A stretch of DNA of 55,755 bases from Myxococcaceae bacterium (lineage in GTDB: Bacteria > Myxococcota > Myxococcia > Myxococcales > Myxococcaceae). The stretch is from positions 1 through 55,755 of the forward strand of contig JAIBBQ010000021.1 of NCBI GenBank assembly GCA_019694595.1, read 5' to 3'. Below are positions 1 to 55,755 of this stretch, in pieces; position 1 is the stretch's first letter, and every line of letters starts with the position of its first letter. Made by a program: the position numbers and the translations under genes. The notes beneath the pieces were generated by a model, which was not told the origin of the DNA, did not search any database, and saw only the letters and a program-made list of their open reading frames with translations.

Positions 1-7
1 GGCCGGC

Positions 8-1174
8 TCAGCGCCGGCGACGGCGCACCAGCGCCACCGCCGCTGCGAGCACGCCGAAGGTCGGCGCGGAGCCACACCCGCACGCCACCTCGAAGGGTCG
101 CGTGCCCTGGCCGCCGCCGCCGACCGAGCCCCCGCCGGCGCTGGCCGAGCCCCCACCTCCACCGCCCGGGCGCTGCACCGAGAAGAGCGCCGGACTGCCG
201 GAGAGGAAGTCCACGTGGCGGGCAGTCACCTGGGCGGTACCGCGGTCGTCGAAGCGCACCGAGCCGGTGACCGCGGTGGCGCCCTTGGCAATCGTCCACA
301 CCCGGGACGCGGTGCCCTGGCAGTCGGGGACCGGATACAGCGTGGCGTCCTGCGTGCCCTGGACCACGACGTCCACGTCGTACGGCGCCGGGGCAGGGGA
401 CGACGTCTCCGAGTCGACCAGCCCGACCGTCACCCGGGCACAGTCCGCGGTGCTGAGCGGGCCGGCGTCGGAGCTGAGCACCACCGTGCTCGCCTGCGGG
501 TTCGGATCCACCCGCACGTCGTCGACGTCCACCTCGCCCTGGAAGCGCTCGTTGATGCTCACCGACTTGCCGACCTTCACCTGGTCGAGCGTCGCGCCCG
601 AGAAGTCGATGCCCGTCTGCCGCAGCAGCCGCTGCCCGTCGAAGTACAGCTCGCGCGCTCCGGAGGTGCTGTCGAGCCCCGTCACCACGCCTTCGAGCAG
701 ATGCCACCCGCCGTCGGAGTACGACGCGGAGTCCTGCGCGAAGGAGTAGGCGTCGCTGCGGTCGTGTCCCGCGAGCACCGTGCTGCCGCCGTAGGTGGCC
801 TCGAAGAAGTACGTGTTGAGCGAGGTGTTGAGCACCGCGACGTGCACGTTCTCCTGGGTGGCGGGCGTCAGGCGGCGCGTCCACAGCCGAACCCGGTACG
901 TCGGGCTGGCTCCGAGGCCCGAGACCTCGACGAAGGCGTGCTGCCCCGACCCCATCGCCCCGTTGGTGTCGATGACCGCCAGGCCGCCGTCGCCTCGGTG
1001 GGCCGCCGCACTCGAGGTGGCGATGCTGCACCCGGGGCCGGTGCTCGCCACCCAGCCCGCGCCGAGGAGCGCCGGGCGGTCGAACTCGTCATTCACCCGG
1101 CCCTGGCCGACGGTCTGCGCGTGGGTCGCGAGCGGCAAGAGGCTCAACGCCACGGTCAACGCGGTACGCAGCAC
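8..1174 (-). CDS. Secreted jelly-roll protein with MYXO-CTERM surface anchor
   Basis: Predicted 388-aa exported protein. The GTG start at 1174 is chosen because it is followed directly by a classic signal peptide (VLRTALTVALSLLPLATHA, cleavage at about residue 19); longer readings have no signal. Residues about 25-215 look like a LamG/concanavalin-type beta-sandwich (FDRP start, repeated G/W/Y strands, DVDDVRV end). A strand-rich segment of about 90 residues follows, possibly Ig-like. The tail is a Gly/Ser linker, then ACGCGS, a short hydrophobic stretch and five terminal arginines. This matches the MYXO-CTERM sorting signal (Cys, transmembrane stretch, Arg cluster) that myxobacteria use for surface display. 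Function is likely carbohydrate or surface binding, but the ligand cannot be read. It is transcribed divergently from the 1259 gene. Confidence 0.8.
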   Translation of the reverse strand: MLRTALTVALSLLPLATHAQTVGQGRVNDEFDRPALLGAGWVASTGPGCSIATSSAAAHRGDGGLAVIDTNGAMGSGQHAFVEVSGLGASPTYRVRLWTRRLTPATQENVHVAVLNTSLNTYFFEATYGGSTVLAGHDRSDAYSFAQDSASYSDGGWHLLEGVVTGLDSTSGARELYFDGQRLLRQTGIDFSGATLDQVKVGKSVSINERFQGEVDVDDVRVDPNPQASTVVLSSDAGPLSTADCARVTVGLVDSETSSPAPAPYDVDVVVQGTQDATLYPVPDCQGTASRVWTIAKGATAVTGSVRFDDRGTAQVTARHVDFLSGSPALFSVQRPGGGGGGSASAGGGSVGGGGQGTRPFEVACGCGSAPTFGVLAAAVALVRRRRR

Positions 1175-1242
1175 GGCGCCGCTGGTGTAACGAAGGTGTG
1201 CGCTGCGACGCAACGCTCGTGCCCGGGTGGCGCTGTCGGCGT

Positions 1243-1254
1243 CACCTCGAGGTG
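1243..1254. repeat. Perfect 12-bp palindrome CACCTCGAGGTG before the 1259 start
   Basis: CACCTCGAGGTG is fully self-complementary. Its right half (GAGGTG) lies 4 nt before the ATG at 1259 and can serve as its Shine-Dalgarno sequence, so the palindrome may be only a by-product of that. It lies in the 84-bp divergent gap between the gene starts at 1174 and 1259. The same arms, with a 5-nt spacer, recur at 25112-25130. Confidence 0.35.
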
Positions 1255-1258
1255 CGCT

Positions 1259-1651
1259 ATGCCCACCGCCATGGAGCCACAGTCCGACCCCGCGTGGGTG
1301 CCGTGCCTCGAAGGTCAGGTCTCGCAGGCCCGCGAGCTCGAGCGCGTGCTCGCCGAGCAAGGCATCGAGGCCCGACTGCAGAAGCCCCCGGCGAAGGCGT
1401 GCTGTGGCGGCAGCTGCGGCTGCGGCGCCAAGGTGCAGGTCGCGGTGCGCGAGGCCGACGTGCCCAAAGTGCAGGCCTTCTTCCGCGACGAGTGGGCGGA
1501 AGCCCTGCGCAAGGAAGGCACCCTCGCCCCCGACGCCGCCCTGGTGCAGCTGGGGATTCCCACCGACGGGGAACCCCCGTGTCCTGCCTGTGGCACCGCC
1601 GCTCCCCTGGTCGGTGGCGCCTGCAGCGACTGCGGGCTGCAGCTGGAGTAA
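1259..1651 (+). CDS. Small DUF2007-like protein with Cys-rich loop and zinc ribbon
   Basis: 130 aa, starting ATG at 1259 with GAGGTG just upstream; an in-frame ATG four codons later (1271) is an alternative. Residues about 10-80 have the form of DUF2007 'putative signal-transducing protein' domains (VPCLEGQVSQARELERVL ... AVREADVPKVQAFF). They are interrupted by a Cys-rich insert CCGGSCGCG, which could bind metal. The C-terminus carries CPACG and CSDCG, a two-knuckle zinc ribbon. The protein is soluble and cytoplasmic. It ends 13 bp before the HTTM membrane-protein gene and is probably co-transcribed with it. The fold calls are by eye, and no enzymatic residues are evident. Confidence 0.75.
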   Translation: MPTAMEPQSDPAWVPCLEGQVSQARELERVLAEQGIEARLQKPPAKACCGGSCGCGAKVQVAVREADVPKVQAFFRDEWAEALRKEGTLAPDAALVQLGIPTDGEPPCPACGTAAPLVGGACSDCGLQLE

Positions 1652-1664
1652 GCGCACCGCCGTC

Positions 1665-3524
1665 ATGGCGGACGCCAGCGCGGCGCAGACCACTCCGGCC
1701 CAGGAGCACCGGCCTTCGCTCGCCGCCCGGGCGCGGTGGCTGTGGCGCAAGACGGCCACCGCCGACCTGCGCACCCTGGCGCTCTTCCGCATCGCGCTGG
1801 GCACGCTGCTGCTCACCGACCTCTACGACCGCGCGGGCGGCAAGAACCTGGTCGCCTTCTTCACCAACCAGGGCTTGCTCACCAACCACTGGGCGCTCTT
1901 CCGCCCCATCGCCCCCGGCCAGTGGAGCCTGCTGTTCGGCCTGTCCACCGAGACCGAGGTGCGGCTCGCCTTCACCCTCATCGCCTGCATCTACGTGCTC
2001 TTCCTCGTCGGCTGGCGCACCCGGCTGATGGCGGTGCTGGTGGTGCTCGCCGAGGAGTCGGTGAACTGGCGCTTCCTGCTGCCGCAGCACGGCGGCAACG
2101 TGGTGATGAACATCCTCGTGGTGTGGGCGGTGTTCCTGCCGCTCGGCGAGCGCTGGAGCCTCGACGCGCTGCTGCGCTCGCTGCGCCGCTTCCCCGAGAG
2201 CAGCGTGGAGGCGCTCAACGCCCGCGCCTTCGTGCCCAAGCCGCTGCAGAGCGTCTCGCTGGCGACCCTGGGGCTCTCGCTCAACTTCGCCTTCATCTAC
2301 TTCTTCAACGCCGCCAACAAGAACGGCCGCCTCTGGGGCACCGGGCAGGCGGTGCACTACGTGCTGTGGGTCGACCGCATGTCGACCGCGTTCGCCGCCT
2401 GGCTGCGCATGCACGAGCCGTTCTGGTTCAGCCCCGTCGCCACCTACAGCGCGCTCATCATGGAGTGGTCGCTGCCCTTCCTCATCCTGTCGCCGGTGCG
2501 TCAGTTCAAGACGCGCCCGGTGGTCATCGCCTTCATCATCGCGCTCCACGGCGGCATCTCGCTGATGCTGACGCTGGGGCCGTTCTCGTACTCGATGATG
2601 GCCTTCTCGATGAGCATGCCGCTCGCCGCGCACTGGGCCTTCCTCGAAGGCCGGCTGCGGCGGCCGGACCTCGCCACCGCGGTGCGCGTCGACTTCGCCC
2701 ACCCGCGCGCCCGGCTCCTCGCGCGCGTGCTGGCGCGGCTCGACGGCCTGGGACACCTGCGCTTCGAGCAGGGCGCGGCAGGCAAGCCGTTCTCCGTGCT
2801 GCAGGGCGGGCAGGAGCAGGTGGGCCTCGCCGCCTGGGCGGCCTGCGCGCGGGCGCTGCCGCTCGGCGTGGTGCTCGCGGTGCCGTTCCGGGTGCCCTTC
2901 CTCGCCGACCTGGCTCGCGCGGTGGTGAAGTTCGTCGCCGGCTTCCTGCTCGAGTCGCCCGCGGTGGTGCCCGAGACGGCGCCCGCCGGCGGGCCGCTGT
3001 CGCGGCGCCTGCGCTTCCTCCCGCGCGTGGCGCTGCCGTCGGTCATCGTGGTCGCGATGCTGACCCAGCTCGCGATGGAGTCGATGCCGCCCGGCTACAA
3101 GCTCACCTGGCGGCCGCAGTTCCTCACCTCGGTGGTGGAGTACCTGCAGATTCTCCAGGGCTGGAGCATGTTCGCCCCCAACCCGCTCACCGACGACCAC
3201 CGCCTGGTGGTGGACGCCACGCTCGCCGACGGCACCCACGTCGACCCGCTCACCCATCAGCCGCCCGACTTCGAGCCGTACCTGCACGGGCCGTGGGGCT
3301 TCGACCAGGGGTGGGGCGAGATGCACGGCCGCATGCGCAACTGGCCCGACCACTGGCGCAACTTCCGCGATTACCTGATGCGCATCCCCACGCTGGAAGG
3401 CTGGCCGGAGAACCAACGCATCGTGGCGCTCGAGGTCTGGGACGTCGCCGCCAACAACCCGGTGCCCGGCTCGACCGAGCACACCGACGTGGTCAAGAAG
3501 AAGCTCTTCGACCAGTCCCTGTGA
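1665..3524 (+). CDS. HTTM-domain integral membrane protein
   Basis: 619 aa. The N-terminal half (about 30-330) fits the HTTM ('horizontally transferred transmembrane') domain shared with vitamin-K-dependent gamma-carboxylase: DLRTLALFRIALGTLLLTDL, GLLTNHWALF and an ESVNWRFLLPQHGGN loop, followed by repeated membrane helices. A further helix lies near residue 460. The C-terminal part, after about residue 490, contains QGWSMFAPNPLTDDHR, typical of bacterial HTTM proteins. The full carboxylase catalytic region is not recognisable, so enzymatic activity is uncertain. The ATG at 1665 begins a hydrophilic leader before helix 1. The gene converges with the TetR gene and overlaps it tail-to-tail by 32 bp. 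Confidence 0.8.
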   Translation: MADASAAQTTPAQEHRPSLAARARWLWRKTATADLRTLALFRIALGTLLLTDLYDRAGGKNLVAFFTNQGLLTNHWALFRPIAPGQWSLLFGLSTETEVRLAFTLIACIYVLFLVGWRTRLMAVLVVLAEESVNWRFLLPQHGGNVVMNILVVWAVFLPLGERWSLDALLRSLRRFPESSVEALNARAFVPKPLQSVSLATLGLSLNFAFIYFFNAANKNGRLWGTGQAVHYVLWVDRMSTAFAAWLRMHEPFWFSPVATYSALIMEWSLPFLILSPVRQFKTRPVVIAFIIALHGGISLMLTLGPFSYSMMAFSMSMPLAAHWAFLEGRLRRPDLATAVRVDFAHPRARLLARVLARLDGLGHLRFEQGAAGKPFSVLQGGQEQVGLAAWAACARALPLGVVLAVPFRVPFLADLARAVVKFVAGFLLESPAVVPETAPAGGPLSRRLRFLPRVALPSVIVVAMLTQLAMESMPPGYKLTWRPQFLTSVVEYLQILQGWSMFAPNPLTDDHRLVVDATLADGTHVDPLTHQPPDFEPYLHGPWGFDQGWGEMHGRMRNWPDHWRNFRDYLMRIPTLEGWPENQRIVALEVWDVAANNPVPGSTEHTDVVKKKLFDQSL

Positions 3525-4197
3525 CGCTGATGTGGCCGACGTAGCGCAGCAGCATCGTGGTGAGCTCGTCCACCACCCGCTCGTCGGTGAGCCACTCGGG
3601 CTTCTCGCTGGTGATGCGCAGCTCCATGCCTTCCATCGCGCCCACGATGATGAAGGTGGCGAGCTCGACGTCGAGCGGCCGCAGCTGCGGCGCGTAGAAC
3701 TCGAGCAGCGCCCGCACCAGCACGTCGCCCCGGGAGCGGATGAACTGCTTCTGCGGCACGCCCACCTTCTCCGCCGCCGCCAGGAGCTCGCGGTGCAGCG
3801 CCGGGTCGAGCGCGTGCGCTTCCAGCATCGCCTTCACCAGCATGCGCGCCAGCACCTCGAGCGGCTGGCCGAGCAGCGACGGGTCGGGGGTGAGAATCGC
3901 CTCCAGCTCGGCGACGTGCTGCTCCACCAGCGCGCGGATCAGCGCCTCCTTCGACGGGAAGTACTGGTACAGCGAGCCGACCGAGACCCCCGCGAGCTGG
4001 GCGATGGCGTTGGTCGACAGGCCGTCGTACCCCCGCCTGGTCAGAATGCGAGCAGTTGCTCGCAAAATGGCGTCGACGGTGGCCCGGGCGCGCGCCTGGG
4101 TGGGCGCCTTCCGAGGAGACAGCTGGGGGCCCTTGCGGGTGGGTGGTTTCCTGGCCAATGCGAGTACCGAACGTGAGCGGTTGCTCGCATTATACAC
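3493..4197 (-). CDS. TetR-family transcriptional repressor
   Basis: Up to 234 aa. A TetR-type helix-turn-helix lies at about residues 42-90 (AILRATARILTRRGYDGLS ... AQLAGVSVGSLYQYFPSKEAL), followed by an all-helical ligand domain. The longest start is GTG 4197, but a perfect TATAAT on the same strand (4189-4194) overlaps it. If that box is the -10 element, translation must begin later; TTG at 4158 is the best in-frame candidate. Two palindromic sites built on TGCGAGCA/TGCTCGCA lie here: one over the promoter and one inside this gene, in the codons for ILRATARIL. The regulator is divergent from the COQ4-like gene, which it probably represses along with itself. Confidence 0.88.
   Translation of the reverse strand: MYNASNRSRSVLALARKPPTRKGPQLSPRKAPTQARARATVDAILRATARILTRRGYDGLSTNAIAQLAGVSVGSLYQYFPSKEALIRALVEQHVAELEAILTPDPSLLGQPLEVLARMLVKAMLEAHALDPALHRELLAAAEKVGVPQKQFIRSRGDVLVRALLEFYAPQLRPLDVELATFIIVGAMEGMELRITSEKPEWLTDERVVDELTTMLLRYVGHISVTGTGRRASS
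4047..4064. promoter_or_regulatory. Perfect palindrome inside the TetR gene (probable second operator)
   Basis: TGCGAGCAGTTGCTCGCA is a perfect 8+2+8 inverted repeat within the coding sequence of the TetR repressor (helix 1 codons). It shares the central GT and the full right arm with the promoter-proximal site at 4172-4189. Centre-to-centre distance is 125 bp, close to 12 helical turns, which would suit a looped repressor complex or a roadblock. Identity as an operator is inferred from repeat identity only. Confidence 0.6.
4172..4189. promoter_or_regulatory. Probable TetR operator between divergent genes
   Basis: CGTGAGCGGTTGCTCGCA is an imperfect version of the palindrome at 4047-4064: same centre, identical right arm, three mismatches in the left arm. 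It abuts the TATAAT of the tetR promoter and lies 38 bp upstream of the COQ4-like start at 4227. A further inverted half-site (ATGCGAG at 4158-4164) pairs with CTCGCAT at 4184-4190. The position suits repression of both divergent genes. Confidence 0.65.
4189..4194 (-). promoter_or_regulatory. Consensus -10 box (TATAAT) for tetR
   Basis: A perfect TATAAT reads on the minus strand in a region otherwise near 65-70% GC. No good -35 hexamer is seen at 16-18 bp. The box touches the operator at 4172-4189 and overlaps the longest possible tetR start codon. Confidence 0.45.
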
Positions 4198-4226
4198 CCA
4201 TCAACCGCGGCACACGAGGGACGACC

Positions 4227-4940
4227 ATGAATCCATTCAAGCAGGTGTGGCTCCTGGGGAAGCTGGGGTGGGCGGGCATCACGGTGCTGCGCGACCCCAA
4301 CCGGCTCGACCAGGTCTTCGGGGTGGCCGACGGCCTCGCCGAGACGCAGCCGCAGATGATGGCCGACATGGCGAAGGCGCTGGCGGTGGACCCGGTGGGG
4401 GCGAGCGCTCTCGCCGAGCGCCCGCGGGTGGGGCTGCTCGACGTGAAGGTGCTGTCCGCGATGCCCGAAGGCACCTTCGGCCGGGCGGCTGGCGACTACT
4501 TCGTCACCCAGGGGCTCGACCCCGCGGCGCTGCCGCAGCGGCCGGCGAACGACGACACCAGCTACATGCAGGCGCACCTCTACGAGACGCACGACCTCTG
4601 GCACGTGGTGACCGGCTTCGGCACCGACGTCGCCGGCGAGCTCGGGCTGCAGGCCTTCTACGCCGCGCAGGTGCCCGGCAAGCTGCCGTGGGCGCTGCTC
4701 GCCATCGGCTTGCTCAACACGCTCTTCTTCCGCTTCGACGACGGCGTACGCCGGCTCGAGGCCATCACCCGCGGCTGGCGCATGGGGCGCGAGGCCAGGC
4801 AGCTGTTCGGCGTGCGCTGGGCGGAGCTGCTGGCGCTGCCGCTCGGCCAGGTGCGCGCGCAGCTGAAGGTCACCCCGGTCGAGCCGCTCCCCCAGGCCCC
4901 GAGCCTCGCGCTGGTGCCCCGGACCGCCACCGCGGCCTGA
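4227..4940 (+). CDS. COQ4-family protein
   Basis: 237 aa, ATG at 4227. The core carries the COQ4 signature HDLWH (residues 122-126) followed after exactly 11 residues by Glu138, the HDxxHx11E metal-binding motif of the family. A GFGTDVAGELGLQAF stretch and a Pro-rich tail follow. In ubiquinone-producing organisms Coq4 acts on the head group of the quinone precursor (reported as C1 oxidative decarboxylation) and organises the Coq complex. Here no other quinone gene is nearby, and the gene is paired only with a divergent TetR regulator, so the substrate is unknown. It ends 3 bp from the convergent esterase gene. Family assignment is firm; the function is open. Confidence 0.82.
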   Translation: MNPFKQVWLLGKLGWAGITVLRDPNRLDQVFGVADGLAETQPQMMADMAKALAVDPVGASALAERPRVGLLDVKVLSAMPEGTFGRAAGDYFVTQGLDPAALPQRPANDDTSYMQAHLYETHDLWHVVTGFGTDVAGELGLQAFYAAQVPGKLPWALLAIGLLNTLFFRFDDGVRRLEAITRGWRMGREARQLFGVRWAELLALPLGQVRAQLKVTPVEPLPQAPSLALVPRTATAA

Positions 4941-4943
4941 GCG

Positions 4944-6752
4944 TCAGCGCGCCGCGCGGCACGCTTCGATGGCGTCGTAGCGCTCGCGCTGCAGGAAGTT
5001 GATGGCCACCAGCCCCGAGAGCGCCTCGCAGCGCTCTGGCTGGGTGAGCCGCTCGTCGGACAGCACCTGGGTCACCACCGCGTCGATGGTCTCCACCGAG
5101 CGCTGGGTGGTGATGCCCACCGGGGCCCCGTCGAGCGCGAGGAAGCGCGGCCCGTCGCCCGCCGTGGCCCGCGGCCACTCGGGGTTGCCGGCCACGCCGC
5201 CGTTGCCCGGTGCGCCGGTGCGCGCGAACTGCGCCCAGTAGCCGCGCATCGCCGCCGAGAGCTGCTCCCGCTCGACGAGCGTCTCGGGGCCGTAGATGCG
5301 CCCGAGCGGGCCGTCGAAGCCGCCGAGCACGAAGGGAATCTCGAGGCCGTGGCCGGCGCCCAGCATCTGCTTGAGGTCGGTGCCGAAGAAGCGGCGCTCC
5401 TCGTCCCAGTCGAAGCGGTAGCTGAAGACGTCGCGCGCCCCCGACGCCAGCATGGCGTCGACCGGGCCGTCGACCGCCCACGCGCGCCACAGCCGCGAGA
5501 AGCCCTCGCTCGCCGCCTGGTACCTGGCCTCGTCGCGGATCCGCGGGAGCAGGCCGAAGAGCTTCCAGGTGAAGCGGGGGTCGAAGAAGAAGAAGAGCTT
5601 CGCCTCGTCGCGGTTGCTGCCGGTGAGCACCGGCACCTGGTTCCACCCGCCGGGGGTGGCGAAGACGTCGCGCCAGCTGGCCTTCGGCAACACCGCGCCG
5701 TCGCCGAACACCATCGGGAGGTCGAGCATCCTGAGCGCGCGCTGGGGGCCTTGCTGCGCGGCGAGGAGCAGCGCGCTGGCGCTCTGACCGCGGAGGTACC
5801 GGGCGAGCTCGGTGTGGCCCATCGCCGCGAGCCTGGTCTTCGCCTCCGCGCGGTCCTTCGCCAGCCCGTCGCGCACCAGCAGCCGCGCCGCGAGTTCCTG
5901 GCTGCTGTTGGCGTGGCCGGGCACCGGGTCGTCGGTGAAGTGCTCCGCGTACTCGAGCGACGCGCTGGCGAGCACCGGGCTCTGGGCGATGGCGCGGTGG
6001 AAGAGGCCCTTCGCCCTGGGCGACAGCAGCAGCGAGTAGACGTTCTCGCCCCCCGCGGACTCTCCGAAGATGGTCACGTTCCCCGGGTCGCCCCCGAAGG
6101 CCGCGGCGTTGTCCCGCACCCACTCCAGCGCCGCCACCAGGTCGAGCGTGCCGAAGTTGCCCGAGGCGTCGTCCTCTCCGGCGCCGTCGCGCAGCGCTTC
6201 CAGGCGGAACCACCCGAGCGGCCCCAGGCGGTAGTGCACCGAGATGGCCAGCACCTTCTGCTCCGCGGCGAGGCGCCCGAGGTCGTACAGGCCCGCGCCG
6301 CCGATGCTGTTGCCTCCGCCGTGGATCCACACCATCACCGGCAGCCGGGCCTCCCCCGTCGGGACCTGGCCCTGGGCGAAGGGCGGCGCCCAGACGTTGA
6401 GCGCCAGGCAATCCTCGCTGCCGGCGAGCTCGTCGCCATCGACCACCGCGCCCACCGCGAGCTCGGTGTCGGGCTGCGGGCAGACCTGCGCGTAGCGCCG
6501 CGCCTCGAAGGGAGCGGTCCACGGCGCGGGCTTCTGCGGCGCGCGCCAGCGCAGCGGGCCCACCGGCGGCGCCGCGAAGGGAATGCCCAGCCAGGCGTGG
6601 CTCCCGGCCTGCCCGGCGCCGCCCACCACCGGCCCCGTCGTCGTCGCCCGGGCCGTCTCCGGCGCCAGCTCGGCGACCGACCACGCCGGGCGGACGGTGC
6701 GGCACGCGCCGAAGAGAACCAGGGTCGAGCAGGCGAGCAGGCGAGCGGTCAT
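4944..6752 (-). CDS. Type-B carboxylesterase lipoprotein
   Basis: 602 aa alpha/beta-hydrolase of the carboxylesterase/cholinesterase family. The N-terminal signal ends in lipobox LFGAC (Cys17), so it is probably a membrane-anchored periplasmic or surface esterase. Family marks: GIPFAAPPVG (about 56-65), SEDCLALNVW (about 112), oxyanion motif HGGG (about 144-147), nucleophile elbow GESAGG with Ser232, Glu383 in SNRDEAK, and His468 in GAGHGLEIPF, so the triad is complete. It lies 36 bp behind the end of the MoxR/VWA operon on the same strand, with a short hairpin (6760-6774) between. The natural ester substrate cannot be read. Confidence 0.9.
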   Translation of the reverse strand: MTARLLACSTLVLFGACRTVRPAWSVAELAPETARATTTGPVVGGAGQAGSHAWLGIPFAAPPVGPLRWRAPQKPAPWTAPFEARRYAQVCPQPDTELAVGAVVDGDELAGSEDCLALNVWAPPFAQGQVPTGEARLPVMVWIHGGGNSIGGAGLYDLGRLAAEQKVLAISVHYRLGPLGWFRLEALRDGAGEDDASGNFGTLDLVAALEWVRDNAAAFGGDPGNVTIFGESAGGENVYSLLLSPRAKGLFHRAIAQSPVLASASLEYAEHFTDDPVPGHANSSQELAARLLVRDGLAKDRAEAKTRLAAMGHTELARYLRGQSASALLLAAQQGPQRALRMLDLPMVFGDGAVLPKASWRDVFATPGGWNQVPVLTGSNRDEAKLFFFFDPRFTWKLFGLLPRIRDEARYQAASEGFSRLWRAWAVDGPVDAMLASGARDVFSYRFDWDEERRFFGTDLKQMLGAGHGLEIPFVLGGFDGPLGRIYGPETLVEREQLSAAMRGYWAQFARTGAPGNGGVAGNPEWPRATAGDGPRFLALDGAPVGITTQRSVETIDAVVTQVLSDERLTQPERCEALSGLVAINFLQRERYDAIEACRAAR

Positions 6753-6759
6753 GGCGCTC

Positions 6760-6774
6760 TGGGCTCTTAGCCCA
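6760..6774 (-). terminator. Short hairpin after the MoxR/VWA operon
   Basis: TGGGCT-CTT-AGCCCA gives a 6-bp stem with a 3-nt loop, lying between the stop of the VWA-like gene (6789) and the esterase start (6752). No T-tract follows on the minus strand, so it is only a possible weak terminator or attenuator. Confidence 0.25.
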
Positions 6775-6788
6775 CCTCGCCGGCCGCG

Positions 6789-8225
6789 CTACGCACCGGG
6801 CGGTGCCGCCGGCGCGCTCGCCCGGGGCGCTGGAGGCTTGGCCCCCAGGATGTTCTGCAGCAGGTGCTTCACCGCCGCGGCCAGCGCCGCCTCCGGCGAC
6901 GCGGTGGAGCCGCCGACGCGCTGGCTGCCCGCGCGGCCCTCGAAGCGCTCGGGGGCGTAGCTCAGCGCCGCGGGGGCCGACTCCACGCTCGCGCCGGCCT
7001 GGCCCACCGCGAGCAGGTGCCGCAGCGAGCGGCCGCGGCGCTCGCCTTCGAGGGCCGACCACCCGGGCGCCACCCGCACCTCGACCTGGCCGCGCTCGCG
7101 GTACTCGCGCAGCACCAGCTCCACCGCGGCCCGCTCGGCGGCCAGTGCGTCGGCCTCGCCGAGGAACACCAGCTCCACCGTGAGCGCCTCGGTCTCGAGC
7201 CAGCCCAGGAGCCGCCGGACCAGCGCCACCACGCCCCCGAGCAGCCACACCGCCGGCTGGAAGCGCCCCAGCGCCCCGCGCAGCGCGCCGAGGCCGCCGT
7301 CGACCGCCACCACGAGGTGCCGGCGGCGCCGCACCGCCACCGACTCGTCCCGCGCGTAATAGAGGAGCTCGCCTTCGACGAAGCGCACGTCGAAGAGGTC
7401 GGGCCGGGCGGCGTCGTCCATGTAGACGAGCTCGCTGGTGACCAGGTTCTCCGGCGTGCCCTGGTTGGAGACGCTGGAGAAGCCGCCCACCGGGTAGGCC
7501 GCGTCGTCGTCGAGCGCCGCGGCGGCGTCGCCGTCTTCCCGCGTCTGCGACTTGAGCCGCGCCGGCAGCAGCGCCTCCACCGCCTGCGCGGCGAGCGCCA
7601 GCTGCGCCAGCGCCACCCGCGCCGCCAGGGTGGTGAGCGCCTGCACGTGCTCCACCAGGAAGACCTCGCCGTCGCTGAGCAGCGCCGGGGTGCGCTTGGC
7701 GCGCTGGGCCGCTTCCAGCAGCGGCGCTTCCCACCGGGTCCACACCTCGGGCCGCGACGACAGCACCGCCTGGCCTTCTTCCAGCACCTCGGCCTCGGGC
7801 CGCGCGAGCAGCCGCTTCACCGCGGCGCGGCTCACCCCGTCGGCGTCGGGCAGCTCGAGGGTGCGGGCGAGCTGCTCGCACAGGAGCCCCGCCGCCTGCG
7901 CCCGCGCGCCCGGAGGCAGCCCCGCGGCCGCGTCGAGCAGGCGCGGCCAGCGCGCCTCGGCGAGGAGCCGTGCCACCAGGTGGTCCTCGAAGGCGCGCAG
8001 GGCATCGGCGAGCGACGGCGCCAGTGCCGCCTGGGGCCGGCCGCCGAGCGAGCCGCCCGCCCACAGACCGGGCAACAGCAGCGCGAGCAACGGCAGCGGG
8101 AGCGCCGGGCGCTCTTCCAGCGCCGCGAGCAGCGCTTCCAGCGCGGGCTGGGACTGCGGGACGCGCGAGAGCACCAGCCCGGAAGCGACGAAGGCCTCGG
8201 CGTCCAGGGCGGCGAGCGGCTTCAT
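6789..8225 (-). CDS. VWA-like partner of MoxR ATPase (degenerate MIDAS)
   Basis: 478 aa, no signal peptide or clear membrane helix. The N-terminal 230 residues are Leu/Ala-rich and helical. After an acidic linker comes GGFSSVSNQGTPENLV (about 247-262), then DLFDVRFVEGELLYYAR and a predicted VWA fold starting at HLVVAVD (Asp309). The usual MIDAS DxSxS is replaced by DGGLG, so metal coordination is probably lost or altered. The gene starts 16 bp after the MoxR gene, the usual arrangement of MoxR-VWA (RavA/ViaA-like) chaperone pairs. The likely role is cytoplasmic adaptor for the ATPase in assembly or insertion of a target complex. The C-terminus is Pro/Ala-rich. Confidence 0.7.
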   Translation of the reverse strand: MKPLAALDAEAFVASGLVLSRVPQSQPALEALLAALEERPALPLPLLALLLPGLWAGGSLGGRPQAALAPSLADALRAFEDHLVARLLAEARWPRLLDAAAGLPPGARAQAAGLLCEQLARTLELPDADGVSRAAVKRLLARPEAEVLEEGQAVLSSRPEVWTRWEAPLLEAAQRAKRTPALLSDGEVFLVEHVQALTTLAARVALAQLALAAQAVEALLPARLKSQTREDGDAAAALDDDAAYPVGGFSSVSNQGTPENLVTSELVYMDDAARPDLFDVRFVEGELLYYARDESVAVRRRRHLVVAVDGGLGALRGALGRFQPAVWLLGGVVALVRRLLGWLETEALTVELVFLGEADALAAERAAVELVLREYRERGQVEVRVAPGWSALEGERRGRSLRHLLAVGQAGASVESAPAALSYAPERFEGRAGSQRVGGSTASPEAALAAAVKHLLQNILGAKPPAPRASAPAAPPGA

Positions 8226-8241
8226 CGCGAGGGCGGCGGTG

Positions 8242-9261
8242 CTACCGCTCGAGGCCGAGCAGCCGGGGGACCTTCTCCTCGAGGAGGTCGATCTCCTCGC
8301 GCGTCTCCCCCAGGTACGACAGGAGCCGCAGGTCCTCGCGCTCCACCGCGCCGCCGTGCACCACCCAGGCGCGGGTGCGCAGCAGCTTGTAGAGCTTCAC
8401 CAGCTTGCGGTCGGAGATGAAGACGCCGTCTTCGCGGGTGAGCGTGCGCACCACCCGGCGGAACTCGCGCAGCACCTCGTCGCGGAAGAAGCGGTCGCGG
8501 TCGCGCGGCTCGGTGCGCGCCATCTGCAGCGTGAGGTAGCGGTGCGCGCGCAGCAGGTCTTCCAGCGTGGCGTGCCCTTCCGCCCACGGCTTGCGGTTGA
8601 GCTCGCGGCTGGTGACCGCGTCGAGGCCGGCGTCGAGTAGCTCGACGAAGTGGGTCTCCTGCACGCTGCGGCAGGCGGCCTTGAGCGAGAAGCGGTCCTT
8701 GAGCGCGCCGAGCTCGGAGTGCTCGGGCACCTCGTTGGTGGCGGCGAAGAGAATCTTGAGCCGCACCGGCACCGCGACGCCGTCCTGGTAGAACTTGCGC
8801 TCGTTGATGACGGTGAGCATCGCGTTGAGGATGGCGCTCGAGGCCTTGAACACCTCGTCGAGGAACACCAGCCGCGCGGTGGGCAGCTTGCCGCGGTCGC
8901 GCCGCAGGTAGCGGCCTTCGCGCAGGGCGTTGATGTCGATGGGGCCGAGGATCTCCGACGGCTCGGTGAAGCGCGTCAGCAGGTACTCGAAGTAGTCGGC
9001 GCCCTCGAGCCCGAGCGCGTCCTTGAACTTGAGCACCAGCTCGCTCTTCGCGGTGCCGGGAGGCCCCACGAGGAGCAGCGGCTCCTGGGCGATGGCCGCC
9101 ACCACCATCAGGTCGATGAGCTGCTGCTTGTCGACGAAGTGCCGCCCCAGCGCCAGGCGGAAGCGGTTGAGGCGCTCGCGCAGCCCCTGCGCGTCGGCCT
9201 GCAGCTGCTCCAGCGAGAGCTCGGCGATGCGTTCGAGGGGGTCGGCGGGAGGCTTGGTCAT
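8242..9261 (-). CDS. MoxR-family AAA+ ATPase
   Basis: 339 aa. Walker A GPPGTAKS at 66-73, Walker B LVFLDE at 131-136, sensor-1 ATNEVPE at about 174-180, arginine-finger region LKDRF, and a C-terminal lid. The long N-terminal helix (residues 1-45) and sequence style resemble RavA/MoxR proteins. MoxR ATPases work with VWA partners to remodel or activate client complexes, and here the partner is the next gene (gap 16 bp). It begins only 3 bp after the ABC exporter gene, so it is translationally linked to a transporter and a two-component system, an unusual setting. Confidence 0.92.
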   Translation of the reverse strand: MTKPPADPLERIAELSLEQLQADAQGLRERLNRFRLALGRHFVDKQQLIDLMVVAAIAQEPLLLVGPPGTAKSELVLKFKDALGLEGADYFEYLLTRFTEPSEILGPIDINALREGRYLRRDRGKLPTARLVFLDEVFKASSAILNAMLTVINERKFYQDGVAVPVRLKILFAATNEVPEHSELGALKDRFSLKAACRSVQETHFVELLDAGLDAVTSRELNRKPWAEGHATLEDLLRAHRYLTLQMARTEPRDRDRFFRDEVLREFRRVVRTLTREDGVFISDRKLVKLYKLLRTRAWVVHGGAVEREDLRLLSYLGETREEIDLLEEKVPRLLGLER

Positions 9262-9264
9262 GAC

Positions 9265-11055
9265 TCAGGAGGCGGCGCTGGCCGCAGCTTCCCACATTCG
9301 GCGGAACTCGGGCAGCGACGCCTTCAGCGAGGCCACCGTGCCCCGGCCGAGGATCTCCCCGTCGCCCAGCACGTAGACCAGGTCGAAGTGCTCCAGCAGG
9401 TGCAGCTTGTGAATGGTGGCCAGCAGGCACCGGTCGCCCAGGCTCGCCTTGAGCCGCCGGTAGATGTCCTGCTCGTTGACCGCGTCCACGCTGCTGGTCG
9501 CCTCGTCGAGCAGGAGCACCTCGCTGCCGCTCGCGAAGTGGAGCCCGCGCGCCAGGGCGAGCCGCTGGCGCTCGCCGCCCGAGAGGTTGACGCCCTTCTC
9601 CGCCACGTTGGTGTCGAGCCCCCTGGGCAGCCGCGCGAGCACCGCGTCGAAGCGCGCCGCCTCCAGCGCCGCGTGGATCCGCCCGTCGTCCGTCTCCACC
9701 CCGAAGGTGACGTTGAAGCGCACGCTGTCGCTGAAGATCTCCGGTTCCTGGGGAAAGAGCGTGGCCACCTTGGCCACCGCGCGCAGCCCGTGCGGCACTT
9801 CCACCCCGTCGCACACCACGCGCCCCCCGCTCGCCTGGTGCAGGCCGCGCAGCACCCCGAGCAGCGTGCTCTTGCCGCTGCCGCTCTCCCCCACCAGGGC
9901 CACCATCTTCCCGCGCTCGAGCGCGAGCGAGACCTCGCGCAGGTGGTGGGTGCGCCTGGTCTCGTCGTCGTGCACGAAGGACAGCCCCGACAGCTCGAGC
10001 CGGCGCCAGCCGTCGGGCAGCCGCGCGGGCCCGGAGAGTCGCTCCAGCGCCGCGTGCGCCTCGAGAATGTGCAGCGCCCCGTACACGTCGGCCGACTGGC
10101 GCAGGGTGAGGCTCCACGAGGCGGCCAGCTGGTAGAACGAGTCGCCCACCCGCCGCAGGTATTCGACCAGCTTGAAGAAGGTGCCGGCGAGCAACGTGCC
10201 CCCGGCCGCGAGCGTGACCGACGCGTGGGTCCCCAGCACCACGACCGCCATGCCCGCCACCAGCATGCTGACCAGGAACCACTTCGCCTCGTTGAGCACG
10301 AAGTTGCGCCGCATCACCGGGAACGGCCGCATCGAGCGGCGCACCACCTCGGTCACCACCTGCGTCTCCAGCCGCAGCGAGATGACGGTGAGGATGTTGG
10401 TGAAGAAGTCCTGCACCGCCGAGGCCACCGTGTTCTCGGTGGAGTTGATGAGCCGGTACTGCTCGAAGAGCACCCGGTCGAAGCGGAAGACGGCCGCCAT
10501 GGCGACCGCCGCGGCGAGGAACGCCACCAGCGCGGCCTCGGGCGACAGCAGGGCGAGCAGCACCACCGGGCCGATGAGCCGCAGCACCAGGTAGACGAGC
10601 AGGAAGCTGTTGGCGCTGAACTCGTGCAGCGCGAGCGCCGCCTTGCCCACCTGGTCGATGGTCTCGCCCGAGTGGTGGCGGCGGTGCCAGGGCACCGGCA
10701 GCTCGCACACCGCGCGGGTCAGCTCCTCGCGGAACGCCACCCGCACGTGGAAGGCGAGCGTGCGCTCGAGCACCCGCGCCGGGAAGTGGAAGGCCCAGAA
10801 GCCGAACTCCACGCCGAAGAAGAGCGCCAGGAGCGGCCACAGCCTGGGCCAGAGCGCCGGGCCGCCCGGGCTTTCCTGCACCGCGTTGAGCATCGCGCCC
10901 ACCACCAGCGGCTGGCAGAGCGAGATGCACTGCGCGCAGACCAGCAAGGCCAGGTAGCCGAGCTGCAGCCGGCGGTGCTTCGCCGCCAGACGCCACACGA
11001 GGGAGAGGAGCTGGCCGACCTTCTGGACCGAGCTGGCATTCGACGGCGGGAGCAT
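9265..11055 (-). CDS. ABC exporter, fused membrane and ATPase domains
   Basis: 596 aa half-transporter. Six membrane helices lie in residues about 30-310, then a nucleotide-binding domain: Walker A GESGSGKS (389-396), Q-loop FPQEPEIF (about 434-441), signature LSGGERQR (491-498), Walker B VLLLDEATS (from 513), switch His549. All ATPase motifs are intact, so it should be active as a homodimer. It is similar in outline to lipid, peptide or drug exporters, and the substrate cannot be told. It lies 44 bp downstream of the response regulator and 3 bp upstream of moxR, so it is probably part of the same transcript and controlled by the adjacent two-component system. Confidence 0.92.
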   Translation of the reverse strand: MLPPSNASSVQKVGQLLSLVWRLAAKHRRLQLGYLALLVCAQCISLCQPLVVGAMLNAVQESPGGPALWPRLWPLLALFFGVEFGFWAFHFPARVLERTLAFHVRVAFREELTRAVCELPVPWHRRHHSGETIDQVGKAALALHEFSANSFLLVYLVLRLIGPVVLLALLSPEAALVAFLAAAVAMAAVFRFDRVLFEQYRLINSTENTVASAVQDFFTNILTVISLRLETQVVTEVVRRSMRPFPVMRRNFVLNEAKWFLVSMLVAGMAVVVLGTHASVTLAAGGTLLAGTFFKLVEYLRRVGDSFYQLAASWSLTLRQSADVYGALHILEAHAALERLSGPARLPDGWRRLELSGLSFVHDDETRRTHHLREVSLALERGKMVALVGESGSGKSTLLGVLRGLHQASGGRVVCDGVEVPHGLRAVAKVATLFPQEPEIFSDSVRFNVTFGVETDDGRIHAALEAARFDAVLARLPRGLDTNVAEKGVNLSGGERQRLALARGLHFASGSEVLLLDEATSSVDAVNEQDIYRRLKASLGDRCLLATIHKLHLLEHFDLVYVLGDGEILGRGTVASLKASLPEFRRMWEAAASAAS

Positions 11056-11099
11056 GAGGCGCTCTCACGCATAGGCCGCCCCAGGCCTGACCGCCACCG

Positions 11100-11768
11100 T
11101 CACTCGCGGTCGAAGCGGAAGCCCACGCCGCGCACGGTGCTGATGCGAAAGCCGTCGCCCGGCAGCTTCCTCTTCAGGCTCCCCACGAAGTTGTCGACGG
11201 TGTGCGGGTCCACCATCACGCCCGCGCCCCAGACCGCGTCGAGGATCTCGTCGCGCGAGCGCACCGCGCCCGCTGCGCGCACCAGCACCAGCAGCACGTC
11301 GAGCTCGGTCTTGGTGAGCGGCACCGCGCCCTGGCCGCCGGTCAAGGTGCGGGCCGCCTCGTCCAGCACGTAGGCGCCGAAGCGGTGGGTCGGCGGGCCT
11401 GCCGCCGCCGCGCGCCGGGCGAGCGCCGCCACCCGGGCGAGCAGCTCGCGCAGGCGGTACGGCTTGGCGAGGTAGTCGTCGGCGCCCGACTCGAAGCCGC
11501 GCACCAGGTCCTCTTCCAGCGTGCGCGCGGTGAGCATGAGGATGCGGCTCGGCGCCCCGGCGGCCCGCAGCTCGCGGCACAGCGTGTAGCCGTCGCCGTC
11601 GGGGAGCATCAGGTCCAGCACCACCACGTCGAAGCGCTGGGCGTTGAAGGCCGCGCGCGCGGCCGCCGCCGTGGGCGCTGCGGTCACCTGGTAGCCTTCG
11701 GACACGAGGTTGTCCTGCAGCGCCTCGCGCAGGTTGCGGTCGTCTTCCACCAGCAAGACCTGCGTCAT
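11100..11768 (-). CDS. OmpR-family response regulator
   Basis: 222 aa. Receiver domain with acidic pocket EDD (8-10), phosphoacceptor Asp52 in VVVLDLMLPDGDG, Thr/Ser switch in MLTART and Lys in AKPY. The C-terminal winged helix (about 125-222) has the OmpR/PhoB recognition region TVDNFVGSLKRKL and ends in TVRGVGFRF. The start ATG overlaps the stop of the histidine kinase gene (ATGA), so the pair is translationally coupled. The target promoter is presumably that of its own operon, though no direct repeat could be assigned. Confidence 0.95.
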   Translation of the reverse strand: MTQVLLVEDDRNLREALQDNLVSEGYQVTAAPTAAAARAAFNAQRFDVVVLDLMLPDGDGYTLCRELRAAGAPSRILMLTARTLEEDLVRGFESGADDYLAKPYRLRELLARVAALARRAAAAGPPTHRFGAYVLDEAARTLTGGQGAVPLTKTELDVLLVLVRAAGAVRSRDEILDAVWGAGVMVDPHTVDNFVGSLKRKLPGDGFRISTVRGVGFRFDRE

Positions 11769-13597
11769 CGGGGCGGCTCCGGCAGCTCGAGCAGGAAGAC
11801 GCTGCCTTCCTTCGAGGAATGCTCCAGGCGAAGCGTACCGCCATGCGCCGCCGCGATGCCTCGGCAGAGCGCCAGGCCCAGGCCGCTGCCCGCGCCCCCG
11901 CGCCCGCCCGGCGCCTGCAGCCGCTCGAACTCGTCGAAGATGCGCTCCGCGTCCTCCGGCGGAATGCCCACCCCGTTGTCCGAGAGCCGCAGCTGCAGCA
12001 CCCCGCCCGCCTGCGCGGCGGAGAAGCCGAGCCGCACCGGGTCGTTCGCGTTGTACGCGCAGGCGTTGCGCACCAGGTTGAGCAGCAGCAGCTCGAGGAG
12101 CGCCGGGTCGGCGAAGGCGGTGCGGCCGTCGAGACCGTCGAGGGTGAGCTCCACCGTGGCGTGCGGGTAGCGCTTCGCCTCTGCCGCGAGCCGGTCGCCC
12201 AGCGGCTCCAGGGGCACCTCGGTGCGCTTGGGTGTCCACCGGCCGCGCTCCAGCCGGTTGAAGGACAGGATGTTCTCCACCAGGAACGAGAGCTGCTCCA
12301 CCTCGTTGACGATGCGGGTGGGGTAGTCCTTGGCGCGCGGGTCGCCTTCCATGCGGCGCTCCAGCGTCTCCGCGAGCAGCTGCACCGAGGCGAGCGGCGT
12401 GCGCAGCTCGTGCGACACCGCGGCCACGAAGCCGGCCTTCAGCTCGACGAAGCGCTGCTGGCGACGCTGGGCGAGCAGCCAGAAGGCGGCGCTCAGCACC
12501 GCGAGGAAGCCCGCGCCCGCGAGCAGCCCGAGCTTGAGCTCCAGGCGCGTGTCGGCGTCGCGCAGGGCGCGGTCCCACGTCTCGGACTTGACCGAGAGCC
12601 CCACCTCGGTGAGGCGAACGGCCGTTCCGGAGCGGATCTGCGCCATCACCACGCCCGCGTCGTCCGCGCCGAGGCCCGACTGTCGAAGTGCCTGCTGGAG
12701 CTCCTTCCACAGCACCGGGATCTCGACGCGCACGCCCCGCACCTCCGAGCCGTCCGCTTCGAGCACCCAGGAAGCCCAGTTCCGGTCGCCCACCCACAGC
12801 CACACGCCGGGCTCCAGCTCCGCGGGAGGTGGCGGCTGGGTCTTCAGCGGGCAGCGGCCAGCGAAGTCGTCGACTCGGACCTCGAGCTGCTTCGCGAGGT
12901 GGACGGTCTGGCCACAGAACGCGGCAGCTTCCGAGTTCGACATGCGCTGGTTGTTGCGCAGGATGGCCAGGAACAGGGGCTCGACGACGATGGGCCCGGC
13001 CGGGTCGGCGCGCAGCCCATCACGCAAGAGCCCCCGGGCCAGCTCGGGCGAGATGCTGCGCCCCACCGCCTCGATCAGCTTCCAGGTCGCCTCGACCTGC
13101 TCCTCGAAGTTCAGGCGGTGGGCCGCCATGTGGGTGAGGACCGCGCGCGTCGCCCGCTCGATCTCCACGCGCCCCTTCGCGCGGCTGATCTCGGCGATGA
13201 GCCGCATGCGCTCCGCGGCCGGCTCGCTGGGCTCCCCGCCGAGACGCAGCGGGAGCGGTGGGCCGGGCAGGCTCCTCGGGCCGAGCAACGGGAGCACCCG
13301 CTCCCCACCGACGGCGAGTGCCAGGTCCCGGTCATCCAGCAACGGATTGCGCCTCGCGTCTTCCTGGGGGCGGCGCGCGGCGTCGAGCCGGGCCCGGAGG
13401 TTCGCCTGGAGCTGCGCCGCCATGAAGCCTTCCAGCGCTGCGCGCTGAGCGCCGACCGCAGCGCTCGCGTCGCGCGCCTCGAGCCGGAAGAGGTTGGCGA
13501 GCAGCCCCAGCAGCACCGCGCACACCACGAGGCCGACGCCTGGCCACAGCCAGGTCCGGGCCGCCGTGCGCGCGGGAGCAAGGGCCTTCAACGTCAC
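11765..13597 (-). CDS. Membrane sensor histidine kinase
   Basis: 610 aa, GTG start at 13597 overlapping the stop of the upstream VWA gene (GTGA). Membrane helix 1 is at about 18-38 and helix 2 at about 355-375, framing a periplasmic sensor of about 315 residues that matches no domain I recognise. The cytoplasmic part has the H-box VSHELRTPL with His396, N-box LLLNLVRNACAYN, G1 DNGVGIPPEDAERIFDEF and G2 GSGLGLALCRG, so it is a complete HisKA/HATPase kinase. The large novel sensor, coupled upstream to a lipoprotein with a VWA domain, suggests that the VWA protein or its ligand may feed the signal. This is inference. Confidence 0.92.
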   Translation of the reverse strand: MTLKALAPARTAARTWLWPGVGLVVCAVLLGLLANLFRLEARDASAAVGAQRAALEGFMAAQLQANLRARLDAARRPQEDARRNPLLDDRDLALAVGGERVLPLLGPRSLPGPPLPLRLGGEPSEPAAERMRLIAEISRAKGRVEIERATRAVLTHMAAHRLNFEEQVEATWKLIEAVGRSISPELARGLLRDGLRADPAGPIVVEPLFLAILRNNQRMSNSEAAAFCGQTVHLAKQLEVRVDDFAGRCPLKTQPPPPAELEPGVWLWVGDRNWASWVLEADGSEVRGVRVEIPVLWKELQQALRQSGLGADDAGVVMAQIRSGTAVRLTEVGLSVKSETWDRALRDADTRLELKLGLLAGAGFLAVLSAAFWLLAQRRQQRFVELKAGFVAAVSHELRTPLASVQLLAETLERRMEGDPRAKDYPTRIVNEVEQLSFLVENILSFNRLERGRWTPKRTEVPLEPLGDRLAAEAKRYPHATVELTLDGLDGRTAFADPALLELLLLNLVRNACAYNANDPVRLGFSAAQAGGVLQLRLSDNGVGIPPEDAERIFDEFERLQAPGGRGGAGSGLGLALCRGIAAAHGGTLRLEHSSKEGSVFLLELPEPPR

Positions 13598-15393
13598 CTC
13601 AGCACGGGAATGTGGTCGAAGCTCATGCTCGCCACCGGCGCTTCCTTCTCGAAGCGGTCTTCCCGGGTGTCGAGCCGGTGCGCGGTCTTGATGAGCGTCC
13701 CGAGCTCCTGCACCCGCGGCTGGCCCTTGAGCGACGGCGGCAGCTCGGCCCACATCGACTCCAGCTGCTCCCAGCGCAGCGTGCGCGCCCAGTAGCTGCC
13801 GCGCAGCTTCTCGGCGAAGCCGGCCGCCACCAGCGACAGCCGCGCCGGCGGGCTCGCCTCGCCCGGCCCATCGCGCACCACGCTCATCGGCAGCGCCTTC
13901 TCCACCAGCATCGAGGTGTGGCCCTGCGGCGCCTTGAAGCGCGCGCGGAAGGTGGCGAAGTGGCTCGGCGCGCGGCTCTTGAACTTCACCTCGTAGATGG
14001 CGGTGACCGCGTGGCCCGCGCCGAGCTCGCCGGCGTCGACCTTGTCGTTGGCGAAGTCTTCCTTCGCCAGCGCGCGGTTCTCGAAGCCCAGCAGCCGGTA
14101 GCGCTCCACCGCGTCGGGGTCGAACTCCAGCTGGAGCTTCACGTCCTTGGCGATGACCTGCAGCGTGCCGGTGAGCTGCTCCACGAAGACGCGGCGCGCT
14201 TCCTCGATTCGGTCGACGTACGCGTAGTGCCCGTCGCCCACGTCGGCGAGGCGCTCCATCAGGGCGTCGTTGTAGCTGCCCATGCCGAAGCCGACCGTGG
14301 TGAGCGTGATGCCTTCGGAGGCGCGGCTCTTCACCTTGGCGAAGATGCCGTCGGCGGTGGTGATGCCGTTGTTCGCCACCCCGTCGCTGCAGAGGATGAT
14401 GCGGTTGGTCGCCCCGGGCCTGAACGCCTTGAGCGCCACGTCGTACGCGAGCTCCAGGCCCGCCTGCACGTTGGTGCTGCCTTCGTTGCCCACCGACTCG
14501 ATGGCCTCGACGATGCGCTGGCGCTGGGTCGCGCTGGTCATCGGCAGCACCACGTGCGCCGTGGTGCCGTAGACCACCACCGCCACCTGGTCGCGCTCGT
14601 CGAGCTGATCCACCAGCAGCTCCATCGCCCGCTTGGCGAGCGGCAGCCGGTTGGGCACCTGCATGCTGCCCGAGACGTCGAGCGTGAAGACGAGGTTCGA
14701 CGGCGCCCGTGCCGCGGCCGACACCTCGCGGCCTTTCACGCCCACGTGGAGCACGTGGTACCCCTTGCGCGACGGCGAGGGGAACGCTTCCACCTGCACC
14801 GCGAAGGCCTCGCGCTCCGGCGGGTGGTAGCCGTAGTCGAAGGCGTTCACGAACTCTTCCACGCGCACCGCGGCTTCCGGCGGCAGGCTGCCGCTCTGCA
14901 GCTGCGCCCGGGCGAGCGTGTAGCTACCGGTGTCCACGTCGGCGGCGAAGGTCGAGAAGCGCTCGACCGTCGTCTCGATGGTGGGGTTGACGCCGTACTG
15001 CGTGGCGAGCACGCCCACGCTCACCTCGCGCTCGGTGGCGTCGTCGGGGCGCTCGTTGCGCTCGGCCTTGGGCTGCTCGCGGAGCACCTGGACGGTGTTG
15101 AAGCGCTTGTTCTGCAACGCGTCCGTGCTGCCCGCGTAGCCCGACGGGGGGACCGCGGCGAGCTGCGGCGGGGGAGGCGGCCGGGGGGTCGGGGTGACGC
15201 CGGAGACGCGGTCGAACTCCTCCCCGCCGCCCTGGGGCTTGGGCGGCGCCGGCGGCCGGCGCATGGGGTCGCTGTGGCCGACCATCGGCCCTGCGATGGC
15301 TTCCGTCTCGTGGGACGGCCGCGCGCTCAACGAGCAGGCGCTCGAGACCATCAGCGCTGCCACCGGGTACGTCCACAGCCCTCGCTTCTGCAT
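13594..15393 (-). CDS. YfbK-type VWA lipoprotein
   Basis: 599 aa. The start ATG 15393 is supported by AAGGAGGAG just upstream and by a signal peptide ending in VSSAC (lipid Cys20); a longer in-frame reading lacks both. A Pro-rich linker (45-100) precedes the YfbK N-terminal domain ([19 protein letters not shown], about 148-166). The VWA domain follows with an intact MIDAS DVSGSM (239-244) and later SDGVANNG, and then a DUF3520-like C-terminal region. It is likely an envelope protein-protein interaction or adhesion module. It is the first gene of the operon running into the histidine kinase (GTGA overlap), response regulator, ABC exporter and MoxR/VWA-like pair. Confidence 0.88.
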
Positions 15394-15563
15394 GTGCTCC
15401 TCCTTGGGTTCGACTTGGCGAGGGGAAGCGTCCGATGGAACGCCCCTGGAGCGTGGCACCCGGCGGGCACGGGTTCTTCACGGAATCGGCACGGGGTGAA
15501 TTCCTCGCGCCGTACCGCCTGCTTCGCTTGTCACTCCGCGGCCTTGGGGCTACGCGGGCGCGC

Positions 15564-17211
<1,648 letters not shown>

Positions 17212-17240
<29 letters not shown>

Positions 17241-18072
17241 CCGGCGCCGGAGCGCGCAGCGTCTCGAGCAGCGCCGCCGCCACCGCCGCCGCCACCGCGC
17301 GGTGGGTGGCCGGCTCGTCCCAGCGCGCGCGCTCCTCGACGTCGAGCGCGTGGTGGGTCTCCAGGATGAGCACCGGCAGCTCCGGGCGCGACAGCATCCA
17401 GATGCGCTGGCGCGGCGGGTGCGCGTCGACGAAGCCGCCCGGCGTCTCGTCGCCCCGGTAGAGCCCCGGGTAGTCGACGCCGTCGTACGGCTCGAGCCCC
17501 GCGTCCGCCAGGGCCACCGCCAGCGCCCGCCCGAGCGCCGCGCGCCGTGCCACCAGCGAAGCCTCGCCCTGCGCGCTCCACAGCACCGCGAAGCCCGACG
17601 AGTCGTGCGCGGCCTCGGGCGGCACGCCAGGCGGGAGCACCGTTTCCCGCCCCAGCGAGCGCGCGCAGGTGAGCCCCGGCGCGGGCGACCACCACACCGC
17701 CTCGCCGCGCACGTCGAAGTGGAGCGAGAGCACCGCCTGCGCTCCGAAGGCCACCGCGTCGCGGATCCGCCGGGCGTAGGACGGGTGCCCATCGCCGTCG
17801 CGGAGCCGGAGGACCTCGAAGGCCCCCGTGGCCTCCAGCGCTTCGGCGAGCCGGCCCGCCTCGCGGAGCGTGAAGTCCTCTTCCGCCTCGCAGCGGCACG
17901 ACTGCGCGCCGTGGTTGCCGGGCGCGCCGTGGCCCGCGTCGATGGCGACTCGCACCTTGCGGGCGGGAGGCGCGGGCAGGGCAGGGGGCGAGAGCGCGGC
18001 GCCCTCGCGCGGCCAGGCGGGCGCCTGCGCCAGGGTCACCGCCGAGAGCAGCGCGAGCACGGGCGCCATCAC
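17212..18072 (-). CDS. Exported N-acetylmuramoyl-L-alanine amidase (Amidase_3)
   Basis: 286 aa. A signal peptide of about 16 residues ends near LAQA. The zinc amidase core begins [10 protein letters not shown] (His48), followed by an acidic Glu segment EEDFTL (about 64-66), LSLHFD (His of the third ligand, about 117) and ILETHHALD (catalytic Glu, about 245). The insert CRCEAEED, with two extra cysteines next to the Glu ligand, is unusual. It cleaves the bond between MurNAc and the stem peptide in peptidoglycan, in the periplasm. Tail-to-tail overlap with ettA is 29 bp. Two adjacent ATGs are possible starts. Confidence 0.88.
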
Positions 18073-18129
18073 GTCGGCGGGTACGACGCCCGGGGCGGGA
18101 GGAAGGTTTCGCCCCGGGGAAGGCGACCG

Positions 18130-19164
18130 CTACGGCACGGTGAAGCTGAACACCGGCCGGCCGTCGCCTGCGCCGCCGAAGTCTTCCCAGTCCGGGTCGG
18201 AAGGCACGAAGACGCCGCAGAGGCCCACGGTGTTGCCGTTGAAGCGGGCTTCCACCTCGAAGGGCACGGCCTTCACGCTCGTGGTGCAGTTCTCGTAGTG
18301 GTCGACGCGCACGTTGTAGACGCCCTTGGGCGCGGTCATCAGGCCGCCGGCCGGGTAGATGACGTTCTCGATGTCCACCCCGTCGGCCGCGCAGCCGGCC
18401 TCGGAGTCGAGGTCCAGGCTGCCTACCGCGCCGCAGGTCGACGGATCCAGCGGGTCGTTGTTCGGGTCGCCGTAATAGATCTCGCAGGTGCCGCCGTCGG
18501 GCAGCGGCTCGTCGACGTGGAGGTCCACGTCCTCGCCGGTGTTCCAGCGCAGCGTCACCTGCACCGGGCCGCCCGAGCCGTTGAGCACGCAGGTTCCCTG
18601 CTGGCACTGGAAGCCTTCCATGCAGGTGGTGCTGCACGGCTGACCGCCGTCCTGGGGCGCGCAGGAGCCGCGGCCAGTCCACACCAGGCCGCCGTCGGGA
18701 ATCGAGAAGCCGCCGCCCGCGCCGCCGCCGGTGCCGCCACTCCCGCCACCGGTGCCGCTGCCGCCGCCGGTGCCGCTCCCGCCACCGCTGCCGCTGCCGC
18801 CGCCCGAGCCACCGTCGGGCGCGACGACGCAGGTGTTGAAGGCCGCGTGGCAGATCTTCCCGCCGGTGCAGTCGCCGTTGCTCACGCACTCCACGCACTG
18901 CGCCGCCGAGCCCGCCCCCAGGCACTTGGGCGTCTGGCCGGAGCAGCCTTCGGTCGCGGTGCAGGTGACGCACTGGGTGCCGTTGCACACCGGCGTGGCC
19001 CCGCCGCAGCTCACCGAGCACCCGCTGCCACCGCCGGAGCCCATCGTGGTGCCGCCGCCGCTGCTGCCGGATCCACCGCCGCTGCCCGAGCCTCCGCCGC
19101 CCTTGCCTCCACACGCCGAGGCGAGCGCCAGCAGGGCACAGAGGGGGAGGGTCAATCGGACCAT
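18130..19164 (-). CDS. Gly-linker lipoprotein with DUF2135-like domain
   Basis: 344 aa, ATG 19164 with GGAG upstream. Lipobox ASAC at Cys18, then a Gly/Ser linker. A Cys-rich module (about 43-110, pairs such as CVTC, CSGQ, CVECVSNGDC) is followed by a second long Gly/Ser/Thr linker and another Cys-rich patch. The C-terminal domain from about residue 195 reads VTLRWNTGEDVDLHVDEP ... DIENVIYP ... GVYNVRVDHYENC, close to the DUF2135 (YfaP-like) beta-sandwich. It is probably displayed on the outer membrane. Its role is unknown, and it shares its modular style with the Cys-rich lipoprotein at 49042. Confidence 0.82.
   Translation of the reverse strand: MVRLTLPLCALLALASACGGKGGGGSGSGGGSGSSGGGTTMGSGGGSGCSVSCGGATPVCNGTQCVTCTATEGCSGQTPKCLGAGSAAQCVECVSNGDCTGGKICHAAFNTCVVAPDGGSGGGSGSGGGSGTGGGSGTGGGSGGTGGGAGGGFSIPDGGLVWTGRGSCAPQDGGQPCSTTCMEGFQCQQGTCVLNGSGGPVQVTLRWNTGEDVDLHVDEPLPDGGTCEIYYGDPNNDPLDPSTCGAVGSLDLDSEAGCAADGVDIENVIYPAGGLMTAPKGVYNVRVDHYENCTTSVKAVPFEVEARFNGNTVGLCGVFVPSDPDWEDFGGAGDGRPVFSFTVP
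18715..18815. repeat. GC-only simple repeat encoding the Gly/Ser/Thr linker
   Basis: About 100 bp of degenerate 6- to 12-bp units (GCCGCCGGT, GCCGCTCCC and similar) encode the linker of the 18130-19164 lipoprotein. It is likely length-variable between strains. Confidence 0.6.
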
Positions 19165-19389
19165 GGGGAACTCCAGGGACGGCGCGGAAGGAGGCGGGGT
19201 GCGCATTGCAACCACAACACCAGAGGGATCACCAGCGCACATCCCGGGGTTGGCGAGGCGAAGGCGTCCACTGCAGAGGACAGTGGAAACGCTCCCGCGC
19301 ACGCACCGATGCCAAGGAACTCTGCATTTCTTCGGTTCCGCGAATCTGATGCCTTGAGTTTTTCCGTCGCGGCTGGTTCACCCCCGGCC

Positions 19390-21648
19390 ATGCGCGTCGT
19401 CTGTCTCGGCGGTGGTCCGGCGGGCCTGTACTTCGGCCTGCTGCTCAAGAAGGCCTGGCCCAAGGCGTCCATCACCGTCTTCGAGAAGAACAAGGCCGAC
19501 GACACCTTCGGCTGGGGCGTCGTCTTCTCCCGCGAGACCCTGGGCAACCTCGAGGAAGCCGACCCCGAGAGCTACCGCGCCATCGAGGCCGCCTTCGTCG
19601 ACTGGGACGACATCGACACCTTCGTCGGCGAGCGCAAGGTGACCTCCACCGGCCACGGCTTCTGCGGGCTGTCGCGCCGCAAGCTGCTGGTGCTGCTCCA
19701 GGCCCGCTGCCGCGAGGTCGGCGTGGAGCTCGTCTTCCAGAAGGACGCCACCGAGGCCGACGCCAAGGGCGCCGACCTGGTCATCGGCTGCGACGGGGTG
19801 CACAGCCCGCTGCGCACGCTGCACGCGAGCACCTTCCAGCCCACCATCGACGAGCGCCAGTGCCGCTTCAGCTGGCTCGGCACCACGCTGCCGCTCACCG
19901 CCTTCACCTTCATCTTCCAGGAGACGCCCTTCGGCCTCTTCCAGGTGCACGCCTACCCGTTCGAGGACGGCACCTCGACCTTCATCGTCGAGTGCCACCA
20001 GGACGTGTGGAAGAAGGCCGGCCTCGACCAGATGAGCGAGGCGCAGTCGGTCGCCTTCCTCGAAGGCGTCTTCGCGCCCCACCTCAAGGGCCACCGGCTG
20101 CTCGCCAACAAGTCCATCTGGCGGCGCTTCCCCACCATCCGCTGCGCGCAGTGGCGCAAGGGCCGCCTGGTGCTCATGGGCGACGCGGTGCACACCGCAC
20201 ACTTCTCCATCGGCTCCGGCACCAAGCTGGCGATGGAAGACGCCATCAGCCTGGCGAACCACCTGGTGGAGCGCGGCGAAGGGGGCATCGACGCCGCCAT
20301 CGACGCCTACGTCGACGAGCGCCGCAACGAGGTGGCGCGGCTGCAGCGCGCCGCGCAGACCAGCCTCGAGTGGTTCGAGCACAGCGCGCGCTACCTGACG
20401 CAGACGCCGCTCGAGCTCACCTTCAACCTCCTCACCCGCTCGCGCCGCATCACCTGGAACAACCTGCGCCAGCGCGACGGCGCCCTGGTGAAGCAGGTCG
20501 ACGAGGCCTACGCCGCGCGCCACGGCAGCGCGCGCAAGTCCGACGGCAGCGCCCCGCCGCCGCTCTTCGCGCCGTACACCGTGCGCGGGGTGACCTTGCC
20601 CAACCGCATCGTCGTCTCGCCGATGTGCCAGTACAGCGCCGACGACGGCGTGGTGAACGACTGGCACCTGACCCACCTCGGCGCGCGTGCGGTGGGCGGC
20701 GCCGGCCTCGTCTTCACCGAGATGACCGACGTCACCGCCCAGGGCCGCATCACGCCCGGCTGCGCGGGGCTGTGGAACGACGCCCAGGAAGCCGCGTGGA
20801 AGCGGGTGGTGGACTTCGTGCACCAGCGCTCGTCGGCCAAGGTCGGCATCCAGCTCGCGCACGCCGGCCGCAAGGCGAGCTGCTCGCGCCCGTGGGAAGG
20901 CGACGCTCCGCTCACCGCCGCGCAGGGCGCGTGGGAGACCCTGGGGCCCACCGCCACCCCGTACACCGCGGGCGGCCCCGCGCCGCGTGCGATGCAGGCC
21001 AAGGACTTCGCCGAGCTGACGCAGGCCTTCGCGCAGGCCGCGGTGCGCGCGCGGCGCGCCGGCTTCGACGTCGTCGAGCTGCACCTCGCCCACGGCTACC
21101 TGCTCTCGAGCTTCCTCTCGCCGCTGTCCAACACCCGCACCGACGAGTACGGCGGCACGCTGCAGAACCGGCTGCGCTTCCCGCTCCAGGTGGTGGACGC
21201 GGTGCGCGCGCAGTGGTCGGGCCCGCTCTTCGCCCGCATCTCGGCCGACGACTGGCTGGGCGAGCGCGGCTTCACCGTGACCGACGCCATCGAGGTGGCC
21301 AAGGCGCTCAAGGCCCACGGCGTCGACGTGGTCGACGTGTCCACCGGCGGCAACGTGCCGGAGTCGAAGCCCGACTACGGCCGCATGTACCAGGTGCCCC
21401 ACGCCGAGGCGGTGCGCTTCGGCGCCGAGGTGCCGGTGATGACGGTGGGCGGCATCGCGGGCGCCGACCACGCCAACACCATTCTCGCCGCCGGCCGCGC
21501 CGACCTCGTCGCCATGGCGCGGCCCCACCTGTCCGACCCGTCGCTCACCGCGCGGCACGCCCAGGACGAAGGGGTCGACTGCACGCGCTGGCCCGAGCCG
21601 TACCTGATGGTGAAGCCCAAGCCGGCCCGGCCCGCGCGGCGGGACTGA
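19390..21648 (+). CDS. Bifunctional salicylyl-/2-aminobenzoyl-CoA hydroxylase-reductase type flavoenzyme
   Basis: 752-aa fusion. Residues 1-380 are a group-A FAD monooxygenase: GGGPAG at 7-12, CDGVHSPLR (134-142) and MGDAVHTAHFSIGSGTKLA (263-281). Residues from about 391 are an Old-Yellow-Enzyme reductase of the YqjM type: LPNRIVVSPMCQYSA with Cys413, IQLAHAGRK, AHGYLLSSFLSPLSN and the DEYGG loop. This architecture matches 2-aminobenzoyl-CoA monooxygenase/reductase and the salicylyl-CoA 5-hydroxylase annotated in many proteobacteria, which hydroxylate and then reduce aromatic CoA thioesters. No CoA ligase or ring-cleavage gene is in the window, so it stands alone. The ATG at 19390 gives the canonical FAD start. 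Confidence 0.88.
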   Translation: MRVVCLGGGPAGLYFGLLLKKAWPKASITVFEKNKADDTFGWGVVFSRETLGNLEEADPESYRAIEAAFVDWDDIDTFVGERKVTSTGHGFCGLSRRKLLVLLQARCREVGVELVFQKDATEADAKGADLVIGCDGVHSPLRTLHASTFQPTIDERQCRFSWLGTTLPLTAFTFIFQETPFGLFQVHAYPFEDGTSTFIVECHQDVWKKAGLDQMSEAQSVAFLEGVFAPHLKGHRLLANKSIWRRFPTIRCAQWRKGRLVLMGDAVHTAHFSIGSGTKLAMEDAISLANHLVERGEGGIDAAIDAYVDERRNEVARLQRAAQTSLEWFEHSARYLTQTPLELTFNLLTRSRRITWNNLRQRDGALVKQVDEAYAARHGSARKSDGSAPPPLFAPYTVRGVTLPNRIVVSPMCQYSADDGVVNDWHLTHLGARAVGGAGLVFTEMTDVTAQGRITPGCAGLWNDAQEAAWKRVVDFVHQRSSAKVGIQLAHAGRKASCSRPWEGDAPLTAAQGAWETLGPTATPYTAGGPAPRAMQAKDFAELTQAFAQAAVRARRAGFDVVELHLAHGYLLSSFLSPLSNTRTDEYGGTLQNRLRFPLQVVDAVRAQWSGPLFARISADDWLGERGFTVTDAIEVAKALKAHGVDVVDVSTGGNVPESKPDYGRMYQVPHAEAVRFGAEVPVMTVGGIAGADHANTILAAGRADLVAMARPHLSDPSLTARHAQDEGVDCTRWPEPYLMVKPKPARPARRD

Positions 21649-21657
21649 AGAGGACCT

Positions 21658-21867
21658 TCAGGGCTCGGCGGGGGCGGCCTTCTGGAGCAGGGCGTCGGTG
21701 CGCTTCACCGTGTCCTCTTCCATGCCCTTCGCCTTCTCGCGCACGCCGTCGAGCGTCTGCTTGGGGGCCGACTTCTCGGTGTTGCCGGGGGTCGAGTTGT
21801 AGATCTGCTTGTAGGCCAGGAAGCCCAGGGCCCCCACGGCGAGAATTCCGAAGAGCAGTCGTCCCAT
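21658..21867 (-). CDS. Small single-pass membrane protein (69 aa)
   Basis: 69 aa. One membrane helix at about 4-19 (LLFGILAVGALGFLAY), then a charged, helical tail (about 35-65) with KQTLDGVREKAKGMEEDT. The gene is convergent with the flavoenzyme gene, separated by 9 bp, and divergent from the copper-monooxygenase lipoprotein. The family is not recognised. Support comes from the compact reading, the membrane helix directly after the ATG, and the lack of any competing gene here. Confidence 0.6.
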   Translation of the reverse strand: MGRLLFGILAVGALGFLAYKQIYNSTPGNTEKSAPKQTLDGVREKAKGMEEDTVKRTDALLQKAAPAEP

Positions 21868-21982
21868 GGCGCCGGAGTCTGGCACGACTGGACCCCAGAA
21901 AGCCGGAAGCGGAGCTCGCCGCGCACCGGTCGAGCTCCGCCATCCGTGCGACGGCGGGCCAAGAGCCCGCGCCGACTTGGTG

Positions 21983-21996
21983 TCTCTCTCTCTCTC
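21983..21996. repeat. (TC)7 dinucleotide microsatellite
   Basis: Seven tandem TC units lie in the 232-bp divergent gap between the 21867 and 22100 gene starts, about 105 bp before the latter. Such repeats are rare in very GC-rich genomes and can vary in length. Confidence 0.7.
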
Positions 21997-22022
21997 GTCT
22001 GGATTGTCGTGGCCCGCGCCCT

Positions 22023-22038
22023 CAGGGGATTTCCCCTG
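22023..22038. promoter_or_regulatory. Palindrome CAGGGGA-TT-TCCCCTG (candidate operator)
   Basis: A perfect 7+2+7 inverted repeat lies 61 bp upstream of the ATG at 22100, followed by TGCACTGCA, a second small palindrome. No clear promoter hexamers flank it. It is a candidate repressor site for the copper-monooxygenase lipoprotein gene. Confidence 0.4.
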
Positions 22039-22099
22039 CACTGCAAAGAGTCCTGACGCCGCTGCGCCGTTCGCCCGCACCGGGGGTAAGAAGGGGCAC

Positions 22100-23410
22100 A
22101 TGTTCCGCGCCCACGTCTCCACCACCGCGCTGCTCCTCGCCGCGGCCTGCGGCTCCACCACGCCGGCGAGCGACCCCGGCCCCACCTGGACCAAGGACGT
22201 GCAGCCTCTGGTGCAGGCCAAGTGCGGCGCGTCGTGCCACGTGGCGGGCGGCATCGCGCCCTTCACCCTGACCACCCGCGACGACGTGGTGCGCATGGGC
22301 GATGCGGTGAAGGCCGCCACCTCGACCCGGCGCATGCCGCCGTACCTCGCCGCCAGCGGCTGCGCGCAGTACGCGAACGACCTCTCGCTGACCGACGCGC
22401 AGATTTCCACCCTGGCCAAGTGGCTCGACGCCGGCGCCCCCGAAGGCAACCCCGCCGACGCCCCCGCGGCCTCCGCCCCCCAGGCGCTCGGCCTGCCCAA
22501 GGTCGACCGCTCGCTGTCGATGCCGGTGCCGTACGTGCCGCAGCGCTCGCCCGACGACTACCGCTGCTTCGTGCTCGACTGGGCGGGAGACACCACCACC
22601 TACGTCACCGGCTTCAACGTGCGCCCGGGCAACCAGAGCACCGTGCACCACGTCATCGCCTTCCTCATTCCCCCGGAGAAGGTCGCCGAGGTGCGCGCGC
22701 TCGACGCCGCCGAGCCGGGCGAAGGCTACACGTGCTTCGGCGGCGCGCTGCGCAGCGGCCAGTCGTCGTGGCTCGGCGCCTGGGCGCCCGGCGGCGAAGG
22801 CGGCATGTTCCCGCCCGGCACCGGCCTGCCGGTGAAGCCGGGCAGCGCGGTGGTGCTGCAGGTCCACTACAACGTGCGGGAGTCCAACCCCCGCGCCGAC
22901 CAGAGCGTGGTGGACCTCGCGCTCGCGCCCACCGTGGAGCACCCCGCGGTGCTGCAGCCGTTCACCAACCCGTCGTGGGTGAACAGCGACGCGATGAAGA
23001 TTCCCGCGTACTCCACCGACACCTCGTACACCTTCTCGGTGGACCTGGTGCCGTACCTGGGCGCGCTCACCAACGGCGTGCTGCCGTCGAACCAGCCCAT
23101 CCGCGTGCACTCCGCGACGCTCCACCAGCACCTGCTCGGCAAGTCCGCCAAGCTGTCCATCGTGCGCGGCGCCGGCGAGGACTGCCTGCTCGACATTCCC
23201 CGCTGGGACTTCCACTGGCAGCGCAACTACGCCTTCACCCAGGCGAAGCTCCTGCGCCCGGGCGACCAGCTGAAGATCACCTGCAGTTGGGACAACAGCG
23301 CCGCCGCGCAGCCGCTCGTCGACGGCGTCCGCGCCCAGCCGCGCGACGTGACCTGGGGCGAAGGCACCGCCGACGAGATGTGCCTCGGCGTGGTGTTCCT
23401 CTCGCAGTAG
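22100..23410 (+). CDS. Copper type II monooxygenase-like lipoprotein with N-terminal heme motif
   Basis: 436 aa, AAGGGG ribosome site before ATG 22100, lipobox AAAC with Cys17. Residues 30-115 form a small cytochrome-like domain with CGASCH (42-47), a CX3CH spacing instead of CXXCH, then GGIAPFTL and MPPY. The rest resembles peptidylglycine/dopamine-beta monooxygenases: His183-His184 (VHHV), His256 (QVHYN), HQH at 342-344 and DEMC with Met427 near the end, the expected CuH and CuM ligands. Such enzymes hydroxylate C-H bonds using O2 and an electron donor; the heme domain may replace ascorbate. The substrate is unknown. It converges with the kinase gene, 3 bp apart. Confidence 0.82.
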   Translation: MFRAHVSTTALLLAAACGSTTPASDPGPTWTKDVQPLVQAKCGASCHVAGGIAPFTLTTRDDVVRMGDAVKAATSTRRMPPYLAASGCAQYANDLSLTDAQISTLAKWLDAGAPEGNPADAPAASAPQALGLPKVDRSLSMPVPYVPQRSPDDYRCFVLDWAGDTTTYVTGFNVRPGNQSTVHHVIAFLIPPEKVAEVRALDAAEPGEGYTCFGGALRSGQSSWLGAWAPGGEGGMFPPGTGLPVKPGSAVVLQVHYNVRESNPRADQSVVDLALAPTVEHPAVLQPFTNPSWVNSDAMKIPAYSTDTSYTFSVDLVPYLGALTNGVLPSNQPIRVHSATLHQHLLGKSAKLSIVRGAGEDCLLDIPRWDFHWQRNYAFTQAKLLRPGDQLKITCSWDNSAAAQPLVDGVRAQPRDVTWGEGTADEMCLGVVFLSQ

Positions 23411-23413
23411 CCG

Positions 23414-25075
<1,662 letters not shown>

Positions 25076-25111
25076 GGAAGGGTGAGGCGCCCGGCGCCAC
25101 CTTCAAGGTTC

Positions 25112-25130
25112 CACCTCGCGCTTCGAGGTG
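25112..25130. repeat. Inverted repeat CACCTCG-N5-CGAGGTG
   Basis: Perfect 7-bp arms around CGCTT in the divergent gap between the kinase (start 25075) and glutathione peroxidase (start 25164). The arms match the palindrome at 1243-1254. It is a possible operator, or chance in GC-rich DNA. Confidence 0.3.
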
Positions 25131-25163
25131 ACGCCGCAGCGGCCCGCGGTTAGACCTCGCGCC

Positions 25164-25697
25164 ATGCTCGCTGCCGCCACCCTCTCCCTCATCCTCACCG
25201 GAGCCCCCATGAGCCTCTACGACATCGGCGTGAAGACCATCGACGGCAAGGACACCACCCTCGCGGCCTACAAGGGCAAGGCGCTGCTCATCGTCAACAC
25301 CGCGAGCGAGTGCGGCTACACCCCGCAGTACAAGGGGCTCGAGGCGCTCTACCAGGCGTACAAGGCCAAGGGCCTCGAGGTGCTCGCCTTCCCGTCGAAC
25401 GACTTCGGCGGCCAGGAGCCCGGCACCAACGCGGACATCAAGAAGTTCTGCGAGCTCAAGTACAAGACGACCTTCCCGCTCTTCGACAAGGTGAAGGTGA
25501 AGGAGCCGGGCGCGCACCCGCTCTACGCCTACCTCCAGGGCCTGAAGGACAACGGCGGCGCGGTGAAGTGGAACTTCAACAAGTTCCTCGTCACCCGCGA
25601 CGGCCAGGTGGTGGCGCACTTCGACTCCAAGGTGGAGCCGGAGTCGAAGGAGCTCACCTCGAAGCTCGACGCCGCGCTTTCCGCCAAGGCGCCGTAG
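25164..25697 (+). CDS. Glutathione peroxidase family protein, probably exported
   Basis: 177 aa from ATG 25164; ATG 25209 is an internal alternative that would remove the hydrophobic leader MLAAATLSLILTGAP. The leader suggests export. Catalytic tetrad as in cysteine-type peroxidases: Cys50 (NTASECGYTPQY), Gln84 (GGQEPG), Trp136-Asn137 (VKWNFNKFLV). Resolving Cys96 lies in KKFCELKY, as in thioredoxin-dependent enzymes. It reduces hydrogen peroxide or lipid peroxides, more likely with thioredoxin-type donors than glutathione. The next gene starts 25 bp downstream on the same strand, so the two are probably co-transcribed. Confidence 0.9.
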   Translation: MLAAATLSLILTGAPMSLYDIGVKTIDGKDTTLAAYKGKALLIVNTASECGYTPQYKGLEALYQAYKAKGLEVLAFPSNDFGGQEPGTNADIKKFCELKYKTTFPLFDKVKVKEPGAHPLYAYLQGLKDNGGAVKWNFNKFLVTRDGQVVAHFDSKVEPESKELTSKLDAALSAKAP

Positions 25698-25722
25698 AGC
25701 CTGCGCGGTATGGTGCGCGGCC

Positions 25723-26535
25723 ATGTTCGCGCTCCTCTCGCTCGCCCTCGCCGCCGCGCCCGCGGTGCCGCCACCGCCGGCCGCTCCTCCTCCCGAGAAG
25801 GACGCGGTCGAGCCGGGCAAGCTCACCGTGCTGACCGACGGCAAGCAGCACTACCTCGCCTTCGACCCCCAGGGCGCCTACCAGGGCCCGGCGTACTACG
25901 GCGACGCGAAGAGCCTCTGGCGCATCCGCTCCTACGGCGGCGGCGCGTCGGGCACCGAGCAGTTCAACATGGTGCTGTGGGACCCGCGCGTCGACCGGCG
26001 CAACGGCGCGCCCAGCTTCGACTTCAAGGACGGCAAGTACTCCGTCACCTGCGGCGACAAGACCACCGACCTGGTGAAGGCCAGCGAGGCCGAGCACAAC
26101 GACCTGCGCACCAAGGCGAACTTCTACAAGCCCCGGTGGACGCGCAGGCCGTACCGCCTCGCGCGCGACGACGCCGGCACGTACTACTTCGTCGACTGCT
26201 TCCGCGACGAGCGGGGCGGCGACTGCAAGGTCGACGGGCGCGACTGGCGGCTGTGGGTCGGCCAGCGCGGCAAGCTCAAGCTGCAGGCGATGAAGAACGT
26301 GGTGAACGACTCGGTGGGGGAGATCTTCTCCTCGGTGGCCGGCGACATGCGCATGGTCATCAACGCCAACGAGCCCACGCCTTCGGACTCGCCGCGGCAG
26401 TACAAGTGGGTCAGCGGCAAGAGCGAGAAGAAGCTCACCGTGGTGCCCATCGAGGACAACGCGGTGATGGTCTACACCTCGCTCGGCGTCTACGACCGCG
26501 AGCGGCTGGGCACGCCCTGCGACGACCTGATGTGA
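25723..26535 (+). CDS. Exported hypothetical protein
   Basis: 270 aa. N-terminal signal peptide (FALLSLALAAAPA, then a Pro-rich linker). The mature part is beta-rich with many aromatic residues (YLAFDPQGAYQGPAYYGD, LWRIRSYGG, VLWDPRVDRR) and two Cys close together, DCFRDERGGDC, which may form a disulfide, plus single Cys near 110 and at the C-terminal PCDDLM. I do not recognise the family. It follows glutathione peroxidase by 25 bp and may be a periplasmic protein of the same transcript. It is convergent with the short-chain dehydrogenase gene, 7 bp apart. Confidence 0.72.
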   Translation: MFALLSLALAAAPAVPPPPAAPPPEKDAVEPGKLTVLTDGKQHYLAFDPQGAYQGPAYYGDAKSLWRIRSYGGGASGTEQFNMVLWDPRVDRRNGAPSFDFKDGKYSVTCGDKTTDLVKASEAEHNDLRTKANFYKPRWTRRPYRLARDDAGTYYFVDCFRDERGGDCKVDGRDWRLWVGQRGKLKLQAMKNVVNDSVGEIFSSVAGDMRMVINANEPTPSDSPRQYKWVSGKSEKKLTVVPIEDNAVMVYTSLGVYDRERLGTPCDDLM

Positions 26536-26542
26536 GGCGCCT

Positions 26543-27349
26543 TCAGCCGGGCAAGGGCGTCACGCCCACGCGCTGGCAGCTGAGCAGGTAGAACTTCGCG
26601 CACAGCGCGTCGTCCTGGGCGACGCGCGAGGCCCCCATCTCCCGCTGGGCCGCGTAGTAGAGGCCGGTCTGCCCTTCGAGCTCGGGGGCGGTGGCGCAGA
26701 ACACGCTGGTCTTGGCCCCGTCGGCCAGGCTCGCTCCCGCCATCGCGCTGAAGCCCGTGCGCAGGAGCTTGGTGTTGATGACGCCCGGGTGCAGCGCGTA
26801 CGTGGTCACCGTGCTCGACGGCCCCAGCCGGCGCGCCAGCTCCCGGGTGAAGAGCACGTTGGCGAGCTTCGACTGGGCGTAAGCGGTGTACCCGTCGAAG
26901 TGGCCCGAGAGGTCGAGGTCGTCGAGCGCCACCGTGCCCCGCGAGTGGGCGATGGAGCTCACGTTCACCACCCGCGCGCGCGCCGCCTTCCGCAGCCGCG
27001 GGAGCAGCAGGTGGGTGAGCAGCACGGGGGCGTCGTGGTTCACCGCGAGGGTGAGCTCGCGACCGTCGGCGGTCGTCTTGCGCTCGTGCAAGAAGACGCC
27101 GGCGTTGTTGATCAGCACCGCGAGCGTGCCTTCTTCGCGTTCCACCTGGGCCGCGAGGCTGCGCACCTGGGCGAGGTCAGCGAGATCGGCCCACACTGGC
27201 ACCGCGCCCTTCACCTGCGCCGCCGCCGTGCGGGCCTTCGCCTCGCTGCGGCCGTGCACCAGCACGGTCGCGCCCAGGGAAGAGAGCTGCCGGGCGGTCT
27301 CGAGGCCGATGCCGTCGGTCGCTCCGGTGACGAGGTTCAACGTGCGCAT
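26543..27349 (-). CDS. Short-chain dehydrogenase/reductase
   Basis: 268 aa from ATG 27349; a GTG three codons earlier is less likely. Rossmann motif TGATDGIG at about 8-15, NNAG at about 83-86, catalytic Ser in NVSSIAHS (about 131) and YAQSK (Tyr about 155, Lys about 159). The layout and LHPGVINTKLLR resemble retinol-dehydrogenase-like and related classical NADP(H) SDRs. The substrate is unknown. Cytoplasmic. The gene lies 27 bp downstream of the heme lipoprotein gene on the same strand and may be co-transcribed. Confidence 0.9.
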   Translation of the reverse strand: MRTLNLVTGATDGIGLETARQLSSLGATVLVHGRSEAKARTAAAQVKGAVPVWADLADLAQVRSLAAQVEREEGTLAVLINNAGVFLHERKTTADGRELTLAVNHDAPVLLTHLLLPRLRKAARARVVNVSSIAHSRGTVALDDLDLSGHFDGYTAYAQSKLANVLFTRELARRLGPSSTVTTYALHPGVINTKLLRTGFSAMAGASLADGAKTSVFCATAPELEGQTGLYYAAQREMGASRVAQDDALCAKFYLLSCQRVGVTPLPG

Positions 27350-27376
27350 GCGGCGCACTGTAACGACGCGCTCCGG

Positions 27377-27898
27377 TCAAAGCGCGCCCTTCGACGTGAG
27401 CACGAAGTCCTGGCCCGCCCGGTGGCAGTTGCCGCACAGGTTCTGCGTGCCCCGGTAGTAGTAGCCGGTGAAGGACGGCGCGAAGCCTTCGAGGAACACC
27501 CAGGTGCCGTCCTCGCCCTTCACGTCGATGGCCACGCCGGTGAGCGTGGTGCCGGCGGCGTCGAGCAGCTCCTTCACCGCCACGCTGCCGCGCGGGTGGC
27601 TGCTCGCGCCGGCCTGGAGCGAGGCGGACAGCGCGTCGTTGACGAAGGTGCGCACCTGGCCGCTGTGTGGGCCCGCGGACGGGTGAGGCGCCGCTTCCGC
27701 GCGCCAGGCGCGGTAGCCCTGGGTCTTGAAGAACGCCACCAGGCCGGCCTCGCTGGTGTCGAGCGGCGCTCCCGCATCGAGGCGTTCGCCGGCGTCCGCA
27801 CCGCCCGCATCCCGGAGGCCTGAGTCACCGGGGCCGGGCTCCGTCGCGACGCCGCACGCGGTGAGCAGGACGACGGTCAGCTGGAGCGCGCGGGCCAT
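27377..27898 (-). CDS. Lipoprotein with C-terminal heme-c motif
   Basis: 173 aa. Signal peptide with lipobox LTAC (Cys15) and an Asp/Gly/Ala-rich linker to about residue 45. A domain of about 110 residues follows (GQVRTFVNDALSASLQ, HPRGSVAVKEL, LTGVAIDVKGEDG, WVFLEGF), ending with NLCGNCHRAG, one CXXCH heme-c site at 155-159. The segment before the heme resembles cytochrome-P460-like redox domains, but this is not certain. It is likely a membrane-tethered periplasmic electron carrier. A 30-bp gap separates it from the larger lipoprotein gene upstream on the same strand, so these genes may form one unit. Confidence 0.78.
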   Translation of the reverse strand: MARALQLTVVLLTACGVATEPGPGDSGLRDAGGADAGERLDAGAPLDTSEAGLVAFFKTQGYRAWRAEAAPHPSAGPHSGQVRTFVNDALSASLQAGASSHPRGSVAVKELLDAAGTTLTGVAIDVKGEDGTWVFLEGFAPSFTGYYYRGTQNLCGNCHRAGQDFVLTSKGAL

Positions 27899-27928
27899 GT
27901 CGTTCCTACGCAGCAGGGCCGCGTCGGG

Positions 27929-30013
27929 TTACGGGGCGGCCTTGTCCTGCACCAGCGGGCCGATGCTGCCGAGGCTGTATTTGAGGAAGTCGGCGCTCTC
28001 CCGGGCGTCCAGGTACAGGTGCGCGAGTGAGAGCTCGCGCTCGCGCTCCTCGCTCGAGAGCGCCGCGGGCAGCTCGCGCGCGAGCTGGGCGTCGAACCAC
28101 GCCAGCCAGCGCTCCTCGAGCAGGTCCCCGGTGCGGGCCCTGGCCCGGTCCTCGACGAGCTCCCGGATGGCCTGGGGCGTGAGCGGCGTGTTGCGCACCT
28201 CGGCGTCCAGCTCCAGACGGGCGGTGAGTCGCTCCCACGGCTTGCCGTCGCGGGCGGTGGCGACGGCGAAGTCCTTCTCGGCCCGGTAGCGGTGGGTGGG
28301 AATGGTCTGCGAGTGGAGCGTGCGCGTCTTCCTGGTGGGCGCCGGCCCGGTGGGGGCCTTCGCCTGCGCGCCCAGCGCCTCGAGCCGCTTCACCAGCTCG
28401 GCGCGCTCGTCTGAAAGCTTCCCGCGCTCCTCCCTCAGGTCGTCGGCTTCCCACGGGGCCAGGCCGCCGTTGGACTTCATCGGCCCGTCGGCGGTGAAGG
28501 TGGACCACTTGTTGACGCACTTCGGAGGCCCGCCAGGGACCGGCTCGCAGACCTGCTGCATGCGGCTGACCGACGAGCCCGGGGTCGCGCCCACCTGGAG
28601 CTTGGGGCCCTGCAGCCGCTCCTCGATGCGGGAAAGCCGGCCGTCGATGGCCTCCAGGCGCTCGAGCAGCGGCCTGGCCGACGCCGAGGCGCTGCGGCGC
28701 GAGGCCTCCGACTGGGCGACGGCGGTGCGGTCCACCTCCTCGCCTTCGCTCCACCAGGTGATGACGTCGGACGAGCTCGTCACCTCGGGAGACACGTCGG
28801 GCAGGGTGGCCGTGGCGGTGATGGTGTGCGGGGGGGGCCGCGGCGCGTTCCTCGGGCGGGTCGTCTCGACCGGCGCGCCGCCCGCGCTCCAGGTCAGCCT
28901 GGTCCAGTACTTCCGGTAGAGCGTGGTGCGCAGCGCGTCGGCGAACTCGTCGTCGCCCAGGCCGGCCCGCAGCGGCACCTCGCGCGCGGGGGCGGCGAAG
29001 GCGTCGAACGAGACCGAGCGGCTGCTCTTCCACCAGCCGAGCAGCGCCAGGGCGGTGAAGGTCTGTCCGCGGAGCGCGAGCTGCTCGGCCCGGGCGCGCA
29101 CCTCGGCGAGCCTCGCCTCGTACACCTTGACCATCTCGGCGTAGCGGGCGTCGGACTCGGCCTTCCGCTGGGCCTCGCCGGCGAGGAACTCGGCGCTGCG
29201 CTTGGCCTTGGTCTCGAAGGCGGCGTCGAGCGCGGCGAACGTCTCCGGGGTGCAGCGCTCGACGGGGTCCTTGAGGCGGGCGACGAGCTGATCCCGCTGC
29301 TGTGCGTCTCGATCGCCGAGCATGAGGCCGATCCACCCTCTGGCGTCGAACTCGTCGCGGCGGGTGTCCAGCGCGAGGTAGCGCAGGGCGCCGCAGATGG
29401 CCGGGGTCAGCGTGCGCAGGGTGCTGAAGTCCTGCGCCAGCGTGTCGGCGCGCTCTCGCATCTTCACCGAGCGCTCGGAGAAGCCCCGCGGCGGAGGCCC
29501 GAGGCGCCCGTAGAACTCGCCCGGGTCCTTGGCCCAGGCGGTCGCCGCGGTGGGCTGGGCGGACCCCAGATGCACGTCGATGGTCTCCTCGAAGGGGCTG
29601 CCGGTGAGCGGCAGGTCCTTGGACACCAGCCCCAGGACCACGGGCTGCAGGCGGTCGTCGAAGGTCAACACCACGTCGAAGTCGAGCCGGGTGGCGGTGT
29701 CCCCCACCGAGCGTTTGCCGGTGGCGGCGTAGCGCAGGGCGGCGCGCCCCGAAGGCGACCAGGCGGGCCCGTCGCCGACCCAGAATTCTCGCGGCTCGGC
29801 GTCGAAGACCAGGTCGTGGAAGAGGACCTCGAGGTCGGTCGCGCAGAGCGAGACGAGCGTGCGCCCGTACGCGGTGAGGTGGCCATTGGGGCCGTGCTCA
29901 CCGGGGGCGCAGGGGGAATCGGTGAACCCGGGGTCGAAGGCCCGCACGTAGCGGTCGAGCGAGGCGGTGCAGGCCGAGAGGAGCAGCGCGAGGAGGAGGA
30001 CGCGAGTGACCAT
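27929..30013 (-). CDS. Large lipoprotein, family unknown
   Basis: 694 aa; ATG 30013 directly precedes a lipoprotein signal (VTRVLLLALLLSAC, Cys15). Early segments contain conserved-looking patches (GEHGPNGHLTAYGRTLVSLC, DVVLTFDDRLQPVVLGLVSK). The middle (about 230-310) is strongly charged and helical, probably coiled-coil. A further helical section of about 40 residues starts KLSDERAELVKRLE, and the C-terminus is Arg/Glu-rich. Basic/acidic runs and scattered Trp suggest a structured envelope protein. No enzymatic motif was found. It is divergent from the kinase at 30146 across a 132-bp gap that contains an imperfect stem-loop near 30052-30074 (ATCGGGAAC / GTTCCGAT). Confidence 0.75.
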   Translation of the reverse strand: MVTRVLLLALLLSACTASLDRYVRAFDPGFTDSPCAPGEHGPNGHLTAYGRTLVSLCATDLEVLFHDLVFDAEPREFWVGDGPAWSPSGRAALRYAATGKRSVGDTATRLDFDVVLTFDDRLQPVVLGLVSKDLPLTGSPFEETIDVHLGSAQPTAATAWAKDPGEFYGRLGPPPRGFSERSVKMRERADTLAQDFSTLRTLTPAICGALRYLALDTRRDEFDARGWIGLMLGDRDAQQRDQLVARLKDPVERCTPETFAALDAAFETKAKRSAEFLAGEAQRKAESDARYAEMVKVYEARLAEVRARAEQLALRGQTFTALALLGWWKSSRSVSFDAFAAPAREVPLRAGLGDDEFADALRTTLYRKYWTRLTWSAGGAPVETTRPRNAPRPPPHTITATATLPDVSPEVTSSSDVITWWSEGEEVDRTAVAQSEASRRSASASARPLLERLEAIDGRLSRIEERLQGPKLQVGATPGSSVSRMQQVCEPVPGGPPKCVNKWSTFTADGPMKSNGGLAPWEADDLREERGKLSDERAELVKRLEALGAQAKAPTGPAPTRKTRTLHSQTIPTHRYRAEKDFAVATARDGKPWERLTARLELDAEVRNTPLTPQAIRELVEDRARARTGDLLEERWLAWFDAQLARELPAALSSEERERELSLAHLYLDARESADFLKYSLGSIGPLVQDKAAP

Positions 30014-30145
30014 GCGCGTCGCATGATGGAGCCAACGGCGAAACCAGGGGAATCGGGAACTCACCGGTTCCGATAGAGAATCCCGGGGCAACGGTGCTTC
30101 AATGCCTCGCGTCCGTCTTTCCCCGTCCCGTCGAAATCGGAGCCG

Positions 30146-32140
30146 ATGCTCTCTTCCGGCAACTCGTCGAACCGGCTGAGGCCGTTCAAGCCGACTCCGT
30201 TCGGCCGGTTCACGCTGCTGCAGCCGCTCGCCACCGGCGGCATGGGAGAGATCTTCCTCGCGCGGCAAGACGGCACCAAGGGCTTCGAGAAGCTCTGCGT
30301 CATCAAGAAGATCCTCCCCCAGTACGCCGAGGAAGCGTCCTTCGTGGAGCGCTTCATCAACGAAGCGCGGATCCTGGTGAAGCTGAGCCACGGCTCCATC
30401 GCCCAGGTGCTGGACACCGGCGTGCACGACGGGTCGCCGTACCTCGCGCTGGAGTTCGTCGACGGCAAGGACCTGCGCAAGGTCGCCGCCCGCATGCGCG
30501 ACAAGGGCGTGCCGCTGCCCATCACCTTCATCTTGCACGTGATGACGCGGGTGCTCGACGCGCTCGCCTACGCGCACCGCAAGCGCGACGAGAACGACCA
30601 GGAACTCGGTCTGGTGCACCGCGACGTGAGCCCGCAGAACGTGCTCGTCAGCTACGAAGGCGAGGTCAAGGTCATCGACTTCGGGCTCGCCAAGAGCACG
30701 CTCAACTCCACCAAGACCAACCCCAGCATCATCCTGGGGAAGTTCCTCTACATGTCGCCGGAGCAGGCGCGGCACCAGAAGGTGGACCGGCGCAGCGACC
30801 TCTACGCGGTGGGGCTGTGTCTGTACGAGCTGCTCAGCGGCACCAACCCGTTCGACCTGGTGGCGCCGGGCGAGCTGATCCACGCGGTGGGCAGCCCGAA
30901 GATTCGCCCCCTGGGCGAGGTCGACCCGCTCGTGCCTCCGGCCCTGGCGGCGCTGGTGATGAAGGCGCTCTCGCCGGACCCTGCGGCGCGCTTCCAGTCG
31001 GCGGAAGAGCTGCGCGGCAAGCTCACCGCCATGCTGCTCGACATCGACCCAGGGGCCGGCCCGGAGTCGGCGAGCCGCTTCATGCGCGAGGCCTTCGCCA
31101 GCGAGTACCAGCAGGAGCGGCGGCTCCTGGCGACGCTGCGCGAGGTGTCGCTGGCGCCCGCGCCGGAGGTCACCGCGCCGCGCGGCGCCGAACTCACCCC
31201 GACCCCCGGGCCGCGGCCGTCGGTGAAGCCGCCGTGGAAGGGCGCGGTGGCGCCGGCGCCGCTGTCGTTCCAGCCCACGCCCCGGAGCCACCTCGGCGGC
31301 GAGTCGCCCCACGAGAGCGCCACGGTGCCGGGGGTGGTCATCGACGTGGAGGCGATGTCGGTCCGGGTGACGCGGCCGGCGGCCAGCCCGCCGAGCGAGC
31401 CCCCGACCACGGTGGACGCGGTGGCCTGGCCCGAGCCGGTGACGGCGCAGGGCCCGGTGGTGGCGGCCCCGCTGGACCGGGAGCCGGCCACCAACCCCGG
31501 ACCGCTGCCGATGGCCCAGGTACGGCCGGTCGGGGCCGCGGCGCCCACCCCGTGGGACGCGGCGGAGAAGACGAGCCCGGCGACCCTGCCGTTCGACGCC
31601 CGCAAGACGCTGGTCGACGGTTCGGTGGATCCACGCACCCTCGCCACGCTGCGCGAGGCGGCGCACCCCACGCGGGAACAGCCGATTCCCGTGGTGACTT
31701 CGCTGCCGCCGCTGCCGCGCCCGCCGTCGCAGCGCCTGCCGTCGGTGATGGTGGATCCGACGGTGGCGACCGACCCGGGCAAGGCGCCCGCGCCGCGGCC
31801 ATCTCTCGGGCCCCGCCGGCCGGCGGCGCCGGCGCGCCCGCCGCGAGGCTCGCCGCAGATCACCGAGGTGCTGCCCCGCGCGCTCAAGGACCGCGAAGCG
31901 CCCGACCTCAACGCCGAGGTGAGCCGCACCACCAGCCCGCGCGCCCAGTGGCTGTGGCTCCTGGTGCCGCTGGCGGCGGTGGCGGTGGTGGCCGCACTGC
32001 TCTTCACCATGCAGGAGCCGGAAGGGCCCGCTCCCCGGCAGGGTGGGCGCGGGGGCCAAGTGCCCGACACCCGGCGCCGCGAGCCCCCGGCCCCTCCGTC
32101 GCCTCAGGGGCTCGAGGTGCCGAGCCCAGGGAACCAGTGA
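30146..32140 (+). CDS. Transmembrane Ser/Thr protein kinase with HRDVSPQN loop
   Basis: 664 aa. Kinase domain about 20-285: ATGGMGEI loop, Lys54 in CVIKKIL, catalytic loop HRDVSPQN (158-165) in place of HRDLKPEN, DFG (178-180), SPEQA. The VSPQN variant is frequent in myxobacterial kinases and should still be active because Asp160 and Asn165 remain. A long Pro/Ala-rich linker (about 330-600) has many Thr/Ser-Pro sites, then comes one membrane helix at about 602-621 and a short Pro-rich tail of about 40 residues. With so small an outer part it is unlikely to sense a ligand directly. It lies 32 bp upstream of the membrane protein at 32173, probably the same operon. Confidence 0.92.
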   Translation: MLSSGNSSNRLRPFKPTPFGRFTLLQPLATGGMGEIFLARQDGTKGFEKLCVIKKILPQYAEEASFVERFINEARILVKLSHGSIAQVLDTGVHDGSPYLALEFVDGKDLRKVAARMRDKGVPLPITFILHVMTRVLDALAYAHRKRDENDQELGLVHRDVSPQNVLVSYEGEVKVIDFGLAKSTLNSTKTNPSIILGKFLYMSPEQARHQKVDRRSDLYAVGLCLYELLSGTNPFDLVAPGELIHAVGSPKIRPLGEVDPLVPPALAALVMKALSPDPAARFQSAEELRGKLTAMLLDIDPGAGPESASRFMREAFASEYQQERRLLATLREVSLAPAPEVTAPRGAELTPTPGPRPSVKPPWKGAVAPAPLSFQPTPRSHLGGESPHESATVPGVVIDVEAMSVRVTRPAASPPSEPPTTVDAVAWPEPVTAQGPVVAAPLDREPATNPGPLPMAQVRPVGAAAPTPWDAAEKTSPATLPFDARKTLVDGSVDPRTLATLREAAHPTREQPIPVVTSLPPLPRPPSQRLPSVMVDPTVATDPGKAPAPRPSLGPRRPAAPARPPRGSPQITEVLPRALKDREAPDLNAEVSRTTSPRAQWLWLLVPLAAVAVVAALLFTMQEPEGPAPRQGGRGGQVPDTRRREPPAPPSPQGLEVPSPGNQ

Positions 32141-32150
32141 GGCGTGCTAA

Positions 32151-32168
32151 GGCGTAAGTACTAACGCC
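32151..32168. promoter_or_regulatory. Near-perfect palindrome at the ribosome-binding region of the 32173 gene
   Basis: GGCGTAAGTACTAACGCC is self-complementary apart from one symmetric A/A mismatch, around a central AGTACT. It ends 4 nt before the ATG at 32173 and fills the place of a ribosome site, and no Shine-Dalgarno is visible. It could be an operator, or an RNA hairpin limiting initiation of the downstream genes. Confidence 0.45.
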
Positions 32169-32172
32169 TGCG

Positions 32173-32715
32173 ATGGAAGCGTCCGTCAAACAGCCTCCCA
32201 AGCGCCGCTTCGGCGTCCTCTGGGTCATGGTGCCCCTGCTGCTGCTGGCGGTGGTGGGCATCATCGTGGGCTGGGAAGTGATGACCAGCCGCATGGAGTC
32301 GCAGCTCGCGGGCGGCGGCGAAGAGGCGAGCGGCGAGCTGCCGGCGACGAGCCCCGGCGGCCGCAAGAGCCGCGAGGTGGTGGTGAACGGCGGCGACCCG
32401 TCGGCGGTGGCGCCTCCGTCCGGTCAACCGCAGGAAGGCGACGACCTCACGCCGCTGGGCAAGCGCAAGCCCACGGCCAAGTCCCCGGCGGCGCCTCCGC
32501 TGGGCGGCACGCCGGTGGAGCGGGCCTGGCGCTCGCTCAAGAACAGCTACGACCGGCTCGACAGCCGCAACGGGAGCGCCGCGCGCAAGTACACCTTGCG
32601 CGTGCAGTCGCTCGGCAACCAGCGCTCCACGCTCGGCGACGCGCAGTTCATCCAGCAGGCGCAGGAGCTCGACGAGAAGCTCAAGGAAGAGCTCGCGCGG
32701 CCGGAAAACCAGTGA
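32173..32715 (+). CDS. Single-pass membrane protein upstream of an ABC ATPase
   Basis: 180 aa. A short basic N-terminus, one membrane helix at about 14-34 (VLWVMVPLLLLAVVGIIVGW), then a disordered Gly/Pro/Ser/Lys region and a helical C-terminal part (about 110-178, VERAWRSLKNSYDRLDS ... AQELDEKLKEELARP). Topology suggests the helical domain lies in the periplasm. Its stop overlaps the GTG start of the ABC ATPase (GTGA). The family is unknown. Its place before a transporter ATPase and a TonB-like protein suggests an envelope or transport role. Confidence 0.72.
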   Translation: MEASVKQPPKRRFGVLWVMVPLLLLAVVGIIVGWEVMTSRMESQLAGGGEEASGELPATSPGGRKSREVVVNGGDPSAVAPPSGQPQEGDDLTPLGKRKPTAKSPAAPPLGGTPVERAWRSLKNSYDRLDSRNGSAARKYTLRVQSLGNQRSTLGDAQFIQQAQELDEKLKEELARPENQ

Positions 32716-33473
32716 GCCTGCTGTCGGCGCAGGGCCTCTCGGTGTCGCTGCGCGGCCGTGCGCTGGTGCGCGAGGTGTCCTTCGCCGTCGAGCCGTCGAT
32801 GCGCCTGGCGGTGCTCGGGCCCAACGGCGCGGGGAAATCGACCCTGGTGCGGGCGGCCCTGGGCCTCGTGCCGTCGTCGGGCGCGCTGACGCTCGCGGGG
32901 GTGGATCCGCGCACCGCGCCCCGGCGGGAAGTGGCCCGTCGCGCGGGCTACCTCGGGCAGGAGGCCGACGGCGCCGCGCTGGAAGGGCTGTCGGCGCTCG
33001 AGGTGGTGTTGCTCGGCCGCACCCCCCACCTGGGGGCCTTCGGCGTTCCGGGGCCGAACGACGTGGCGGCGGCGACCGCGGCGCTGGACGCGGTGGGGCT
33101 CGTGGCCTTCGCCGACCGCGACGCCTCGCGCCTGTCGGGCGGTGAGCGCCGCCTGGTGCTCCTGGCGCGGGTGCTGGCGCAGCAGGCGGCCTTGCTGGTG
33201 CTCGACGAGCCGACCGCGTTCCTCGACCTTCGGCACCACCACGTCGCGCTGGAAGCGGTGAAGGCGCACGCGCAGGCCGGGGGGGCCGCGCTGGCGGTGC
33301 TGCACGAGGTGTCGCAGGCGCGGGCGTGGGCGACGCACGCGCTGCTGCTCAAGGACGGCGCGGTGGCGGCCTTCGGTGCGGCGGCCGAGGTGCTGACGGC
33401 GCAGGCGCTGGCGCCGCTCTACGGTGTGCCGCCCGAGGTGCTCGGGCTGCACGGCGTGCCGGAGTCGCGGTGA
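32712..33473 (+). CDS. ABC transporter ATPase of siderophore/cobalamin type
   Basis: 253 aa. Walker A GPNGAGKS (36-43), Q-loop in GYLGQE, signature LSGGERR, Walker B LLVLDEPTAFLD and the switch His in VLHEVSQA. The order and the DLRHHH segment resemble FecE/BtuD/HmuV ATPases that drive import of iron chelates or vitamin B12. No permease or binding-protein gene is adjacent, so the membrane partner must be encoded elsewhere, or the protein serves another role. Both ends overlap neighbours by 4 bp (GTG start in the stop of the membrane protein; its stop in the start of the TonB-like gene). Confidence 0.88.
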   Translation: MSLLSAQGLSVSLRGRALVREVSFAVEPSMRLAVLGPNGAGKSTLVRAALGLVPSSGALTLAGVDPRTAPRREVARRAGYLGQEADGAALEGLSALEVVLLGRTPHLGAFGVPGPNDVAAATAALDAVGLVAFADRDASRLSGGERRLVLLARVLAQQAALLVLDEPTAFLDLRHHHVALEAVKAHAQAGGAALAVLHEVSQARAWATHALLLKDGAVAAFGAAAEVLTAQALAPLYGVPPEVLGLHGVPESR

Positions 33474-34192
33474 CCTCGCGCCGGGTGGCGCTCGCCCTGG
33501 GCCTCTCGCTCCTGCTCCACGTGGGCGCGCTGCTCGTCTTCGTGCTGCGGCCGGCGCCGGTGGTGGAGGCAACCAAGGCGCCGTCGCGCCCGGTGGTGGT
33601 GACGATTCCAGTGGGGCTCCGGGAGCCGGCGCGGGTGGAGCGGCCGGTGGCGCCCCCCGGCGTCGACGTGGCGAGCGGGGAGGTGGCGCTGCCGCCGCCG
33701 TTGCCCCGGCGCGCGGCGGTGGCGCCCGCGGCGGAGTCCGCGGGGAGGGAGGTGGTGGTGGGCCCCGGCCCGGAGGCGCCCACGGGCGCCGGTGAGGGTG
33801 AGTCCCCGGGAGTGGTGGCGGAGGGGCAGGCGGGTGGGCCTGCGGGGCCGGCGGGAGCAGCGGAGCGGGCGGAGGCGGCTCCCCTCGGGGGTGGGGGGCG
33901 CGCGGTGCTGGTGGAGCCCGGGGTGGAGGCGGCGGTGCACGCGCGGCTCCAGGCGGCGGCGGCGAGCTGCACGCCCGCGGCCGCGCAGCGGCTCAAGGTG
34001 ACCGGCACCGCGACGGTGCGGTTCTGCCTGCGGGCCGATGGTGCGGTCGGCGAGAAGGTGCTCCAGGTGACGAGCGGGCAGTCGATGCTCGACGAGGCGG
34101 CGCGCACGTGCGTGGTGGAGCGGGCGGTGCCGTTCCCGGATCAGGCGGCGGGGAGGTGTTTCACGGTGCCGGTGAGGTTCGGAGCGAGGTGA
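33470..34192 (+). CDS. TonB-like energy-transducer/AgmX-type protein
   Basis: 240 aa, GTG start at 33470 overlapping the ATPase stop (GTGA). One membrane anchor at about 7-24 (ALGLSLLLHVGALLVFVL), a Pro/Gly/Ala-rich spacer (about 40-145), then a C-terminal domain (VTGTATVRFCLRADGAVGEKVLQVTSGQSMLDEAA ... VPFP) with the beta-strand pattern of TonB C-termini. Three Cys in the C-domain are unusual. It probably spans the periplasm and passes proton-motive energy to an outer-membrane receptor, which fits the siderophore-type ATPase next door. The receptor gene is not in the window. Confidence 0.8.
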   Translation: MTSRRVALALGLSLLLHVGALLVFVLRPAPVVEATKAPSRPVVVTIPVGLREPARVERPVAPPGVDVASGEVALPPPLPRRAAVAPAAESAGREVVVGPGPEAPTGAGEGESPGVVAEGQAGGPAGPAGAAERAEAAPLGGGGRAVLVEPGVEAAVHARLQAAAASCTPAAAQRLKVTGTATVRFCLRADGAVGEKVLQVTSGQSMLDEAARTCVVERAVPFPDQAAGRCFTVPVRFGAR

Positions 34193-34245
34193 GGCCCCGT
34201 GCCCGAGCCCGGTTTGTGAAGGACCGCGACCGTCGAGAGTTCACC

Positions 34246-34263
34246 CGAAGGCGTTCACCTTCG
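34246..34263. terminator. Possible hairpin between convergent genes
   Basis: CGAAGG-CGTTCA-CCTTCG forms a 6-bp stem in the 180-bp convergent gap. The same gap also holds repeated GTTCG/GTTCAC units. No T-tract is present, so factor-independent termination is doubtful. Nothing gene-like is seen in the gap. Confidence 0.25.
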
Positions 34264-34372
34264 AAGACCCTGCGTTCTGCGTCGCGCCAAGACGGGTTCG
34301 GGTTCGCGTTCGTTCACGGGGCTTCGGACCGGCCGGACCCGGCGGGAACGGACCGGAGCGGGCAAGGAAGAA

Positions 34373-35323
34373 TCAGTTCGGCCCGTACGACGCCTCGATC
34401 GCCGACGGCAACGAGAGGCCTCCCGAGCCCTTCACCGTGGTCGCCGGCAGCTCGTAGACCTGATCATTCCCCCCGGTGTCCGACGAGAATGCCACCGTGC
34501 CGGACCCCACCCACGACGGGAACGAGTCCGACGCATTCGGATCCGACGGGTAATCCGTGAGCCTGGTCACCGCCCCGCTGCCGACCTGCATCACGAACAC
34601 CCTCGTCGCCCCCGACGCGAGCCTCCCGTCGAACGCCACCTGCGTCCCATCCGGCGAGAGCACCGCGCGCCCGGTGATGACCATCGCCTCCGGCCCGAGC
34701 GACGACACCACGTTCTGCGCCTGCCCCGTGGTCACGTTCACCCGCTCCAGCTGCGTCAGCGTGCTCGACGTGGATCCGAACGCCACCAGCACCGTGGCCC
34801 CATCCGGGCTGAAGCTCGGGCCCACGTAGCTGGTCGACCCTCCCCCGGCGATCTTCACGAACCCGGTGCCATCGGTGTTCACCAGCCCGATCGCCGAGCT
34901 CGTCCCCTCGTCGTACGTGAAGACGATGCTCTTCGCGTCGGGCGACAGCACCGGCAGCCGCAGGTTCTTCGCCACCGCGCTGCTGCCCAGCACCTTGCTC
35001 ACCGTCCCACCCCGCGTGGGCACCACGTCGAGCTCGGTGTCGGCGCCCACCACCCGCGAGAACACCACCGTGCGGCCGTCGCGCGACAAGGTCGGCGTGC
35101 GTGCCCCTCCGGCCGTGGTCAGCTTGAAGACCGTGTTCAGGTCGGCATCGTCCGCCGCGTACACGTTGCGGTCGTCCTTGCGGACGAAGACGAAGCCCTT
35201 GGTGAAGCCGTTGGTGCCGCTGCCGCCACCCGACCCGCCACCACCACCACCGCCGCCGAGCAGCTCACAGCCCGACAGCGAGGCGAGGACGACGGCGGAC
35301 AGCAGCAGGGCAGTTCGAGTCAT
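34373..35323 (-). CDS. TolB-like beta-propeller lipoprotein
   Basis: 316 aa. Lipobox LSGC with Cys19, a Gly/Ser linker, then repeated WD40-like PD40 motifs: TPTLSRDGRTVVFSR, LPVLSPDAKSIVFTY, GPSFSPDGATVLVAF, RAVLSPDGTQVAFDG and FPSWVGSGTVAFSS. At least five blades are visible from about residue 40 to the end, so it is one small propeller. TolB-type propellers serve as protein-binding platforms in the periplasm; here the lipid anchor suggests outer-membrane attachment. It lies alone, convergent with the TonB-like gene. Partner unknown. Confidence 0.85.
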   Translation of the reverse strand: MTRTALLLSAVVLASLSGCELLGGGGGGGGSGGGSGTNGFTKGFVFVRKDDRNVYAADDADLNTVFKLTTAGGARTPTLSRDGRTVVFSRVVGADTELDVVPTRGGTVSKVLGSSAVAKNLRLPVLSPDAKSIVFTYDEGTSSAIGLVNTDGTGFVKIAGGGSTSYVGPSFSPDGATVLVAFGSTSSTLTQLERVNVTTGQAQNVVSSLGPEAMVITGRAVLSPDGTQVAFDGRLASGATRVFVMQVGSGAVTRLTDYPSDPNASDSFPSWVGSGTVAFSSDTGGNDQVYELPATTVKGSGGLSLPSAIEASYGPN

Positions 35324-35386
35324 GGCGCGCGCACCTTAGCCGGGGTGTTGCCGGCTTGGACGCACGCGCCCGACCGAGATTCTCCC

Positions 35387-35761
35387 TCAGTCCTTCTTGC
35401 CGAAGGCCCCCATCATCAGCGCGATGCCCGCCGCGACGATGGGCTCCTTCACCTGCGCGATGACGATGTCCTTCTTGAGCGACCAGGGGTGCTCCGCGTA
35501 CCCCAACAGCTCGTTCACCCGCTCCGACTCCGCCTGCTTCAGTGCCGGGTGCCACTGGGTGTTGGCGTCGATGGTCGCCTGGTACGCCTTGAGCTCGTCG
35601 GTGTCCGCGAAGTTGTCCTTCGTCTTGGTGGCGTTCATCCCGTCGGCCGTCTGCGCCAGCTGGGTCAACGCCCCGGTGATGGGCGCGCCGCTCACCTTCG
35701 CCCCGCCGTACCGCAGGTTCTCGAGCTTCGACAGCGACGACACCGAAACGCGTGCGCTCAT
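35387..35761 (-). CDS. Hypothetical protein (124 aa)
   Basis: 124 aa from ATG 35761, chosen over an upstream in-frame start because GGGAGAACC lies at the right distance. It reads MSARVSVSSLSKLENLRYGG, then a helical, soluble region with NTQWHPALKQAESERVNELLGY and a hydrophobic C-terminal segment (EPIVAAGIALMMGAFGKKD) that may be amphipathic. No signal peptide, no cysteine and no known domain. It is 111 bp downstream of the archaemetzincin gene on the same strand, and its leader contains an inverted repeat (35833-35876). Confidence 0.68.
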   Translation of the reverse strand: MSARVSVSSLSKLENLRYGGAKVSGAPITGALTQLAQTADGMNATKTKDNFADTDELKAYQATIDANTQWHPALKQAESERVNELLGYAEHPWSLKKDIVIAQVKEPIVAAGIALMMGAFGKKD

Positions 35762-35832
35762 GACGGTTCTCCCTGACTGCGGCTTGGTAGGGAGTTGTCG
35801 GCCTGTGTAGGCAAGTGGCCCCGGGCGGTTCT

Positions 35833-35876
35833 GTAACGCCGCTTGATCGAACAACTTCCAGGACTTGGAGCGTTAC
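35833..35876. repeat. Inverted repeat GTAACGC ... GCGTTAC
   Basis: Seven-bp arms at 35833-35839 and 35870-35876, 30 nt apart; the right arm covers the archaemetzincin stop codon. A small nested stem (TCCA/TGGA) lies in the loop. It could end the archaemetzincin transcript or bind a regulator of the 35761 gene. Confidence 0.35.
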
Positions 35877-36394
35877 CGGCGCAGCTTGTGGAGCTCGTTC
35901 CGGCAGTTGTTGCAGAGCTGGAGCGCGCGGCGGTCGAGGTCGGCGAGCGAGGTGGCGAAGAACATCAGACACCGCACGTCTTCGCAGTAGCTCAACCCCA
36001 CCAGATGCCCGGCCTCGTGCACGCCCTGGGCTTGCACGCGCTTCTTGAACAGCTCGCCTTCGGACTTGAGGCGGAAGGTCGAGAAGACGCCGGTCTTCGA
36101 TTCGCGGTCAGCCTCGCCGTAGACGAACGGCGAGTCGGGCACGAAGAGGTCGACGTCACAGACCCCGAGCATCAGCACCGCCCCCGGCTCTCGCACGGTG
36201 AGCAGCCGCCGCATGATGGCGTTGGAGTGGTACTGCCCACGGTCCTTGTTGAAGGCGTACTGCGGCTTGGGGAGCACCTGCTTCCCCTGCCACGCCCCCA
36301 CGCCGAGGATGGCCTGGATCGGCTCCTCGATGTCTCTCATCACCGTGGAGGTGATGTTGCCCACCGCGACCAGTTGCAGCTCTCGAGCTGGCAT
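35873..36394 (-). CDS. amzA: Archaemetzincin-type zinc metalloprotease
   Basis: 173 aa with the complete archaemetzincin signature: HEAGH at 126-130 (zinc ligands and catalytic Glu127), Gly133, Cys137, Cys142 and Met144 (Met-turn), then CNNC at 161-164. The spacing follows HExxHxxGx3Cx4CxM plus a downstream CxxC, which supplies a second zinc site in characterised AMZ structures. No signal peptide, so it is a cytosolic protease; its substrates are not known for bacteria. The gene starts 24 bp after the 3' end of tRNA-Gln on the same strand, with a GGGGGG-rich ribosome site in between. Confidence 0.9.
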   Translation of the reverse strand: MPARELQLVAVGNITSTVMRDIEEPIQAILGVGAWQGKQVLPKPQYAFNKDRGQYHSNAIMRRLLTVREPGAVLMLGVCDVDLFVPDSPFVYGEADRESKTGVFSTFRLKSEGELFKKRVQAQGVHEAGHLVGLSYCEDVRCLMFFATSLADLDRRALQLCNNCRNELHKLRR

Positions 36395-36418
36395 GTTCCG
36401 ACCCCCCGTGGGTCTTTA

Positions 36419-36492
36419 TGGCTGGGGTGCCAGGATTCGAACCTGGATACTCAGAGTCAAAGTCTGATGTCCTACCATTGGACGACACCCCA
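36419..36492 (-). tRNA. tRNA-Gln (anticodon TTG)
   Basis: 74 nt including an encoded CCA. Acceptor TGGGGTG pairs with CACCCCA, D-stem GTCC/GGAC, anticodon stem TCAGA/TCTGA around loop CTTTGAC (anticodon TTG), T-arm CCAGG-TTCGAAT-CCTGG. All stems pair fully. It lies directly upstream of the archaemetzincin gene. Confidence 0.97.
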
Positions 36493-36563
36493 CCGGCCTG
36501 TGCGTCCGGTGAATGTTAGGCGCTCCGCTCGGGGCCGCGAGTGAAAAACGGTCGCGCCCCTTT

Positions 36564-36578
36564 CGGCACAGTGTGCCG
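36564..36578. promoter_or_regulatory. Perfect palindrome CGGCACA-G-TGTGCCG in a divergent promoter gap
   Basis: Seven-bp arms around one base, in the 193-bp gap between tRNA-Gln (minus) and the envelope operon (plus, 36686). A TAACAT that could be the tRNA -10 element reads on the minus strand at 36513-36518. The palindrome has operator form; the binding protein is unknown. Confidence 0.45.
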
Positions 36579-36685
36579 ACGACACGCCTGGCCCTTCGCT
36601 GACGGTTGACCGGGCCCGCCGCCACATGAGACGTCATCGTCTTCGCGGGCACCCTCGAGGTGGCACTCCGCGGGGGAGACGCGAC

Positions 36686-37519
36686 ATGACGGGTGTGGCA
36701 ACCATGCTGGTGTTGAGCCTCGCTGCGGCGGCGCCGGAGCCGATCCGCATCGCGGTGAACGAGCTGACCCTGGTGAACCAGGATCCGAAGCTCTCGAGCT
36801 TCTACACCCAGCACCTCGCCCAGCAGCTCTCGTTCCAGGGGGTCAAGACCCTCACCTCCACCGAGATGGCCGCGGTGCTCGGCCTCGAGCGGCAGCGGCA
36901 GCTCGCCGGCTGCCCCGACGACAGCTGCCGCGCCGACGTGGCCTCGGCCCTCGGCGTCGACGGGCTCCTCATCGGCTCGGTGACCAAGCTCGACCGCAGC
37001 TACCAGCTCGACGTGAAGATCGTCGCCGCCGGCGACGGCCGGCCCCTCGCGGTGGCCTCGAGCTCCAGCGACGACAACGACCGCCTGGTGGGCACCTTCG
37101 TGGTGGTCGCCGAGCAGCTCGCGAAGCAGGTGTCCACCATGCTCGGCCGCCCGCTCACCCCCGGCGCCTCGGTAGAGGTCGTGCAGGGGGCCTCGCGCAT
37201 CAAGCGCCTGTCGTGGATCCCCGCCGCGGCGGGCGTGGGCTCGGCGGTCGTGGGCGGCGTCTTCCTCGGGCTCTCCCGCGGCAAGTACGACCTGCTGGTC
37301 AAGCCCCAGGCCCAGCCCCTCACCAGGGAGCAGTACGACGGCGCGGTGTCCGCCGGGAAGTCGCAGCAGACGGTCGGCTGGGCGCTGGTCGGCGTCAGCG
37401 CCGCGCTCGTCGTCGGCGCCGCGGGCATGTTCCTCTTCGGCGGCAACGAGACCGTGCGCGCGGGCGTCGCCCTCGCACCGGGCGGGGCCGGAATTTCCTT
37501 CTCGGGGGTGCTGCCATGA
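36686..37519 (+). CDS. Exported CsgG/TolB-N-like protein with C-terminal membrane helices
   Basis: 277 aa; ATG 36686 is preceded by GGGGGAG and followed by a signal peptide (MLVLSLAAAAPEP). Residues about 22-160 look like the CsgG/TolB-N type alpha/beta fold often found in myxobacterial lipoprotein operons (AVNELTLVNQDPKLSSFYTQHLAQQL, TSTEMAAVLGLERQRQ, CPDDSCRADVASALGVDGLLIGSV). Two hydrophobic segments (about 178-195 and 233-251) may anchor it in a membrane. It is the first gene of an envelope operon; its stop overlaps the ATG of the Big_5 lipoprotein (ATGA). Confidence 0.78.
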   Translation: MTGVATMLVLSLAAAAPEPIRIAVNELTLVNQDPKLSSFYTQHLAQQLSFQGVKTLTSTEMAAVLGLERQRQLAGCPDDSCRADVASALGVDGLLIGSVTKLDRSYQLDVKIVAAGDGRPLAVASSSSDDNDRLVGTFVVVAEQLAKQVSTMLGRPLTPGASVEVVQGASRIKRLSWIPAAAGVGSAVVGGVFLGLSRGKYDLLVKPQAQPLTREQYDGAVSAGKSQQTVGWALVGVSAALVVGAAGMFLFGGNETVRAGVALAPGGAGISFSGVLP

Positions 37520-39387
37520 AGCGGCTCGTCGTCACCGTGGCCTTCGCCCTCGCCGGCTGCCTCGACTTCGAGGCGGCGCGCGAGACCTGCAAGCAGGCGG
37601 GCAACTGCCTGTCGGAGAACCCGCCCACCCTGAGCGCGTCCGTCCCGCCGGCCGGCGCCACCAAGGTCGACGTGGGCACCGACCTCTCGCTCACCTTTTC
37701 CAAGGCGATGCGCCAGGACGGGGTCAACCTGAGCATCAGCCCGCCGGTCGCCGTGGGCACCCAGACCTGGGACGCCGACTCCAAGGTGCTCCAGGTGAGC
37801 CTCGCCTCCACCCTGGCGTTCGACACCACCTACACCGTGGTCATCACCGGGCAGGCGGCCGACGGCTCGCGCCTCGCCGACAACACCCAGCTCACCTTCT
37901 CCACCGCCTCCGCGCCCGACGAGATCTCGCCCACGCTGGTGGCCACCGTGCCGACCAACCTCGCCACCGCGGTGCCCGTCACCTCGCCGCTGACCCTGTC
38001 GTTCTCCGAGGCGATGAACCAGGACGCGCTGGTGCTCGACGTCGCGCCCGGCGTGGAACTCAAGACCGCCACCTGGTCGCAAGACGGCAAGCAGGTGAGC
38101 TTCCCGATGCACACCGCGTTCGACGGCGACACCAACTACCAGGTGACCGTGCTGCAGGCGCGCGACCTCGCCGGCAACGACCTGTCGGGCAACCCCGGCT
38201 TCTCCTTCAAGACCGGCGCCGCGCCCGACACCACCGCGCCGGTGGTGGTGTCCGCCTCGCCGCCCGCCGACAGCACCAACATCGACTTCACCGTCTCCCC
38301 GTCGGTCGCCTTCTCCGAGCCGATGGGCGCCAGCGCCTCCAGCGCGCTCTCGGTGGTGCTGCCCGACGGCGGCCCCTTCACCGCCTGCGTCAACGTGTTC
38401 GACCCGTCGAAGACGGTGCTCACCTGCACCCACGCCGGGAGCCAGCTGCCGGGCGGCGCGCGCATCAAGGTCAAGGTCGCCGCCAGCGCGAGCGACGTCA
38501 CCGGCAACCCGATGGGCGCGCCCTTCGAGTTCGCCTTCACCACCGGCACGGTGCAGGACACCACCAAGCCCACCATCCTCGGGTTCTCGCCGCCCAACGG
38601 CGCCATCGGCCTCAAGCCCGACGCCTCGGTCTCGGTGGTGTTCTCGGAGCCGATGGACCAGGGCAACACCCAGGGCGCCTTCAAGCTCCTGCGCATCGGC
38701 GGGTCGCCCGTCGCCGGCAGCTACCTCTGGAGCGACGGCGGCACGGTGCTGACGCTCAAGAGCCCGAGCCCCTTCGCGCTCGCCTACGACGCCGGCTACT
38801 CGATGCAGGTCGACACCACCGCCAAGGACCTCGCCGGCAACACGCTCGCCGTCACCACCAGCTCGTCCTTCGGCACCACCCGCTACTTCCAGGGCCGCAC
38901 CTACGCGCTGGGGAACGAGTCGGCCAACGTGTCCTGGGACGGCGGCGCCAAGTTCCGCACCGACTTCAAGCCGCCGGTGCTCCGCACCGACAACGGCAGC
39001 TTCGTGGACACCCGCATCGCGCTCTCGTTCTCGCTGCAGAGCGACGCCGGGCTCAATCCGCCGGTGGTGACGGTGATGAACGCGCAGCTGCACACCACGC
39101 TGCTCACCGACGCCGGCTCCATCTACTACTCGGACGTCACCTACACGTCGGACCCTGGCCCGGCGGTGTTCACCGCGGCGTGTCGGGGCTTCTGTCCCGT
39201 CATCCGAGACCCCGGGTACACCGACTTCGCGTACGTCGGTGGCGACGTCTACAAGGCGGTGAACAGCAACAAGACGCGCGTGCAGTACCGCATCTACACC
39301 TCGGCGCAGAAGGTGGTCCGCCTCTACGCGGGCTTCGACGGAGGGCTCACCGTGCCCTACCTCGACGTGCAGTACGAGGCGCCGTGA
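37516..39387 (+). CDS. Lipoprotein with four Big_5 Ig-like domains
   Basis: 623 aa. Lipobox LAGC (Cys15). Four tandem SbsA-type Ig-like (Big_5) domains, each opening with a P-P-x(2)GA or similar turn and carrying LSFSEAM/VVFSEPM and DLAGN motifs: about 37-132, 138-235, 237-345 and 348-455. Connectors read DTTAP or DTTKP. The C-terminal domain (460-623) is different: beta-rich, with an AACRGFCP disulfide candidate, ending LDVQYEAP. It is likely a surface-exposed spacer or adhesin. Overlaps both neighbours by 4 bp. Its paralogue is the next gene. Confidence 0.88.
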   Translation: MKRLVVTVAFALAGCLDFEAARETCKQAGNCLSENPPTLSASVPPAGATKVDVGTDLSLTFSKAMRQDGVNLSISPPVAVGTQTWDADSKVLQVSLASTLAFDTTYTVVITGQAADGSRLADNTQLTFSTASAPDEISPTLVATVPTNLATAVPVTSPLTLSFSEAMNQDALVLDVAPGVELKTATWSQDGKQVSFPMHTAFDGDTNYQVTVLQARDLAGNDLSGNPGFSFKTGAAPDTTAPVVVSASPPADSTNIDFTVSPSVAFSEPMGASASSALSVVLPDGGPFTACVNVFDPSKTVLTCTHAGSQLPGGARIKVKVAASASDVTGNPMGAPFEFAFTTGTVQDTTKPTILGFSPPNGAIGLKPDASVSVVFSEPMDQGNTQGAFKLLRIGGSPVAGSYLWSDGGTVLTLKSPSPFALAYDAGYSMQVDTTAKDLAGNTLAVTTSSSFGTTRYFQGRTYALGNESANVSWDGGAKFRTDFKPPVLRTDNGSFVDTRIALSFSLQSDAGLNPPVVTVMNAQLHTTLLTDAGSIYYSDVTYTSDPGPAVFTAACRGFCPVIRDPGYTDFAYVGGDVYKAVNSNKTRVQYRIYTSAQKVVRLYAGFDGGLTVPYLDVQYEAP

Positions 39388-41237
39388 GCCTGCTGCGCCG
39401 CGCGCTGGGCGTGGCGGCGCTGGCGCTCGCCGCGTGCAGCCCGGCCCCCGAGTGCACCGCGGGCCAGAGCTGCGCGGCCGACGGAGGCTTCATCCGCCTC
39501 AAGGGCACGGTGCCCGCCGCCGGCGCCACCGTGGTGCCGCTGGACACCGCGCTCGAGCTCCAGTTCTCGCAGAGCGTGCAGCCGCAGACGCTCGCCGTGG
39601 CCATCAGCCCCGACGTCGCGCTGGGCCCCGCACAGTGGAACGCCGCGCAAGACACCGTGCGCTTCACGCCGCCGATGCCCCTCGCGCCGCTCACCCGGTA
39701 CGCGGTGGTCGCCTCCGGTGAAGGCAACGGCGGCGCGCGCCTGATGCAGGTGCAGTTCTCCTTCACCACCCGCGCCGGGGTCGACCTCTCGCCGCCGGTG
39801 CTGAGCCAGTCGAGCCCGGCAAACGGGGCGAGCGCGGTGCCGTGGCAGGCCCCGGTGACGCTCAGCTTCGACAAGCCGATGGACGAGGCCTCGGTGGCGG
39901 TCACCATCTCGCCGCCGCTGCCCCTGGGCGCCCTCACCTGGCCGAGCAAGGAGCGCACGCTCGCCTTCGCGATGCACCAGCCCTTCGACGCCGGCGTGAC
40001 CTACCGGGTCACCGTCACCGCGGCGAAGAGCCTCGCGGGCACGAGCCAGGCCGCGCCACAGCAGGTGGAGTTCACCACCGCGCTCGCGCCCGACACCACC
40101 GCCCCCACCGTGGTCGGCTTCCTGCCGGCGCTCGACGACGCGGGCCTCGCGCCTTCGACGTCGCCGCTCGCCGCCGACTTCTCGGAGCCCATGGGGCTCG
40201 CCACCCAGGCCGCGGTGCGGCTCCAGCTCGCCGACGGCGGCGCGACGGGCATTCCCTGCGCCTTCGCGCTCGACCCTGCGCGGCAGCGCGTCGGCTGCAC
40301 GCCGGTGGGGGGCCTGGCGTTCGACACCGCGTACCAGCTGGTGGTGAGCACCACCGCGGTGGACCTCGCGGGCAACGCGCTCGCGGCGCCCGCGCTCTGG
40401 CCGTTCCGCACCGTGCCGCCGCCCGACCTCACGCCGCCCACGGTGGTGTCGTTCTTCCCCGACGCGGGCGCGGCCGCGGTGCCGGGCGACGTGGTGCTGG
40501 AAGTCGGCTTCAGCGAGCCGATGGAGCCGCTCGCCACCGCCGCGGCCTTCTTCCCCGCGGCGCAGGTGCGGTGGAACGACGCCGGCACGCATCTGTGGGC
40601 GACGGCGCCCGGCGACTTCGCTGCCGACGCCGGCATCGCCTGGGGCTTCGGCGACGGCGGCCGCGACCTTTCGGGGAATCCGCTCGCGCCGCAGGCGTTC
40701 GGCTTCTTCGTGGCGCACCGGGAGACGCAGCGCTGGCCGGCGGATCCAACCTCGAGCGAGGCGTGGGTGCTCGACGCCGACGGTGGAACGGTGGCGAGCA
40801 GCACCGTGCCCGCCGGGTTCTCGGTGGGCCTGCAGCGCGATCTCGACGGCGGCCTCGGCGGCGACCGGGTGCTGCGCGCGCGGCTCGTCTTCGGCGTCCC
40901 CGCGGGCCTGCCGCCGCGCGTGCTGCGGGTGGTGCGGGCGGACTTCCGCGCTGCCGAGCAGCGCCTCGAAGGCCTCGACCCCGAGGTGCAGGCGCGGCCG
41001 GTGCGCGACGGGGGCTTCGACCCGGCGTGCGTGGCCGCTCCCTGCGCGGTGCCGCTCGACGCCGGGTTCGCCGCGGTGGTGCGCGGCTGCCTCGAGCGCG
41101 CGCGGGCCGCGGGTGAGCCCTGTGCGTTGCAGCTCGCGAGCCTTCACGAGGACGCAGGCGAGGCTCGCGTGGTGTCCTTTCTCTCCGCGGGGGCCGACGG
41201 CGGCCCCGAGCTCGAGGTGACGGTGGAGACGCCGTGA
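39384..41237 (+). CDS. Second Big_5 Ig-like lipoprotein (tandem paralogue)
   Basis: 617 aa, GTG start at 39384 inside the previous stop (GTGA). Lipobox LAAC (Cys18). About four Big_5 domains (KGTVPAAGATVVPLD, QSSPANGASAVPWQ, FLPALDDAGLAPST and FFPDAGAAAVPGD openings) with LQFSQSV, LSFDKPM, ADFSEPM and VGFSEPM strands. The C-terminal domain (about 450-617) carries VLDADGGTVASSTV and closes LEVTVETP, parallel to the LDVQYEAP end of the upstream paralogue. The C-domain differs strongly, so the two may bind different ligands or each other. The next gene starts 39 bp later. Confidence 0.85.
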   Translation: MSLLRRALGVAALALAACSPAPECTAGQSCAADGGFIRLKGTVPAAGATVVPLDTALELQFSQSVQPQTLAVAISPDVALGPAQWNAAQDTVRFTPPMPLAPLTRYAVVASGEGNGGARLMQVQFSFTTRAGVDLSPPVLSQSSPANGASAVPWQAPVTLSFDKPMDEASVAVTISPPLPLGALTWPSKERTLAFAMHQPFDAGVTYRVTVTAAKSLAGTSQAAPQQVEFTTALAPDTTAPTVVGFLPALDDAGLAPSTSPLAADFSEPMGLATQAAVRLQLADGGATGIPCAFALDPARQRVGCTPVGGLAFDTAYQLVVSTTAVDLAGNALAAPALWPFRTVPPPDLTPPTVVSFFPDAGAAAVPGDVVLEVGFSEPMEPLATAAAFFPAAQVRWNDAGTHLWATAPGDFAADAGIAWGFGDGGRDLSGNPLAPQAFGFFVAHRETQRWPADPTSSEAWVLDADGGTVASSTVPAGFSVGLQRDLDGGLGGDRVLRARLVFGVPAGLPPRVLRVVRADFRAAEQRLEGLDPEVQARPVRDGGFDPACVAAPCAVPLDAGFAAVVRGCLERARAAGEPCALQLASLHEDAGEARVVSFLSAGADGGPELEVTVETP

Positions 41238-41276
41238 GGCGCGCGGCTTGCAGCCAGGCAGACCGGGAGGTGTTCC

Positions 41277-42149
41277 GTGGATGACGACTGGCAGAACAAG
41301 GAAGTCGAGGCTCCGCCCGAGGAGCCCGAGCCCAAGCGCAGCGTGCTGCCCTGGGTGCTGGTGGCGCTCCTCGGCCTGGGGCTCGGCGCCGGCGCCTGGT
41401 TCTTCCTCGGCATGCCGGGCCTCACTCCGGAGCCTCCGCCGCCCGCGCCGCGCGCCGAGGTCGACGCCGGCGTGCCCGATGCGGGGCCCGCGGTGTCGGT
41501 CGCCGAAGGCAACGCGAAGCTCGCCGCGCTCGCGGCCGGCCTCTCGCCGATGGAGCAGCTCGCGAAGTGGCTCTCGGCCGACGACATCGTGCGGCGCATC
41601 GCCGCGGCGGTGAACCTGGTGGCCGACGGCGACAGCCCGCGGCCGGTGCTGGGCTTCCTCTCGGTCGCCTCGCCGTACCCGGTGACCGAGGTGCTCGACC
41701 CCAAGCAGAAGCAGGCCAAGCGGCCCAAGCGCTTCAAGAAGGGCCAGAAGCCGCCGCCTGCGCGCGGCAGCCGCTTCTTCGTCTCGCCCGAGTCCTACGC
41801 GCGGTACGACGAGCTTTCCCAGGTCGTCGCGTCCATCGACCCCAAGGCAGCCGCGGCGGCCTTCAAGACGCTGCACCCGTACCTCGACGCCGCCTTCGGC
41901 GAGATTGGCCGGCCGGGGCGCCGCTTCGACGACGCGCTGGTCGCGGCCCTCAAGCGGGTCACCGCGGTGCAGGTGCCCGACGGGCAGCTCGAGCTGCGGC
42001 TCGAGGGAGCGCTGTACCACTACCAGGACCCCGCGCTGGAGGCGCTCCCCGCCGCGGACAAGCACGTGCTGCGGCTGGGCCCCAAGAACGCGGCCAAGGT
42101 GCAGGCGGCGCTCAAGGCCTTCGCCGCCGAGGCCGGCCTGGGGCTCTGA
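41277..42149 (+). CDS. DUF3014-domain membrane protein
   Basis: 290 aa. GTG start at 41277 with GGGAGG upstream; the nearby ATG at 41281 is out of frame. Acidic N-terminus, one membrane helix at about 24-44 (LPWVLVALLGLGLGAGAWFFL), Pro-rich linker, then the DUF3014 domain: LAKWLSADDIVRRIAAAVNLVADG, FFVSPESYARYDELSQVV, LHPYLDAAFGEIG, and a C-terminal LRLEGALYHYQDPALEAL. The bulk of the protein is periplasmic. DUF3014 proteins have no established biochemical role. Placed in the envelope operon between the Big_5 lipoproteins and the OmpA-like protein. Confidence 0.85.
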   Translation: MDDDWQNKEVEAPPEEPEPKRSVLPWVLVALLGLGLGAGAWFFLGMPGLTPEPPPPAPRAEVDAGVPDAGPAVSVAEGNAKLAALAAGLSPMEQLAKWLSADDIVRRIAAAVNLVADGDSPRPVLGFLSVASPYPVTEVLDPKQKQAKRPKRFKKGQKPPPARGSRFFVSPESYARYDELSQVVASIDPKAAAAAFKTLHPYLDAAFGEIGRPGRRFDDALVAALKRVTAVQVPDGQLELRLEGALYHYQDPALEALPAADKHVLRLGPKNAAKVQAALKAFAAEAGLGL

Positions 42150-42190
42150 GCGCTTGAAGCGCGGGGCGCGGCCGCTATCTTCCGCGGCCC

Positions 42191-43390
42191 ATGCGCTCCG
42201 CTCTCCTCGTCGGTCTCGTCGTCTGCGCCCAGGCCTTCGCCGCCAACCCGTGGGCGGACCTGGTGCCGCTGCCTCCCGGCGTGACGCCCACCGAGGGCAC
42301 CTTCCAGGCGCACGACTTCGACCAGGGCACCTTCCTGGTCGGCGAGAAGGACGTGCCCCGCCGCGGGAAGTTCCGCACCGGGTACCTCACCCGGCAGCCC
42401 GAAGGTTTCCACGAGCCGGGGGCCGAGGCGTGGAAGCGCTGGAAGCCGGTGCTGGAGGCGAAGGGCTTCGCCGTCGAAGGCGCGACCGGCGACGACTGGT
42501 CGCTCAAGAAGAGCGAGAAGGGGCAGGAAACGTCGCTGCGCGTGAGCCTCGGTGAGTTCCAGGACCCCAAGCTCACCGTGGTGGTCACCCCGGCCGCGCC
42601 GCGGACGCTCACCTTGAAGGCGCCCGGCGCCACCAGCGAGAAGGTGGGAGCGAAGGACGAGTTCCCCTTCCTCGTCGCGCCGGCGGGCGCGGCGCTCGAG
42701 AACACCGCGACGCTGGACGAGCCGCTGGACGTCACCGCGGGCGGCGACAAGGAAGTGCACCTCGTGGGGCGCGGCGCGGTGATGAAGCAGTACACGCCGC
42801 CGAAGAACCTCTCCAAGCTCGAGACCGAACTCGTCTACCGCGCGGCGCTCCAGAAGGCCGGGTGGACCGTGCTGCCGTTGCCCGACGGCGTGGCGGAAGG
42901 CGAAGGCGTGGTGCGCGCGCACTGGAGCGCCAAGGGCCGCGAGCTGTGGGCGGTGGTGGGGCGCGCCAACGACGACTCCGACACCGGGCTCACCATCGCG
43001 GTGGCCGACAGCGGCGCCGACGACTGGGCGAAGGCGCTCGCGGCCGATTGCCGGCTGCCGCTGTACGGCGTCACCTTCGACTTCGACAAGGCGACGCTGA
43101 AGCCGGTGTCCACGCCGGTGCTGGAGAAGGCCGCCGCGGCGCTCGCCGCCAACCCCTCGCTCGCGGTGGAGGTGCAGGGCCACACCGACGACGTGGGTGA
43201 CGACGCCTACAACCTCAAGCTGTCCGGCCAGCGCGCGGAGACGGTGCGCGCGTGGCTCGCTGGACACGGGGTCGCCGCGGCGCGGCTGTCGTCGAAGGGC
43301 TTCGGGAAGACGCAGCCGGTGGTGGAGAACTCCTCCGACGCCAACCGCGCGCGAAACCGCAGGGTCGAGCTGCGCTGCGCGAAGAAGTGA
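42191..43390 (+). CDS. OmpA-family peptidoglycan-binding protein
   Basis: 399 aa. Signal peptide ending AQAFA (about residue 18). A novel N-terminal region of about 270 residues begins NPWADLVPLPPGVTPTEGTF and includes a repeat-like pair (LPPGVTPTEGTFQAHDF ... LPDGVAEGEGVVRAHW). The C-terminal OmpA domain (from about 290) has VTFDFDKATLKP, VQGHTDDVGDDAYNLKLSGQRAETVRAWL and NRARNRRVEL, which bind diaminopimelate in peptidoglycan. There is no N-terminal barrel, so it probably sits in the periplasm, tethering the envelope operon's complex to the wall. Last gene of the operon. Confidence 0.88.
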   Translation: MRSALLVGLVVCAQAFAANPWADLVPLPPGVTPTEGTFQAHDFDQGTFLVGEKDVPRRGKFRTGYLTRQPEGFHEPGAEAWKRWKPVLEAKGFAVEGATGDDWSLKKSEKGQETSLRVSLGEFQDPKLTVVVTPAAPRTLTLKAPGATSEKVGAKDEFPFLVAPAGAALENTATLDEPLDVTAGGDKEVHLVGRGAVMKQYTPPKNLSKLETELVYRAALQKAGWTVLPLPDGVAEGEGVVRAHWSAKGRELWAVVGRANDDSDTGLTIAVADSGADDWAKALAADCRLPLYGVTFDFDKATLKPVSTPVLEKAAAALAANPSLAVEVQGHTDDVGDDAYNLKLSGQRAETVRAWLAGHGVAAARLSSKGFGKTQPVVENSSDANRARNRRVELRCAKK

Positions 43391-43545
43391 CTTCCTGACA
43401 GACGCCGACATCGGCGGCGGCGCGCGCACCTGACGGGTGTGCACTGCTGTGGGCAGTCGCCTGTCTGCAATCGTTGCCAATTGCGCACGGGCGGATGCGA
43501 CGAGATCATTCGAGCTCCGTCCGGTCCTTCCGAGGAGCTCTCTCC

Positions 43546-46029
43546 ATGCGTGTACTGCGGACACTGGCAGCTCTCGGAACGCTGGCGCTCTTCGCCGGCT
43601 GCGAGGGCTCCATCGACCCCGGGCAGATGAACTTCGAGCCCGGCGCGGGCGGCGGCGAGGGGCGGGGCAGTGGCTCCGGCACCGGCGGCGGCTTCGTCTT
43701 CCCGGGCGGCGGCGGCACCGGTTCGAGCAGCGGCGGCGGCGTGGCGGGCTCGGGCGGCGGCAACGGCACCACGCTCGTCGCGCCGAACTGCGACCCGGAG
43801 CAGTACCGCGGCATGGCGCTGGAGCAGATCGAAGCCCAGTTCACCAACACCGTGTACCCGACGATGATCCGCTTGGTCGGCGGCTGCCAGAGCTGCCACC
43901 TGCCGTCGGCGGGCCGGCTCTTCACGGTGAAGAGCGACGCGCAGCAGACCTTCTACGAGGCGCGCCAGGCGGGCTACTTCAAGGCGCAGCCGGGCAGCAT
44001 CCTGGACCGCCTGGTCACCACCGACACCTCGGCCACCATGCCGCGCGGCGGGCCGAAGTGGACCCAGGACGAGGTCAACGCGGTGGGCGCGGTGTCCTGC
44101 GCGCTGGTGGCGTACGAGAACTCCGGCGTGGTGCCCGCCGACGAGCAGTTCCCCCCGCAGCTGCTGCAGCCCTACACCGGGCCCGCGGTCGGCTCCTACG
44201 ACAACTCCTTCCTGCTGATGCCGCAGCTGCAGGCCAAGGTGAAGGCGGTCTTCAACGACGACTGGAAGCGCACGGGCGCCGACGGCGGTCTGGTGGACAA
44301 CTTCCAGAAGAACCTCTCGCTCTTCGGTGGCGTCGACTTCCAGACCAAGTTCACCGAGGCCCGCACCGCGACCCCCGAGTTCCTGCTCGGGCTCGACGCG
44401 CTGGCTCCCGACGTGTGCACCAGGGCGGTGGGCGGCAAGACCGGCCCCTTCACCGGGCTCGACCCGCTCGCGCCCATCGTCGACCTGCCGGCCTCGTCGA
44501 CGCGCGTGTACGAGGCGGAGGCGGCCGACGCGGGCGTGGTGGTCTCTCCCGCCACCGGCGCGGCCACCAAGCAGGCGACCGGCTACAACTTCTACACCAA
44601 CGGTGCGCTGCTCACGACGGTGACGCTCCCCGCCGGCAGCTACACGGTGAAGGTGAAGGCCAAGCCCACCATCGACACCGCGGGCAACGGCCCCAAGGTG
44701 GAAGTGAAGTTCGGCTCCCAGTCCGCCGGGGTGATGACCTTCACCGACACCACCCAGCTCACCGAGCAGTCGCTCACGCTCACCCTCGCGGCGGGCGGCG
44801 ACGTCCCGGTCTCGGTGGCCTTCATCAACGACTACGACAACCCGCCGCTGCCCCCGGCGCCGAGCGGCGACCGCAACGTCTTCATCGACAACTTCACCAT
44901 CGTGGGGCCGGCGGGCGTGGGCACCGGCACCACCCGCGAGACGGCGGCGCGCACCGCCATCAACACGCTCTACACCCGCATGCTCTACCGGCCGGCGACC
45001 GCGGCGGAGACCACCGCCACCTACGGCCTGCTCAAGGACCTCACCGCCCTGGGCACGCAGGGCGAGGCGTGGGGCGGCGTGTGCCAGGCGCTGGTGCAGC
45101 ACCCCGACTTCCTCTTCACCCTGCCGCCGTCGTTCGAGGTCACCACCGGCGCGGTGCACCAGCAGCTGCTCCTGGTGGACCTGGCGCTGCGGCTGACCGG
45201 CCGGCCGCCCAGCGCGGCGGAACTCACCGCGCTCTCGGGCGGCACCAAGACGCTGGGTGACTTGGTCGACCAGTACCTCGCGGGCACCGAGTTCCGCGAC
45301 TGGTACTTCGGCCGCATGCGGCTGCGCCTCGAGAGCCTGGGCACCGACGTCACCGACGAGCCCGCGCGGCTGTGGACGTACCTCGCGGTGACGGGCGAGC
45401 CGTTCCAGCACCTGCTCGACGGCGACTTCGGCGTCGACGTGAACTTCAACAAGGTCGCCCGGCCCGCGGAGCACGGCAAGTCGGGCCTGCTCACCATGAA
45501 GGGCTTCCTGAGCAACAAGCCGGGCCTGCCGCACTACAACTACTCGGCGCGCGTCTTCACCGACTTCATGGGCAGCATCTTCGAGGTGCCGCCCGAGGTG
45601 TTCGACCAGCGCGGCACCGCGACCGCCGCGTCCACCGTCGACCCCAAGAGCATCTGCTTCAGCTGCCACCAGAACCTGACCCCCCTGGCGCACCAGCGCC
45701 TGCGCTGGGACGACGACGGCAACTACCGCACCAACGACCCCGTCACCGGCGCGCCCATCGACGACAGCGACCGGGGCCTGGTGCCCAGCTACGCGTACAA
45801 GGGGCAGGGGCTGGCGGCCTTCGCGCAGAGCGCGGTGAAGAAGGAAGCCTTCATCCGCCGCACGCTGAACGCGCAGTACCGGCTGCTGCTCGGCCGCGAC
45901 ATGCGCTCGTCGGAAGACGAGCGCGACGTCTACAAGCAGCTGTGGGACATCACCGCCTCGAGCGGCGGGAACCTGAAGAGCATCCTCAAGACCATCGCCA
46001 CCTCGCGCCGCTACCAGAGGCTTCCATGA
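43546..46029 (+). CDS. Di-heme cytochrome/carbohydrate-binding lipoprotein (DUF1592-like)
   Basis: 827 aa, GAGGAG ribosome site, lipobox FAGC (Cys19), then a long Gly/Ser linker (30-75). CQSCH at 114-118 marks a cytochrome-like domain. Residues about 318-455 look like a carbohydrate-binding beta-sandwich (YEAEAADAG, TLPAGSYTVKVKA, FIDNFTIVG). The C-terminal third resembles domains of planctomycete-type DUF1592/DUF1588 proteins (LYTRMLYRPATAAETTATYGLLKD, HPDFLFTLP, SGLLTMKGFLSN) and holds CFSCH at 704-708. Its stop overlaps the ATG of the Tat-exported DUF1501-type gene. Role unknown; perhaps surface polysaccharide or redox chemistry. Confidence 0.82.
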   Translation: MRVLRTLAALGTLALFAGCEGSIDPGQMNFEPGAGGGEGRGSGSGTGGGFVFPGGGGTGSSSGGGVAGSGGGNGTTLVAPNCDPEQYRGMALEQIEAQFTNTVYPTMIRLVGGCQSCHLPSAGRLFTVKSDAQQTFYEARQAGYFKAQPGSILDRLVTTDTSATMPRGGPKWTQDEVNAVGAVSCALVAYENSGVVPADEQFPPQLLQPYTGPAVGSYDNSFLLMPQLQAKVKAVFNDDWKRTGADGGLVDNFQKNLSLFGGVDFQTKFTEARTATPEFLLGLDALAPDVCTRAVGGKTGPFTGLDPLAPIVDLPASSTRVYEAEAADAGVVVSPATGAATKQATGYNFYTNGALLTTVTLPAGSYTVKVKAKPTIDTAGNGPKVEVKFGSQSAGVMTFTDTTQLTEQSLTLTLAAGGDVPVSVAFINDYDNPPLPPAPSGDRNVFIDNFTIVGPAGVGTGTTRETAARTAINTLYTRMLYRPATAAETTATYGLLKDLTALGTQGEAWGGVCQALVQHPDFLFTLPPSFEVTTGAVHQQLLLVDLALRLTGRPPSAAELTALSGGTKTLGDLVDQYLAGTEFRDWYFGRMRLRLESLGTDVTDEPARLWTYLAVTGEPFQHLLDGDFGVDVNFNKVARPAEHGKSGLLTMKGFLSNKPGLPHYNYSARVFTDFMGSIFEVPPEVFDQRGTATAASTVDPKSICFSCHQNLTPLAHQRLRWDDDGNYRTNDPVTGAPIDDSDRGLVPSYAYKGQGLAAFAQSAVKKEAFIRRTLNAQYRLLLGRDMRSSEDERDVYKQLWDITASSGGNLKSILKTIATSRRYQRLP

Positions 46030-47705
46030 AGCGTCGTTCCTTCCTCGCAGGCGCCGCCGCGGGCTCGGCCATCGGCGTGCTCGACTGGCTCGGCTGGTTC
46101 CGCTCCTTCGGCGTGCCGGGCACCGCGAAGTCCCTGGGCATCGCCGAGGCGGTGGCGCAGGCCGCGGCCACTCCGCGCTTCCTCATCTACTGGTTCCAGG
46201 AAGGCGGCTGGGACAGCTACAGCATGTTCGGGCCGCTGGCGACGCCGCAGCACGCCACCACCGCGTACGCGGCCGGCACCCTGCACCCGAGCCCGGAGTG
46301 GAGCAACCAGTTCTACCGGCCGGTCAACTACCTGCTCGACGCCACCCACCAGGCGCCCACCACCACCGGCAACATCACCCACGGCTACCTCGCGGCCGAC
46401 GCGGGCTCGCTGCTGAACGACCTCGCGGTGGTCTCGTCGCACGACGGCTCGACGTTCCACTCCGGGAGCCGCTGGGAGTACCACTACGGCAAGTACTCGA
46501 CGTACGCGGCGCTCTCGGCGAAGCGCGGCACCGACGAGCGCTCGGTGCTGCACGCCTTCTGCGAGGCGTACGGCCAGAGCTACCCGCTGGCGCACGTCGC
46601 CTGGCACCGCTGGCTGTCCGACGGCGAGCTGTCGGAGCCGACGTACCCGGAAGGCACCGGCTACTACGAGAAGCTGGGGCCGGCCTGGGGCCACACCACC
46701 TACGGCCGCACGCCGGTGGAGATGCGCAACCGCCTGCAGAGCCTCACCGGGGTCACCGCGGGCGCGAAGGCGGCGCGGATCCGCACCTTCGTCGACGACC
46801 TGCACAACAACTTCATCAAGGACCACAACTCGGAGTCGGTGAAGGCCTTCGACTCGGCGGTGAAGATTCACCGGCAGCTCACCGGCGGCGTGCAGGTGGT
46901 GGTGGACCCCAACACCATGTTCACCGACCCGACGCTGCGCGCGGAGTTCGGCGTGGCGGCGGCCGACGAGACCACCAACGCCACCAGCGTCAACGGCAAC
47001 CCGGCGCGGTCCAAGGACTCGCCGATGACCAACGTGCAGGCGCTGATGACGTACGAGCTGATGACCAAGGGCCTGTCGTGCGGGTTCTGGATCGAGAACC
47101 GGCAGATCCGCGGGTTCGACACCCACCGCGACCGCAAGGCGATCCTCAACGCCAAGGGTCAGAACGACCAGCTCAACTCGATGAAGCGCGACCTCTGGAA
47201 GCCGCTCAACGCGCTGGTGAACCGGCTGAAGACGACCCAGCTCGGCACCACCGGGAAGAGCTTCTGGGACTCGACCACCATCGTCCTCTGCTCGGAGATG
47301 GGCCGCACCATGCAGGGCGACGTGACCGACATCCTCGCCAAGAGCGAGGACGACGCTGCGAAGTACACGGAGATCATGGACCAGGACTGCTGCCAGCACT
47401 GGAAGGTGAGCTCCGCGGCCTTCCTGGGCGGCACGGTGAAGCCCAACGTGCAGTACGGCAAGGTCGGCACCACCACGCTGCGCGGCATCCCGCTCGACCC
47501 GAACACCGGCGCGCTGGACCCGGCGTTCGACCCGGTGACCGGCGTGCAGAAGGCGGGCACCACCCCCAACCCGAACTGCGTGGTGAGCGACGCGGGGCAC
47601 GTCTACTCGACGGCGCTGTACCTGAGCGGGCTCGACCCGGCGGCGCTGAAGACGGCGGGCAAGGGGCGCAACAACCGCCCGCCGCTCAAGTTCGTCGCCA
47701 AGTGA
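46026..47705 (+). CDS. Tat-exported DUF1501-type protein
   Basis: 559 aa, coupled to the upstream gene (ATGA). The N-terminus MKRRSFLAGAAAGSAIG is a twin-arginine signal, so it is probably folded in the cytoplasm with a cofactor or metal before export. The body has FLIYWFQEGGWDSYSMFGP (residues about 51-69) and STTIVLCSEMGRTMQGD (about 418-434), the two strands that in DUF1501/alkaline-phosphatase-like proteins carry metal ligands, plus RGFDTHRD and a Cys pair DQDCCQHW (about 456). DUF1501 proteins nearly always sit next to large cytochrome-domain partners; this pair follows that rule. Substrate not established. Confidence 0.82.
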   Translation: MKRRSFLAGAAAGSAIGVLDWLGWFRSFGVPGTAKSLGIAEAVAQAAATPRFLIYWFQEGGWDSYSMFGPLATPQHATTAYAAGTLHPSPEWSNQFYRPVNYLLDATHQAPTTTGNITHGYLAADAGSLLNDLAVVSSHDGSTFHSGSRWEYHYGKYSTYAALSAKRGTDERSVLHAFCEAYGQSYPLAHVAWHRWLSDGELSEPTYPEGTGYYEKLGPAWGHTTYGRTPVEMRNRLQSLTGVTAGAKAARIRTFVDDLHNNFIKDHNSESVKAFDSAVKIHRQLTGGVQVVVDPNTMFTDPTLRAEFGVAAADETTNATSVNGNPARSKDSPMTNVQALMTYELMTKGLSCGFWIENRQIRGFDTHRDRKAILNAKGQNDQLNSMKRDLWKPLNALVNRLKTTQLGTTGKSFWDSTTIVLCSEMGRTMQGDVTDILAKSEDDAAKYTEIMDQDCCQHWKVSSAAFLGGTVKPNVQYGKVGTTTLRGIPLDPNTGALDPAFDPVTGVQKAGTTPNPNCVVSDAGHVYSTALYLSGLDPAALKTAGKGRNNRPPLKFVAK

Positions 47706-47720
47706 GGCGGGCCTGCCGCG

Positions 47721-48137
47721 CTACGGGTAGTAGCGCGCCTCGAGGACGTTGCCGTCGAGGTCGAGGAAGTAGAACGCCTCGGGCGCCGAGCCGCGCGCGC
47801 CATACGAGTTGGCGATGGTGGGCGACATCTGGACCGCGGCGTCGGTCAGCCGCCGCTGCAGCGCGCCGTAGGCCGCACGGTCCATCGCCAGGCAGAGGTG
47901 GCTGACGCGGTTCCCGCACGCCCCTTCGCCTCCGAACATGGAGTCGAACAGCGGTGCGGCGGAGCGGGGCATCAGGTCGATGATGGAGTTCGGCCCGGCG
48001 CGCACGCTGGGGAAGGGGACCTGCTCGGCGCGGAACTCGGCGGCCCGGACGCCTTCCAGCCCCACCACCGTCTCGTAGAACGCGAGCGCGCGCAGCTGGT
48101 CTTCCACCCAGAGCACCACGTGGTCGATGCCGTTCAT
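47721..48137 (-). CDS. VOC (glyoxalase-fold) family protein
   Basis: 138 aa from ATG 48137 with AGGAG upstream. Typical double beta-alpha-beta-beta-beta layout: MNGIDHVVLWVEDQLRALAFYETVVGLEG, VSHLCLAMD in the middle and FYFLDLDGNVLEARYY at the end. Metal-ligand candidates are His6, His (VSHLC) and Glu (VLEAR). The group includes glyoxalases, fosfomycin-type transferases and dioxygenases; the substrate cannot be inferred. Convergent with the DUF1501 gene (15 bp apart) and divergent from the GIDE-domain gene. Confidence 0.88.
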   Translation of the reverse strand: MNGIDHVVLWVEDQLRALAFYETVVGLEGVRAAEFRAEQVPFPSVRAGPNSIIDLMPRSAAPLFDSMFGGEGACGNRVSHLCLAMDRAAYGALQRRLTDAAVQMSPTIANSYGARGSAPEAFYFLDLDGNVLEARYYP

Positions 48138-48252
48138 GTGCGTCGCTCCTGGTGGCCCGCGAAAGCGGTCTGCACTGTACCCGACGCCGTGGACGGTGGA
48201 CCTCGAGCCCGAGCGCGCTACGGTGCCGCCCCGCACGCAAGAGGGGGCTGAC

Positions 48253-48969
48253 ATGTTCGCGGTCATCATCGCGGTGGTGCTCATCGGAGTCGGCGCGGTC
48301 ATCATCTATTCCGGGGTGACCGCGGGGCAGCGGCTCAAGGTCATCTCCGACACGCCCACCACGCCGGTGTCCCAGCTCACCTCGGGCGCGGTGGAGGTGA
48401 AGGGGCGGGTGACGCTGATGGGGCCGGGCGTGGTGAGCCCGCTGTCGAAGACGCCGTGCGTGCTCTTCCGCTTCGAGGTGCAGGAGTGGAAGCAGAACGG
48501 GCGTCACGGCCACTGGCACACGGTCATCAACGACCTGCAGGACGGCGGCCTGGGCCTCGACGACGGCAGCGGCAAGGTCCGCGTGCACGCGCGCGAGGCA
48601 GAGCTGCTCCTGGACACCGATGCGCACGCCAAGTCGGGCACCTTCAACTCGGCCTCGCCCGAGCTCGAGGCGACGATGCAGGCGTACGGGCGGTCCACCA
48701 AGGGGTGGGTCTTCAACAAGGGCCTCAAGTACTCGGAGACGATGCTGCAGCAGGGCGACGAGCTCTACGCGCTGGGCGCGGTGCTGAGTGCGCCCGAGGG
48801 CGGCTGGGAGCTGCGCAAGGGCGCGGCGTCGCCGTACTTCATCGTCTCCGACTGGGGCGAGGAGCGGCTCCTCAAGCACTTCGCGGGCTCGCGCGTCTGG
48901 CGCTTCCTCGGCGGTGGCGCGCTGCTCGTCGCGGGGCTGGCGGTCGCGGTGCTGCTCGTGCCGCACTGA
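48253..48969 (+). CDS. GIDE-domain membrane protein
   Basis: 238 aa. Membrane helices at the N-terminus (about 2-22) and C-terminus (about 217-236). Between them is a domain with the outline of GIDE/BAM, known from the mitochondrial E3 ligase MULAN: VEVKGRVTLMGPGVVSPLSKTPCVLFRFEVQEW, WHTVINDLQDGGLGLDDGSGKVRVH, and LKYSETMLQQGDELYALGAV. There is no RING finger, so it is not a ubiquitin ligase. Bacterial GIDE proteins are of unknown function, and several occur near stress or membrane genes. Isolated here. Confidence 0.78.
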   Translation: MFAVIIAVVLIGVGAVIIYSGVTAGQRLKVISDTPTTPVSQLTSGAVEVKGRVTLMGPGVVSPLSKTPCVLFRFEVQEWKQNGRHGHWHTVINDLQDGGLGLDDGSGKVRVHAREAELLLDTDAHAKSGTFNSASPELEATMQAYGRSTKGWVFNKGLKYSETMLQQGDELYALGAVLSAPEGGWELRKGAASPYFIVSDWGEERLLKHFAGSRVWRFLGGGALLVAGLAVAVLLVPH

Positions 48970-49041
48970 GCGCTTTGGTCTGGGCGCCCCGGCGCGTGTA
49001 GAAGGCGCGGGCGGGGCCGGCCGGTGAAGGAGACGGGTGTG

Positions 49042-49857
49042 ATGACTGCGCGCAAGGCGGCTGTCCTCGGTGTGGTGCTGGGCTTCGCCCTCGCGGCCGC
49101 GCCGTCGTGTGGCAACGGGAAGCCGCCAGGCAGCTGCACCACGAGCAACTGTGCGGGCTGCTGCAGCGGCACCCAGTGCGTGACGCCCACCTCCGACGCC
49201 GCGTGCGGCCAGAACGGCACCACGTGCCAGGCGTGCACCAACGGCGCGGTGTGCATGGGCGGCAGCTGCCAGGGCGGCAGCGGCGGTGGCTCGGGCAGCT
49301 CCGGGGGCGGGAGCGCGGGCGGCGGGAGTCCTTCGGTGTGCAACACCTGCCGGACCTCGAGCGGCCAGTGCGCCCTGGCCTCCAGCGTCTCGAGCTGCGG
49401 CACCGACGGCGGCTTCTGCCGCACCTGCCAGGCCGAGGAGTACTGCATCGGGGGTGTGTGTCAGCCGCCGAGCTGCACGCCGGCGAACTGCGCGGACGGC
49501 TGCTGCGTGGGCACGGCCTGCGTGCGCCAGCAGAGCAACACCCAGTGCGGCCTGAACGGCAAGACGTGCAGTGACTGCATGACGGGCACGTGCAACGCCG
49601 ATGCAGGGACCTGCGTCGCGCCTCCGCCGGACGCGGGCGGCATCACCGTCGATGACGCGGGCATTCCCACGTACCCGGACGGCGGGCTCGTGGGCTGCAG
49701 TGCGCAGATGCCCTGCGTGGTGGGGTGCTGCATCGACCCGATCGGCTTCTGCATCATCGGCAACAACGACATCTTCTGCGGTGGTCCCGGCACGGTATGC
49801 GACTACTGCGCGGGCTCCGGGAGGACCTGCAACCTCACCTCGCTGACGTGCCAGTAG
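49042..49857 (+). CDS. Cysteine-rich lipoprotein
   Basis: 271 aa. ATG 49042 is preferred over GTG 49024 because AAGGAG lies 9 nt upstream. Signal peptide with a lipobox-like APSC (Cys23), then repeated modules of the form C-x(4)-C-x(2)-CC-x(4)-C ... C-x(6)-C-x(2)-C (CTTSNCAGCCSGTQC, CTPANCADGCCVGTAC, CSAQMPCVVGCC), separated by a Gly/Ser linker. The spacing repeats about four times, suggesting disulfide-knotted units on the cell surface. No catalytic motif. It is related in style to the 18130-19164 lipoprotein. Confidence 0.82.
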   Translation: MTARKAAVLGVVLGFALAAAPSCGNGKPPGSCTTSNCAGCCSGTQCVTPTSDAACGQNGTTCQACTNGAVCMGGSCQGGSGGGSGSSGGGSAGGGSPSVCNTCRTSSGQCALASSVSSCGTDGGFCRTCQAEEYCIGGVCQPPSCTPANCADGCCVGTACVRQQSNTQCGLNGKTCSDCMTGTCNADAGTCVAPPPDAGGITVDDAGIPTYPDGGLVGCSAQMPCVVGCCIDPIGFCIIGNNDIFCGGPGTVCDYCAGSGRTCNLTSLTCQ

Positions 49858-49937
49858 CAGGACACACCACCCCGGGTTGACCCTCGTGGTGCGCGGTCGG
49901 GTGCAGCTTTTCTCGCGCCCCGTGCGCTGACGTTCCG

Positions 49938-49956
49938 GTGACGCGAAGGGCGTCAC
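49938..49956. terminator. Hairpin GTGACGC-N5-GCGTCAC after the Cys-rich lipoprotein gene
   Basis: Perfect 7-bp stem with a 5-nt loop, about 80 bp after the stop at 49857 in a 217-bp gap. No T-tract follows, so termination is only one possibility; operator use is another. Nothing else gene-like is seen in the gap. Confidence 0.35.
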
Positions 49957-50074
49957 GCACTGCGAAACCGACGACTCGGGCGTGCGCGTCGCAGGCGCGC
50001 GGGGGCTCCACCGCGAAAGTGGGCGGATCCGTTCGGGGTGGGGCGTGGAGCCGTTCTTGCTCCTCACGGCCGCC

Positions 50075-50821
50075 ATGACCCAAGCCATGCGGTGGTGGGG
50101 CACCCTGGGGTTCGGCGTCGCGCTCTTCACGGCGGTCCCGGGGTGGGCCGAAGGTGGGACGTTCTCGGAGGACGGGGCGAACGCGGCGGCGACGACGCCG
50201 GAGCTGCAGCAGGTCCCGGAAGACACGAGCTCGAAGTGGAGCTGGGAGTTCACCTTCGGCTTCGCCGCGGCGGTGCGGGCGGAGGCGCGGGCGGGCTACG
50301 TCCTCACCGGCGGGGGCGACGCCCTGCCGCCTGGCACCGGTGGGCTGGTGAGCTCGCTCAAGCAGGCGCCGTACGACCGGGTGTGGGTGAACGGCCCGGC
50401 GTGGGAGCTGCGCACCACGCTCAAGCACGTGCGGATGACGGTGGGGCTGCACAAGCCGTTCGCGGTGCTGGGGCCGGGCGACGTGCTGGTGGGCGAGGTC
50501 ATCGATGGCCAGGAGCGGCAGGTCGGGGCGCGCGCGCTGTCGCTGCTCGAGCTGCGGCTGGGCCTCGGGGGCGAGTACACCTTCGGAAAGGTGACGCCCT
50601 TCCTGGACATGGTGGGCGACGTGCAGTGGGCCTGGCTGGACCTCACGGTGGACGGGGTGCCGGCGGCGTTCCGCGCGGTGTCCTTCGGCTACGCGCTGCG
50701 CGGCGGCGCGCGGGTGGCGCTCGACGAGCACTTCTTCGTCTCCGCGAGTGCCGAGGTGGGCGTGATCGGCCCGGTGCGCTTCGGCGGTCAGCTCGTGGTG
50801 GGCTTCAACTTCGGGTCCTGA
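50075..50821 (+). CDS. Outer-membrane beta-barrel-like exported protein
   Basis: 248 aa from ATG 50075; ATG 50087 and GTG 50045 are other options. Signal peptide MRWWGTLGFGVALFTAVPGWA. The mature part alternates polar and hydrophobic residues in strands (WSWEFTFGFAAAVRAEARAGYVL, LLELRLGLGGEYTFGKVTPFLDMVGDVQWAWLDLTV, VSFGYALRGGARVALDEHFFVSASAEVG) and ends in VVGFNFGS, as in small barrels. Probably an outer-membrane protein of 8-10 strands. Its 3' end overlaps the convergent INSIG-like gene by 34 bp. Confidence 0.72.
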   Translation: MTQAMRWWGTLGFGVALFTAVPGWAEGGTFSEDGANAAATTPELQQVPEDTSSKWSWEFTFGFAAAVRAEARAGYVLTGGGDALPPGTGGLVSSLKQAPYDRVWVNGPAWELRTTLKHVRMTVGLHKPFAVLGPGDVLVGEVIDGQERQVGARALSLLELRLGLGGEYTFGKVTPFLDMVGDVQWAWLDLTVDGVPAAFRAVSFGYALRGGARVALDEHFFVSASAEVGVIGPVRFGGQLVVGFNFGS

Positions 50822-51363
50822 CCGGCGAGCTGCTTGGCGAGAGTGCCCAGCGCGCTGGCGGCGCAGAAGTAGAGCGGGGGAATCCACAGCGCGACGCCGT
50901 CGAGGCCCACGTCGCGGTGGAAGAAGAAGCCGGCGCGCACCAGGGTGTGTTCGACGAGCCAGCCGCCGAGGCCGGTCAGCGCCGCGGCGCCGAGTCCGAG
51001 CGCGCTGCGGTCGGTGGCGCCCCAGCTCACGGCGAAGAAGGTGAGGAGGAGCGCGGCCATGGGCAGCTCTCCGATGCGCCAGAAGCCGCTCAGCGCGTAG
51101 CCCACGACGAAGAGGGCCATGGAGAGCGCGGCCTGGCGCGCGGTGGGCGTGCGGGTGGGGAGAAAGCGCTCGGTGAGGAGCCGGCCTCCGCCGATGGCGA
51201 CCGCGGCGCCGCAGAAGAGGGGAACGACCCACCACTCGGCGAGCCACAGCTGGGGGTGGGGATACCAGGTGGCGCCGCTGTGGGTGTGGAGCCCGTCGAG
51301 GAGCGGCCCCACGGTGGCGCCGAGGCCGGCGAGGACGACGAGGGCGCGCGCTGGGCCTTGCAT
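50788..51363 (-). CDS. INSIG-like integral membrane protein
   Basis: 191 aa with about six membrane helices. It shows strong similarity in order and sequence to insulin-induced-gene (INSIG) proteins: AEWWVVPLFCGAAVAIGG aligns with the SWWVPPCCGTASAVIG region, ATDRSALGLGAAALTGL with TFDRSRSGFGLGVGIAFLA, and LWIPPLYFCAASALGTLAKQLAG with [22 protein letters not shown]. In animals INSIG binds oxysterols and retains SCAP or HMG-CoA reductase in the ER. Bacterial members of the family are known only as sequences. No sterol gene is nearby. Alignment is by eye from memory. Confidence 0.75.
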   Translation of the reverse strand: MQGPARALVVLAGLGATVGPLLDGLHTHSGATWYPHPQLWLAEWWVVPLFCGAAVAIGGGRLLTERFLPTRTPTARQAALSMALFVVGYALSGFWRIGELPMAALLLTFFAVSWGATDRSALGLGAAALTGLGGWLVEHTLVRAGFFFHRDVGLDGVALWIPPLYFCAASALGTLAKQLAGQDPKLKPTTS

Positions 51364-51397
51364 CGAGGGTGGACTCTGCCACGGTGGCGCGCACGCG

Positions 51398-51904
51398 ATG
51401 GCGCTCTCCGCTCAAGGCAAGGCCGTGCTCGAGCGGCTGCGCGCGCTCAAGCTGCTCCAGGGGCGGGGGCAGGCCGACGGGCTCCTGCGGCTCTGTCACA
51501 AGGGCCGGCTCAAGGGCGGGCTGTCGATTGCGCTCTCGGTGACGCCGGACGAGGCGGTCGGCGCGCTGACGCACGCGATGGACGCGCGCGGCTTCCGGGT
51601 GCTCGACGTGCGCGGCCGCTTCCCGATGCAGCTGCACGTCGCGGTGGGGAAGCTCGAGGAGAAGTGGGAGGTCGAAGGTCTCGAGGGCCTGGTGCACAAC
51701 CTCAACGACCTCTACCGGGGCGACGGCGGGACCAAGCGCATCGTGGTGCTGGGCGAGTGGGAAGACATGCTGCAGCTGTGGTGCGTGTCGCGCGAGGCGC
51801 TCGAGGTGCTGCAGCGCGAGCGCTGGTTCGAGATCCGCAACTGGAACTCCGTCTTCGCGTCGCCCGCTGCGCAAGACGACGACGCCTCGTCCGACCGGGA
51901 CTGA
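51398..51904 (+). CDS. Hypothetical soluble protein (168 aa)
   Basis: 168 aa, ATG 51398, in a short gap after the divergent INSIG-like gene. Helical N-terminus (SAQGKAVLERLRALKLLQG), then an alternating beta/alpha part (LSIALSVTPDEAVGALTHAMDARGF, FPMQLHVAVGKLEEKWEVEG, KRIVVLGEWEDMLQLWCVSREAL) and an acidic tail (AAQDDDASSDRD). No signal peptide or known domain; a regulator- or chaperone-like size. It ends 26 bp from the convergent GGDEF gene. Confidence 0.72.
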   Translation: MALSAQGKAVLERLRALKLLQGRGQADGLLRLCHKGRLKGGLSIALSVTPDEAVGALTHAMDARGFRVLDVRGRFPMQLHVAVGKLEEKWEVEGLEGLVHNLNDLYRGDGGTKRIVVLGEWEDMLQLWCVSREALEVLQRERWFEIRNWNSVFASPAAQDDDASSDRD

Positions 51905-51930
51905 CGGGCGCCAGCCGGACTTCGGCGCCT

Positions 51931-53127
51931 TCAGCCCTGGGTGTTTCCCGACGGCGAGAAGCCTTGCGTCTCCACCGCCGACACCTCGGCCGACGTCTCG
52001 ACTTCCACCACCGAGCCCGAGCCCGGCGGCGGAGGCGGCGCCATGCTGGTCCGGTTCCGCGCGGTGTCCTTGCTGGCGCTGAGCGCCTTCTCGGCGTTGC
52101 GCAGCAGGTCCTTCACCACCAGCGCATCGCCGGGCCCCACCGAGACCACGCCCGCGGAGAAGCTCACCCGCACCTGGCTGTCGGAGACGACCATCGGCCG
52201 CGCCGCGAGGCGGTGCCGCAGGCGCTCCAGCAGGCTCACCGCCTGCGGGCCTTCGCACTCGTCGAGCACCAGCAGGAACTCGTCGCCCCCGCACCGGCCG
52301 ATGAAGTCCGAGGCGCGGATCTCCGAGTTGATGCAGTTGACGAGCATCTCCAGCACCTCGTCGCCCGCCCCGCGGCCGTAGCCGTCGTTGATGGACTTGA
52401 AGTGGTCGACGTCGAACATCACCAGCGACACCGGCGCGAGCGAGCGGGCGCGCATCGCGCACAGGGTCTCGAGCCGCGCTTCCAGCGCCGGCCGCGCGAG
52501 CGCGCCGGTGAGCCAGTCCTGGGTGGACTGCGCCGCGGCCTTCTCACGCCAGGTCTCCACCACCTGCGACGCGGCGAGCGCCAGGCCGGTGGCGAGCGCC
52601 ATCACCAGCGCGGGGCCGTCGACGCCCTGGGGCGCCTCGCCCGAGAGCATGGTGGTGAGCACCACGTGCACCACGAAGCTGCCGGCGATGGGCACCGCCG
52701 CCGCGCTCGCCCCCTTGGGCATGGTGAGCGCCCACGCCCAGGCGACGGGCACCAGCCCCATGCCGAGCGCGGTGCCGAGCCCCCCGGCCGCCGCGGACAC
52801 CACCGCGCCGCCCACCGCGAGCCCGAGACAGAGCAACAGGCCCAGCAGCTGCGGCCGCTGCACCTCCGACTTGCGGACCTGGGAGAGCGCGAGGAAGCCG
52901 CAGGCCACCAGCAGCGCGAGCCCGCCCGCCACCTTGGGCGCCCAGTTCGGCAGCGCGCCGGGGTGACCGGTGCGGAAGAGCGCCACGTCGGCGACCACCA
53001 GCGCCAGCGCTGCCACCGAGGCGAAGAGGCTCAGGCGCCCGAGTCCGGACGCGGCGAGCTTGTGAATCTCCCACTCGGAGTACACCCGGCCGTCGTGGCC
53101 GCGGAAAGCGCGAGAAGGGAAGGCCAT
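51931..53127 (-). CDS. Membrane diguanylate cyclase (GGDEF)
   Basis: 398 aa. About six membrane helices between residues 30 and 190 form an unrecognised sensor. The GGDEF domain (about 200-365) has DWLTGALARPALEARL, FDVDHFKSINDGYGRGAGDEVL and an intact GGDEF at 280-284. Arg271 and Asp274 of the RxxD product-inhibition site lie exactly five residues before it, so the enzyme should be active and feedback-controlled by c-di-GMP. The cytoplasmic C-terminal tail is Pro/Ser-rich. It stands alone; no phosphodiesterase or PilZ gene is adjacent. Confidence 0.93.
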   Translation of the reverse strand: MAFPSRAFRGHDGRVYSEWEIHKLAASGLGRLSLFASVAALALVVADVALFRTGHPGALPNWAPKVAGGLALLVACGFLALSQVRKSEVQRPQLLGLLLCLGLAVGGAVVSAAAGGLGTALGMGLVPVAWAWALTMPKGASAAAVPIAGSFVVHVVLTTMLSGEAPQGVDGPALVMALATGLALAASQVVETWREKAAAQSTQDWLTGALARPALEARLETLCAMRARSLAPVSLVMFDVDHFKSINDGYGRGAGDEVLEMLVNCINSEIRASDFIGRCGGDEFLLVLDECEGPQAVSLLERLRHRLAARPMVVSDSQVRVSFSAGVVSVGPGDALVVKDLLRNAEKALSASKDTARNRTSMAPPPPPGSGSVVEVETSAEVSAVETQGFSPSGNTQG

Positions 53128-53178
53128 GGGGAGCTCCGCTGACGTGCGGAAAGGTGAGCCTACAGCGGCGGGCAGGGT

Positions 53179-53826
53179 TCAGTCTCGTTTGTCGCCCACC
53201 ACCGAGCGCTTCCATGCCGGGTGCGCCGCGAGCAAGGCCAGCGCCTTCTCGAGCAGCGTCTTGCCCGGCTCCATCCGGTGCCAGGTCGACGCGCCCGACG
53301 GGTGGGGCAGCGGCACCACGTCGCAGCGGTGACCGAGCCACTTCACGCGGTGCGAGGTGCCCACCACCTCGGCCAGCGGCCGCGGCCCGCCCAGCACCTG
53401 GGCAATCGCCAGCGCGCCGATGGGAATCACCAGCGCGGGGCGGATCAGCTCCACCTCCTGCTCGAGCCAGGTGCGGCAGCGCGCCGCCTCGTCCTTGCTC
53501 GGGGGCCGGTCGCCTCCGCCCTTCGCCTTCCCCGGGAAGCAGCGCGCCACCGCCGCGAAGTACAGCCGCTCGCGCACCCGCGCCTCGCCGGCCCCGCAGT
53601 GCGCCTCGAGCCAGGAAAAGAGCGTCTTGCCCGCGGTCCAGGCGAAGGGCCGGCCGATGGCGCCTTCGCGCGGCCCCGGCGCTTGCCCGAGCACGAAGAC
53701 GTCGGTGTCCAGCGCGGGGCCGTGCACCACCGGGCCCACGACCTTGGGACACGCGGTGCAGCCGTCGAGCCTGCGATGGAGCGCCTTCAGCGCGGCGAGG
53801 TCGACCCCCGCGGCGCCTGCGCTCAC
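53179..53826 (-). CDS. Fe-S uracil-DNA glycosylase family protein
   Basis: 215 aa. GTG start at 53826 overlaps the stop of the upstream lipoprotein (GTGA). Motif GQAPGPREGAIGRPF (47-61) corresponds to the active-site GEAPG motif of family 4/5 glycosylases; the substrate-binding PHPSG lies near residue 183. Cys23-x2-Cys26, Cys96 and Cys117 can hold a [4Fe-4S] cluster, as in thermostable UDGs. It removes uracil (or a related lesion) from DNA. Exact subfamily undecided: Gln replaces Glu in motif 1. The coupling to a lipoprotein gene is unexplained. Confidence 0.85.
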   Translation of the reverse strand: MSAGAAGVDLAALKALHRRLDGCTACPKVVGPVVHGPALDTDVFVLGQAPGPREGAIGRPFAWTAGKTLFSWLEAHCGAGEARVRERLYFAAVARCFPGKAKGGGDRPPSKDEAARCRTWLEQEVELIRPALVIPIGALAIAQVLGGPRPLAEVVGTSHRVKWLGHRCDVVPLPHPSGASTWHRMEPGKTLLEKALALLAAHPAWKRSVVGDKRD

Positions 53827-54407
53827 TCGCAGCTCGGCATCGACGTCATGATGGGCAGCTCGCAGAACGGCGCGTCCAGCGTGCCCGACGTCTTGTCCTT
53901 CTGGGTGCCGTAGGTGATGTCGAAGCTCCCGCGCACCGAGCCGCCGGTCGACGCGGTGAGCGAGGTCACCTTCACCAGCCCGCTCTGGCCCACCGTCTGC
54001 TCCGCGGTGAGCGTGTTCTTGCAGGTGCCGTCGAGCTTGGCGAAGAACGACTGCGCGTCGTTGCCCGCGGGCAGGCCGCCCTGGCCGGTCATCACCACGA
54101 ACTCGCCCGGGCCGCTCGGCGCGGTGGTCACCAGGTTCGCGTTGACGTTGGCGAGGAAGATGATGGTGTACGTCATGTTCTTGATGGTCCGGTTGCTCTT
54201 GAGCTGCGTGCACAGGCCGGTCTGATCGCCCAGCACCACGCCGAGCCCGTTCACCGTGCCGTTGCTGCTGCGCAGGGGCGAGAAGAACGACTCCTTCACG
54301 CTCAGCGCCGCGCCGCCCACCGTGCCCACGAAGGTCGAGCTGCCCGTGGAAGGACCGCACGCCGCCGCAAGGCACGCCACCGTCAAGGTCGTCAGGAGTC
54401 GGGACAT
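53823..54407 (-). CDS. Small lipoprotein, family unknown
   Basis: 194 aa from ATG 54407; ATG 54416 is in frame three codons earlier. Signal with lipobox AAAC (Cys17). The mature region is Thr/Ser/Val-rich and beta-strand-like (VGTVGGAALSVKESFF, TYTIIFLANVNANLVTTAP, VKVTSLTASTGGSVRGSFDITYG), with four Cys (CTQL, CKNT, CELP, CE at the end) that could make two disulfides. The start codon is embedded behind a 7-bp RNA hairpin (54408-54433). The gene is coupled to the glycosylase gene (GTGA) and divergent from the kinase. Confidence 0.75.
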   Translation of the reverse strand: MSRLLTTLTVACLAAACGPSTGSSTFVGTVGGAALSVKESFFSPLRSSNGTVNGLGVVLGDQTGLCTQLKSNRTIKNMTYTIIFLANVNANLVTTAPSGPGEFVVMTGQGGLPAGNDAQSFFAKLDGTCKNTLTAEQTVGQSGLVKVTSLTASTGGSVRGSFDITYGTQKDKTSGTLDAPFCELPIMTSMPSCE

Positions 54408-54433
54408 GGGCGACATGTACAAAAAAGTCGCCC
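54408..54433 (-). promoter_or_regulatory. 7-bp hairpin directly before a lipoprotein start codon
   Basis: GGGCGAC (54408-54414) and GTCGCCC (54427-54433) pair perfectly around a 12-nt AT-rich loop with six consecutive Ts on the minus strand. The stem ends at the base before ATG 54407 and covers the ribosome-binding region. An alternative stem GCCC/GGGC (54430-54441) competes with it. It may control translation, or act as an operator between the divergent genes. Confidence 0.45.
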
Positions 54434-54519
54434 CAATGGGCAGGGACCCGCGTACGTGGCCTCCACGCCGCGGCCGTTCCCGGCATACTCGCCAGGAAGC
54501 GCCGTTTTCCCCTCTCGCG

Positions 54520-55755
54520 ATGGCCATGCTCGAGCCCACCGCCGTGTCCCGCCCGCGTCCGCCCGACGCGGTGCCCGGCTATCGGCTCGAGAAGCTCCTC
54601 GGCAAGGGCGGCATGGGCGAGGTGCACCTGGCCACCCAGCTGTCGCTCGGCCGCAAGGTGGCGGTGAAGCTCCTGCGCGACGACCTGGCGCGCGACGAGG
54701 CCTTCGTCGCCCGCTTCGAGAAGGAATCAGCCGCGCTCGCCAGCCTCCGCCACCCGAACATCGTCACCCTGCTCGACAAGGGAAAGACCGACGTCACCTA
54801 CTTCCTGGTGATGGAGCTGGTCGAAGGCCCGTCGCTGCGCGAGGTGATGCGCCGGCCCGACTGGGAGCCCCTGCTCGCGCTGCGCCTGTTCGACCAGGTC
54901 GCCCGCGGCGTGGAGTACGCCCACCAGCAGGGCGTCATCCACCGCGACCTGAAGCCCGAGAACATCCTCCTCGACGAGCCGTCGGGCGGCACGCCCAAGG
55001 TGACCGACTTCGGGCTCGCCGGCTTCGACGAGAAGGCCGCCATCCAGCTGCCGCTGACGCAGACCCACATGGCGATGGGCACCGCGTCGTACATGGCGCC
55101 GGAGCAGCAGATCGACGCCCGCTCCGTCGACCACCGCGCCGACATCTACGCGCTGGGCGTGCTGCTCTACGAGTTGCTCACCGGCGAAGTGCCCCGCGGC
55201 ACCTTCCAGCTGCCCTCGGTGCGCAAGCCCGGCGTCGACAAGCGGCTCGACCCCGTCGTCACCCGCTGCCTCAAGCCCGACCCCAAGGACCGCTACCCGT
55301 CGGTCGCCGAGCTGCGCAAGGACCTCGAGGTCGTCCTGCCGACGACGTCGCTGTTGACGCCGTCGCGCCTCACCCGCGGCCAGAAGGCCAAGCTCTGGCT
55401 GCGGCAGGCGGGCCGGGCCGCGGTGCGCACCGCCGAAGGCCTGGTGGTCGTCTCCGCCCTCGCGGTGCTGCTGGTGGCCGCGCTGCGCGACGGCGCGACC
55501 AAGGGCCACCAGAGCGCCGGCCTCGAGCTCACCGTCGACTCCGGCGTGCGCCGCCCGAGCACCGTGGTGGGCCGCCTCGACCGCGACGCGCAGCGCCTCA
55601 CCCTGGGCGAAGGCCCCGACGCGGTGCCCCTGGTGGCGCGCGACCGGCCCGTCGCCGTCGACCGCGGCACCATCGTCTTCGCGGCCCCCGAGGAGCTCAC
55701 CGCGCGCCGCACGCTCCTCGACGCGGTGCCGCCGGGCGACGGGCTGGCGGTGTCC
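54520..55755 (+). CDS. Ser/Thr protein kinase, cut by the window end
   Basis: The first 412 residues are present and the reading frame is open to the last base, so the gene continues. Glycine loop GKGGMGEV (28-35), Lys50 in VAVKLL, catalytic loop HRDLKPEN (141-148), DFG and APEQ are all intact. A membrane helix lies at about 305-325 (EGLVVVSALAVLLVAAL), followed by a periplasmic region (VVGRLDRDAQRLTLGEGPDAVPLVARDRP) whose end is missing. Third Ser/Thr kinase of the window. It is divergent from the lipoprotein at 54407 across 112 bp. Confidence 0.93.
   Translation, partial: MAMLEPTAVSRPRPPDAVPGYRLEKLLGKGGMGEVHLATQLSLGRKVAVKLLRDDLARDEAFVARFEKESAALASLRHPNIVTLLDKGKTDVTYFLVMELVEGPSLREVMRRPDWEPLLALRLFDQVARGVEYAHQQGVIHRDLKPENILLDEPSGGTPKVTDFGLAGFDEKAAIQLPLTQTHMAMGTASYMAPEQQIDARSVDHRADIYALGVLLYELLTGEVPRGTFQLPSVRKPGVDKRLDPVVTRCLKPDPKDRYPSVAELRKDLEVVLPTTSLLTPSRLTRGQKAKLWLRQAGRAAVRTAEGLVVVSALAVLLVAALRDGATKGHQSAGLELTVDSGVRRPSTVVGRLDRDAQRLTLGEGPDAVPLVARDRPVAVDRGTIVFAAPEELTARRTLLDAVPPGDGLAVS

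Follow-up and report, generated by a model that had tools for sequence, protein, structure and literature searches.

Intragenic operators are a known kind of regulatory element. Both lac O2 inside lacZ and the gal internal operator are auxiliary operators within coding sequence, and in purR one operator lies at the promoter and a second, O2, in the repressor's own coding region. One use of such sites is the roadblock, by which LacI autoregulates at O3 (PMC3711431). For the controller protein C.Kpn2I, which has a site inside its own coding region, roadblock action has been proven by experiment (PMC6237814). In this work we followed up an initial annotation of myxobacterial DNA that had proposed a TetR/COQ4 switch with a second operator inside the repressor's coding sequence.

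The window, i.e., the whole stretch of 55,755 nucleotides that was analyzed, is one of the contigs (JAIBBQ010000021.1) of a 7.28-Mb Myxococcaceae genome. Its tetR gene most likely starts with the TTG at 4158, which yields a protein of 221 aa; the GTG that lies in frame at 4197 falls within the tetR promoter and operator, and the alignments of homologs begin at residues 1–15 of the window protein. The protein itself is an ordinary TetR. Its TetR_N helix-turn-helix domain scored 62 bits against a cut-off of 24 (PF00440, E 4.2e-17), and its AlphaFold monomer model (mean pLDDT 88, pTM 0.78) displays the all-helical TetR fold with a ligand-binding C-terminal domain, the latter also recognized by PF17918 (E 4e-13). 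The Foldseek matches listed for the model were TetR-family structures, with a best E of 6e-7. No NCBIfam equivalog cut-off was reached, the best match being ScbR_bind_reg with 63 bits against a cut-off of 150. Related genomes with the same TetR type include those of Archangium, Corallococcus and other Myxococcaceae. At its 3′ end, tetR overlaps by about 30 bp (3493–3524) with a convergent HTTM-domain gene (1740–3524), for which PF05090 scored slightly below its cut-off. The window also holds a 602-aa ORF on the minus strand whose end, at 8–150, consists of a Gly/Ser-rich stretch and CGCGSAPTFGVLAAAVALVRRRRR and resembles a MYXO-CTERM-type sorting signal.

Divergent from tetR lies a COQ4-like gene with a Coq4 domain of 84 bits against a cut-off of 22.9 (PF05019), presumably the regulated partner of TetR. 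A COQ4 of 48–49% identity was found divergent from the same TetR type at two further loci, L036 and L049, and the pairing seen in the window is therefore not unique. The proposed TetR/COQ4 switch was nevertheless too narrow a view, as no more than three lineages have COQ4 as the divergent partner. Other TetR neighbors were a cytochrome P450, a short-chain dehydrogenase, an alpha/beta hydrolase or a siderophore-interacting protein, and elsewhere transporter neighbors of the membrane-fusion or MFS type were seen. With three lineages only and such varied neighbors elsewhere, we rejected the view that the system centres on a conserved TetR–COQ4 pairing.

Features of the tetR locus in the window (positions refer to the whole stretch)
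Feature	Position	Strand	Basis or remarks
TetR-family repressor gene	3493..4158	(-)	PF00440 E 4e-17; PF17918 TetR_C_15 E 4e-13
Deeply conserved internal half-site GCTCGCATTCT	4043..4053	(-)	Codons Ala36-Arg37-Ile38 and start of Leu39
Internal operator (putative), TGCGAGCA-GT-TGCTCGCA	4047..4064	.	Direct reading; genome scan; rare codons
Third half-site ACTCGCATT	4157..4165	(-)	13 bp past half2; overlaps TTG start codon
Upstream operator core (putative)	4170..4191	(-)	half1 AATGCGAGC 4191-4183, 4-bp gap, half2 GCTCACGTT 4178-4170
TATAAT, putative -10 of tetR promoter	4189..4194	(-)	Direct reading; overlaps half1
COQ4-like gene, divergent from tetR	4227..4940	(+)	237 aa; PF05019 E 1e-23

The internal site had been described as a perfect 18-bp palindrome. 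Site and arms were indeed found there, with perfect arms of 8 + 8 bp, but the 2-bp GT centre is not self-complementary and the symmetry is 16 of 18 instead of 18 of 18. The site encodes residues LRATAR, and its assignment to helix 1 was confirmed by the AlphaFold model, in which helix α1 comprises residues 22–42 with a pLDDT of about 97. Its arm pattern has a single exact match in the 7.28-Mb genome. Because 12% of the synonymous spellings of LRATARI already have perfect arms at local codon usage, palindromy is no signal in itself, and we rejected it as evidence for an internal operator. What stands out as improbable is the use of very rare codons at the site: with six neighboring genes as the reference, TTG, CGA, GCA, ACT and GCT make up fractions of.018,.010,.017,.004 and.019 of their synonymous codons. 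Against synonymous recoding, the internal 9-mer of the window had a p of 5e-4.

At the promoter, the minus strand from 4191 to 4157 reads AATGCGAGC-aacc-GCTCACGTT-cggt-ACTCGCATT. Three half-sites of 9 bp each, spaced in a 13-bp register, make up this upstream operator; half1 and half2 form an inverted pair, and half3 follows in direct orientation. The imperfect copy of the palindrome that had been noted at 4172–4189 exists as CGTGAGCG-GT-TGCTCGCA, but it belongs to this longer operator, which has three half-sites and is not one palindrome; taken alone the copy would be weak evidence, since shuffled windows yield 0.8 matches at three or fewer mismatches. The distance of 125 bp between the centres of the two sites was correct as given, and so was the perfect TATAAT, which runs from 4194 to 4189 on the minus strand and overlaps half1. 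A promoter scan found no -35 element above threshold for tetR, and we therefore regard this promoter as putative. The inverted repeat at the tetR promoter is conserved in homologs and is a putative TetR operator. When the 7.28 Mb were searched with the AATGYGAGYNNNNRCTCRCRTT pattern at up to two mismatches, three places were found, namely the upstream site with 0 mismatches, its core being the sole exact match in the genome, the internal site with 2, and a third, unrelated match found on one strand only. Genome-wide, there are only two good palindromic operator matches, and these lie 125 bp apart; as only these two local sites match the operator pattern, we rejected a genome-wide TetR regulon.

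Homologous loci for comparison were gathered by way of subfamily alignments. The sources were genomes of the window's own order and phylum, named public genomes, and a selection of orders and families beyond these; genome searches at the level of class and phylum were so sparse outside Myxococcota that they added little. A profile HMM anchored 245 non-identical loci at residue Ala36, and representatives were chosen to be less than 80% identical over the 70-residue helix-turn-helix region. Only upstream half-sites went into training the half-site weight matrix, and operators were called at a threshold of 12 bits, with shuffled upstream regions scoring 8.7 bits at most. Identity of the homologs to the window TetR was 28–49% in alignments, with a maximum of 51% among search hits. 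The helix-1 codons GCT-CRC-RTT-YT, first-letter variants allowed, are kept across several phyla; they were found in Bradyrhizobium, Variovorax, Achromobacter and Caulobacterales, in Calothrix and other cyanobacteria, in a Holophagaceae (Acidobacteriota) MAG and in many myxobacteria. The sense-strand half-site GCTCRCRTT is likewise kept in homologs from Myxococcota, Proteobacteria, Cyanobacteria and the Acidobacteriota MAG. Most operator-bearing homologs share the upstream layout of three half-sites, with half3 at the same register.

In the 60 operator-bearing representatives, the internal 9-mer scored a median of 12.4 bits compared with 0.3 bits by synonymous recoding at each gene's own codon usage, and 87% of them had p<0.05; representatives without the operator had a median of -0.9 bits. 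Codons 36–38 took ranks 1–3 of 83 columns by codon conservation excess, with pairwise codon identities of 92/82/86% observed against 38/32/48% expected. Alanine at residue 36 was spelled GCT in 48 of 50 cases; at the other alanine positions of these genes, GCT accounts for 55 of 866. The flanking codons -4 to -1 and +3 show little or no excess codon identity, and common DNA descent is therefore not the cause. All loci are homologous and the raw set is rich in close relatives, from which one might argue that the codons match as in recent gene copies, by shared ancestry, horizontal transfer or chance. We give this explanation a next to negligible probability, as the representatives are less than 80% (down to less than 60%) identical without an excess of identity in the flanking codons, and amino acids 36–38 change along with the upstream operator.

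Instead of a DNA site, codon conservation might also reflect a feature of the mRNA, such as a hairpin, codon pausing or a translation ramp. A 7-bp RNA hairpin (z -2.8) can indeed form from the internal repeat of the window, and the codons of the site are rare. In the 60 representatives, however, the RNA folded no more strongly than its synonymous recodings (median z +0.3), and the RNA hairpin was rejected for want of family-wide support. The second arm is absent in most members, the conserved letters match and covary with promoter half-sites that are not translated, and rarity alone gives no preference for GCT over GCA; a site read at the RNA level is thus very improbable.

In the internal site, the left arm is a narrower matter. 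Among the 60 representatives, 5 have GAGC at the mirror position. Arg is encoded by CGA, a codon with about 1% of synonymous usage in the window's genes, in all 10 listed members of the LRATA-type myxobacterial group, which thereby spell GAGC-N4-GCTC. Beyond the window's group the left arm is not conserved; a single half-site is hence the general feature, and the LRATA-type group has extended it to an inverted pair. Conservation at the nucleotide level, which the initial annotation had named as a check, was hence found across phyla for the half-site codons, but for the full palindrome only in this small myxobacterial group. A single good half-site, as seen outside the window's group, is unusual for a dimeric TetR.

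Internal and upstream sites are linked. The internal site was found in 51 of 60 representatives with the upstream operator compared with 12 of 39 without it (Fisher p 9e-8). When the trait residues were left out of tree building, operator and internal site both changed 23 times on the tree; on supported branches their association was not significant, in an underpowered set of 7 independent pairs. Furthermore, the internal half-site resembles the upstream half-sites of its own gene more than those of other genes. At the 80% level, half2 and the internal half-site shared 7.0 vs 6.5 of 9 letters, and 0 of 5000 permutations were as high. With the 12 representatives of less than 60% identity, covariation persisted for half1 (p 0.0004), half2 (p 0.003) and half3 (p 0.011). 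Matching variants in both sites occur in the lineages with ATTCGCGTT, TTCAGGTT, CTTACATT and CTCGGRTT. In the ATTCGCGTT lineage, residue 36 is Ile (ATT) in place of Ala, and the operator therefore seems to drive the amino acid. By the synonymous null, the codon columns and covariation, the internal site matches the promoter operator beyond what coding constraint yields.

Some lineages depart from this arrangement. Locus L006 has an upstream palindrome and the internal site is absent, and in L012, L156 and L158, which belong to one genus of another family within the same order, the operator lies at the start codon and the internal site is absent as well; their relative L147 has the internal site only in part. 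In these four loci, the operator AATGCGAGCAATGGCTCGCATC (AATGTGAGTATTGGCTCGCATC in L156) lies over the start region, mostly spanning the ATG, and the right arm of the AATGCGAGCAATGGCTCGCATC-type operator encodes Met-Ala-Arg-Ile, which makes it another operator within coding sequence. Both sites are absent from the groups L165/166/169–172 and L196/198/204, and their relatives L205–L210 have kept both in an altered form. Upstream of tetR, L165, L166 and L169–L172 seem to carry a different inverted repeat, e.g., CTCCTTGAAAT...ATTTCAAGGAG in L165, possibly a replacement operator. In L182, L184 and L189, direct half-sites are repeated about 24 bp apart upstream, and the best-scoring operator is 157–159 bp from the internal site. 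An extra inverted pair of half-sites ahead of the main operator was seen in L053, L054, L091, L097 and L111, where it possibly serves the divergent gene.

The distances from half2 to the internal half-site are clustered at 113–115, (118), 122–130, 135–138, 146–147 and 157–159 bp, with singles at 133 and 172 bp. These classes step by about 11 bp (114/124/136/147/158), and the spread within a class is several bp wide (122–130). In a Rayleigh test at 11 bp, the statistic for the observed distances exceeded that for jittered ones with p≤0.0002, whichever identity threshold between 90% and 60% defined the representatives; for the subset lying outside the main cluster, p was 0.013 or less. Spacing differs by at least 4 bp in 12 of 32 sister pairs on branch-disjoint tree paths, and 10 of these 12 changes amount to 10–13 or 21 bp (p 0.0004). 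For the compensation test, we used unambiguous start codons only, as a safeguard against artefacts of start choice. Here, leader and coding lengths were each unphased or weakly phased and their sum was phased; re-pairing leader and coding parts destroyed the phase (0.54 vs 0.16, p 0.0001, unique combinations). It thus seems to be the overall distance, counted across the start codon, that is under selection. Phasing across 11–14 turns is a classical sign of looping between bound complexes, and the period of about 11 bp is the helical phasing that DNA-looping repression calls for.

Codon conservation, covariation and the spacing steps of about 11 bp thus argue for a genuine operator element at the internal site of this TetR subfamily, usually in the form of a half-site. 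For the window, we consider it likely that the site serves as an operator element for its own tetR gene, is selected as DNA and closes a phased repression loop with the promoter operator. The second operator that had been claimed within the repressor gene is hence supported by constraint, covariation and phasing, but the view from one locus was too narrow for what is a widespread TetR subfamily. From the observed sequences, their conservation and covariation and the helical phasing we infer the following course of binding, bridging and release. A TetR dimer would bind the inverted pair half1–half2 over the -10 region, half3 providing an additional contact. A second TetR would occupy the internal site, which is a half-site in general and a complete palindrome in the window's group. 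Both sites would face the same side of the DNA, the internal one some 12 helical turns downstream of the promoter operator. Contact between the two TetR complexes would then form a small loop of about 125 bp, shutting the tetR promoter and probably also silencing the divergent promoter, until a ligand frees TetR and transcription is derepressed.

Looping or a roadblock had both been suggested for tight autoregulation. In a roadblock, the main rival to looping, TetR at the internal site would halt RNA polymerase on tetR without any loop. The internal site is situated about 120 bp into the transcribed region and its orientation is constant, as would suit a roadblock; this mode of action is proven within a repressor's own coding sequence for C.Kpn2I (PMC6237814) and is how LacI autoregulates at O3 (PMC3711431). 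A pure roadblock, however, needs no fixed helical phase, yet the spacing shifts by whole turns. We hence regard a roadblock as an unlikely explanation by itself, although it may act alongside looping. Alternatively, the bound internal site might be a local sink or store of TetR, or act for the divergent gene only, leaving tetR unaffected. An extra site could buffer TetR levels, and the evidence at hand comes from sequence. Phasing and the compensation between coding and non-coding lengths, on the other hand, imply communication with the promoter operator, and we hold a mere sink to be most improbable. Looping is thus the most likely mechanism for the internal site.

Extended to the family, the comparison across genomes inclines us to a wider reading, which we hold with somewhat less confidence. 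In a TetR subfamily of at least four phyla, an operator half-site in the codons of the protein's own DNA-binding domain may build a phased repression loop, and operator evolution may dictate residues of helix α1, for example, Ala to Ile with ATTCGCGTT. Protein and operator would therefore evolve as one sequence. If this is true, regulatory DNA constrains protein sequence over very long times, and the homologs offer a natural set of loop lengths, 114 to 158 bp, in which the closing of short DNA loops by TetR proteins could be examined. Synonymous recoding or codon optimization of such regulators would then silently alter their control.

The window TetR resembles the lac O2/O3 and gal systems in having an auxiliary operator in coding sequence that would act with the promoter operator by looping or roadblock. 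These systems differ in that they belong to the LacI and GalR families and the site is placed in an enzyme gene or at the lacI end, not in the repressor's DNA-binding-domain codons. We know of no cross-phylum conservation of the lac or gal internal operators inside one gene. PurR, of the LacI family, is like the window TetR a repressor with one operator at the promoter and one in its own coding sequence; neither cross-phylum conservation nor helical phasing is, to our knowledge, described for purR O2. C.Kpn2I is not a TetR and its site is an elongation roadblock; unlike for the window TetR, a helically phased upstream partner is not mentioned in the abstract (PMC6237814). TetR-family proteins with several or overlapping operators, such as TetR with tetO1/tetO2, QacR and PA3973 (PMC9736018), share with the window protein the TetR fold, autoregulation, a divergent target and inverted half-sites that cover the promoter. 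Their autoregulatory operators are, in contrast to the window, upstream of the coding sequence, and PA3973 was rejected as a precedent because its autoregulatory sites precede the coding sequence (PMC9736018). In the open-access literature searched, we found no report of a TetR operator in its own DNA-binding-domain codons that is conserved across phyla and helically phased with the promoter operator; this alone does not prove novelty. Intragenic operators are otherwise known as single examples, whereas the one described here is preserved across phyla at 28–51% protein identity.
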